Shown here in pieces: positions 1 to 39,910 of a stretch of 39,910 nt of DNA (positions are counted from its first letter, which is position 1; the number at the start of each line of letters is the position of its first letter). The notes beneath the pieces were generated by a model. That model was not told where the DNA came from. It worked only from the letters and a program-made list of their open reading frames with translations, and made no database searches. The stretch lies in assembly GCA_903929485.1 (NCBI GenBank), contig CAIYUY010000095.1, forward strand, positions 1 through 39,910, given 5' to 3'. The position numbers and the translations under genes were made by a program. The stretch is from an uncultured Desulfuromonadales bacterium. Its GTDB lineage: Bacteria > Desulfobacterota > Desulfuromonadia > Geobacterales > CAIOGM01.

Positions 1-82
1 GTCGCTGCGACAGAACACTGGTCCAATAATTTGGAACTGATGGCGTTCCTCAAGTCACTCTAGCATTCAGAAACCTAAGATA

Positions 83-197
83 GTTATGTGAAGGCCACAA
101 AAATAAATACCAATAAAATAAGCAGTTTACCCTTTCAACGCAACATAAGTGCGGCCTTCACATAACGCATATTATGTGCAGCAGCACATAATGTGCG
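83..197. repeat. Nested inverted repeats in AT-rich spacer
   Basis: A perfect 14-bp inverted repeat (GTTATGTGAAGGCC at 83-96, its complement at 153-166) encloses an AT-rich loop. It is followed directly by a hairpin with 14-bp arms at 166-179 and 184-197 (loop AGCA, one G-T pair). I see no coding sequence here. The two structures could be the remains of a small mobile element. The integron attC core boxes (RYYYAAC and GTTRRRY in the right order) are not present. Confidence 0.6.
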
Positions 198-314
198 TAA
201 ATAGCGCAAGCACGGTTCTGAGAGGGGCCGGTTACAACTGGTGTATGACTGATATGACGTGTGACATCGTCTGCGAAATCAGGCGGCAACGAAGACATGA
301 ATATCAATCGTACA

Positions 315-514
315 CAGGAAGAACCCGGTCTACTCGACATCTTGCTATTGCAATAATTAGCAAAATAGCAAGCAACGTCCCTCTTCTTCCCTCTTCTTCC
401 CCTTCTTCCCATAGCAAGCAACGTCCCTCTTCTTCCCCAGGAAGAACCCGGTCTACTCGACATCTTGCTATTGCAATAATTAGCAAAATAGCAAGCAACG
501 TCCCTCTTCTTCCC
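315..514. repeat. 77-bp direct repeat pair plus a 27-bp partial third copy
   Basis: Bases 315-391 are repeated without mismatch at 438-514, an offset of 123 bp. The last 27 bp of the unit also occur at 411-437 between the copies. Each full copy contains a 9-bp stem (CTTGCTATT at 341-349 with its complement at 364-372) and ends in a CTTCTTCCC run. The exact identity suggests a recent duplication. No gene covers it. Confidence 0.85.
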
Positions 515-618
515 CTATTTGGGTGGATAGTCACCACATTCTTCCTCGCCGCTTTGAGTGGTCTTGTGCGTAAGTAGCGGTGCGTTTGGACTCGGATACG
601 TGTGGGATCCGAGGAGTC

Positions 619-804
619 TCAAATGGCACAAGTTACGGTTACAGTCATTCTGTACAGAGTCAGATCATTCAGCATCTCTTCAAGGAAAGTCGCCAACCTT
701 TTATCGCGAACGAACCCGCAGTTTATCCGTTGCGCTATTTTGCCGAGAGCGACAAAATCTCGCTGAGACTGTTTCCTCAATTCGTCAGGGTCACCGGAGG
801 ACAT
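619..804 (-). other. Unresolved small open frame downstream of mod
   Basis: A 61-codon minus-strand frame begins at an ATG 65 bp after the mod stop codon (residues include DELRKQSQRDFVALGKIAQ) and has no clear ribosome binding site. A plus-strand frame of 80 codons overlaps it (580-822). Neither resembles a family I know. The area is AT-richer than the core genes. It may be a small gene or the remnant of one, and I cannot tell which strand, if either, is coding. The rest of 1-869 holds only repeats. Confidence 0.2.
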
Positions 805-869
805 TGGTGGTTTGTTGACTAAATGACGATAAAAGTCAACAAGTCACCAGCCCCGCGATTCCGTAGTTT

Positions 870-3530
870 CTAACCCACCATCACCTTGGTGCTCTCCTCG
901 CCGAATTGACTGATTACCCTTACCGCGATCTTCTGGCCCGACTTCAAAATTTCTATGGGATGAGAGATATGGCCGTAGAGACGGTCAAAGGCTTCATCGT
1001 CAATCTCGATTTTCAGCGTCTTTTCCGCCTTGGCCTTGGTGCGCTGTTTCGCAAAGTCGGAAAGTCCTTTCTGCCATTTCTTGAACTCGTCCTTGTCCCC
1101 ACCGCAGAAAAAGAGCTGCTTGACGATGAAGTTGTTGCCGTCGTAGTCGTCATCAACCATCCAATAGGCGATGTCGTGAATGTCTCGTGGTTTCACGAGA
1201 TCCTTGATGGGGTCGTAGATGTCGAGCCCACGGATTTCCACCCGGACGAATTTCGTGGCGTCTTTCAGAAGCACAACGTCCGGCTCGCCGATGGTGACGA
1301 ATGAGGCCGCCTTTTTATCCTTCTTCAACAGGCCGTTCTGCATCAGGTCGTCGTGCATCCGGACTTTCGTCACTTCGAAACCGCCGAGGCGGGTGGTGAC
1401 GTTTTCGTTGGTGATGTTGCTCTCGAAGGAGAAGCCGAGGATGATCAGCCAGTCGGCGTCGCCACGGGTCCGGCACTCTTTCACCGCTTCATTTACCGCC
1501 TGTTTGCTGACAGTGCCGAATTTGGGGCCGATGTGAAGGTACGCCTTCTTTTCACTCGTGGCGGAAGTGTAGAACCCTTCGGCGTGGAGCCAGGGGCTGT
1601 TCAGTCGCTCTACCCGGATGAAGACCGCATGTTCGTTTTTGTCGCCGTTCTTCACCCCGGCGGATTTCAGATGGTCAAAGATCCGCTCCTCGAATCGCTC
1701 CGCCCCTTCCGCATCCTGAACGTTCAGTGATTCCGGCGATACCGGCTCGAAACTTTGCAAGGTTTCCACCGTGAACGGTCCGGCCACCCGAAGGCGTTTT
1801 TTGTCTTCCTCCGGCTGGTCAAAGAGGGTTTCCGTATCGGCGGGTTCGTCGTTGGCCAGAGATTTCAGGGTGATGTGGGGAACGGTCTTGTAGACAAATC
1901 CGTTACGGATATCGATGTTTTGATTTTGTAGGGGCGCAAGGCTTGCGCCCTTGCCGCCGATGCCGGCATCTTTGCCGGGAACACCAGGGCGAACGCCGTT
2001 CGCCCCTACACTTTTTTCATCGTATAGAACGTAATAGGGGAAGATCGCGGTGAGCATGCGGCTTTTGGCGATGTTCAGAGCGATACGGGAGGTGTCGATG
2101 GTCAACCAGCGGCGGCCCCACTGCTCGGCCACATACGCCGTCGTCCCGCTGCCGCAGGTGGGATCAAGCACCAGATCACCGGGATCGGTGGACATGAGGA
2201 TGCAACGCTGGATCGCTCTTACAGAGGTTTGAACTACATATCGTTGTTCTTCTGTAAAACTTCCAGCCCCAAGTCCAGTCCATGCATTGCTCAAAGGTGC
2301 AACAGGGAAATCTTCTAGATAACGCACAAATCTTAGGCTGTTTGTCGTTGAAACAATTCTATTTAACTCTATCAATCTTTTAATCCCCAGCTGTGTGGTT
2401 TTCCAGTGAGAATTTGAAGGTGGAGAGTAAACCTTTCCCGAGAACTCTACAGCTAATCCTCCTGTATCAGAAGCACCACTTGAAATTAAGCTAGTTGGTT
2501 GATAAAAACGCACATTGTCAGGCAACAAATCTCTATTCTTTTTTTCAGCAGCGGTGAGACTTCTTCGTGTCCCATGTGAATCCTCAATCCATGAATATGA
2601 ATTAGAAATACCAAGATCATCTTTGCTAACATATAGTGGCCTGAACTTCAGCGATTCGATTTGCCTTGCATAATAGAGCGCATAATCACATACGCATGCA
2701 ATTGTACCAGCAGCAAGGCTACCGGTTTTTGTGAACGAAATCATGGAAACAAAGTTCTCACTCCCAAACACCTCATCCATGATGTTCCGTACCAGATGCA
2801 CGTTTTCATCGGATATCTGCACGAAACAGGAACCGCTTTCGGTAAGCATCTCCTTGGCTACCAGGAGCCTATCCCGCAGGTATGACAGGTACGAGTGAAT
2901 CCCCAACTCCCAGGTATCCCGAAACGCCTTGATCTGTTCCGGTTCCCCGGACAGATGCTCATCGTTGCCGTCTTTTACCTCCCGGTCATTCAACTTCATC
3001 TGCCAGTTGCCGCCGTACTTGATGCCGTAGGGCGGGTCAAAGTAGATGGTCTGAACCTTTCCCGCCATCCCTTCCCGCTCCAGGAGTGACGTCATGACCA
3101 GCAGACTATCCCCCTGAATGAGCCGGTTGCTCCAGCCGTCGTGATGATCGTAATAGGTGGCGGGCTTTTCCAGTTCATCCACTTCCAGGGCATTGCCGAA
3201 GAGTTCGTTGGTGTCGAACAGGGACCGTTGCGCGGACTCCTCGGTCTTGGCGGTATAAAGGCGATTGATCAGCATCTCCGGCGAGATATGTTCGTGCCGG
3301 TAAAGAGAACGGATATCCACCTTCAGCTGCTCTTCCCGATCATCGTTACCGTACTTGTTCAACCAGAACAGCTCCGGGTCCTGGCCGCGATGCACCACGG
3401 GATTCACCGGATAGGTCGCCGTCTGCTTTCCCTGGACCGTCGGGTTGCCGTCCTCAAAACCGGCTTCTTCCCGTGACGGGATATGGGCGCGGGTGGCTTT
3501 GGTATGCTTGATGGATTCGATCTCGGACAT
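870..3530 (-). CDS. Type III-like adenine-specific DNA methyltransferase (Mod)
   Basis: This 886-residue protein is a site-specific DNA methyltransferase of the kind paired with a helicase-type restriction subunit. The catalytic motif DPPYG is at residues 165-169, and the AdoMet-binding motif DPTCGSGTT at 456-464 comes after it, which is the beta-class motif order typical of type III Mod enzymes. The stretch between them should hold the target-recognition domain, and its DNA is clearly AT-richer than the flanks. The N-terminus ([18 protein letters not shown]) fits the family. The start ATG has an upstream GAGG. Residues about 508-535 are encoded by a palindromic repeat inserted in frame. The restriction partner upstream (4458-5750) is broken, so this is probably now a solitary methylase. 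Confidence 0.9.
1927..2010. repeat. 84-bp palindromic element inserted in frame in mod
   Basis: The element begins TGTAGGGGCG and ends with the inverse CGCCCCTACA. Inside are two shorter palindromes (GGGCGCAAGGCTTGCGCCC and GGGCGAACGCCGTTCGCCC) around a third GC-rich stem. Its length is 84 bp, exactly 28 codons, and mod reads straight through it, giving a Gly/Pro/Ala-rich stretch at residues 508-535. A shorter relative of this family lies at 28019-28046. Confidence 0.85.
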
Positions 3531-3636
3531 GCCTTACCTCAGTTAATAATTAATAATTGATAATTGACAATGGATAGCTTATGGAAAACTTGGATGTGAA
3601 TTTACTTGACTAAATTTACCGTTCGGATATAGAGTC

Positions 3637-3837
3637 TCACCCAAGACGGGTAAGTCCTATTGCGTGCCTCACGTGTTCCGCCCATTCGGCGCTAAGCGTG
3701 GGGATCATCGGCGCAATAGGGACCGTCTTTTTTTTCGTCCTTTTCCGGATAGTCATACTCACCTGCAATCTTTTCCCTGAATATCCGATACTATTCGCTG
3801 TATCCTGCCTCATACATCTTGAATATATTAGTGTCAC
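3637..3837 (-). CDS. Hypothetical small protein (doubtful)
   Basis: This open frame has up to 66 codons. The first start is GTG, and ATG codons lie at codons 9 and 28. The last ATG follows an AGGTGAGT stretch and would give a 39-residue basic peptide beginning MTIRKRTKKKT. No family is recognised. It sits alone between mod and a repeat cluster, and may be a remnant or noncoding. Confidence 0.2.
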   Translation of the reverse strand: MTLIYSRCMRQDTANSIGYSGKRLQVSMTIRKRTKKKTVPIAPMIPTLSAEWAEHVRHAIGLTRLG

Positions 3838-3871
3838 ATTTTTTTCAACTTAGATCTCATCCTGTATTTTA

Positions 3872-3902
3872 TTTGTCATCCTGAGCGTAGTGAAGGATCT
3901 AT
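3872..3902. repeat. TGTCATCCTGAGC repeat, half unit
   Basis: A single arm of the dispersed TGTCATCCTGAGCG...GAAGGATCT repeat lies next to the stop codon of the GIY-YIG gene. The full palindromic units are on the other side of that gene. Confidence 0.75.
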
Positions 3903-3908
3903 TACAGC

Positions 3909-4190
3909 TTACCACTCCGACGCCAAATCTTCCCATGCCGGATTCGTTGCTTCTATCAACTCGACTTTACGGCTTCTCAGCCAGCCCTTTAGCTGCTTCT
4001 CTCTCGCTATGGCTGCATTTACGTCAGTAGTTTCCTCATGATGAACCAACCGATCTATGTTGTATCTGGCAGTAAAACCTTCCACTGCTTTATTCTTATG
4101 TTCATGGACGCGCCTGGCAAGATCGTTGGTTACACCAATATACAGAGTGCGTGACTTACTGGCCATGATGTAGACGTAATAATTTTTCAT
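3909..4190 (-). CDS. GIY-YIG nuclease superfamily protein
   Basis: This 93-residue protein consists of just a GIY-YIG domain. YVYI at residues 5-8 and LYIG at 16-19 form the signature, followed by the conserved Arg-rich helix (NDLARRVHEHKN) and the late KQLKGW region. Family members of this size are stand-alone single-domain proteins with proposed nuclease activity, and their cellular role is not settled. It is complete. The gene is flanked on both sides by copies of the TGTCATCCTGAGC repeat, so gene and repeats may have arrived or spread together. It lies between res and mod remnants but is not part of that operon in any obvious way. Confidence 0.85.
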   Translation of the reverse strand: MKNYYVYIMASKSRTLYIGVTNDLARRVHEHKNKAVEGFTARYNIDRLVHHEETTDVNAAIAREKQLKGWLRSRKVELIEATNPAWEDLASEW

Positions 4191-4203
4191 CCTGTCTCTT
4201 GAT

Positions 4204-4388
4204 TGTCATCCTGAACGTGTGAAGGATCTGTTGTAGATTTGACTGCCCGAAAAACAGAAGCAGATTCTTCGCTGCGCTCAGAATGACAAACGTTGCTTGT
4301 CATCCTGTTTTTTAGCTTGTCATCCTGAGCGTAGCGAAGGATCTATTGCTGAAACAAAGCAGATTCTTCGCTGCGCTCAGAATGACAA
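4204..4388. repeat. Two palindromic TGTCATCCTGAGC units
   Basis: Unit one is 4204-4289 and unit two 4318-4388. Each starts TTGTCATCCTGA and ends with the inverse CTCAGAATGACAA, with GAAGGATCT and AGATTCTTCGCTGCG inside, so each can fold into a long imperfect hairpin. Both are followed by the same short tag (ACGTTGC). They fill most of the space between the GIY-YIG gene and the res fragment. Confidence 0.85.
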
Positions 4389-4457
4389 ACGTTGCCTGCC
4401 TTCGCTTGCTTCGGTTACCCTCAACACAAGTCGCTCAGAATGACAACAGACACGCCG

Positions 4458-5750
4458 CTACGCCCTCTCTATCACCGCCAGCAGTTCGTTCTTGATGTCC
4501 CGGATATCCCCTTCAATCTCCACAAAACGCCATTCATCATAACCGTACTGCTCCCGCACCCCATTCACCGCCGGTAGCCACCGATTGAGGACATAATCCT
4601 TCTTGATCTCCTTGTCCCTCTTCATCCCGATGATTTCCACGATCAGATTGATCATCGCGCCGCTTTTGGTCCGGCAGCGGGCTATGAAGTCGGGGAAGTA
4701 ATCCCGGTCTTTGCCATCGCCCACATAGGGAATGGTGAACCCAAGGAAAGAGTTCTTCACATATGTCGTCACGTGCTTCAAATCCTCAAGTGATTTGGCG
4801 GCTTTCTGCTCCCAGGTCTCCGTGTCGCCGACAACGTAATTCACATGGCTCTTGCCAGTGGCAAAGAGTTGTTCCTTGGGCCGAGCGGTGGTTCCGTTGA
4901 CGTGCTTGCTGCTGCCGAATCGGTTGTAATAGTTGAAGATCGGCAGAACACGGTCGGTGGCGGCGCCCTGTTTCCGTATTCCTCTCATGATGTGCTGGCA
5001 GATACTGCCGGCGTCCACGAAGATCAGGAGTTTCCTGTATTCCGGATCGGTGATATTCAGCAGCTTGACCTTGTTGTCATACCAGAATTCGACAATAACC
5101 TTGATCCGGGCAAATTTCTGAAACTGGGGATTGCTCTCTTCATCGGAGTAATGGCGGCGTAGCATCTCCTTGGTGATGAAGTAGACGATTTCCTGGTTCC
5201 GCTTTTCCTTCACCGATTCCACGGTCAACTCGTTTTCATCGGCAGAAAAAGCGCTGGCCAAGGTGGTCCGGGTTGGAAAGATTGAACCGTCAAATTCAAA
5301 GTCCGCCACGGTGGAAAAATCGGCCGTGATTGCTCCTTCCACCGGTTCCACCCGGTAGCCGGTCAAGTTGGGAAAGGTAATTTCGTGCTTCTTTAGGCGT
5401 TCGGGCATGGCGAAGATATGAGTGTGCTCGGTCTTCTCCGGCGGTGGCGGCGTCCCCCCCTTGAACAGCTTGAACGGCACTCCGATAATCTGGGCGTATT
5501 CCGGAGGAAACCGGCCATCCTTGCCCAGATCATATTTCTGGCGGCGCAAGGCCCGTCCTGCAACCTGTTCACAGAGCAGTTGTGAATTGAAGGCCCGAAG
5601 TCCCATGATATGCGTCACCGTGTTGGCGTCCCACCCTTCGGTGAGCATGGAAACCGATACCACGCAGCGGATATGGGAACCGAGAAAGCCCTTCTTCCCC
5701 ACGGTATTCACCACCTCCCGCAGGATGTCGGCGTCACTTAGTTGCTCCAC
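4458..5750 (-). pseudogene. Restriction subunit Res, C-terminal fragment
   Basis: Only the last ~430 residues of a helicase-type restriction endonuclease remain, where the whole protein is usually about 900-1000. Helicase motif V (SMLTEGWDANTVTHI) and motif VI (QVAGRALRR) are at the N-terminal end of the fragment. The C-terminal part carries a probable nuclease core (YFPDFIARC...NLIVEIIG). The Walker A and DEAD-box half is absent. The first usable start is a GTG. Family-like sequence appears to continue a few codons further and stops at a MITE-like element at 5789. The family resembles the Res proteins partnered with the Mod type found at 870-3530. Restriction activity should be lost. Confidence 0.85.
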
Positions 5751-5788
5751 CGATTTGTCCGGATGGGTGAGACGATAATTTTGGTCAC

Positions 5789-5941
5789 TAAGATGATTCG
5801 CTGCAAAGACAATCCCCTGCTAACTCCAAAAAGATGTCATTCTGAGCGATAGCGAGGAATCTGCTTCTGTTTGAAAAGCAGATCCTTCGCGTTGCTCAGG
5901 ATGACAGACGGTTGGTATGTTTTTGGGCGCAATTCACCTGA
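5789..5941. mobile_element. MITE-like element, complete copy 1
   Basis: This 153-bp element has terminal inverted repeats. The left end reads TAAGATGATTCGCTGCAAAG, and the right end is the inverse of a closely related sequence (TCAGGTGAATTGCGCCC). The core is a palindromic TGTCATTCTGAGCG unit at 5835-5906. It carries no gene. On its left the res homology stops, and on its right a DUF499-like gene stub stops. Copy 2 is at 38213-38373. The TA at both ends of copy 2 would fit a TA target duplication, which is inference. Confidence 0.7.
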
Positions 5942-5996
5942 GCTTGATGGAGAGGGCGTTTGGTTGAAGGCGGCAGGCGTCGCGGACTGTTTTCAT
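5934..5996 (-). pseudogene. 5' stub of a DUF499-type ATPase gene
   Basis: Twenty codons follow an ATG with an AGGAG about 11 bp upstream. The peptide begins MKTVRDACRLQPNALSIKL, which from memory matches the start of DUF499 ATP-binding proteins found in defence and modification clusters. The reading frame then meets a TGA inside the terminal repeat of the MITE-like element. The rest of the gene is absent. The peptide is short, so the assignment is tentative, but a good start signal and the sharp end at the element both support a truncated gene. Confidence 0.4.
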
Positions 5997-6125
5997 GGGA
6001 TGATCATCTCCTGGCGGGGAAAAATACTTTGAGATGATTTGATGCCGGATTTACTAATGAATGCCAATATTTCTAATATGTTGGGCGCGATGTCATCAAA
6101 GAGGCGTCAAGCGCGTAAAGGGAAT

Positions 6126-6158
6126 GTTGGGGTTCACGGTGAGGCCGTTCACCCCAAC
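6126..6158. repeat. Short GTTGGGGT palindrome
   Basis: An imperfect inverted repeat (GTTGGGGTTCACGG against CCGTTCACCCCAAC) lies in the noncoding gap between the DUF499-like stub and the half MITE. It resembles other short intergenic palindromes in the window. The rest of 5997-6170 shows only an 8-bp stem near 6005-6040. Confidence 0.55.
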
Positions 6159-6170
6159 CTACTACTGAAT

Positions 6171-6238
6171 CTTCGCTATCGCTCAGAATGACATCTTTTG
6201 GAGTTAACAGGGTATTGTCTTTGCCGCGAATCACCTTA
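6171..6238. mobile_element. MITE-like element, half copy
   Basis: This is one half of the element described at 5789-5941, in opposite orientation. It runs from a CTCAGAATGACAT arm to the end ...GCCGCGAATCACCTTA. It matches the left half of copy 1 with only a few differences over about 68 bp. Its terminal TTA provides the stop codon of the neighbouring nucleotidyltransferase gene. Confidence 0.7.
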
Positions 6239-6721
6239 TTTCAACTCGTTCATTCTTCTCAAGATTAATTCAAGCGATCTTCTATCCGTAACGTCTTTAT
6301 CCCTCATGCTTTGCTTCGTGAGCAGAAGTCCTTCAATGTTGAGGGTCGTTATCGGAATTCCGTTAAGTTCAATTATCTCGGCATATTTATTCAAAGTGTC
6401 ATATGTCTGTTGGCAAGAACTTAAGATAAGATCAACCACAAATTCATCGGCTAAACGGATGTTTTCCCCTTCTTCGAACCATTCCGGTTCAAGCTCGGCG
6501 GCCGTTTTATCCGGTAGCATCATTAATGCCTGAATTATCGGCTTTGCAGCGTCTCTGTTCGCCGGCACAAGAATGTCTATATCTTCAGTGGCTCGGTGGA
6601 TACCATGTGCGTACAAGGCGTAACCGCCGATTAGTATATATTGTACGCCTTTCGCATTCAGGGATTAAATTAGGTTCATGAGGTCGGTTATAGTCGCCGG
6701 CCTGCAAAATTGCTCTTCCAT
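6236..6721 (-). pseudogene. Nucleotidyltransferase-fold protein with early stop
   Basis: The frame from the ATG at 6721 reads 18 codons (MEEQFCRPATITDLMNLI) and then hits TAA at 6667-6665. After that it continues in the same frame for about 142 codons as a nucleotidyltransferase (IGGYALYAHGIHRATEDIDI, with the GG and DxD-like metal-binding residues). Such proteins often serve as antitoxin or AbiEii-like components. A ribosome site (AAAAGGTGA) precedes the ATG, which starts 6 bp after the upstream gene. Restart at a TTG (6616) would lose the GG motif. The stop codon lies within the MITE half copy. A single base change would restore the gene. Confidence 0.7.
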
Positions 6722-6727
6722 CGTTTT

Positions 6728-6958
6728 TCACCTTTTCATTTTTTCGTTTCTCACAATGCCGGCTATGACGCATTCCTCCTGAAAACCGTTAGCCTCATCA
6801 CTAGTTTTGAATCTGTACACTTTTCCCTTAGGAATAAAGGTGGTGTTTCCGGTGGGCATTTTTTGCATGGCTTCGTTCATGGCGGCGCCTCGTATGAGAT
6901 TTTCAGCCGATGGCTTTCCAGATGGCGCCGGAGCTTTTCTCGTGCCTATTATTCTCAT
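6728..6958 (-). CDS. Hypothetical small protein paired with nucleotidyltransferase
   Basis: This 76-residue soluble protein has no recognised domain. The sequence near its end (FIPKGKVYRFKTSDEANGFQ) resembles small partner proteins that I associate with nucleotidyltransferase genes, which suggests a toxin-antitoxin-like pair; the pairing is inference. I chose the second ATG because GGAGG lies 7 bp upstream; an earlier ATG eight codons before it has no such site. The nucleotidyltransferase gene starts 6 bp after its stop, so the two form an operon. Confidence 0.55.
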   Translation of the reverse strand: MRIIGTRKAPAPSGKPSAENLIRGAAMNEAMQKMPTGNTTFIPKGKVYRFKTSDEANGFQEECVIAGIVRNEKMKR

Positions 6959-7004
6959 CTTCGACCTCCATGTTGTTCGCAAACAATTGTCAATTATCCA
7001 CTGC

Positions 7005-8333
7005 CTACGGTTTTATGGGCCAACCCGTCTCCAACCCTGCCGGATAAAAATTCTCCTTGGTACGGTTGAAGTAGCCGTACTGGATACGAGGGAAGCTCTT
7101 CTTGACCTTTTCCATCATCCGGTACATCCCCATTCCCTTCCCCGAAAACTCCAGCTGCTTGTGATAATAATCCGGATCTATGGAAAGATTGCGCATCTGG
7201 ATCATGTCGATCCCCGTGACGTCTATGAACTTGAGAAGCGCCTCCACCTCCTCCGGAGCGTCGGAAAGTCCGGGAGATACCAGATAATTGATCATGGTGA
7301 ATTTTCCCCGCTCCTTGGCCGCCTTCACCGATTCCGTCACCTGGGCAAAGGTGTATCCCACGGGACGATAATAACGGTTGTAATACTCCTCCCGCACCGA
7401 ATTGAGGGAAAAACGGAACGAGTCCATCCCCGCATCGCACAACATCCGGACCCGGTCCGGAAAGGAGCCGTTGGAGTTGAAGTTAACCGTCCCCCGCGCC
7501 GTCGCCCCCTTCATGCGGCGAGTCGCTTCGGCAATGGTATCGGCCTGAAGGATCGGGTCACCCTCGCACCCTTGGCCATAAGATACGATAGGCTCCGCGG
7601 CTTCGTTCAGGTGCGGCAGCGCCAGTTGGCAAAGCTCCTCCGGGGTGGGGACGAAACCGATCCGCTCATGGTTTGAAGGACAGCATTCCGACGGCTGCAG
7701 ACTGATACAGCCGAGACAGCGAGAATTACAGACGGGCGACGTGGGGAGCGGCGCCTCCCAACGACGAAAAAAAAGATTCTTGGCGGCGAAACAGTGGTAA
7801 TCCACGGCGCAACGGGCAAGCTGCTCCAGGAGCCGGTTATCCGGTAATTCCGCGAGCATTTTTCGAACCAAGGGATCCAGCTTCCGATCATCGTAATTGC
7901 GGGGGTTCCAATTATCGTTTTTATCCACCAGGCTGGCCGCCACGACAAACCGCTCCTGTTCCATGTCCCACCCCACCGCGGTGTAAGACCAGAGGGGGAG
8001 ATGGACTTTTTTCCGACCGTAATCGCAGGCGGGAAGAAGAGTCCTGACATAGCCGGGGGCCATGAAGGCCGAGACAGCCTGAACCCGCAGTTGCTTGCGG
8101 CCATGGCGCACACTCTCCACGGGGACAAAAGCATTTTTCCGTTCATCCCACGCAAGGGGGGGGGTATGGGGAATGGTGAAGATCCGGCTCCCCTCCGGCA
8201 GGGGAATCAACTCCACCCGCTCCGGAAGCACCGCTTGAGTGCCGCTCATCCCGGCCATGCAGAGATCCGGATGATCGAAGATCGTCCCCCGCTCATCGGC
8301 ATAAAGGAGCCGGGGCAACCGTCGCGCTTTCAT
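7005..8333 (-). CDS. Radical SAM protein downstream of ntrX
   Basis: This 442-residue protein has a radical SAM core. The cluster-binding CxxxCxxC (CNSRCLGC) is at about residues 202-209, preceded by an N-terminal extension of some 200 residues with several further cysteines. The following YGQGCEGDP segment and NSNGSFP fit the SAM-binding strands. The start ATG overlaps the stop codon of the sigma-54-type regulator (ATGA), with AGGAGG upstream, so translation is coupled. Substrate is unknown. It probably modifies a peptide or RNA, but the sequence does not decide this. The conserved position after the NtrYX-like pair suggests a shared pathway. Confidence 0.85.
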   Translation of the reverse strand: MKARRLPRLLYADERGTIFDHPDLCMAGMSGTQAVLPERVELIPLPEGSRIFTIPHTPPLAWDERKNAFVPVESVRHGRKQLRVQAVSAFMAPGYVRTLLPACDYGRKKVHLPLWSYTAVGWDMEQERFVVAASLVDKNDNWNPRNYDDRKLDPLVRKMLAELPDNRLLEQLARCAVDYHCFAAKNLFFRRWEAPLPTSPVCNSRCLGCISLQPSECCPSNHERIGFVPTPEELCQLALPHLNEAAEPIVSYGQGCEGDPILQADTIAEATRRMKGATARGTVNFNSNGSFPDRVRMLCDAGMDSFRFSLNSVREEYYNRYYRPVGYTFAQVTESVKAAKERGKFTMINYLVSPGLSDAPEEVEALLKFIDVTGIDMIQMRNLSIDPDYYHKQLEFSGKGMGMYRMMEKVKKSFPRIQYGYFNRTKENFYPAGLETGWPIKP

Positions 8334-9703
8334 TGATCCTCCTGTGACGCCACTTCTATGCCGTACCCCTTGATCCTCCGGAAGAGAACACTCCTTTCCA
8401 CCTCCAGCAGAACAGCTGCCCGGCTCACATCCCACCCGCACTCTTCCAGCGCCCGGATAAGATACTCTCGCTGAAAGCGCTCCCGCGCCTCCCTCAAGGG
8501 AATCGTCCCCAATGGTGGCGCTTCCTTGGGATCACCCGCCCCTTCACGGAGAAAGAGGGGGAGCTGTTCCACCCCGATAACCCCTCCTGGCGTCATGATC
8601 ACCAGACGCTCCACGATATTCTTCAATTCCCGCACATTACCATGCCACTGGTACCCCTGCAACCGGGCCGTCACCTCCGGGGAGAGCTGCTTGCGCTCCT
8701 TACCCTCTTGGCTGCTATAAAGAGATACAAAGTGCTCCGCCAACAACCCCACATCTTCCGGACGCTCCCGAAGGGGCGGCACGGCAAGAGAAACCACGTT
8801 CAGTGCGGAATAAAGATCATCCAGGAACCGCCCCTCCCGACTCTCAATCTCCAGGGAACGGCTGGCTGTGGCAACCACCCGCAGGTCGGCCTCCAGGCGG
8901 CGCCCACCACCCACCCGCTCAAAACTCTGCTCCCGTAGGAGCCGGATCAGCTTCGCCTGACTCCGAAGAGAGAGAGTCTCGATACGCTCAAGGAGGAGCG
9001 TCCCCCCCCCGGCCAGGTCGACCTTCCCCTTTTTGCGGGCCGTGGCGCCGGGAAAAGCCCCTTTTTCATGGCCGAACAGCTCACTCTCCATGAGTTCGTC
9101 GGGAACACCGGCACAGTTCACCACCACGAACGGGTTGACTCGTCGAGGACTGTTCATGTGGATCAGCCTGGCAGTCAACTCCTTGCCGGCGCCGCTTTCG
9201 CCGTTTATGAGAACCGGGGCGTCGCTGGCGGCAATCAAGAGCAACTCCCGCCAGAGCGACTTCATGGCATGGGAATCCCCCACCAGAACATGGTCCTTTG
9301 CCGCGAGACATTTCAACGCGCGGTTCTCCTCCCGGAGTCGGCTCATGGCCAGGGCGTTGGCGACCGTAACAAGAATCTTCTCCAAGGAAAGCGGTTTCTC
9401 GATAAAATCATAGGCTCCCATCTTGGTGGCCTTCACCGCCGTCTCAATGGTGCCGTGCCCCGACATCATGACTACCGGGAGGTACGGGTAGGATTCCTTC
9501 AACCGTTTCAGGGTATCCATGCCGTCGATCCCCGGCATCCAGATATCCAGAAACACCAGATCCGGCGGCTCTTTCCGGACCATCTCCAGCCCCTCCTCAC
9601 CGGAGGCTGCTCCCACCGTGTCAAACCCCTCATCCTCAAGGATTCCCGCCAGGGAGAAGCGGATATTAGCCTCATCATCGATAATAAGAATAGTCTCTTT
9701 CAT
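8330..9703 (-). CDS. NtrX-like response regulator with degenerate AAA+ domain
   Basis: This 457-residue protein has a receiver domain (about 1-120, phosphoacceptor D53), a sigma-54-activator-type AAA+ domain (about 140-375) and a Fis-type helix-turn-helix (about 410-450). Walker A (GESGAGKE, 168-175) is intact. Other hallmarks are not. The sigma-54 contact loop reads GAFPGA (215-220) instead of GAFTGA. Walker B has ER in place of DE (239-240). The two arginine-finger positions equivalent to PspF R162 and R168 are L294 and A300. It therefore probably cannot activate sigma-54 polymerase by ATP hydrolysis and may act as a phosphorylation-controlled DNA-binding regulator. The kinase gene is 90 bp upstream. 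Confidence 0.9.
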   Translation of the reverse strand: MKETILIIDDEANIRFSLAGILEDEGFDTVGAASGEEGLEMVRKEPPDLVFLDIWMPGIDGMDTLKRLKESYPYLPVVMMSGHGTIETAVKATKMGAYDFIEKPLSLEKILVTVANALAMSRLREENRALKCLAAKDHVLVGDSHAMKSLWRELLLIAASDAPVLINGESGAGKELTARLIHMNSPRRVNPFVVVNCAGVPDELMESELFGHEKGAFPGATARKKGKVDLAGGGTLLLERIETLSLRSQAKLIRLLREQSFERVGGGRRLEADLRVVATASRSLEIESREGRFLDDLYSALNVVSLAVPPLRERPEDVGLLAEHFVSLYSSQEGKERKQLSPEVTARLQGYQWHGNVRELKNIVERLVIMTPGGVIGVEQLPLFLREGAGDPKEAPPLGTIPLREARERFQREYLIRALEECGWDVSRAAVLLEVERSVLFRRIKGYGIEVASQEDQ

Positions 9704-9712
9704 AAAATCCCG

Positions 9713-9785
9713 GGTTCTAAGTTCTAGGTTCTAGGTTCTAGGTTCAAGGTTCACTCTTCACTCTTCACACTTCACACTTCACACT
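9713..9785. repeat. Short tandem repeats between kinase and regulator
   Basis: Four to five copies of a 7-bp unit (GTTCTAG) are followed by several 8-9-bp TTCACACTT-type units, filling the 90-bp gap between the two genes of the two-component pair. A similar tract lies at 14919-14962. Confidence 0.85.
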
Positions 9786-9793
9786 TGCTTTTA

Positions 9794-12004
9794 TCATCCC
9801 GCCGGAAGTTCTATGATGAAACGGGTTCCGCGGGGATCGTTGTCACGCACCCTGATGAATCCCTGGTGATCGGTGATAATGGTGTTGACTATGGCAAGGC
9901 CGAGACCGGTTCCCGATTCCTTGGTGGAAAAATAAGGTTCGAAAAGACGAGACCTCTCTTCCGGGACGATACCATGGCCGTCATCGGCTACCTCACAGGT
10001 GACCAGCCTTAACTCCGGGTTATAACTGGTGCTAATGTCAATGGTCCCGTTGCCATCCACCGCCGCCACCGCGTTGTCCAGAAGATTTATCAGTACCCGC
10101 TTGATCTGGTCCCGGTCAAGCAGAATCTGCGGTAAAGACGGATCGGGGAGGAAGTTGAGGGCTATTCCCCGGTGGGCCTCCCCGTAAAGGGTACTGGCCT
10201 CCCGGATGATGACGTTAAAATCTTCAGGGAGAGGGCGGGCCGCGGGAAGCCTGGCGAAGTTATTAAATTCGTTCACCAGAGTCTTGAGTTCTTCCACCGA
10301 GCGAACGATGAGAGCCGTACATTCATCGAAGACATCATCCCCTTGAGAGAAACGTTCCAGATAGCGTCGCCGGAGACGCTGGGCCGAAAGCTGAATAGGA
10401 GTCAGGGGGTTTTTAATTTCATGGGCGATACGACGGGCAACCTCCCGCCAAGCCGCCATCCGTTGAGCCCGCATGAGCTGGGTCAGATCATCAAAGACCG
10501 CCACCGTCCCCACCGGTTCCCCACGATCGTTGCGTAGCGCCGTCATGCTGACCTGAAGAGTCACCCGGTTCCGGTTCACCGGAATGGTTACCTGTCGCCG
10601 GAGCGTTTCCCCAGGATTATCTCCCAGTTCATCCAGCATCTTGGCCACCAGATCCAGGTTTTCCGGCCCGGCGACCTGACGGAAATGGCTCCCGATAACC
10701 TGGCCTGACCGTACCCCCAAAAGCGCCTCGGCCGACTTGTTCACCGTAGTCAGTATGCCGTCGCGGGAGAGGGAAACGACTCCAGCCGTAACGCTTTCCA
10801 GGACGATCTCCATGTAACGCCGGCGTTCTTCCAACTCCCGGTTGCTCAAGGTCAGTTCCGCGTTGGTTCGCCGCAGCGTCTGCTGGCTGGCCCGAAGGTC
10901 ATCGGTCATCTTGTTGAAGGATCTGACCAGAAGCCCGATCTCGTCATCACCCTGTTCACCCAGATGCACGTCAAGATCCCCCCCGGCGACCTTGGCGGTT
11001 GCATCCGCCAGTTCCTTGATAGGGGTGGTCAAGCTATTAGCCAGGTAGATCCCCAGCCAGACGGAGAGAAAAAGGATAACCAGGGTAATGAGAACCAACG
11101 TCAGGAAAAATTCGTTCCGGATCGGATTTTTCAAAGAGCTGGCTTGGCGGTAATCATGATAGGCCCGGGAGATGCCGTGCACCTTTCCGGCCAAGGATTC
11201 GGGCACATGGAAGTCAACCGCAACGGCGCCGATGATGATCCCCCCCGAGGATACCGGAACGATTCCCCGCACCAGGTCGGCATTTCCCACCGAATAGAAG
11301 CGGTTAAGCTCCCGACCGGTCATGACCTCCCGCAGCTCGGTGCGAGTGGGAAGAGGAAAGTGAGCAAGCCCAGGGAGTTGTGCCTGTCCATCAGTCAGTA
11401 CTCTGCCATCGGCGGCAAAGAGCTCCACCCGGCTCAGGCCGTATTCCTGCTGAAGCTGTTGCACCAGGGTAATAAGACGAGAGCGCCCTTGGGGAGTAAA
11501 GAGCTGTCGGTCGGCAACCTGAGGACCGATCCGCCGACCGAAATGAAGAGACTTGGCGCCCGCGGTCCGGTAGGTTTCCTGGGCGACCTCCATGGACTGA
11601 GTCAGGGACTTTTCTATCTGGGAATTGAACCAGGTAACGATACTCGTGTTGATGTAACCGGTGGAGACCACGAAAAGGAGAATAGTGGGAGCGAAGGAGA
11701 GGCCGACGAATGCCAGAACCAGTTTGCTCCTGAGTTTGGAGCCGCCGCCGCTCCGACGGGCCATGAGAATCCGGGCAGAGGTGCGGATGACCAGGTAAAC
11801 GATGAGGATGAGAAGTAAGATGATGAGGTTGGTGATACCGAAAATCAGAAAACGGTTTCCCACCGTACTCCCGCTGGTGGCCTCCCTGAGGTAACTCTCC
11901 ACCCGGGCCAGATAGATGATCAGCCCGGTGGCGACGAAAAACACCAGAGACTCTATCCCCCGTTTTCGAAAATTATGCGACTCCCACAGCGTCCTGATCC
12001 GCAC
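9794..12004 (-). CDS. NtrY-like membrane sensor histidine kinase
   Basis: This 736-residue kinase has two to three N-terminal membrane helices (about 18-35, 52-75 and 94-115), an extracytoplasmic sensor region (about 118-298), another helix (300-322), HAMP (about 322-375), PAS (about 398-505), a phosphorylation H-box with H528 (RRIAHEIKNPLTPIQ) and a C-terminal ATPase domain ending with GTGLGLAIV. This is the NtrY layout, and the regulator gene follows directly. It probably phosphorylates D53 of that regulator. The start is GTG with a GGGG tract some 10 bp upstream. The signal sensed is unknown. Confidence 0.9.
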   Translation of the reverse strand: MRIRTLWESHNFRKRGIESLVFFVATGLIIYLARVESYLREATSGSTVGNRFLIFGITNLIILLLILIVYLVIRTSARILMARRSGGGSKLRSKLVLAFVGLSFAPTILLFVVSTGYINTSIVTWFNSQIEKSLTQSMEVAQETYRTAGAKSLHFGRRIGPQVADRQLFTPQGRSRLITLVQQLQQEYGLSRVELFAADGRVLTDGQAQLPGLAHFPLPTRTELREVMTGRELNRFYSVGNADLVRGIVPVSSGGIIIGAVAVDFHVPESLAGKVHGISRAYHDYRQASSLKNPIRNEFFLTLVLITLVILFLSVWLGIYLANSLTTPIKELADATAKVAGGDLDVHLGEQGDDEIGLLVRSFNKMTDDLRASQQTLRRTNAELTLSNRELEERRRYMEIVLESVTAGVVSLSRDGILTTVNKSAEALLGVRSGQVIGSHFRQVAGPENLDLVAKMLDELGDNPGETLRRQVTIPVNRNRVTLQVSMTALRNDRGEPVGTVAVFDDLTQLMRAQRMAAWREVARRIAHEIKNPLTPIQLSAQRLRRRYLERFSQGDDVFDECTALIVRSVEELKTLVNEFNNFARLPAARPLPEDFNVIIREASTLYGEAHRGIALNFLPDPSLPQILLDRDQIKRVLINLLDNAVAAVDGNGTIDISTSYNPELRLVTCEVADDGHGIVPEERSRLFEPYFSTKESGTGLGLAIVNTIITDHQGFIRVRDNDPRGTRFIIELPAG

Positions 12005-12599
12005 CTGTCAACCCCGCTTTTGCCGGCAATTTACATAAACTGTCACTTTAACCAATGCCGGGGAGGAGCAGCGAGACCCGTTTCTCCCTTTGATCAAAAG
12101 AGGCAGAGAGCTCTGCACCACCGGCGCCCAGATAGATAACCGTCACAAGGAACGTCCCCCAGGCTGACCGGCCTGTTTTTAGGGCCGGTCGTGCCGCTTG
12201 TCGGAAATTGTTGTTTGCCGTTTTTCGTTTGTAAAAAAGGGGAATGGAGAGTTGACCCCACAGCCCCTTTTGTTGGCTCTCATTGGTTTGTTCAGGCTTT
12301 CGTTGTTTTGGGAAAATTATAATTTTACACCTGTTCCCTTGTTTCCCCAATAATATACGGATTATTTTTATAAATTAAATTTATAACTTACAAGTTACTC
12401 GCACTACGGAACAATGGATAGTCGACAGTACCATGGGTTCCGCAAGTTTGAGCAAACGCAGGACATGTTTGACGGTCAGGTCAGGTTCCCATTAATAGAG
12501 TAACGTTGACGGATGGGCCTGTTGGAGCGAAGCTTAAGCTGGTGGCGGCAACCGGAGAAAATCCGCCGGTTTACTTTACCCAACGCTGTTTTTGTTGAC
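12005..12599. other. Long spacer without a convincing gene
   Basis: About 600 bp lie between the kinase and a porin remnant. An open frame of 100 codons (12048-12350, minus) has no family resemblance or good start. A GACCGGCC hairpin lies at 12166-12190 without a T-run. Bases 12350-12400 are strongly AT-rich and may hold promoter elements for the kinase operon. Confidence 0.5.
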
Positions 12600-12602
12600 A
12601 AT

Positions 12603-12820
12603 TTGTCCCTTCTTTTCTGCCATGGTTGTCGCAGGTGACCAAAGACGAAGCCAATGGCGTAACAGTGAATGACAGCAAGGGACGAGCGGTTCCCTTCGGC
12701 TCGGCCATCAAATACGATTACAAGAACATGAGCTTCAGCCTGAAGTACCAATTCGAAACGGCGGCGATAAATCGCCCTGAAGGAAACAACCTCTGGTTCA
12801 AGTTTGTCTATGCACTCTAA
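12603..12820 (+). pseudogene. C-terminal remnant of an outer-membrane transporter
   Basis: About 70 codons remain open to the stop at 12820. The last part (MSFSLKYQFETAAINRPEG...LWFKFVYAL) resembles the final beta strands of the MetA-pathway phenol-degradation family of outer-membrane proteins, ending in the aromatic-containing terminus that the BAM machinery recognises. There is no signal peptide and no 5' part: an in-frame TGA lies just upstream, and only a TTG could serve as a start. Probably a decayed gene. Confidence 0.5.
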
Positions 12821-12920
12821 AAAGGAGGAATGACTTGGAGCCTGGGGGAGGAGGAGAGAAATCAATTTTCCCAGGCGGCAAGGTCCGCTGGAGAGTGAAT
12901 CGGGACAAAAAGAATACAAC

Positions 12921-14549
12921 CTACAACTTGAATTGCCCCATCAACAGCCGCAACTCCTCGGAAAGATTCGTCAACTGACCAGCGGCGCCGGCCGACTCCT
13001 GCGCCCCCCTGGCGGTTTCATGTACGGCATCGGTTATATGATTCATATTATTGCTGATCTCGCTGGTAGTGGCGGTTTGATCTTCCACCGCCGCCGCCAC
13101 CCGATTCACCTGCATGGAGACCGCATTGATCTGCTCCAGGATGTCTTGCAACGCCTGGCCCGACTTGGCTGCCTCATCGGTGCCGCTCTCCACCTCCTTG
13201 ACCCCCTCCTGCATGGCGGCCACGGCGAATTTAATCTCGTTCTGGATTGTCTTGATCATCTCGCCGATCTCGGAGGTCGCCTTGGTCGTCCTCGTAGCCA
13301 GGAGACGCACCTCGTCGGCTACCACGGCAAAACCACGCCCCTGTTCGCCGGCACGCGCCGCCTCTATGGCCGCGTTCAATGCCAGAAGGTTGGTCTGGTC
13401 CGCGATATCCTGAATGGTTCCGACGATCTTGCCGATCTGGTCGCTATGAGTACTAAGATTACCCACTGTTTGCGCAATCTTTGTGACCCGGTCGGCGATA
13501 CGGTTCATAACCTGGACGGTGGTTGCCACAATCTCGGCGCCGGCGGATGCCGTGCCGCTTGCATGATGGCTACCCTCGGCCGCCAGTTGACAGTTCTGGG
13601 CGATTTCGTTGGTGGTAGCCGCCATCTCCCCACCTGCCGCAGCCACGATGCGCGCCTGCGCCGCCACATATTCGGCGCCGGTGGCGATCTGGTTGGCCGT
13701 GATCATCAGCCGATGGGCGGCCGAGGCCACCTGGGTCGTGTTACCTGAAACCTTGCCGATAATGCCGTGCAGTTTTTCGATGAAAAGATTGAACCAACGA
13801 CTGCTCTCGCCCAGTTCATCACGACTGATGTCATCCAGACGCTTGGTCAAATCCCCCTCACCTTGGGCTATGTCCATGAGCATGAACTTCATGGAATTGA
13901 TCGGACGTGTAATCCCCCTGGTTATGGCTAGCGCCGCGATCAGCGCAAGGAGTATGGCGCCGAACCCCACGCAGAGCATGATGGTTATCAGTTCATTCAA
14001 TTCATGGACCGTTTGGAGTGAATTTTCCTTGGCCTCGCGAACCTGAGACGTGGATAGCTTTTCCGCTATGGCGCTCAACGTGTCATGGGCCTTGTCGAAA
14101 TATTCCATCTGTTTGTTGCCGGCCTCTTTCCCCTGGCTCATATAAACAGCGGCCATGATCTTCCCTTGGGCATAGTAACTGTCGAATGCCGCTCCCAACG
14201 CCTCGGCGTCCTTGAGTGATGCGGTATCGTTTTCATCCTTCTGGATTTGTATATACGCCGCCAGCGACTCCTTGAACTGCTTGGCGGTTTTCTCGGCGTC
14301 CGCATAAACGGCGGCCCGATCCGTTGCCGAGACATCGGTCAGATATTGAGATACTTCGCTGATGGCGATATTCATTTCAAAAGCAGCCACCGCCGCGGGG
14401 AGGGACCGCATCGCAACCTGGTTGGAACTCTGCTGCACCCGCCTGAGTTCGAACATTGCAAAACCTATGGTTACGGTAAACAGGATAAGAATCGAACCGA
14501 ATCCGAGGGTCAGCTTGCTCCCGATCGACAGATTTCTAAACCATTGCAT
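12921..14549 (-). CDS. Methyl-accepting chemotaxis protein
   Basis: This 542-residue receptor has an N-terminal membrane helix (about 10-32), a four-helix-bundle periplasmic domain to about residue 185, a second helix (about 188-210), HAMP, and a cytoplasmic signalling domain with the conserved hairpin tip ([19 protein letters not shown]...[10 protein letters not shown]). It would pass ligand signals to CheA/CheW. I chose the ATG followed by QWFRNLS because GAGG lies 7 bp upstream; a longer reading has no such site. No CheB/R pentapeptide is seen at the C-terminus. No other chemotaxis gene is nearby. Confidence 0.93.
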
Positions 14550-14658
14550 AATTTTCCTCGTTAGGATCCTTAGAAAAAACAATCCGGTAAAAAAACGGTG
14601 CACGGAAGCGACTTCCGTGGCGCCGGCGGTTTTCGGTCGGAAAATTTCCCGCGCCCTA

Positions 14659-14918
14659 GTACCCCGTCCGGCTTAAAGTTTCGTGATACTTTGAACCGCA
14701 AAGACGCAAAGTACGCAAAGAAAATAGAGAAAAACAACGAACCTGGATTGTTTTTCGGTATACCCCAAAAAAGGCTTTTACTTTGCGGTTCCTTTGCGTC
14801 CTTTGCGTCTTTGCGGTGAAACTTTTTGTTTTTCGTCGTGTCGGTGAGTTATCTTACGAATCACGGTTCACTCGGGCTCTTTGGGGTGCATACCGCAATA
14901 TCAAGCCGGACAGGGTAC
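14659..14918. mobile_element. 260-bp element with 16-bp terminal inverted repeats
   Basis: The ends GTACCCCGTCCGGCTT (14659-14674) and AAGCCGGACAGGGTAC (14903-14918) are inverse with one mismatch. Inside lies a second inverted structure built from ACCGCAAAGACGCAAAG (from 14695) and its inverse CTTTGCGTCTTTGCGGT (to 14817). No gene is present. It occupies most of the gap between the chemotaxis gene and the next gene. It looks like a nested repeat or non-autonomous element. Confidence 0.65.
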
Positions 14919-14940
14919 GAGGTTCTAGGTTGTGAACCTT

Positions 14941-15525
14941 TCACCTTTCACCTTTCACCTTCTTTATCCTGACGGCGAGGGGTTCGGTGACCCGGACGTA
15001 GACCTTGTCCCCTTTGACAATATCCTTGAGTTTTTTTACACGGCGGTCCGCCTTGTATGTTTTGACGATACCGTCGGCCGTTCTTAATGTTACTGTTCGG
15101 AGGGTGTAGTCAATGGCTTCCACCGTTCCCAGGGCCTCAACCGTATCCACGGGCAATCCGTCCGACTCTTTTCCACGCGGCGTCACCGAAACTTCCTTGA
15201 GGTATCCCGGATGGGATATGCCGTCCGGTTTGCGGACGATTACGGCAACCTCGTCAAGATACTCGGCGATCACCGGTTCCCCCGGTGTGATTTCTCCAAA
15301 TCGCTTCACCTCTTTACTTGCCCTGAGGGTAACGGCCTTGCCATCCGGTCCCTTGAGGGTGATGGCGCGCCTCTCATAATCGATGGCGTCAACGGTGGCT
15401 GAGAGTTTGATATACTCGGCGCTTACGACCCCACTCTCCCCAATGGTTGTCGCCGTTACCGTTTGCATGAGAACGCCACTGCTCAACGCCAACACTGTCG
15501 CCAGAATTACTGCCGTTTTCTTCAT
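14941..15525 (-). CDS. Exported protein with two copies of a beta-rich repeat
   Basis: This 194-residue protein has a clear signal peptide (MKKTAVILATVLALSSGVLM..., cleavage near TVTA). The mature part holds two copies of one unit of about 75 residues. Copy one starts VDAIDYERRAITLKGPDG and copy two VEAIDYTLRTVTLRTADG, each followed by a VKRFGEI or VKKLKDI segment. This resembles DUF5666-type small beta domains. Function is unknown; it is probably periplasmic. The ATG follows AGGAGG. The C-terminal GER codons are formed by a GTGAAAG tandem tract that runs past the stop. A possible promoter (TTGAGA, 17 bp, TACAGT) lies just upstream. Confidence 0.75.
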   Translation of the reverse strand: MKKTAVILATVLALSSGVLMQTVTATTIGESGVVSAEYIKLSATVDAIDYERRAITLKGPDGKAVTLRASKEVKRFGEITPGEPVIAEYLDEVAVIVRKPDGISHPGYLKEVSVTPRGKESDGLPVDTVEALGTVEAIDYTLRTVTLRTADGIVKTYKADRRVKKLKDIVKGDKVYVRVTEPLAVRIKKVKGER

Positions 15526-15690
15526 GATCAGCCTCCTGGTTTTTATTGTTGTCCGGACTGTACGTGAAAAGAGAGGATCTCTCAACCTGTTATTTTAGCG
15601 CCGTTGCTGGTAAATATTGGCATGAATCATGAATGAGAAACTCGCCGGCAGACACCGGCATCCGATTTTTAGGGGCCGGATGACCTTAAC

Positions 15691-16362
15691 ATGCGAGATG
15701 ACACCATGATTTCCACCTTCAGCTGTTCTCCGCCCATTCAGACAGGGCGGCTGCCATACGGGCATATGACGGAGTCATGCTACGCTCAATGGCGGCAGCT
15801 TCGAGAGTTCTGTTGCACTTTTCCGTCACGCATGACTGTAGCCGGGATGGTTCTGTTTTTTTTCGTCGTCCGGGCGGAGGCCGAGGAAAAAGAGGAACCC
15901 TGGACTCACGAGGCGTTGCACGATCATCCCCTGGTCACCCTCTTCATCATTTTCCTGCTCTGCGTCGTCATTGCCCTTCTTCATCTGAGCCGGAAAAAAA
16001 TAAAGGCGTCGGAACGCCGGTACCGCGCCCTCTTCCAGGACAACGGGGCGATCATGTTTCTTGTTGATCCGGTTTCCCTGAAGGTCATGGACGCCAACCC
16101 CGCGGCCTGCGCCTTCTACGGGTGGAGCCCCGCGGATTTTCTGAACAAGCGGATTGCCGAGATCGCGATCGGTTCGGAGGCCGATCTGTTGGAGATTATT
16201 CAGGATGTGCTCACGTACGAAAGACGCCGCTTTCGCGCTCGTCATCGGCTGGCATCGGGGGAAGAGCGTGATGTGGAGGTGAACTCCATGCCCTATCGGG
16301 TGGACGGAAGGGAGTGCCTCTTCTCCATTATTAACGATATCACCGATGACAGGAACGATTAA
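15691..16362 (+). CDS. Membrane-anchored PAS domain protein
   Basis: Up to 223 residues. A signal-like hydrophobic segment (TVAGMVLFFFVV, about 49-60) and a strong membrane helix (LVTLFIIFLLCVVIALLHL, about 81-99) precede a single PAS domain (about 108-220; YRALFQDNGAIMFLVDP...INDITDDR). It ends right after the PAS, with no kinase, GGDEF or other output domain, so it would have to signal through a partner. The start is uncertain: several ATGs are possible, and none has a strong ribosome site. yceH starts 11 bp after its stop. Confidence 0.7.
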   Translation: MRDDTMISTFSCSPPIQTGRLPYGHMTESCYAQWRQLREFCCTFPSRMTVAGMVLFFFVVRAEAEEKEEPWTHEALHDHPLVTLFIIFLLCVVIALLHLSRKKIKASERRYRALFQDNGAIMFLVDPVSLKVMDANPAACAFYGWSPADFLNKRIAEIAIGSEADLLEIIQDVLTYERRRFRARHRLASGEERDVEVNSMPYRVDGRECLFSIINDITDDRND

Positions 16363-16373
16363 GGGAGAGTTTC

Positions 16374-17033
16374 ATGACTATCATGCTCAACGGGAACGAA
16401 CTCCGAATTCTCGGTTGTCTCATGGAGAAGGAGCTGACAACTCCGGAACAGTATCCCCTCACCCTCAACGCCCTCACCAACGCCTGCAACCAGAAATCCA
16501 ACCGCGACCCGGTAATGGCTCTGGAAGACGACGATGTGGTTCGCGGGCTCAATTCGCTGAAATTCAAACAACTGGTGGTGGTTTCTTCCGACGGCGGTCG
16601 GGTCCCCAAATATCGCCATATCCTGGCCGAGCGGTTGGGGGTCGCGCCGGAGGAACTGGCGCTTCTCTGCGAGTTGTTGGTGCGCGGGGCGCAGACGGTG
16701 GGAGAACTCCGAACCCGGGCCGAACGGATGCGGAGCTTCCCTGACCTTGCAGCGGTGGAGGAGGTGCTGGCGGAGCTTATGAAGCGGGAGCCCCCCCTGG
16801 TAACTCGGCTCCCCCGTCAACAAGGGCGAAAGGAGGCGCGGTATGCCCACCTCTTTGCCGGAGAACCGGTGGTTGCGGCCGAAGATGGGACGCCGCCTCC
16901 GGAGGCGGCGAGAGTTCGGGTCATGGCCGGGGACGAGCGGATGGCGAAACTGGAGAAGGAGGTCGCGGAGTTGAGGTCGGAGATAGCGGGGTTACGGCGG
17001 ACCATGGCGGAGTTCAAGTCACAGTTCGAATAG
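16374..17033 (+). CDS. yceH: YceH family protein (DUF480)
   Basis: This 219-residue protein belongs to the conserved YceH/DUF480 family. The hallmark segments are ELRILGCLMEKELTTPEQYPLT at the N-terminus, NQKSNRDPVM at about 38-47 and the second winged-helix-like half with RGAQTVGELRTR. The C-terminal 40 residues form a coiled coil (EKEVAELRSEIAGLRRTM). The molecular role of the family is not known. GGGAG lies 8 bp before the ATG. It follows the PAS gene closely and may be cotranscribed with it. Confidence 0.92.
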   Translation: MTIMLNGNELRILGCLMEKELTTPEQYPLTLNALTNACNQKSNRDPVMALEDDDVVRGLNSLKFKQLVVVSSDGGRVPKYRHILAERLGVAPEELALLCELLVRGAQTVGELRTRAERMRSFPDLAAVEEVLAELMKREPPLVTRLPRQQGRKEARYAHLFAGEPVVAAEDGTPPPEAARVRVMAGDERMAKLEKEVAELRSEIAGLRRTMAEFKSQFE

Positions 17034-17097
17034 AGGTAGTCTTTTTCCTCATGGCGTGGTACATAACTGTAGACTTTTACTCACAATCGGAGTTGTC

Positions 17098-17385
17098 ATG
17101 AAGATTACCACGGAAGATGTGGCGCATGTGGCGCGGCTGGCCCGGTTGGAGCTGACCCCGGAGGAGACGGGGATCTTTACCGGCCAAATGGACGCCATCC
17201 TTGCCTACGTGGAGAAGCTGAAAGAGCTGGATACGGAGGGGATCATCCCCACTTCCCATGCCGTTCCCCTGGAGAACGCCTTCCGGGATGACGTGGCTCG
17301 TCCCGGTATCGGCGTTTCGGCTGCCCTGGCCAACGCCCCCCACCGGGCCGGCAGCTTCTATCTGGTTCCCAAGGTCATCGAATAG
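17098..17385 (+). CDS. gatC: Asp/Glu-tRNA(Asn/Gln) amidotransferase subunit C
   Basis: This 95-residue protein is a full-length GatC (MKITTEDVAHVARLARLEL at the start; DAILAYVEKLKELDTE and FRDD further on). GatC stabilises the GatCAB complex that amidates misacylated Glu-tRNA(Gln) or Asp-tRNA(Asn). The second ATG, 14 codons into the open frame, is the family start and follows CGGAG. gatA and gatB, which commonly follow gatC, are not next to it: a radical SAM gene begins 16 bp after its stop. They must lie elsewhere. Confidence 0.93.
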   Translation: MKITTEDVAHVARLARLELTPEETGIFTGQMDAILAYVEKLKELDTEGIIPTSHAVPLENAFRDDVARPGIGVSAALANAPHRAGSFYLVPKVIE

Positions 17386-17401
17386 CAGCCCGGAGCCGTG
17401 C

Positions 17402-19273
17402 TTGAACATCCTGATCGTTTCCCAGCACCACTCCCGCTCTCCCCAGGCGGTCTCCCTGGCGGGGGCCTTCTTGTCGGCGGCTCTAACCGACCATGAGCTT
17501 CTCTCCGCCTCCTGCCGAGTTACCCTTCGGGATCTCTACCCTGATTCCTCCCCGGAAGAATCTCTCCAGGAGATCCTTGCCCAGGCCCCCGATGCCGTGG
17601 GAATCTCGGTTTATCTCTGGAACCGGAGCGCGGCCCTGGAACTGGCCCGCGCCCTGAAGCAGCGGCGCCCCGACCTGCTCCTCTTTGTCGGTGGGCCGGA
17701 GCCCACCGTGGAGCCGCTCCCCTTCATCGAGGACGGACCCTTCGATTTTGCCGTAATCGGGGAGGGGGAGATCACCTTCGTGGAAGTGGTGGCGGCGCTT
17801 CTGGATGGTCGGTCGGTGGCCGGTATTCCCGGAGTGGCGACCATGGAGGGAAACCATGCCGTGTGGGTGAAACGTAACCCCACGGCGGTGCTGGACACCC
17901 TTCCTTCGCCGTTCCTCACCGGAGTACTGAAGCTCTCCCCTGCCGTCGGCATGCTCTGGCAGCTCGCCCGGGGGTGTGACTTCCGCTGTAGTTACTGTTG
18001 CGACTCGGCCGGAGTCGGGGGAACCCGTCGGTTCTCTCCGGATCGGGTGGAGGCGGAATTACGTCTTCTGGCCAAAAGTGATGTCGCCCAGATTTTCGTT
18101 CTCGACTCCACCTTTAATGGGGATCCGGATCGGGCTAAACGAATCCTCCGGCTGATGAGCAAACTGGCCCCTCGGATCCACTTTCACCTGGAGGTCCGGA
18201 GCGAATTCATCGATGAGGAACAGGCCGGGCTCTTTGCCGCCATCACCTGTTCCCTCCAGATCGGCCTCCAGAGCGCTAACCCCAAGGTCCTGACCCGGGT
18301 AGGGCGGCGGTTGGATCGCAATGATTTCGCCACAAGGATCGGTTTCCTCAACGAGACGGGGGTTATCTTCGGTTTCGATCTCATCTACGGCCTCCCCGGC
18401 GACAGCTATGACGGTTTTCGGAAGAGCCTTGATTTCGCCCTTGCCCTTTATCCGAACCACCTGGACATTTTCCCCCTGGCGCTCCTTCCCGGAGCGCCGC
18501 TGGCGCTGGACGCCACGCGTCTTGGCCTGAATCATCTGACGGAGCCCCCCTACACCCTTTTGGACTCTCCCACCTTCCCGGCGGCGGAGATGGGGCGGGC
18601 CGCCGGACTGGCGAAAGCGTGCGATATCTTTTACAGCCGGGGGAAGTCGGTGGCTTGGTTCAACGGTGTCTGCCGTGGGCTCTCCCTGCAGCCTGCCGCG
18701 TTGCTGGAGCGGTTTGCCGGGTGGCTTGATGGTGAGTCCTCATTGGTCGTGGAGGAGGAGTTGGGAGATGATGACGTATGGCTGCTCCAGCGACGGTTTT
18801 TAGAAAGCTGTTTTAATGAGTTAGGGAAGAAGCGACTTCTTCCCTTGGCCCTGGATCTGGTGGATTACCATCATCACTATGCCGCGGCGCTCCTGGCCGT
18901 ACCTCCGCTCCTCCCCACGGAAGAGGAGTTGGTTGTGGTGGAACTTGCCGGCTCAAGTTTCACCCTGGCTGTTTCCACCCGAATGTCCCGCTTCTCCTAC
19001 GAGATCATCGACATCCTGGAATGCGGGGAGGTGGAACTGGCCCAGTTTGTCCGAAGCTTTAAAAAAACCGGTTCCTGCGCCGTCATCTATCCCCGGGACG
19101 GTGAGGTGATGACTGAATCACTGGCGGATCCTTTTTATCGGCTTCTGGAGCGCTTGGACGGGCGAAGGAGGGTGGGGGAGCTTCCGGAGGAAATGGCCGT
19201 GGATCGGGAGGAGGCCCTGTCGTTCATGGAGTTCGCCCTGGCGGAGGGGATCGTGGTGAAGGGGGGGAGTTGA
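17402..19273 (+). CDS. B12-binding radical SAM protein (DUF4080-like)
   Basis: This 623-residue protein has an N-terminal cobalamin-binding-type Rossmann domain (about 1-140), a radical SAM core with CDFRCSYC at about residues 196-203, and a long C-terminal part that I match to DUF4080. This architecture occurs in B12-dependent radical SAM enzymes, and the substrate is not known. The cobalamin His motif is not obvious. The start is most likely TTG at 17402, with GGAG 7 bp upstream; no ATG is available near the beginning of the conserved LNILIVSQHH segment. It is probably translated together with gatC. Confidence 0.85.
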   Translation: MNILIVSQHHSRSPQAVSLAGAFLSAALTDHELLSASCRVTLRDLYPDSSPEESLQEILAQAPDAVGISVYLWNRSAALELARALKQRRPDLLLFVGGPEPTVEPLPFIEDGPFDFAVIGEGEITFVEVVAALLDGRSVAGIPGVATMEGNHAVWVKRNPTAVLDTLPSPFLTGVLKLSPAVGMLWQLARGCDFRCSYCCDSAGVGGTRRFSPDRVEAELRLLAKSDVAQIFVLDSTFNGDPDRAKRILRLMSKLAPRIHFHLEVRSEFIDEEQAGLFAAITCSLQIGLQSANPKVLTRVGRRLDRNDFATRIGFLNETGVIFGFDLIYGLPGDSYDGFRKSLDFALALYPNHLDIFPLALLPGAPLALDATRLGLNHLTEPPYTLLDSPTFPAAEMGRAAGLAKACDIFYSRGKSVAWFNGVCRGLSLQPAALLERFAGWLDGESSLVVEEELGDDDVWLLQRRFLESCFNELGKKRLLPLALDLVDYHHHYAAALLAVPPLLPTEEELVVVELAGSSFTLAVSTRMSRFSYEIIDILECGEVELAQFVRSFKKTGSCAVIYPRDGEVMTESLADPFYRLLERLDGRRRVGELPEEMAVDREEALSFMEFALAEGIVVKGGS

Positions 19274-19382
19274 TTTTTTTTGTAACCTTTTCGGCTCATC
19301 TTTCGTCTAGGTACCCGGGTGTAGTGCGCCGGTTTACTTATTGAATTATTGAATTATTGAATGTTTTTCGGAGTATCGGTTG

Positions 19383-20081
19383 ATGCCTATTTATTGTTTT
19401 GCCTGTTATTTCATTTTGTCGATCTCGGCTCCTTTTGCTTTTGCCGAAGCACCCGGGGAAAAGCCATCTCCAGCTCAAGTTGACATGCACCGGCTGGTGA
19501 AAAAGGAACCGGCTGTTCTCCACTTGGGGAGTTACACCCTGAAGGAGGCAAAAGGGCTGAAGTCGGCGACTGATCGTGACACCTCCGCGCCACGGGGGGA
19601 GTCAACGGGAGTCGTCAAGCTGTTTCTGTTCATGATTTTTGCCATTGCCGCTCTTCTGCTGGCAAGAGTCGTTGTCCGGATTGTCAGGTTCATGATGTTG
19701 GATGGCCTGAAGAAGATGCGGCTTAAGAAATTCAATGCCTTGTCACCCATGGTGACTCGATCCCTGAAAGCCGCGGCGGCTTCATTATGGGGCGAGAATC
19801 ATCTCTGGGTGACGAATTTTTGTATCACGGAAAAAAATGACCGGTGGATACTGGATGATCGTAAACGAACCAACCTCGTGAACAGCGTCGTGGAAAAAAA
19901 TTGTCTTGAGGTCTGTCTGAAGGACACCAATCTCAGGGTGAAAATTGTCCTGCTCAATGGAGCAAGGGCGAACGTGGGGTTGGAGTGTAACGGTTTCTCG
20001 GAAAACGGGCTGATGGTCTGTCTGGAAAAGGCCAAGGGAATTATTACGGAGCGTCGTTCCAACGGAAAAAGGGAGTCATAA
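19383..20081 (+). CDS. Hypothetical exported or membrane protein
   Basis: This 232-residue protein has a signal-like N-terminus (MPIYCFACYFILSISAPFAFA), a short polar stretch, one membrane helix (about 78-98; VVKLFLFMIFAIAALLLARV) and a C-terminal domain of about 130 residues with many basic residues and four Cys. No family is recognised. GGAG lies about 10 bp before the ATG. The promoter side carries three copies of ATTGAATT in tandem (19339-19362). An acyl carrier protein gene follows 100 bp downstream on the same strand. Confidence 0.6.
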   Translation: MPIYCFACYFILSISAPFAFAEAPGEKPSPAQVDMHRLVKKEPAVLHLGSYTLKEAKGLKSATDRDTSAPRGESTGVVKLFLFMIFAIAALLLARVVVRIVRFMMLDGLKKMRLKKFNALSPMVTRSLKAAAASLWGENHLWVTNFCITEKNDRWILDDRKRTNLVNSVVEKNCLEVCLKDTNLRVKIVLLNGARANVGLECNGFSENGLMVCLEKAKGIITERRSNGKRES

Positions 20082-20182
20082 CCCTTGCCGGATCATTTTC
20101 ATGGAAATTTCGCCTGTTTTCTGTTACAACCCCCTGGAAGCATGGAATTCGATACTAACAATAGATACGGGGGAGCGATAGC

Positions 20183-20419
20183 ATGGATGTCATGGAACAA
20201 CTGAACGCTATTTTTTGCCAGGTATTTGACGACGACGACATCAGGATCGCCCCCGAGAAGACGGCCAACGACATTGACGGCTGGGATTCCCTTTCCCACG
20301 TCAACCTCATCGTGGCGGTGGAGGCCCATTTCGGCATTCGTTTTTCCCAGAAGGAACTTCTTACCTTCAAGAATGTGGGCGATCTGCTGAGCTGCATAAA
20401 GAGCAAGGCCGGCAAGTAA
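20183..20419 (+). CDS. Acyl carrier protein
   Basis: This 78-residue protein is a stand-alone acyl or peptidyl carrier domain. The phosphopantetheine site is S36 in GWDSLSHVNL, with the usual acidic helices around it. AGCGAT and GGGGGAG precede the ATG. No fatty-acid synthesis gene is next to it, so it is more likely a specialised carrier for a modification or secondary pathway than the housekeeping AcpP. Its partner cannot be named from the neighbourhood. Confidence 0.88.
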   Translation: MDVMEQLNAIFCQVFDDDDIRIAPEKTANDIDGWDSLSHVNLIVAVEAHFGIRFSQKELLTFKNVGDLLSCIKSKAGK

Positions 20420-20431
20420 TTCTGAAAACCG

Positions 20432-20508
20432 TTATCCACGAAGGACACGAAATTACACGAAAAAATTCAAAAAGCGTATCTGATTCCCTTCGTGACCTTC
20501 GTGGATAA
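20432..20508. repeat. CCACGAAGG inverted repeat
   Basis: TTATCCACGAAGGACACGAA (20432-20451) is inverted at 20489-20508 (TTCGTGACCTTCGTGGATAA) with a few mismatches. It lies between the convergent acyl carrier and glycosylase genes and could act as a bidirectional transcript end. It belongs to the same style of dispersed repeat as 14695-14817 and 22824-22971. Confidence 0.75.
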
Positions 20509-20519
20509 TAGTATTTGGA

Positions 20520-21380
20520 TTATCCTTCCCGGATCAGGTACCCTTTCTCCGTATTGACGATAAACCCCTCCTTCTCCAGCTCCGCCAGGTTCTTCGCTAC
20601 CCGCTCGTCACCATCAAGCTCATGCATGATATCTTCTCCCCTGGTCGCTCCCTTGGCCAGAATCGTCTTGAGAATGCGGCTTCTGATCGCCCGATTCGAC
20701 CCCTTGAACGGCGTCTGCTTCACATGGTGGGCGCTGCGCCGACCGGGATTGACCATTGCCTGCTTGAGCAGCGCCCCGTAATCCATGAGGGCGTAATACC
20801 AGAGGCGGGGCCGATCCCGGTCAAGAGTCAGTTGGATGAGCGGCAGGATCTCCTTGTCGTTGACCCCCTGCTCATGGGGAAAAAAGAGGTGGAGGTAGAG
20901 TGTCCGGATGTTGGTCTCGATGAAGAGCTCCGGGCGATCAAAGGCAAAGGCGGCAATGGCGCCGGCGGTGTAGGGGCCGATACCGGGAAGGGTCCGCAAC
21001 TCCGCGGGACTCTGGGGGAGCCGGCCGTCGAACCGCTCCATGATCCCCTCCGCTGCCTGTTTCAGCGCCTTTCCCCGGCGGTTGTAGCCCAGCCCCTGCC
21101 AGAGAAGGAGCACTTCCTGAAGCGAGGCGCCGGCCAGAGTCGCCGTGTCGGGGAACCGGGACAAAAACTCTTCATATTTGGTCCGAACGCGAGCCACCTG
21201 GGTCTGTTGCAGCATGATTTCCGAGACCATGATCCGGTACGGGTCGCGGGTCAGTCGCCAGGGGAGATCCCCGCGTTGTTCCTCTGCGTAGACGGCGTAT
21301 ACCCGATGGCGGAATGCCTGGATGGTTCGGGGTGAGAGCCCTTCCCGGAGAAGAAGGTGGCGGAACTGTTCTTCACTCAT
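20520..21380 (-). CDS. MutY-like HhH-GPD DNA glycosylase without Fe-S cluster
   Basis: This 286-residue protein has the helix-hairpin-helix glycosylase fold. MVSEIMLQQTQVARV carries the MutY-type catalytic Glu (E54), and LPGIGPYTAGAI (about 131-142) is the HhH motif. Two things differ from standard MutY. The four C-terminal cluster cysteines are absent, and the conserved catalytic Asp position (as in VDGNVKR) is Glu (IETNIRTL, E155). The C-terminal ~75 residues resemble a small winged-helix-like domain rather than the 8-oxoG-sensing NUDIX-like domain. It is probably a base-excision repair enzyme, but substrate specificity is uncertain. I believe this is an established subfamily. Confidence 0.8.
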   Translation of the reverse strand: MSEEQFRHLLLREGLSPRTIQAFRHRVYAVYAEEQRGDLPWRLTRDPYRIMVSEIMLQQTQVARVRTKYEEFLSRFPDTATLAGASLQEVLLLWQGLGYNRRGKALKQAAEGIMERFDGRLPQSPAELRTLPGIGPYTAGAIAAFAFDRPELFIETNIRTLYLHLFFPHEQGVNDKEILPLIQLTLDRDRPRLWYYALMDYGALLKQAMVNPGRRSAHHVKQTPFKGSNRAIRSRILKTILAKGATRGEDIMHELDGDERVAKNLAELEKEGFIVNTEKGYLIREG

Positions 21381-21403
21381 CGTTTTTTCTCACTGACAAA
21401 GAA

Positions 21404-21435
21404 AAACGGGCGCCCCGGAAAGGGGGCGCCCGTTT
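21404..21435 (-). terminator. Rho-independent terminator after the beta-barrel gene
   Basis: Thirteen-bp arms (AAACGGGCGCCCC and inverse) surround a six-base loop. On the minus strand the hairpin is followed by a run of T. It ends the transcript of the gene at 21458-22048 before mutY begins. Confidence 0.85.
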
Positions 21436-21457
21436 GAGGTAAGGGAGTGGCGTTGTT

Positions 21458-22048
21458 TTAGTTGATGAAGTAGCGGACGCCGAAGGTCATGTTGAAGCTG
21501 GAGGGGTCGAAGTTTCCTTGTTTCGCGCCGCCAAGCATGATGTCGGCGGAAGGGGCGACGACGAGCTTCATCTCGCCGGTGAGGGCGAGGTTTTTCATGA
21601 CGAAATAGTCGATCCCGCCGGTAACGTGAACCCCCATGGTGGTATCCACGTCATACCCGTTGTTGGCGCCGTTGAGCAGGATGTCCAGGCCGGCCCCCGC
21701 ATAGGGAGTGATACCGCTGATCTCCTTGAAGCGGTACTGCCCCCCCAGGGAAAGGTTGACCACATTGAACTCCATTGAATTGCTCCCCGTGAAGTTGCTG
21801 TTGGTGATGTCAAACTCGGCGGCGAAATTCTTGTTGATACCGTAAAGGAAACCGCCACCCCAGATGAATCCCGCATCGGTGCTGATGTTGTTGAGCGAGC
21901 CTCCATTAATTGTCTCGCTGTCATAGGGAACCTGAAGACCGAGTCGGCCGGTGATCCCCAGTTTTCCGGTAAGGTCCTCGGCGAGGGCTGCTCCGGTGGT
22001 GAGAACCAGAAGCAGGGTGATGCAGGAAAGAAGTAGATTTTTTTTCAT
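21458..22048 (-). CDS. Outer-membrane beta-barrel protein
   Basis: This 196-residue protein has a signal peptide (MKKNLLLSCITLLLVLTTGAALA, cleavage before EDLTG). The rest alternates in the way of an eight-stranded barrel (GGQYRFKEISGITPYAGAGLD) and ends in Phe-Ile-Asn (GVRYFIN). It resembles the OmpA/OmpW-like small barrel family. The role may be structural. GGAG lies ahead of the ATG, a strong promoter lies upstream and a strong terminator downstream, so it is a single-gene unit and probably well expressed. Confidence 0.82.
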   Translation of the reverse strand: MKKNLLLSCITLLLVLTTGAALAEDLTGKLGITGRLGLQVPYDSETINGGSLNNISTDAGFIWGGGFLYGINKNFAAEFDITNSNFTGSNSMEFNVVNLSLGGQYRFKEISGITPYAGAGLDILLNGANNGYDVDTTMGVHVTGGIDYFVMKNLALTGEMKLVVAPSADIMLGGAKQGNFDPSSFNMTFGVRYFIN

Positions 22049-22093
22049 TGGGGAGATCCTCCATGGTGTTAGTGTCTCATCAAATATAAACGT

Positions 22094-22122
22094 ATTCTAG
22101 TCCTATTATGCCGCCATGACAA
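22094..22122 (-). promoter_or_regulatory. Sigma-70-type promoter of the beta-barrel gene
   Basis: On the minus strand a -35 box TTGTCA (22122-22117), exactly 17 bp of spacer and a -10 box TAGAAT (22099-22094) stand about 45 bp before the start codon at 22048. The site lies between the end of elbB and the barrel gene. Confidence 0.6.
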
Positions 22123-22133
22123 GAAGATCATTC

Positions 22134-22790
22134 TCATGCCATTGAAATGACCTTCTTCACCGCCTTGTCGATCCCTTCATATGCTTCGGAGATCCGACTT
22201 GCCAGCATGTAGGCGGGGGTGGAGACGATCCTGTTTTTTTCGTCCACCACGAATTCGGTGACGGGACAATTGACGTGGTTGCTCCCGGTCCGGTTGATGG
22301 CGGCCGCCGTCCCTTCATCCGTCCCGATGGTAAGCAGTGGGGCGTATTCCCTCCCCAGCGCCGCCGCCAGGAGAGCCGGAGCGATGCAGATGGCGCCGAT
22401 CGGTTTTTTTGCGGCCATGACCTCTTTCAGCAGGCGGAGCAGTTCCGGCAATACCTCCGCTTCCGCCCCCTTCACCCCGAAGTCGCAGAGATTCTTGGCC
22501 GCGCCGAAGCCGCCGGGAAAGATGAGGGCGTCAATATCCGCCGCCGTTACCTCCGCCATGTCCCGGATCTTCCCGCGGGCGATCCTGGCCCCTTCCACCA
22601 GGGCGTTGCGTGTCCCCTCCGCATTTTGGCCGGTGAGGTGGTTCACACAGGGGAATTCGGCGTTAGGGGCCATGCAAACCGCCTCCGCGCCGTAGCGGTC
22701 AATGGCCAGCAGGGTGAAAACCGCCTCGTGGATCTCACTGCCATCGTACACGCCGCATCCGGAGAGGACGACACCGATCTTTTTCTTCAT
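22134..22790 (-). CDS. elbB: ElbB-type glyoxalase/amidotransferase-like protein
   Basis: This 218-residue protein belongs to the DJ-1/PfpI-like ElbB family (isoprenoid biosynthesis-associated, glyoxalase activity reported for the family). Seen are KKKIGVVLSGCGVYDGSEIHE at the start, FPGGFGAAKNLCDF in the middle and the nucleophile region PIGAICIAPALLA with its Cys. The closing segment NRIVSTPAYMLA is also typical. It lies on its own; GAGG precedes the ATG. The preferred start is 28 codons inside the open frame. Confidence 0.93.
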   Translation of the reverse strand: MKKKIGVVLSGCGVYDGSEIHEAVFTLLAIDRYGAEAVCMAPNAEFPCVNHLTGQNAEGTRNALVEGARIARGKIRDMAEVTAADIDALIFPGGFGAAKNLCDFGVKGAEAEVLPELLRLLKEVMAAKKPIGAICIAPALLAAALGREYAPLLTIGTDEGTAAAINRTGSNHVNCPVTEFVVDEKNRIVSTPAYMLASRISEAYEGIDKAVKKVISMA

Positions 22791-22823
22791 GGCAACCTCC
22801 GTGTAATGTCCAAAAAAATAAGT

Positions 22824-22971
22824 TACCGCAAAGACACGGAGGCACGGAGAAAAACAGCCTGCGTAACGGAACATTACACAACGGTTGTATTGTTCGTTAC
22901 GCCTGATTGTTTGGGATGAAACCAGACAATCGCATTTTCAGATTTCTCCGTGTCTCCGTGTCTCCGTGGTT
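22824..22971. repeat. Nested palindromes between elbB and degP
   Basis: Outer arms are built of TACCGCAAAGACACGGAGG (from 22824) and inverted CTCCGTGTCTCCGTGG (to 22969). Inside them lies a separate imperfect palindrome at 22861-22902 (GCGTAACGGAAC ... GTTCGTTACGC). It occupies the divergent gap, where promoters of both neighbours should lie. Confidence 0.75.
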
Positions 22972-23145
22972 CAAATGTTCCGAGGATAGTATGACGTTTT
23001 TCACCTTCCCGCAAGGATTAATTTGACTTTTTGTGCCGGAGGAGACTCCTTGATTTTCCGCTCTGCAATGAACAGATTGACTTCACTGAGCGTATTGGCT
23101 ACATTCAGAAACTGTAACGTAAGAATCAAGCCGGCGAGGTGCATC

Positions 23146-24585
23146 ATGGCGCGACAGTTAGCGATGGCATTTCTTTTTATCTCCCTCTCACTTGCACTCC
23201 TTCCCGGCTGCGAAAAGAAGGAGTCGGGGACACTCTTCAACGAGTCAGGGCGTAAAGGTACGGTGGAGGCGCCGGTGAAGGATGTCCCCAGGGACATGCT
23301 GGATACCCAGCAGGCATTCATCAATTTGGTGAAGGCGGTGACCCCCTCGGTGGTGAACATCTCCACGGTCAGCAAGAAGAAGCCGGCTCGTCCCATGCTG
23401 GAGTTTTCACCTTTCTTTGACGAGTTCTTCGGCGGCGCCATCCCCCGCGGCCCGCAGTTCAAGCGGGACAAGAGTTTGGGTTCCGGGTTCATCATCAACG
23501 GCGACGGTTACATCGTCACCAACGACCATGTGGTTCGGGACGCCGAATCCATCCAGGTGAAACTCTCCAACGACAAGGTCTATAATGCCAGGGTCGTGGG
23601 GAGTGACCAAAAGACCGACCTGGCGGTTATCAAGATTGATTCCAAGGAACCGTTGCGGACCACGGCGGTGCTGGGGGACTCGGACAAGCTTCAGGTGGGG
23701 CAGTGGGCCATCGCCATCGGCAACCCCTTCGGGTTGGACCGGACCGTGACGGTGGGGGTTATCTCGGCCACCGGCCGCTCGGGGATGGGGATTGAGACCT
23801 ATGAAGATTTTATTCAGACCGACGCCTCCATTAATCCCGGTAACTCGGGGGGGCCGCTCCTGAACATCCACGGTGAGGTCGTGGGGATCAACACCGCCAT
23901 AGTAGCCGCCGGCCAGGGGATCGGCTTCGCCATTCCGGTGAACATGGCGAAAAATGTGGTCAGTCAGCTTCTCCGGAAGGGGAAGGTCTCGCGGGGGTGG
24001 TTGGGGGTTTCCATTCAGCCGGTAACCTCGGCCTTGGCTGAATCCTTCGGGTTGAAGACGGCCACCGGCGCTCTTATCAGCGATGTGATGGCAGACTCTC
24101 CGGCTGCCAAGGGGGGGGTGAGACAGGGGGACGTCGTCACCCGGTTTAACGGGAAGGAAATAAAGGACTCCAAACAGTTGCAGCTGGTCGTTGCCGGGAC
24201 TCCCGCCAACAGTCGTGTGACCGTCGAACTGGTTCGGGAAGGGAAACCGTTGACCCTTTCGCTGACCATAGGCAACGCCGACAATGCCGCCACCGCCGCC
24301 AATCGCCCCGAGTCGGCGCCGGTGGATAACTGGCTGGGACTTGCCGTGGAGGAGCTGCCCGGGAATCAGCGGGGGGGAGTCCTGGTGGTCGATGTTGAGC
24401 AGGGGAGCATCGCCGCCGAGGGAGGGATAAAGCCGGGAGATATCATTCAGGCCATCAACCAACGACGGATTCTCAATTTGAGTGATTATAGCGCGTCCCT
24501 GCAGCAGGCGCGGAAGCGGGGCGCCGTCGCCCTTCTCGTTCGTCGGGGGAATTCCAGTCTCTACTTTGCCTTCGACGTCCGGTAA
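23146..24585 (+). CDS. degP: DegP/HtrA-type serine protease, lipoprotein
   Basis: This 479-residue protein is a periplasmic quality-control protease. The lipobox LLPGC puts Cys22 at the mature N-terminus, so it should be membrane-anchored, unlike soluble DegP. The catalytic triad is H128 (TNDHVV), D158 (KTDLAVIKID) and S234 (GNSGGPL). Two PDZ domains follow (about 300-390 and 405-475). GAGG lies 6 bp before the chosen ATG; the open frame extends 41 codons further without a signal peptide. It converges on cysC with only 11 bp between the stop codons. Confidence 0.93.
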   Translation: MARQLAMAFLFISLSLALLPGCEKKESGTLFNESGRKGTVEAPVKDVPRDMLDTQQAFINLVKAVTPSVVNISTVSKKKPARPMLEFSPFFDEFFGGAIPRGPQFKRDKSLGSGFIINGDGYIVTNDHVVRDAESIQVKLSNDKVYNARVVGSDQKTDLAVIKIDSKEPLRTTAVLGDSDKLQVGQWAIAIGNPFGLDRTVTVGVISATGRSGMGIETYEDFIQTDASINPGNSGGPLLNIHGEVVGINTAIVAAGQGIGFAIPVNMAKNVVSQLLRKGKVSRGWLGVSIQPVTSALAESFGLKTATGALISDVMADSPAAKGGVRQGDVVTRFNGKEIKDSKQLQLVVAGTPANSRVTVELVREGKPLTLSLTIGNADNAATAANRPESAPVDNWLGLAVEELPGNQRGGVLVVDVEQGSIAAEGGIKPGDIIQAINQRRILNLSDYSASLQQARKRGAVALLVRRGNSSLYFAFDVR

Positions 24586-24596
24586 CGGAATGAAGT

Positions 24597-25184
24597 TCAG
24601 ATCAGGTCCCGCGCCGCCAGCAGGGTGAGGATGATTCCCGCGCATTTCTCCACGGAGTCAACGGACGTGTCCAGTCGGAGCTCCGGTTCATCCGGAGCTT
24701 CGTAGGGGGAGCTGATCCCGGTGAAATGGGGAATTTCACCCAGGCGCGCCTTGCGATAGAGCCCCTTGGGGTCCCGCCGCTCGCATTCGTCCAGGGGGGT
24801 GGCCACGTGAACCTGGATAAACTCTCCCTCAGGCAGGAGCCGCCGCACCAGTTCCCGATCATCCCGGAAAGGGGAGATGAAGGCGGTGAGGACGATGAGT
24901 CCCGCGTCAGCCATCAGCGCCGCCACCTCCCCCACCCGGCGAATGTTTTCCACCCGGTCCCCTTCAGTAAAACTTAAATCCTTGTTGAGCCCATGACGGA
25001 GGTTGTCTCCATCCAGGAGAGCGGTGTGACGACCCCGGGCGACAAGCCTCCGTTCCAGGCAGTTGGCGATGGTGGATTTGCCGGAGCCGGAGAGTCCGGT
25101 GAGCCAGATAACGCAAGGGCGCTGGGTTTTGAGAGCGGCTCGTTCCTCCCTGCTCACCTCTTGTGCATGTTTGCGGATGGTCAT
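24597..25184 (-). CDS. cysC: Adenylylsulfate kinase
   Basis: This 195-residue APS kinase makes PAPS, the sulfate donor, from APS and ATP. The P-loop is GLSGSGKST (about 30-38). LLDGDNLRHGLNKDLSF is the APS-binding region, and FISPFRDDR and DPKGLYRKARLGEIPHFTG complete the family pattern. The start codon overlaps the stop of the upstream sulfotransferase fusion gene (ATGA), so the two are translationally coupled. No sulfate adenylyltransferase is next to it. The pairing with a PAPS-dependent sulfotransferase indicates PAPS made for sulfation rather than for assimilation. Confidence 0.95.
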   Translation of the reverse strand: MTIRKHAQEVSREERAALKTQRPCVIWLTGLSGSGKSTIANCLERRLVARGRHTALLDGDNLRHGLNKDLSFTEGDRVENIRRVGEVAALMADAGLIVLTAFISPFRDDRELVRRLLPEGEFIQVHVATPLDECERRDPKGLYRKARLGEIPHFTGISSPYEAPDEPELRLDTSVDSVEKCAGIILTLLAARDLI

Positions 25185-27994
25185 GTTGCTTTTGTATGCC
25201 GGTAAAGTTGGGGGGCCACGGCGCCGGCCATGGCGCCTTCATCAAGGGTTCCGCCCAGAAAGGAGTTGATTCGAGCGGCCACGGCGGCCGGATCGCGAAG
25301 GGTATCGCCATGCTCCACGTAGAGCACCGGTATCCGCCGGATGGCCAGGAGTTTTCTGATCTGCTGCATCTGGGTGATGTAGGTATGCTTCAGGAGTGTA
25401 TCGGGGATCCGGGCCCCTTCCTTCCCCTGGGCCGCCAGCATGTCCCGTTGGGATGCCACAACTTCGTTCAGGTCGCGCATCATGAAAATCACCCCATAGC
25501 TGTTGGTCGGGTCGGCGGGGAGATGGGCCAACAGCTGCGCCACGATCTTCACGGACTTCCCGCGAGCCTCGGGGAGCCAGGCCGCGTCCCGACGGAGTCC
25601 CTTGGCCCGGGCGTCCTCGAAATACCCCTTTTCATTGTCGGCGTCGGCGGGGCGGTGATCATCAACCAGCGGCGTGATCCCTCCCGCCTCCAGCATCTGC
25701 ATCATCATTGAGGTTCCCGAGCGGGGGAGGCCGGAGACGATGGTGATGGTCTCCGCCAGGGGGGAGGTTATCTTTTTGGGGAGCTCCGGGTCCTGTTCCA
25801 AGGCGTACCGCTCTGAGGTGATGGCGGTTCGCTTGGCCTGCGGCGCCCGGGGTAACAGTGCGCCGGAGGTGATCTCCTTGATTCGCCGCCGGGCCTCTTC
25901 GGCTTTTTGCTTGTACTCCCCAGCCATGACCGGATCTTTCAGCCGTTTCTCGATGATGAAGGCGATGCGGGTCAGGGCCTGCACCATGTTGGGGTTCTGC
26001 ATGAGCGCCACCTTCAGCGCCTCCACCGCCTGTAACGGCCGACCCAGGCGATGCAACGCCACTCCCAGATAGAAATGGGCGGCGGGATTCAGGTAGGAAA
26101 GAGCGATGGCGTCCAGGGCGCAGGCAAGGGCCGGCTTGTTGCGCAGAAGCCCCAGGTTGCAGCGGCAGAGCCCCAGATGAGGCGCCGCATTCTCGCTATC
26201 GATTTCCAGCGCCCGGGTGAAGCAGGCTTGCGCCTGGCGCCACTGTTTGAGAGAGAGCAGCGCCTCCCCTTTCCGGATCTGCAGCTCCACCCCTTCGCGG
26301 TTGAACTCCTCCGCTTTTTCCAGATGAAGCAGCGCGGCGGCGGCATCCCCTTCCGCCAGGCACTGCCCGGCCAGAAGAAATTCCACCGCCTGGGGGTTGG
26401 TCCCCGTGAGGCTTCCCAGCCGCCGTAGCTCATGCCGCTCCTCATCGGTGAGCTCCTCGGGTTTGCACCCCTTGTGCTCTTCCTCCCACCGTTTCAGCAC
26501 TTCCCCGGCGCGAATTGCGCTTGTCTCGCGGGTGACAAAAAGCCGTTTCAACGCTTCTCCCGCCTGGGCTACCCGCCCCAAAGCCTGGAGAGCCTGGAGC
26601 AGGTGGATGCCGAAGCGGGATTCGTCGGGCCACCGGGCGGTGAGCTTCTCCAGCAGGGGGAGGGCGTCCGGATGCCGGTTGGCGTCCATATAGGCCCGGG
26701 CCAGATTGTAATCCAGCTCGCGGACGGTTTCCTCCAGGGCTTTTTCCAGGTCGTCCGCCGGCTTGTCAATATACCCCAGGGCCACCAGTTGGGCGATAGC
26801 TTCGCGGTTTGCCACCGGGTCAATCCGCAGCTCTTCCGGGTGGGAGCCGTCCTCGCCGGGGAGGTGGTCCCATGACGGGATGGCGGTGATGGGGAGCGGT
26901 TCACTTAAGGCGTTCACCAGAGGGGTCCCGTCCATGTCTTCGCCCACGGGGAGGCCGTAGAGGTGGAGGATGGTGGGGGTGATATCCAGCAGGGAGGCCC
27001 CGTGGATGATCTCGTCTTTCTTGATTCCCGGCCCCTTCATGACCAGAATCCCCTGCTGGCGGTGTTGGACCGCCGGACCGGCCGGTTCCACCGGGATATG
27101 CCGGGGGCGGAGGTGATCCGGATGAAAGCCGTGGTCGGAGATCAGGATGACGGTGGTCTCTTTCCCCGCCAGCTCCAGCAGCACCCCCAGCATCAGGTCA
27201 TGAAACCGGTACCCACCTTCCACTACCCCGTTGAACAGCTGGAAATCCGCCTCGTCCACCCACTCCATGCGGGGGGGATGGTAGTTCATGAAGGCGTGGC
27301 AGAAGTGGTCGATGGCGTCGAAGTAGACCCCCATGAAATCCCACGGTTCCAACTGCATGAGGGCCGTGGCTGCGGCCTGGATGCCGGCGGCGTCGGCGAT
27401 GATCTTGGCCAGGCTCTCCAGTCGGTGATCCTTTTCCTGGTCGATTTTATGGAAATCGGGGACAAAGAGCCCGATGCTCTCGGCGTTCAGTTCCTGGGGG
27501 TGGAGCCGGAGTTTTGCCAGATGTTCGGTCAGATGTTTGGGATGGATCACCCCGTCGGGGAGGGGCCAGGGCTGGTCTAGTGTCGCATTGGCCCGGGTAA
27601 AATGGTTGGAGACCATGACGCCGTTGATCGGCTCGGCGGGATGAGACGGCCACCACCCCACCACATTGGAGCGCATCCCGTGCAGATGGAGCATGTTCCA
27701 GAGCGCCCGGGTGGTCCGGGAGTAGCTGGAGACGGGACGGATACCTCCTCCTTGGGGGTTCGGTTCCGTAAAGCCGTGGATGCCGTGCTTGAACGGCCGC
27801 TTTCCGGTGGCGATGGAGGTCCAGAGCATGGGAGAGATGGCCGGGTAGAGGGTAGCCAGGTTTCCCATCACCCCTTCATTCACCATTTTATTCAGGTTGG
27901 GCATCTTCCCCGCGTCCATGAGGGGGGTGATGATCTTCCAGTCGGCGGCGTCCCAGCCGATGAGGAGAACCTTGGGCTGTTGCGGTTGCGGCAT
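25181..27994 (-). CDS. Phosphodiesterase-TPR-sulfotransferase fusion protein
   Basis: This 937-residue three-part protein starts with an alkaline-phosphatase/type I phosphodiesterase domain (about 1-400). Its metal and nucleophile residues lie in LLIGWDAADW, MLWTSIATGKRP, DAIDHFCH and ISDHGF. A TPR-like helical region follows (about 430-730; LEIDSENAAPHLGL and related). The C-terminal sulfotransferase domain has the PAPS 5'-phosphosulfate loop SGLPRSGTSMMM at 754-765 and a 3'-phosphate segment MMRDLNEVVAS near 838-848. There is no signal peptide, so it should be cytoplasmic. It couples to cysC. I infer a sulfated carbohydrate or lipid product, possibly with removal of a nucleotide or phospho-group; the substrate is unknown. 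Confidence 0.88.
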   Translation of the reverse strand: MPQPQQPKVLLIGWDAADWKIITPLMDAGKMPNLNKMVNEGVMGNLATLYPAISPMLWTSIATGKRPFKHGIHGFTEPNPQGGGIRPVSSYSRTTRALWNMLHLHGMRSNVVGWWPSHPAEPINGVMVSNHFTRANATLDQPWPLPDGVIHPKHLTEHLAKLRLHPQELNAESIGLFVPDFHKIDQEKDHRLESLAKIIADAAGIQAAATALMQLEPWDFMGVYFDAIDHFCHAFMNYHPPRMEWVDEADFQLFNGVVEGGYRFHDLMLGVLLELAGKETTVILISDHGFHPDHLRPRHIPVEPAGPAVQHRQQGILVMKGPGIKKDEIIHGASLLDITPTILHLYGLPVGEDMDGTPLVNALSEPLPITAIPSWDHLPGEDGSHPEELRIDPVANREAIAQLVALGYIDKPADDLEKALEETVRELDYNLARAYMDANRHPDALPLLEKLTARWPDESRFGIHLLQALQALGRVAQAGEALKRLFVTRETSAIRAGEVLKRWEEEHKGCKPEELTDEERHELRRLGSLTGTNPQAVEFLLAGQCLAEGDAAAALLHLEKAEEFNREGVELQIRKGEALLSLKQWRQAQACFTRALEIDSENAAPHLGLCRCNLGLLRNKPALACALDAIALSYLNPAAHFYLGVALHRLGRPLQAVEALKVALMQNPNMVQALTRIAFIIEKRLKDPVMAGEYKQKAEEARRRIKEITSGALLPRAPQAKRTAITSERYALEQDPELPKKITSPLAETITIVSGLPRSGTSMMMQMLEAGGITPLVDDHRPADADNEKGYFEDARAKGLRRDAAWLPEARGKSVKIVAQLLAHLPADPTNSYGVIFMMRDLNEVVASQRDMLAAQGKEGARIPDTLLKHTYITQMQQIRKLLAIRRIPVLYVEHGDTLRDPAAVAARINSFLGGTLDEGAMAGAVAPQLYRHTKAT

Positions 27995-28018
27995 GAACGG
28001 TCCTTGTGAGGGGGATCT

Positions 28019-28046
28019 GTAGAGGCACGGCGCGCCGTGCCCCTAC
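28019..28046. repeat. Short palindrome at PEP-CTERM stop codon
   Basis: GTAGAGGCACGGC and its inverse GCCGTGCCCCTAC face each other with one mismatch. The right end supplies the TAG stop of the PEP-CTERM gene. It belongs to the same GTAGGGGC family as the insertion inside mod. Confidence 0.75.
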
Positions 28047-28681
28047 GCCTCTTTTTCCTTTTGCCGTTTGCGGAAGAGCACCAATCCTCCGGCCCCCATG
28101 GCGATGAGCGCCAGGGAGGTCGGTTCGGGGACGGCCGAGACGCCGACGGTGTCGCCAGCCAGAATGGGAGTGTTGGGGATGTCTTCGTAGCCCCAGTCCT
28201 TGACAATATAAGAAAAATCGGCGGAAGTGTTGATGTAATTTGCAATCTCAATCCAGCCGAATTTTAAACCGGTTCCGGACCCTATGGTGAAACCAATATA
28301 ACCGTTTTTATTTATGCGGACAGAGCTGGAGCTGAAAGTATTTGGACCAATTGGTGCGCTTTTGTTGAAAAGGCCGGACCGCATTTTGGCTAAACCACCA
28401 ACTTTGGCATTTGCGTATGTGTTGGCTATATAGAGTGTCTTTAAGGGCCCAGATCCGGTGCTACTCCATTTTGCACTATTTATAAAACTGAATACATTGC
28501 CATTTATTGATGTTTTTTCTGTTTGCCCTAACGGTACGCTCAGGTTCAAATGGTTGTTGCCGATGTGGGTGGTGATAACCGAGGCCTCCGCCGGTCCCGC
28601 CGCTGCCAGAACCGCGCCCGCCGTCGCCATATAGGCTAACAGTCGCCTATCATCCACTTTAAACTTTTTTAATGCTTCCAT
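28043..28681 (-). CDS. PEP-CTERM sorting-signal protein
   Basis: This 212-residue exported protein has an N-terminal signal region (about 14-34, ending AEASVI), a beta-rich body with Gly/Ser/Asn-rich segments, and a C-terminal PEP-CTERM tail: VPEPTS, a hydrophobic helix (LALIAMGAGGLVLF) and a basic end (RKRQKEKEA). Such tails are processed by exosortase and connect the protein with exopolysaccharide export. No exosortase gene is in the window. AGGAGC precedes the ATG. The upstream region has a sigma-54-like promoter and tandem 16-mers. The next gene downstream is the sulfotransferase fusion. Confidence 0.92.
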   Translation of the reverse strand: MEALKKFKVDDRRLLAYMATAGAVLAAAGPAEASVITTHIGNNHLNLSVPLGQTEKTSINGNVFSFINSAKWSSTGSGPLKTLYIANTYANAKVGGLAKMRSGLFNKSAPIGPNTFSSSSVRINKNGYIGFTIGSGTGLKFGWIEIANYINTSADFSYIVKDWGYEDIPNTPILAGDTVGVSAVPEPTSLALIAMGAGGLVLFRKRQKEKEA

Positions 28682-28750
28682 GATTTTTGCTCCTCTTCAT
28701 GTGGCTGTTGGATTTATGGTGGTTCTCGGCGAAAACTTTGTGAAAAAACG

Positions 28751-28767
28751 TGCAAGTTCATGTCCAT
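28751..28767 (-). promoter_or_regulatory. Sigma-54-like -24/-12 promoter of PEP-CTERM gene
   Basis: On the minus strand ATGGACATGAACTTGCA has the invariant GG and GC exactly 10 bp apart and the TTGCA of the -12 element. The CAC of the consensus -24 (TGGCAC) is ACA here. The site is about 70 bp before the start codon, which is a suitable distance. PEP-CTERM genes are known to be controlled by the PrsK/PrsR and sigma-54 system in other bacteria. Confidence 0.5.
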
Positions 28768-29026
28768 AACAGTTTTTTTACTGCATTATTTTTCCTTGGT
28801 GCAGGGAACGTTTATTTCGGCCGATGTCGGCACCGGTGAGTGAGTGGTATTCGTGAGAGCCGATAACGCTAATACTCTATTTTTATTTAATATTGTTGGA
28901 TATGGACTGTTCGGAGCCTGGCGCCGGCGATGCGGGAGAGCGGGTAATAACGGCGTGAAAGGGAGAAAGAAGGCGCGAAAGAAGGAGAGCGAACGGGCGG
29001 ACAAATAGCGACGCCGGCGGAGAAAC

Positions 29027-29064
29027 TGTAAAGAAATCCGACAAAAAGTGTAAAGAAAACCGAC
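29027..29064. promoter_or_regulatory. Tandem 16-mers, possible enhancer
   Basis: TGTAAAGAAATCCGAC (29027-29042) and TGTAAAGAAAACCGAC (29049-29064) differ in one base and begin 22 bp apart, which is about two helical turns. They stand roughly 285 bp upstream of the sigma-54-like promoter at 28751-28767, a distance that suits an upstream activator site. Confidence 0.5.
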
Positions 29065-29065
29065 G

Positions 29066-29181
29066 GCTTCGACTCCCCTTCGACTTCCCTTCGACTCCGC
29101 TCAGGGACTACGCTCAGCCACCGGACTCCCCCTCGCCCCGTCCCTCCTTCGACCATGCCTGTCCTGAGCGTCGTCGAAGGA
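29066..29181. repeat. CTTCGACTCCGCTCAGG-type repeat
   Basis: Copies of TTCGACTYCC in tandem (29066-29098) lead into GCTCAGGGACTACGCTCAG. The second part, CCTTCGACCATGCCTG then CCTGAGCGTCGTCGAAGG, forms an inverted arrangement with the first. No gene covers this or the rest of 28682-29239 apart from the regulatory sites listed. Confidence 0.6.
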
Positions 29182-29239
29182 CTCAGGACGGGTCTCCCAC
29201 CGGGGAGAGGGGTGGTTGGGATGTGGAAGGGTTGGCATT

Positions 29240-29460
29240 TCAGGCACTCTCCACCTGGAATCCCACGATGTTCCTGCTCTCCCGGCTGAATTCCACGCCG
29301 ATGAGGCTGATCGGTTCATCGTACTGCCGGTATTTCTCCGCATATCCTCTGCTCTTCAGCTGGGCCGGCGCCTTCCCTTGGGGAGCCATCTCCACGTAGT
29401 AATAACCTTTTTCGCGGATCTCCCGGAAGGTCTGAATTCCGATGGGGAGTTTTTTTTCAT
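29240..29460 (-). pseudogene. Deleted, frameshifted AAA-ATPase/PD-(D/E)XK gene remnant
   Basis: The beginning KKLPIGIQTFREIREKGYYYV matches the start of the AAA-ATPase-like/PD-(D/E)XK (DUF1703) family. The end (EKYRQYDEPISLIGVEFS, then RNIVGFQVES) matches the C-terminus of the same family. About 450 residues that should lie between are missing. In addition, the ATG is followed by eight A residues, while the frame needs a multiple of three, so the start is one base out of frame. The start ATG at 29460 and stop at 29242-29240 belong to different frames. It is a clear decayed gene. Confidence 0.7.
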
Positions 29461-29601
29461 GATGTACCTCATGAATAATGGAGGATCTTCCCGGGGAGGC
29501 TCCGTATGTCCCTTACGACGTTATTTCTCCGCCGGTTCCGCAATCTTACCACACCTTGCAATATTACTTGCTATCTTTGAGTCGCGCCGCACTTTCGGGG
29601 A

Positions 29602-29630
29602 TTAACTTTTTCCCTCGTTTCTGCTAGTAT
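29602..29630 (+). promoter_or_regulatory. Sigma-70-type promoter ahead of rluD leader
   Basis: A -35 box TTAACT (29602-29607), a 17-bp spacer and a -10 box TAGTAT (29625-29630) lie 100 bp before the rluD start. Transcription would begin near 29637 and run through the hairpin at 29685-29716. Confidence 0.45.
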
Positions 29631-29684
29631 GCGGGGATGCCGGAGTTCCCGATCCGGTGATCATCAAAAAACGTATCGAACCGA

Positions 29685-29716
29685 CGAGGCGCGGCAGGGT
29701 AACCGCGCCTCGTTTT
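29685..29716 (+). terminator. Terminator-like hairpin in rluD leader
   Basis: Ten-bp perfect arms (CGAGGCGCGG at 29685-29694, inverse at 29703-29712) are followed by TTTT. It lies between the promoter and the rluD start codon, so it may be an attenuator or the 3' end of a short RNA. Confidence 0.6.
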
Positions 29717-29730
29717 GTGTGGGCGCTCAT

Positions 29731-30681
29731 ATGGAAACTAGAAACTTTATCGCTCCTTCCCAGGAGACCTTTTCCCGTCTTGATCTGGTGATCCGCCGGG
29801 AGATGACCGAATTGAGCCGTTCCACGGTGCAACGGCTCATTGAAGAGGGGCGCGTAACGGTGAACGGCCAACCGGAACGCGCATCGCTCAAGCTGAAAGG
29901 GGGCGAAGATGTTTGCGTCATCGTTCCCGCTCCCGTTCCAGCCGAGCCGATGGCGGAGGAGATCCCCCTGGAGATCCTCCATGAGGATGCCGACCTGGTG
30001 GTAATCAACAAACCTGCCGGCATGGTGGTTCACCAGGGGGCGGGAAACAGCAGCGGCACCTTGGTGAACGCCCTCCTGGGGCATTGTCATGATCTCTCGG
30101 GGATCGGCGGCGAACTCCGTCCGGGGATCGTCCACCGCATCGATAAGGATACCTCCGGCATCCTGGTGGCGGCCAAGAACGACCGGGCTCACCAGGGGTT
30201 GGCGGAACAGTTTCGGCTCCACACGGTCAAGCGGGTATATCGGGCCATCGTTTTTGGCGGGCCGCTGGAAGAGAGCGGGCGGATCGAGTCGGAGATTGGC
30301 CGCCATCCGGTGGATCGCAAAAAAATGTCGTCAACGGCGCGTCACGGCAAGCGGGCTGTTACTCGCTGGAAGGTTCTGACCCGTTATCCGCGGTTGACGT
30401 TTCTGGAACTTCGGCTGGAGACCGGACGGACGCACCAGATCCGGGTTCATCTCTCGGAGAAGGGGCATCAATTGGTGGGGGATGAGGTCTATGGCGGCGG
30501 GAGTCGTCTGGCCGGGATAACCGACAGTCGCCTGAAGAAGCTGATCCTGGATCTGAATCGCCAAGCCCTTCACGCCATGACCCTCGGCTTCATCCATCCC
30601 GTGGACGGACGCTACCTGGAGTTCACCACCCCGTTGCCCGATGACATGCAGCGGATACTTGATTATCTGGAGAAGTCATGA
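29731..30681 (+). CDS. rluD: RluD-type 23S rRNA pseudouridine synthase
   Basis: This 316-residue protein has an N-terminal S4 domain (about 15-70; LSRSTVQRLIEEGRVTVNG) and the RluA-family catalytic domain, with the active Asp in GIVHRIDKDTSGILV. RTHQIRVHL is also conserved. It should form pseudouridines in helix 69 of 23S rRNA, although RluC/RluD separation is not certain. The ATG at 29731 starts the conserved part and has no strong ribosome site. Its stop overlaps the next start (ATGA), so pgeF is coupled to it. Confidence 0.92.
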   Translation: METRNFIAPSQETFSRLDLVIRREMTELSRSTVQRLIEEGRVTVNGQPERASLKLKGGEDVCVIVPAPVPAEPMAEEIPLEILHEDADLVVINKPAGMVVHQGAGNSSGTLVNALLGHCHDLSGIGGELRPGIVHRIDKDTSGILVAAKNDRAHQGLAEQFRLHTVKRVYRAIVFGGPLEESGRIESEIGRHPVDRKKMSSTARHGKRAVTRWKVLTRYPRLTFLELRLETGRTHQIRVHLSEKGHQLVGDEVYGGGSRLAGITDSRLKKLILDLNRQALHAMTLGFIHPVDGRYLEFTTPLPDDMQRILDYLEKS

Positions 30682-31475
30682 AGCAGAGTAAAGCCGATAA
30701 AATCCATTACCTTGAACCGGAACTTTTCACCGCCTCCGGGATATCGTCCCATGGGTTCACGACCCGCCACGAAGGGGTCTCTCGCCCCCCCTACAATTCA
30801 TTGAACCTGGGGACGACCACCCTGGACGCAGCTCATAATGTGGAAGGGAATCGCCACCTTCTTGCTAACGCCTTCGGCGGCGGTCCGGAGCGGTTCGTGG
30901 CCGTCACCCAGGTCCATGGCGTCGATCTTCTGGTCATCGATACTCCCAACCCGGACTATCTTCACTTTCAGCGGCTGACATGTGACGGGATCATCACCAA
31001 TCAACCGGAGGTCATGATCGCGGTGAGTGTCGCTGACTGTGTGCCGCTGCTCCTCCTGGACCCGGAGAAGAGAGTCGTCGCGGCGCTTCACGCCGGGTGG
31101 AAGGGGACAGCCGGGAACATTAGCGCCAAGGGGGTGGCGGCCATGGTGGAGCTCTTCGGCTCCGATCCCTCCCGGATACTCGCCGCCGTCGGTCCGGCCA
31201 TCAGCCCCTGTTGTTACGAAGTGGATCTCCCTGTCCTGGAGGCTTTTCGCAGCCAAGGTGGGGGGTATGAGCGGTTTGCGGAACCCTCGGGAGAGGGGAA
31301 GTGGCGGCTGGACATGTCGGCGGCAAACGTGGCGCAGCTCCGCGATGCCGGTCTGGGGGAAGAGAACATCGAGGTCGCGCCGCACTGTGTTTCCTGCACC
31401 TCCGAACTCTTTTTCTCCCACCGCCGGGACAACGGCGTCACCGGGAGACAGATGGGTTTCATCATGCTTAAATAA
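30678..31475 (+). CDS. pgeF: Multicopper polyphenol oxidase/PgeF family (YfiH)
   Basis: This 265-residue YfiH/laccase-domain protein has the family's metal-site residues in VTQVHGVDLL, VADCVPLLLL and LHAGWKGTAGN, and a later PCCYEV. PgeF removes wrong amino acids from peptidoglycan precursors in E. coli, and the family has purine-nucleoside activities reported elsewhere. Start overlaps rluD by four bases, a frequently seen arrangement for this pair. GGAG stands 8 bp before the ATG. Confidence 0.93.
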   Translation: MKQSKADKIHYLEPELFTASGISSHGFTTRHEGVSRPPYNSLNLGTTTLDAAHNVEGNRHLLANAFGGGPERFVAVTQVHGVDLLVIDTPNPDYLHFQRLTCDGIITNQPEVMIAVSVADCVPLLLLDPEKRVVAALHAGWKGTAGNISAKGVAAMVELFGSDPSRILAAVGPAISPCCYEVDLPVLEAFRSQGGGYERFAEPSGEGKWRLDMSAANVAQLRDAGLGEENIEVAPHCVSCTSELFFSHRRDNGVTGRQMGFIMLK

Positions 31476-31508
31476 AACAGGTCCCCGGTCCCGGAAAGGA
31501 TTTCTGAC

Positions 31509-32306
31509 ATGAATGCAATCATAAACGGTATTTCCCTGGCCTATGACGATGTGGGGAGCGGTCCGGTGCTGCTCCTCATCCATGGCTTTCCGCTCTGCCG
31601 GAAGATGTGGCGTCCGCAATTGAACGCCCTTCCCGGCGCCGGGTTTCGGGTTGTCGCCCCGGACCTGAGGGGGTTTGGCGATAGCGACGCCCCGGATGGT
31701 CCCTACTCCATGGATCTTTTTGCCGATGATTTGGTGGCGTTGCTGGATCATCTGGATATCCCCAGGGCGGTGGTGGGGGGGATGTCCATGGGTGGCTATG
31801 TCCTCTTTAACCTCCTGGAACGCTATCCGGAAAGGATCTCCGGCGCCTGTTTCATCACCACACGCGCCCATGCCGACGACGCGGAGGGGAAGGAACAACG
31901 GCTGAAGCTTGCCCAAGGGGTCATGAAGTTTGGTCCGGATGTCATCGTCGAATCCTTCGAGCAGGTTCTCTTTGCCAGGGAAAGTCTGCTGGAGCGACCG
32001 AAGCTGGTGGGGGAGGTCTATGGCTGGATGACCGGAACCGATTCGCGGGGGCTGGCCGGTGGTCTTTTAGCCATGCGTGAACGGAAGGATTACACCGAAC
32101 TCCTGGGTTCTTTTCATTGCCCGGCGCTGGCCATGGGCGCCGAGGATGACAGGGCGGCGCCGCTGGAGAGGGCCTGGGAGATTGCCGCCGGCATTCCCGG
32201 TTGCCGTCTCGGCGTCATTCCCCATGCCGGCCATATGGCGAACCTGGAAAATCCCGGCGCCTTCAATGATTGTCTGCTGGAATTTCTCCGGTCGCTTCAG
32301 AGTTGA
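31509..32306 (+). CDS. Alpha/beta-fold hydrolase
   Basis: This 265-residue protein is a classical alpha/beta hydrolase. The oxyanion strand is LLLIHGFPLC, the nucleophile is S93 (GGMSMGGYVL), the acid lies in MGAEDDRAAP and the base is His in PHAGHMANLENP. The substrate cannot be told from sequence; it may be an esterase, haloperoxidase-like or dienelactone-type enzyme. It follows pgeF by 33 bp and may be part of that operon. Its 3' end overlaps the convergent PLD gene by 10 bp. Confidence 0.88.
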   Translation: MNAIINGISLAYDDVGSGPVLLLIHGFPLCRKMWRPQLNALPGAGFRVVAPDLRGFGDSDAPDGPYSMDLFADDLVALLDHLDIPRAVVGGMSMGGYVLFNLLERYPERISGACFITTRAHADDAEGKEQRLKLAQGVMKFGPDVIVESFEQVLFARESLLERPKLVGEVYGWMTGTDSRGLAGGLLAMRERKDYTELLGSFHCPALAMGAEDDRAAPLERAWEIAAGIPGCRLGVIPHAGHMANLENPGAFNDCLLEFLRSLQS

Positions 32307-32854
32307 TTGAGATAGGCAAGGGTCTCACCGGCGATTTCCGGGGAGTCGATGAGGACGGAAAGCTCATGGTTCTGCCGGAGCGCCCCTTGGGTCAGGTTGT
32401 GGCTCCCCAGGAAAACGAAACGGCCGTCGATGACGGTTACCTTCAGATGGGTCACCACCTCGGGGGTATCGAAAAAGACCTTGACCCCTCCACGGGCCAG
32501 CAGGGAGGCGGTATGGAGATTTTCCTCATTCAGCCGGTCTTTCCGCAGGCTCTTTTCCAGGATCACCCGGACCTCCACCCCCCGTCGGCGCGCCCGGACC
32601 AACTCCTCCAGGATTTTTTCCGACTCGTTTTTTCCTTGGACCACGAAGAGATAGTAGGAGCAGACGATATTTTTGCGGGCGTTTTTTATACCGCTCATGA
32701 GTGTGCCCGAAAACTCAGAGTCTTTCAGCAGGGTGACCCCGGCATTATGCGGTTCGGCGGCGGAAAGGGACGGATCGGAGGCGATGCCCAAGAGGAGCGT
32801 CGCAAGGAGGGTGTAGAGAGTTGCCCTGTTCATATTTTTGCCCGTACCATTCAT
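32297..32854 (-). CDS. Phospholipase D-like exported nuclease family protein
   Basis: This protein of about 178-185 residues has a signal peptide (NRATLYTLLATLLLGIASDPSLSA) and a single PLD domain. The catalytic HxKx4D motif is HLKVTVIDG, followed by the conserved GSHNLTQGALRQNHEL. Single-motif members of this size dimerise and include periplasmic nucleases of the Nuc type. The first or the eighth codon (both ATG) may be the start; neither has a strong ribosome site. It overlaps the hydrolase at its 3' end. Confidence 0.85.
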   Translation of the reverse strand: MNGTGKNMNRATLYTLLATLLLGIASDPSLSAAEPHNAGVTLLKDSEFSGTLMSGIKNARKNIVCSYYLFVVQGKNESEKILEELVRARRRGVEVRVILEKSLRKDRLNEENLHTASLLARGGVKVFFDTPEVVTHLKVTVIDGRFVFLGSHNLTQGALRQNHELSVLIDSPEIAGETLAYLNQL

Positions 32855-32934
32855 TAAATCCGAGTGAAAAGCTTTTTGTATGATGCTGAATTGTTACTAT
32901 CCGTGGTGTCAACCGCTACAGCTTAAAAAATATC

Positions 32935-32963
32935 TTGAAAAAGTGCAAGCGGCATTCTATTAA
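32935..32963 (+). promoter_or_regulatory. Sigma-70-type promoter of hemE
   Basis: TTGAAA (32935-32940), 17 bp and TATTAA (32958-32963) lie about 48 bp before the hemE start codon, giving a leader of some 40 bases. Confidence 0.55.
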
Positions 32964-33011
32964 TGGGAGAGAAATCTTTCCAAACCGCCATTTCCGAAAG
33001 GAGTAATTTGT

Positions 33012-34034
33012 ATGAATAATCGTTTTTTGGATGCTTGCTGGGGCAAACCCGTTGATCGCACTCCCGTCTGGCTCATGCGCCAGGCCGGTCGTTATCTGCC
33101 CGAGTACATGCGGGTCCGCTCCAAGTGTACTTTTTTGGAGCTCTGCAAGAGTCCCGAGCTGGCCGCCCAGGTCTCCATTCAGCCCGTGGATATTCTCAAG
33201 GTGGACGCCGCTATTCTGTTCTCCGACATTCTGACCCCGGTGGAGCCCATGGGGATGAAGCTGGATTTCGTTCCCGGCCCGCTCTTCGAGAGCCCCATCC
33301 GGACCATGGCCGATGTGGAGGCGCTCCGGATTCCCCAGATGGAACAGGATGTCCCCTATGTCCTGGAAACCATCAAGATCCTTCGTCGGGAGCTGGAGGG
33401 GAAGGTTCCGCTCATCGGTTTCGGCGGGGCCCCGTTCACCCTGGCCTGCTACATGGTGGAAGGGAAGGGATCCAAGGATTGGGCGACCATGAAGCGGATG
33501 ATGTACACCGCGCCGGAAGTCTATCACGCCCTCATGGAGAAGGTGACCACCATGGATATGGAATACCTGAACGCCCAGATCAAGGCGGGGGCTCAGGCGA
33601 TCCAGATCTTTGACACCTGGGGCGGAGTCCTCTCCCCGGCCGATTACGTGAGATATGTCCTTCCCTATACTACCAAACTTATCAACGGCTTGAACCGGCT
33701 GGAAACCCCTGTCATCCACTTCGTGAAGGGGGCCGGGAGCATGCTGGACATCGTGAAGCGGGCGGGGGGGGACGTCATGGGGCTGGATTGGCATCTGGAT
33801 TTGGGAAAAGCTCGTGACATCCTGGGTCCGGAGATGGCGGTGCAGGGGAACCTGGACCCCACCGTGCTCTTTGCGTCCCCGGAGATCATTGAGCGGGAAG
33901 TCCAGCGGGTTCTGGACGAGAACGCCGGTCGGCCGGGACATATCTTCAATCTCGGTCACGGCATATTGCCTACGGTGCCTCCGGAAAACGCGATTCATAT
34001 GGTTGAGTGTGTCCATCGGCTGTCGCGGAAATGA
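33012..34034 (+). CDS. hemE: Uroporphyrinogen decarboxylase
   Basis: This 340-residue protein is a full-length UroD, which makes coproporphyrinogen III from uroporphyrinogen III in haem synthesis. The N-terminal signature is RTPVWLMRQAGRYLPEY. The second signature lies in IGFGGAPFTLACYMVEG. The substrate Asp and Tyr positions are kept (ILFSDILTP; GKGSKDW and FDTWGG further on). AAAGGAG precedes the ATG. It is a single gene with its own promoter and terminator. Confidence 0.96.
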   Translation: MNNRFLDACWGKPVDRTPVWLMRQAGRYLPEYMRVRSKCTFLELCKSPELAAQVSIQPVDILKVDAAILFSDILTPVEPMGMKLDFVPGPLFESPIRTMADVEALRIPQMEQDVPYVLETIKILRRELEGKVPLIGFGGAPFTLACYMVEGKGSKDWATMKRMMYTAPEVYHALMEKVTTMDMEYLNAQIKAGAQAIQIFDTWGGVLSPADYVRYVLPYTTKLINGLNRLETPVIHFVKGAGSMLDIVKRAGGDVMGLDWHLDLGKARDILGPEMAVQGNLDPTVLFASPEIIEREVQRVLDENAGRPGHIFNLGHGILPTVPPENAIHMVECVHRLSRK

Positions 34035-34115
34035 TGCTCGTGTAATTTCCAGCGGTCATCCCCGCCTGTGGCCGGGAGCGTCCTGCGGCGGGAAACAAAG
34101 ATTGCCGGACAATGC

Positions 34116-34150
34116 AAAAGGGGACGGGAATTTTTCCAGTCCCCTTTTTT
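34116..34150 (+). terminator. Rho-independent terminator after hemE
   Basis: AAAAGGGGAC (34116-34125) is inverted at 34139-34148 and followed by T residues. It lies about 80 bp after the hemE stop. Confidence 0.85.
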
Positions 34151-34286
34151 CAGGCTCACCCTGCCCTCCCTTGACGGCGAGTAATCTTTACCCATCTCCA
34201 CCCGGCAAGGGAGACGCGCCGGTAGTAATCACCGTTATCACCCCGGGTGGGATGTCTGCTCTGATGCGTAAAGAAAGAGGTGTGCA

Positions 34287-35690
34287 ATGAAACGACTGCT
34301 GCTGATACTCGTGACCATGGGACTGTCCGCGTGCAGTTCCGGCGGGGGAGACGGCCCCTCTATCTCGGGGAAAATCGTTCTTAACGGCGTTCCCCTGGCC
34401 GGAGTTGTGGTGACCGTGAGCGGCGCCATGACTGCCTCGGCAGCCACCGACAGTGGCGGCTACTACACCGTCCATGGGGTGAAAAACGGCGGCTACTCGG
34501 TGAACCCGGCCCTGGCCGGTTATCGGTTCACCCCGGCGGCTCGACCGACGGTGATGAGCGGAAGCAACCTTGCGGGCTACGACTTCGTCGCCACCGCGGC
34601 GCCGCCGGTAACCGCCGTGCTACTCCCCCGGACCGGGCAGGTCGCCACCTACCAACCCGGTGATGACGGCAGTCTGCAAAAAGGAGCTGCATGGCCTTCC
34701 CCGCGCTTTGCGGACAGCAACAACGGCGCCGTAACCGACAGGTTGACCGGCCTGATCTGGCTGAAGGACGCCGCCTGCATCGGCAGGAAGAACTGGAATG
34801 ACGCCCTTGCCGCCGCCAACGGCCTGGCTTCCGGTATCTGCGGCCTGAGCGACGACTCGAAAGCCGGCGACTGGCGACTGCCCAACGTCACCGAGCTGAA
34901 CAGCCTCGTCAATCTGGGCCGCTGGAACCCGTCCGTGGGACCGATGCAGACGGCCGACACCGCCGCCCCTCTCCCGTTCAACGGCGTGGCCAATTATTCT
35001 TACTGGTCATCCACCACCTCAGCGGCCCTTGCCACTCAGGCGTGGACCATCCACTTCCTGTTCGGGCTGGTGAACCCTCCCTTCAAGAAAATCCCGTTCC
35101 TGGTCTGGCCGGTGCGGGACGCCGCCACTGCCGGGACGATCAGCCTTCCCCGGACCGGGCAACGCTTCAGCTATGCCGCGGGGGACGACGGCTATCACCA
35201 GAAGGGGGCTCTCTGGCCTACGCCTCGCTTTACCGACAACGGCAACGGCGCGTTCACCGACAATCTGACCAAGCTGGTCTGGCTGAAGGACGCCAACTGT
35301 ACGGATGAGGCAGGCGGACAGAAAAGAATACAACCTGCCACGCCCACGGTATCCGCCACCTTCTCGGTGCTCAGGTATGGTCAGGCGCTCACCTGGGTCG
35401 GAGCTCTGCACACGGGTATCTGCGGGCTGAGCGACGGCTCAAGCTCCGGCGACTGGCGCCTGCCGAACCGGCTGGAAATACAGAGCCTGATTGACTACAG
35501 CCAAGGCAACCCGGCGCTTCCGTTCGACCACCTCTTCCTTAGCGTCCAGGCCCAGGGGATCTGGACGGCGACAGCTTTCACCACCAGCAGCAATGACTCC
35601 CCCTGGTTCATCTACCCGGAGAGCGGGGTTATTAATGCTTCTACCTATGGCAGCTATTATCTCTGGGCGGTGCGGGACGGTGCGCCGTGA
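34287..35690 (+). CDS. DUF1566 domain lipoprotein
   Basis: This 467-residue protein has a lipoprotein signal (LSAC, Cys16), a carboxypeptidase-regulatory-type beta domain (about 24-100; ISGKIVLNGVPLAGVVV) and two DUF1566 units. These begin LPRTGQ near residues 113 and 287 and share PRFxDxxNGAxTD, LTxLxWLKDA, ICGLSD and GDWRLPN. DUF1566 is related to the C-type lectin/FGE-like fold and often lies in surface proteins. The cysteines in each unit suggest disulfides. It should be lipid-anchored at the outer face or in the periplasm. It stands 39 bp before a protease gene on the same strand. Confidence 0.88.
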   Translation: MKRLLLILVTMGLSACSSGGGDGPSISGKIVLNGVPLAGVVVTVSGAMTASAATDSGGYYTVHGVKNGGYSVNPALAGYRFTPAARPTVMSGSNLAGYDFVATAAPPVTAVLLPRTGQVATYQPGDDGSLQKGAAWPSPRFADSNNGAVTDRLTGLIWLKDAACIGRKNWNDALAAANGLASGICGLSDDSKAGDWRLPNVTELNSLVNLGRWNPSVGPMQTADTAAPLPFNGVANYSYWSSTTSAALATQAWTIHFLFGLVNPPFKKIPFLVWPVRDAATAGTISLPRTGQRFSYAAGDDGYHQKGALWPTPRFTDNGNGAFTDNLTKLVWLKDANCTDEAGGQKRIQPATPTVSATFSVLRYGQALTWVGALHTGICGLSDGSSSGDWRLPNRLEIQSLIDYSQGNPALPFDHLFLSVQAQGIWTATAFTTSSNDSPWFIYPESGVINASTYGSYYLWAVRDGAP

Positions 35691-35729
35691 TATGAGTATC
35701 AAAATTAACAGGTTAGGGGAGGAGCAGCG

Positions 35730-37028
35730 ATGAGACGACGTGATTTTCTGATGGGCGCCGGTGCGTTGGCCCTGACCGCGGCCGGCGGTCCGTTGCTGTG
35801 CCGCCGTGGGAGAGCCTTTGCCGACGGGAGCCCCCTGGACGGGTTACTCCCCTTTAACGATTATGATACCCTGGAGAACATCCGGGCCACCATCAAACAT
35901 AACGGCTTCCGCTTCCAGGTGGGCCACAACTGGGCCTATGACGAGTATGGGTACGCCGCCACCCAGGCCGACGTAAGACCTTGCGATGTTACCCGGATCG
36001 TCATCCCGCCGGCGCCGGCGCCCCCTGATCCGGAATTGCCGGCCAAGTTCGACCTGCGCGACATCAACGGCCGCAGCTACATCGGCCCGATCCGCGATCA
36101 GGCGGAGACCGTGCTTTGTCAGTCTTTTGCCGTCGCCGCCGCCGCCGAGGCCTCGTACAACCGTCGGAACGGCCTTTATGATGACAACTGCATTTCCCTT
36201 TCCCCCATGTACTTGGGTAGCATCTATGACAATGGGTTCTCCGGTAGGACCAGATCAGGGGAGCCATGGGGGAATCCCACCGGCTTGGAGGGGCTCTGCC
36301 GGGAAGAAGATTTCCCCTTCATACCGTACATGTTGGGGGCCGGCGTCACACCGCCGGCCATCCTGGTAGAAGCCGCCAAGTCGGCCCCCCGGATTACCTT
36401 CCGGCGCTACGGTTTGGTCTACCCCTACAACTACTGGGAGACCGTCAACCGGATCAAACGGGCCATCTACCGCTATGGCGCCGTCGCAGGGAACATCCTG
36501 AATTGCAGCGCCTTTCGCGCCTACAAATCAGGAGTATATGAAGATACCCGGATTTATCCGAATAAGCTGCCGTACCCCGTCAGCGCAACTAACCACGCTA
36601 TCGCCTTGGTCGGATGGGACGACAACCCGCCGGAAGGGGGGAACGGCTGCTGGATCCTGCGTAACTCCTGGGGAGAGTCTTGGGGGGAGAGAGGGTACAT
36701 GCGCATTCGCTATTTTTCCGCCGGTGTCAATTACCGCAATGAATACCTGGAAGCCGAATCCGCCGATGACGGAAACCTGAAGATTTATGGCCAGGTTTCG
36801 GTGGATGGCGCTGCCGGATCCTGGATCTCGGTGCTGTTATCGGGAGATGACAGCTTTGAATCCATCGCCACGGGTGGCTGGCATGGCTTTTCGGCGCTCA
36901 AGGCGGGGCATTACCGGGTGACGCCTGACCAGCCGGGGGTGCTCTTCACCCCGCCGTATCAGGAGGTGAATCTTACCACCGGGTATGCAGTAGTAAATTT
37001 TGCGGGAAAGTCGGCGTTTGCCGGCTGA
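35730..37028 (+). CDS. Tat-exported papain-family (C1) cysteine protease
   Basis: This 432-residue protein begins with a twin-arginine-type signal (MRRRDFLMGAGALALTAAGG). The papain domain has Gln124 (oxyanion), Cys130, His289 (SATNHAIALVGWDD) and Asn312 (ILRNSWGESWGERGYMRIRY). In most family members Cys is followed by Trp; here it is Gln (VLCQSFAVA). The Cys normally found upstream of the nucleophile (QGSCGSCW) is replaced too. A C-terminal beta domain of about 90 residues follows. GGGGAGGAG precedes the ATG. It is probably cotranscribed with the DUF1566 lipoprotein and could process it or other surface proteins. Confidence 0.88.
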   Translation: MRRRDFLMGAGALALTAAGGPLLCRRGRAFADGSPLDGLLPFNDYDTLENIRATIKHNGFRFQVGHNWAYDEYGYAATQADVRPCDVTRIVIPPAPAPPDPELPAKFDLRDINGRSYIGPIRDQAETVLCQSFAVAAAAEASYNRRNGLYDDNCISLSPMYLGSIYDNGFSGRTRSGEPWGNPTGLEGLCREEDFPFIPYMLGAGVTPPAILVEAAKSAPRITFRRYGLVYPYNYWETVNRIKRAIYRYGAVAGNILNCSAFRAYKSGVYEDTRIYPNKLPYPVSATNHAIALVGWDDNPPEGGNGCWILRNSWGESWGERGYMRIRYFSAGVNYRNEYLEAESADDGNLKIYGQVSVDGAAGSWISVLLSGDDSFESIATGGWHGFSALKAGHYRVTPDQPGVLFTPPYQEVNLTTGYAVVNFAGKSAFAG

Positions 37029-37145
37029 GTTTCGAGACCGATTAGCCACTTGAAACGATGATCTTATCCGGTAGCCAGGTGATACGCACTAAATGTCGGA
37101 GGTTTATTTCAACAGAGCTTTCCGTCGCACCAGTCAAAATAGCTG

Positions 37146-37991
37146 TCAAAGAGCATCAACCTCTTCCCGACTCAAACCGGTCGCCTGCATGATTGTCTCC
37201 ATGGAAACAGCCGCTGTTTTTAAATTGCGCGCCACTTCTTTTTTTGCCTCACGTTCGGCGGCAACTGTTTTCCTCCGAGCCTCGTCTGCCTCACGTTGGA
37301 CTTCGCTGATTCTCTGCCTTGCAACGTCTGTCCTTTTTTCGGCTTCGGCTGTTTTCTGCATCAGTTGCAGTATCCGTCGCTGCATATCCTCAAATTCATC
37401 AAGAATACCATCTTCAATCTCCATCTGCTTTCTCATCTCCGGTTCCAGTATCGCCGCCTGCAACCGCCGGATAAGTGAACGATGCTTCTCCGGATACTCC
37501 TCTTCCTTGATGTTCAAAATATGGTGATCCGGATCAACATACGTACTCTGGTCGAAGTTGCTTAAAAGCTTTTCAAGATCATTACGACGTTTCCGCGCCA
37601 GGTTCGGAATTTGGATCACATAACTGTCATGGGTGAGACTTTCGATGAAGCTCTCCCTTACCGTCAACAATTCGCCGGTAACCGGATCCCTGTATGTTCG
37701 GTTGACGCCGATTATTGAGGCGTCGGTACTGTCGAGTTTGTGTCCAAGTACGTAGATGCCGATGATCGGTATCCCGATTCTTCTTTCATGATTGTTGATG
37801 GTCGCGACTGTCGTATTGTTTTTGTTGGAGTACTGACTCCCCAGATATCCCCTGAACCGCATGATATCAGTGGCGTACTTTGCTTTTTGTATTTCAATGA
37901 GAACCTGTTTCAGATCATCGGCGGTCTTGATGGTGGCGCTGAAATCAAGGCGATACACCGTTAGCAGATTGTGTATTATATGGTGGATCAA
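37146..37991 (-). pseudogene. PD-(D/E)XK nuclease family protein, N-terminus lost
   Basis: About 270 residues resemble PD-(D/E)XK transposase/Rpn-type nucleases, with RLDFSATIKT and VLIEIQKAKYATDIMRFR containing the D...ExQ catalytic residues. The ~70-100 residues usually in front are absent. Instead, the upstream DNA encodes, in another frame, the start of a DNA methyltransferase that breaks off at the same point. The C-terminal third is coiled coil (AEAEKRTDVARQRISEVQR) ending with the family-typical GLSREEV. The ATG at 37991 is fortuitous, being made of methyltransferase sequence. It may still be translated but is probably a truncated product. Confidence 0.75.
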
Positions 37992-38181
37992 TGAATATAC
38001 ACTTCACTTGACCCCTGTAAAGCGGAAGCAGCGCTTTCAATGCCGGGAGGTTATCGCCATGAATCAACACATTATCAGCTTCAACGTCGCCGTGTGAAGT
38101 TTGAAATTGCAACAAGTGGTACGGCGCTTCAGCGGTGCTGCTGACTGCCTGGTTTTTGTTAACCCAAGCTAAAAACGGCAT
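37963..38181 (-). pseudogene. N-terminal fragment of a second Mod methyltransferase
   Basis: About 73 codons begin MPFLAWVNKNQAVSSTAEAP and reach the catalytic motif (VKCIFIDPPYNTQSA), matching the first part of a site-specific adenine methyltransferase of several hundred residues. Right after this the sequence changes to that of a PD-(D/E)XK nuclease and the frame soon stops (at 37945). The ATG has GAGGA 7 bp upstream, so the 5' end is original. It is not from the same Mod type as 870-3530. Confidence 0.82.
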
Positions 38182-38212
38182 GAAATGTCCTCGGTTAACT
38201 TTTTAGTTGATC

Positions 38213-38373
38213 TAAGGTTATTCAAAACAAAAAACATACCATCATTCTGAACGTTGTTTTATAGTAGTTAGGGGCGAAGCAAGGTTCATCTGCTCACGCT
38301 AGCAGAAAAACCTTGCACGGATAATCAAACAGGATGACAGGTGTTCGGTGTATTTTTTGCGCAAATCACCTTA
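38213..38373. mobile_element. MITE-like element, complete copy 2
   Basis: A 161-bp element. The left end starts TAAGGTTATTC and runs to ...ACATACC. The right end is GGTGTATTTTTTGCG then CAAATCACCTTA, the inverse of it. The core is a TCATTCTGAACG...CAGGATGACA palindrome, itself interrupted by a second hairpin (GCAAGGTT ... AACCTTGC, 38278-38317). It lies upstream of the Mod fragment. The TA at each end may be a target duplication. Confidence 0.7.
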
Positions 38374-38428
38374 CATGGAAGGCGCCGACTCAGCCCCCCA
38401 GCCTGCTCGTGGGAGCATTTCGGACAGA

Positions 38429-38815
38429 TCAATGATGTGCTATCTTACGGTCTTCAACAACGATGTGGTGAAGTACCCAGTTGACAAGAAATTTTATTAA
38501 TTCATTGGCTTTTTCATGGGTGTCCCGTCCCGGGGAATTTTTAAGCTCATGTATTTTGTCCGAGAACCGGTTATGTTCTTGCTTATGACTATAGGAATGG
38601 GGATGTTTGATCTTATGCATGATCTGTTCTTCTGTTTGAAAATGGTATTTTGTGAATGCGATTATATTGTCGAGAGCGGATTCATAGGCCAAGTCGGTAA
38701 TGCCATGCATGAAATCTTCATATAATTTATTCAGAATTTTGAATAATCTCTTGTGCTGAGTGTCGAGTACGGTATTTTTCAACGAATACGATTCCTTCCA
38801 TTGAATCAGCGGCAT
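38429..38815 (-). CDS. Bacteriohemerythrin
   Basis: This 128-residue single-domain hemerythrin keeps all expected di-iron ligands: H21 (DTQHKRLF), H58 and E62 (HFQTEEQ), H77 and H81 (HKQEH), H117 and D122 (HHIVVED). It binds oxygen reversibly at a di-iron centre and can serve oxygen storage, delivery or sensing in microaerophilic or anaerobic bacteria. It starts MPLIQWKESYSL, as usual for the family. No partner gene is close. The 250 bp upstream hold no gene that I can support. Confidence 0.94.
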   Translation of the reverse strand: MPLIQWKESYSLKNTVLDTQHKRLFKILNKLYEDFMHGITDLAYESALDNIIAFTKYHFQTEEQIMHKIKHPHSYSHKQEHNRFSDKIHELKNSPGRDTHEKANELIKFLVNWVLHHIVVEDRKIAHH

Positions 38816-39063
38816 GACGAGCTCCCTTGCTAACCATCGATCGATAGAGGAATTTCACGCCGTATCTTTTTAAACTCCCCAAAAAGTAGAAAAAGAGGGC
38901 TTGAAACGATATACGTCCCACGATAAGGCCTAATCTCTCATGAGTCAACCAATATGCACTCCGTCTTGAGATGCAACGTGAGAATCTATCGCACAAGAGG
39001 GAGAGCATCCTCGCGCCACCAAAGCCGGGCGCCGGATGTGGAGAGCTTGGCCGTCGTTCTCAA

Positions 39064-39678
39064 TCAGGCACCTCGGCCCGATCTTCTGATGTATGCCAAT
39101 CCTCCAAGGCCGGCGCAAAGGAGCAGGGCGGTGCTTGGTTCGGGAACCGTGAATGTAGAGCCGTATGCCGATATCTCGGTAAGCCCCACCCAATCGCCGG
39201 CGCTGACAACTTCATACTTTAAATACTGAGCAGTCGCGCCATTGGTTGTGATGTTTTCGGAATGAATATCGGACAAGTTCCCTGACGCAATGAACTTCCA
39301 GTTGGTATTGTTGTTCCAGGGGTCATTCCAGGCGTCATCGTTTGTGCCGGCATAAAGGTTGAACGTCACCCCGCCGCTTTGAGCCGGATAAAAGAGGTCG
39401 ACATGAGATAACGAATAGAGCCGCCCGAGGTCCACCTCCAGCCAGTGTTGCGACCAGTCTCCCGCATTCCAAAAATTATCCGTGCCATCCGTTGCATGGG
39501 AAGCAACCCATCCATTCCATTCAGCATCGGCCTTGGCGGTTTTTCCCAGGGCCACATTGCCGGGCGCCAGCGTAAGCGCCTGAGCAGGGAGCACCAAGAG
39601 CAGAAAAATTCCCAGGAGCATGAGCGCCGCAATGAGTGGTTTTTTAACGAACGTTGGTTTTTGGGTTACATCTCGCAT
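39064..39678 (-). CDS. PEP-CTERM protein with discoidin-like domain
   Basis: This 204-residue exported protein has a signal peptide (about 13-35, PLIAALMLLGIFLLLVLPAQA) and an F5/8-type (discoidin-like) domain (NVALGKTAKADAEWNG...HATDGT... HWLEVDLGRLYSLSHVDL) that often binds carbohydrates. It ends in a PEP-CTERM tail (VPEPSTALLLCAGLGGLAYIRRSGRGA). AGGAGA lies 8 bp before the ATG. It would be sorted by the same exosortase as the protein at 28043-28681. Unlike that gene, no sigma-54-like site is obvious upstream. Confidence 0.9.
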   Translation of the reverse strand: MRDVTQKPTFVKKPLIAALMLLGIFLLLVLPAQALTLAPGNVALGKTAKADAEWNGWVASHATDGTDNFWNAGDWSQHWLEVDLGRLYSLSHVDLFYPAQSGGVTFNLYAGTNDDAWNDPWNNNTNWKFIASGNLSDIHSENITTNGATAQYLKYEVVSAGDWVGLTEISAYGSTFTVPEPSTALLLCAGLGGLAYIRRSGRGA

Positions 39679-39769
39679 ATGGCATCTCCTCTTGGCGCGG
39701 GCTGAAAAATTTTTACAGTGAAAAGCTCACAATTAGCGTACTCTTGCCGTATGGCGCAGTCAAACAAAA

Positions 39770-39801
39770 AAAGGGGACCGGAAATAAATCCGGTCCCCTT
39801 T
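39770..39801 (-). terminator. Rho-independent terminator for a gene beyond the window
   Basis: Twelve-bp arms (AAAGGGGACCGG and inverse) around an eight-base loop are followed on the minus strand by a run of T. It would end a minus-strand transcript that enters from beyond the right edge. Confidence 0.8.
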
Positions 39802-39841
39802 ATCTTGTCCCATGACAGTTGGCCATGACTACTCCCTACGG

Positions 39842-39870
39842 ATAAGGTGATTCGCGGCAAAGTACATACC
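39842..39870. mobile_element. MITE-like element, left end only
   Basis: ATAAGGTGATTCGCGGCAAA then GTACATACC matches the terminal repeat of the elements at 5789, 6238 and 38213. The core palindrome is not seen before the window ends. Confidence 0.55.
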
Positions 39871-39910
39871 CAGCAGGAACCCGTTCACCCTTCACAATTT
39901 CCGAGCAAAC

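Follow-up and report, generated by a model that had tools for sequence, protein, structure and literature searches.

Does a regulator that keeps the full architecture of a sigma-54 activator, while several of its key residues are changed together, still work as one? This question is raised by an NtrX-like gene on the minus strand of the window, by which we mean the whole 39,910-nucleotide stretch of DNA analyzed here. The AAA+ domain is the usual means of recognizing sigma-54 activators, and every such protein is annotated as sigma-54 dependent. The initial annotation of this locus had instead proposed that the protein is unable to act as a sigma-54 activator and has moved to sigma-54-independent control while keeping control by phosphorylation.

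Domain architecture and altered residues of the window NtrX

NtrX was the top NCBIfam model for the 457-aa protein (447.7 bits, under the 600-bit equivalog cut-off), and matches to Response_reg (residues 5-113), Sigma54_activat (140-306), the AAA lid (312-392) and HTH_8 (407-447) gave the receiver-AAA+-Fis layout of sigma-54 enhancer-binding proteins. The protein is an NtrX orthologue paired with NtrY: the kinase gene, a single-copy orthologue throughout the order, adjoins ntrX in three genomes of the window genus, and in the fourth both genes lie at facing contig ends, where we take them to be adjacent. The features of the locus are collected in Table 1.

Table 1. Features of the ntrYX locus in the window
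Feature	Position	Strand	Basis
Radical SAM gene; start overlaps ntrX stop (ATGA)	7005..8333	-	Adjoins ntrX in 4/4 genus genomes
ntrX-like response regulator, 457 aa, degenerate sigma-54 activator	8330..9703	-	ORF and domain matches
Fis-type HTH (residues 407-447), recognition helix ERSVLFRRIK	8363..8485	-	Domain match, helix comparison
Arginine finger 2 position 300, Ala (GCA)	8804..8806	-	Codon reading, structure-sequence alignment
Arginine finger 1 position 294, Leu (CTG)	8822..8824	-	Codon reading, structure-sequence alignment
Sensor I region (279-282), Ser281 (AGC) where relatives have Asn	8858..8869	-	Codon reading, alignment
Walker B TLLLERI (235-241), DE changed to ER; 239-240 are GAG CGT	8981..9001	-	Codon reading, genus alignment
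L1 loop GAFPGA (215-220), not GAFTGA; Pro218 is CCC	9044..9061	-	Codon reading, genus alignment
Walker A GESGAGKE (168-175), retained; Lys174 is AAG	9179..9202	-	Codon reading, clade comparison
AAA+ core (140-306), fold predicted intact	8786..9286	-	Domain match, structure model
Receiver domain (5-113); D10, D53, S81, K103 intact	9365..9691	-	Domain match, codon reading
ntrY-like histidine kinase, HAMP-PAS-HisKA-HATPase	9794..12004	-	Domain matches; single-copy orthologue throughout order
Candidate ntrY promoter, sigma-70-like, conserved CATTGG-C/T-TARAGTG block (CATTGGCTARAGTG)	12040..12075	-	Four-sequence footprint, absent from consensus-scan list

Alignment to Aquifex aeolicus NtrC1 (1ny5) and NtrC4 (3dzd) placed the changed sites in GAFTGA, in LDE and in the F-R-E-D-L-Y-Y-R-L segment of the fingers, and this alignment, together with the minus-strand codons, bore out the substitutions originally described (GAFPGA, Walker B ER, Leu294 and Ala300). 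The receiver Asp, likewise described as intact, is indeed present as D53, and D9/D10, D53, S/T81 and K103, i.e., the residues of a phosphorylatable receiver, occur in every aligned row; receivers of the window genus share a mean identity of 91%. The statement that the DNA-binding domain is intact stood only in part, in that the domain remains, yet the window genus has changes at 9 of 27 canonical-invariant positions, the recognition helix included, where the canonical ERSNLHRKIK has become ERS[VGL]LF[RK]RIK. Elsewhere in the window genome PF00158 matched at 20 places, 19 of which are full-length AAA+ domains, all with DE and both fingers; the nearest paralogue is 43% identical to the window NtrX. 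A comparison of predicted structures had also been proposed, and we found that the AlphaFold2 model (38 orthologues in the input; mean pLDDT 88, AAA+ core >90) predicts an intact AAA+ fold, with a core matching the FleQ and FlrC AAA+ domains (rmsd 1.5-1.7 A, TM 0.93-0.95).

Three further genomes of the window genus carry ntrX at 74-81% identity with intact frames, and alignment of these orthologues beside the radical SAM gene revealed the same residue losses in all four genomes. More specifically, the loop is GAFPGA throughout, the Walker B pair reads ER, DR, DR and HR in the four species, and the finger positions hold L294 and A/L300, with the Walker A lysine and glycines kept. Because four species at this level of divergence share the losses, the altered codons do not reflect a sequencing error, against which the initial annotation had cautioned. 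Whole-gene dN/dS between genus members is ~0.14-0.20, i.e., well below 1, which together with the intact frames rules out a pseudogene. The AAA+ core is relaxed yet still under purifying selection (core dN/dS ~0.11-0.22; median ratio of core dN to whole-gene dS 0.19 in the window genus versus 0.04-0.08 in canonical genera).

Recurrent loss across Geobacterales

The original proposal proved too narrow in scope, since similar losses recur in other clades. Among 118 full-length NtrX orthologues from the order Geobacterales, 65 were canonical (Thr218, Asp-Glu and both Arg), 39 had lost Thr218, Arg294 and Arg300 together, and 14 showed partial losses. On a tree built from receiver, lid and DNA-binding columns, with AAA+ columns excluded, the degenerate clades (f1-g1, which is the window genus; f2-g2/g5/g6; f4-g27; f4-g29; f4-g26; one g21 genome; and 25 g23 genomes) were interleaved with canonical ones. 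The outgroups were canonical, as were the sisters of the 25-genome degenerate part of g23. Parsimony gave 6 changes at Arg294, 8 at Arg300, 8 at Asn281 and 12 at Thr218, the position of f1 on this tree being ambiguous. The losses of the GAFTGA Thr and of the fingers thus fall in about seven separate clades (six to eight, because g27 and g29 could represent one event).

We compared 113 AAA+ and lid positions that are invariant in canonical proteins. Thr218, Asn281 and Arg300 were lost in 7 of 7 degenerate clades; six of these had also lost Lys282, and five Arg294. For Asn281, which had played no part in defining the degenerate clades, loss in all seven had a simulated P of 0.0002 when losses were spread at random. 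Conversely, the P-loop glycines G168, G171 and G173, Lys174 (kept in 125/126 aligned rows), Arg312 and Arg358 showed majority loss in none of the seven. This is the pattern expected if sigma-54 contact and trans-activated hydrolysis had been dropped and nucleotide binding, presumably, kept. A sign test for correlated loss on independent pairs did not reach significance, the pairs being too few. Because the Walker B Glu was lost in the window genus alone among the seven clades, this genus is the most complete case of degeneration; the other six clades keep that residue, and some ATPase activity may therefore remain in them. In canonical groups the ratio of AAA+ core to receiver divergence was 0.69-0.92; in degenerate groups it reached 1.6-2.9. 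Loss of rpoN as the cause of degeneration was ruled out, as rpoN was found in 103/103 near-complete genomes, and ntrY is retained alongside degenerate NtrX.

In two other orthologues from metagenome-assembled genomes (L106 and L107), GAFTGA is intact, Walker B reads NG instead of DE and finger 2 is lost, a residue set that looks like another route of degeneration. Distant NtrX relatives from Thermodesulfobacteriota and unplaced delta genomes (L145, L146 and L150) have NAFPGA or GVFTEE loops with intact fingers.

Candidate operators and promoters at lpxC1, ntrY and ntrX

Genomes of Geobacteraceae (f3) and of f2-g4 carry, upstream of ntrY, an lpxC of a second type (lpxC1, ~310 aa), directly adjoining ntrY in most genomes examined and ~2.5-11 kb away in G018, G022 and G050. 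All 30 lpxC1 starts examined (loci include L252-L281) carry a -24/-12 motif like TGGCN[CT]N5TTGCT at -49 to -74. The best sigma-54 score within 120 bp was 9.7-16.1 (median 12.5), 1.1% of shuffled sequences reached 9.7, and ordinary lpxC promoters in 20 genomes scored ≤8.3. One to three dyads, GTGTTGC-N6-GCAACAC, precede this motif, typically by 80-170 bp, a placement that corresponds to the layout of sigma-54 enhancers. These promoter regions strongly suggest that canonical Geobacteraceae NtrX uses TGTTGC-N6-GCAACA enhancers to drive an lpxC-ntrY operon with a sigma-54 promoter. NtrX was canonical in all 37 lpxC1 genomes in which it was read and in 28 of the 81 genomes without lpxC1, an association that was weak after kinship correction (P ~0.07-0.2). 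Given those 28 genomes, lpxC1 does not by itself explain why sigma-54 function is kept, and the absence of lpxC1 was rejected as the full cause of NtrX degeneration. An apparent tie in f4 between upstream ubiB and canonical NtrX was also ruled out, as f2 degenerate genomes keep ubiB-ntrY. In canonical f4 genomes, a search for a sigma-54 promoter near ntrYX returned none that was convincing.

Earlier studies touch on these genes. Predicted sigma-54 promoters at ntrY-ntrX genes of other phyla have been mentioned in general terms (PMC12316311), and lpxC is a target of the Desulfovibrio vulgaris sigma-54 response regulator DVU2934 (PMC3333781). In Rhodobacter sphaeroides, NtrYX affects the cell envelope and an ntrYX mutant shows changes in lpxC transcript that were judged indirect (PMC7240162); in relatives of the window genome, by comparison, lpxC1 and ntrY form a single operon that a sigma-54 motif precedes.

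Similar dyads recur at other loci. In f2 and some f3 genomes, dyads with a ATGCTACA half and one or two mismatches lie upstream of the aminotransferase-ntrX operon, ~20-40 bp from its start codon, and in f4 the dyad TGATGCAAAAATGCAACA lies upstream of ntrY or of phasin-ubiB-ntrY. Genomes with these f2/f3 and f4 loci include both canonical and degenerate NtrX. In 21 of 22 aligned f4 cases, TATGNTANNNT, an extended -10-like element, follows the dyad by 28-29 bp, and the same element was recognized by eye in the 22nd case (scored 19). These alignments strongly suggest that the f4 dyad precedes a sigma-70-like ntrY promoter whether NtrX is canonical or degenerate. From the location of the dyads at ntrY- and ntrX-linked promoters, we infer that they are bound by NtrX. 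An exact dyad search of whole genomes gave too few matches for a regulon, and reversed-pattern controls equalled it in several genomes.

ERSNLHRKIK is the usual recognition helix in canonical proteins and most degenerate clades; it is altered in the window genus and in g27, and no dyad near ntrY was found in either. The window NtrX has probably changed its DNA specificity, a further respect in which the original proposal was too narrow. Upstream of ntrY in the window genus, a sigma-54 search over 400 bp returned a best score of 10.0 and no strong site; the candidate promoter in this region is sigma-70-like.

Mechanism, competing readings and known systems

We put at roughly 0.7 the probability that the window protein is the NtrY-partnered Geobacterales NtrX orthologue, stripped of its sigma-54-remodelling machinery and still a regulated DNA-binding regulator. 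In this mechanism, NtrY would phosphorylate D53, and the receiver and AAA+ body would control the oligomeric state; the AAA+ domain would probably bind nucleotide through its intact P-loop without ring hydrolysis, and the Fis domain would activate or repress sigma-70 promoters by binding their operators, first at its own ntrYX operon. We infer the loss of ATPase activity in the window NtrX, and likewise which targets it has in the window genus and in which direction it regulates them. Most likely, then, the protein is a phosphorylation-controlled, nucleotide-binding, non-remodelling sigma-70 regulator with changed DNA specificity. The two parts of the original proposal are both supported by our comparisons: the residue classes for sigma-54 contact and for hydrolysis in trans are gone in four species, and the receiver and fold stay constrained.

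That the window NtrX still activates sigma-54, with GAFPGA contacting sigma-54 and other side chains replacing the fingers and the Walker B Glu, appears highly improbable. Some activators tolerate variants of the GAFTGA loop, and D. vulgaris DVU2960 likewise has GAFPGA, but the same Thr-to-Pro change in the loop inactivated Bradyrhizobium japonicum NifA (PMC4641369). Moreover, all four species combine the altered fingers with changes at the sensor-I Asn and the Walker B Glu, and the region upstream of ntrY offers no strong sigma-54 site. It is just as hard to credit that the AAA+ domain, or the entire gene, is decaying without function: frames intact at 74-81% identity in four species, core dN/dS of ~0.11-0.22, a conserved receiver and P-loop, and an operon kept with ntrY and the radical SAM gene all oppose this, even though the AAA+ core evolves 2-3 times faster than canonical groups predict.

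The protein might instead be a mixed-ring subunit that modulates a canonical activator at sigma-54 promoters, for which the genome provides rpoN and the 19 other full-length activator AAA+ domains, and the window protein an AAA+ fold predicted to be intact. We regard this as improbable, given that the nearest paralogue is only 43% identical, that no link to any other activator was found, and that a fingerless subunit would poison adjacent sites. An unlikely arrangement is a pure sigma-70 repressor, in which the AAA+ domain is merely a dimer scaffold with no nucleotide role; the dyad close to the ntrX-operon start codon in f2 and some f3 genomes could indeed block RNA polymerase, but nucleotide binding is favored by the retention of Lys174 in nearly all rows and by the majority retention of the P-loop glycines in every degenerate clade.

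For the order as a whole, we tentatively entertain, at somewhat less than even odds, a history in which the ancestral Geobacterales NtrX was dual-mode: it would have driven a sigma-54 lpxC-ntrY operon from remote enhancers and used the same dyad to control its own operon at sigma-70 promoters. Repeated parallel losses of the GAFTGA Thr, the sensor-I Asn and an arginine finger would then have occurred in lineages that lacked the sigma-54 target and produced a regulator that binds ATP but does no remodelling, with the window genus having gone furthest, through changes in Walker B and DNA specificity as well.

Activator-like proteins that work independently of sigma-54 are already known. Brucella abortus NtrX (5m7n/5m7o/5m7p), the closest solved structure by fold and sequence, shares with the window NtrX the NtrYX pair, the receiver-AAA+-Fis layout and the absence of GAFTGA. 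In the Brucella protein the loop is deleted and LDE and both fingers are kept (5m7n), whereas in the window NtrX the loop is kept with Thr changed to Pro and the catalytic residues are lost, which bears out the earlier suggestion that the loss here is more complete than in alphaproteobacterial NtrX. Phospho-controlled NtrC proteins of R. capsulatus and Caulobacter, which lack GAFTGA and use the housekeeping polymerase, parallel the mode proposed for the window NtrX, and the former requires ATP binding, not hydrolysis (PMC10274813). Both differ in having loop deletions and belonging to another orthologous group, and Caulobacter NtrC still requires Walker A and B residues. Vibrio cholerae VpsR, which is not known to have an NtrY partner, resembles the window NtrX in being activator-like without GAFTGA (structural match rank 19). 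It works at sigma-70 promoters with no need for ATP (PMC10274813), and differs from the window NtrX, to which it is 29% identical, in working with c-di-GMP (7v2b title; references in PMC10274813).

A partial literature search returned no report of recurrent loss in Geobacterales NtrX, of arginine-finger loss in NtrX, or of a sigma-54 lpxC-ntrY operon. With about seven parallel losses in one order, canonical sisters and conserved operators, the shift from activator to ordinary regulator becomes testable, including the order of residue loss and the role of the leftover P-loop. The losses suggest that NtrX often changes its working mode but retains its sensor and the bulk of its structure, and the second lpxC behind a sigma-54 promoter offers a hypothesis for the Geobacteraceae NtrX regulon.

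As for the other neighbor of ntrX, gene order in the window genus is ntrY-ntrX-radical SAM. The radical SAM protein has one match in nearly every genome of the order, mostly at 71-82% identity, and its gene has different neighbors in all 16 other-family genomes with flanks examined; elsewhere it lies far from ntrX, except in the f4 genome G102 (~2.5 kb). An ancestral partnership with NtrX was therefore ruled out, and the linkage is a feature of the window genus. Downstream on the same strand (870-5750), a DNA methylase (PF01555) precedes a helicase-like C-terminal ORF of 430 aa that has no match in Pfam; together these may be a type III restriction system whose restriction subunit is truncated. 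Near the contig end (149-577) RTRSTRHLAIAIISKIASNVPLLP occurs twice in one frame as an internal repeat. The window further encodes a 937-aa protein in which phosphodiesterase, TPR and (weakly matched) sulfotransferase-like domains are fused (25181-27994, minus strand), a cysteine protease of the papain family (C1) whose N-terminus is twin-arginine-like (35730-37028, plus strand), and two small secreted-type proteins with PEP-CTERM-like C-termini (28043-28681, VPEPTS..., and 39064-39678, VPEPST..., minus strand).
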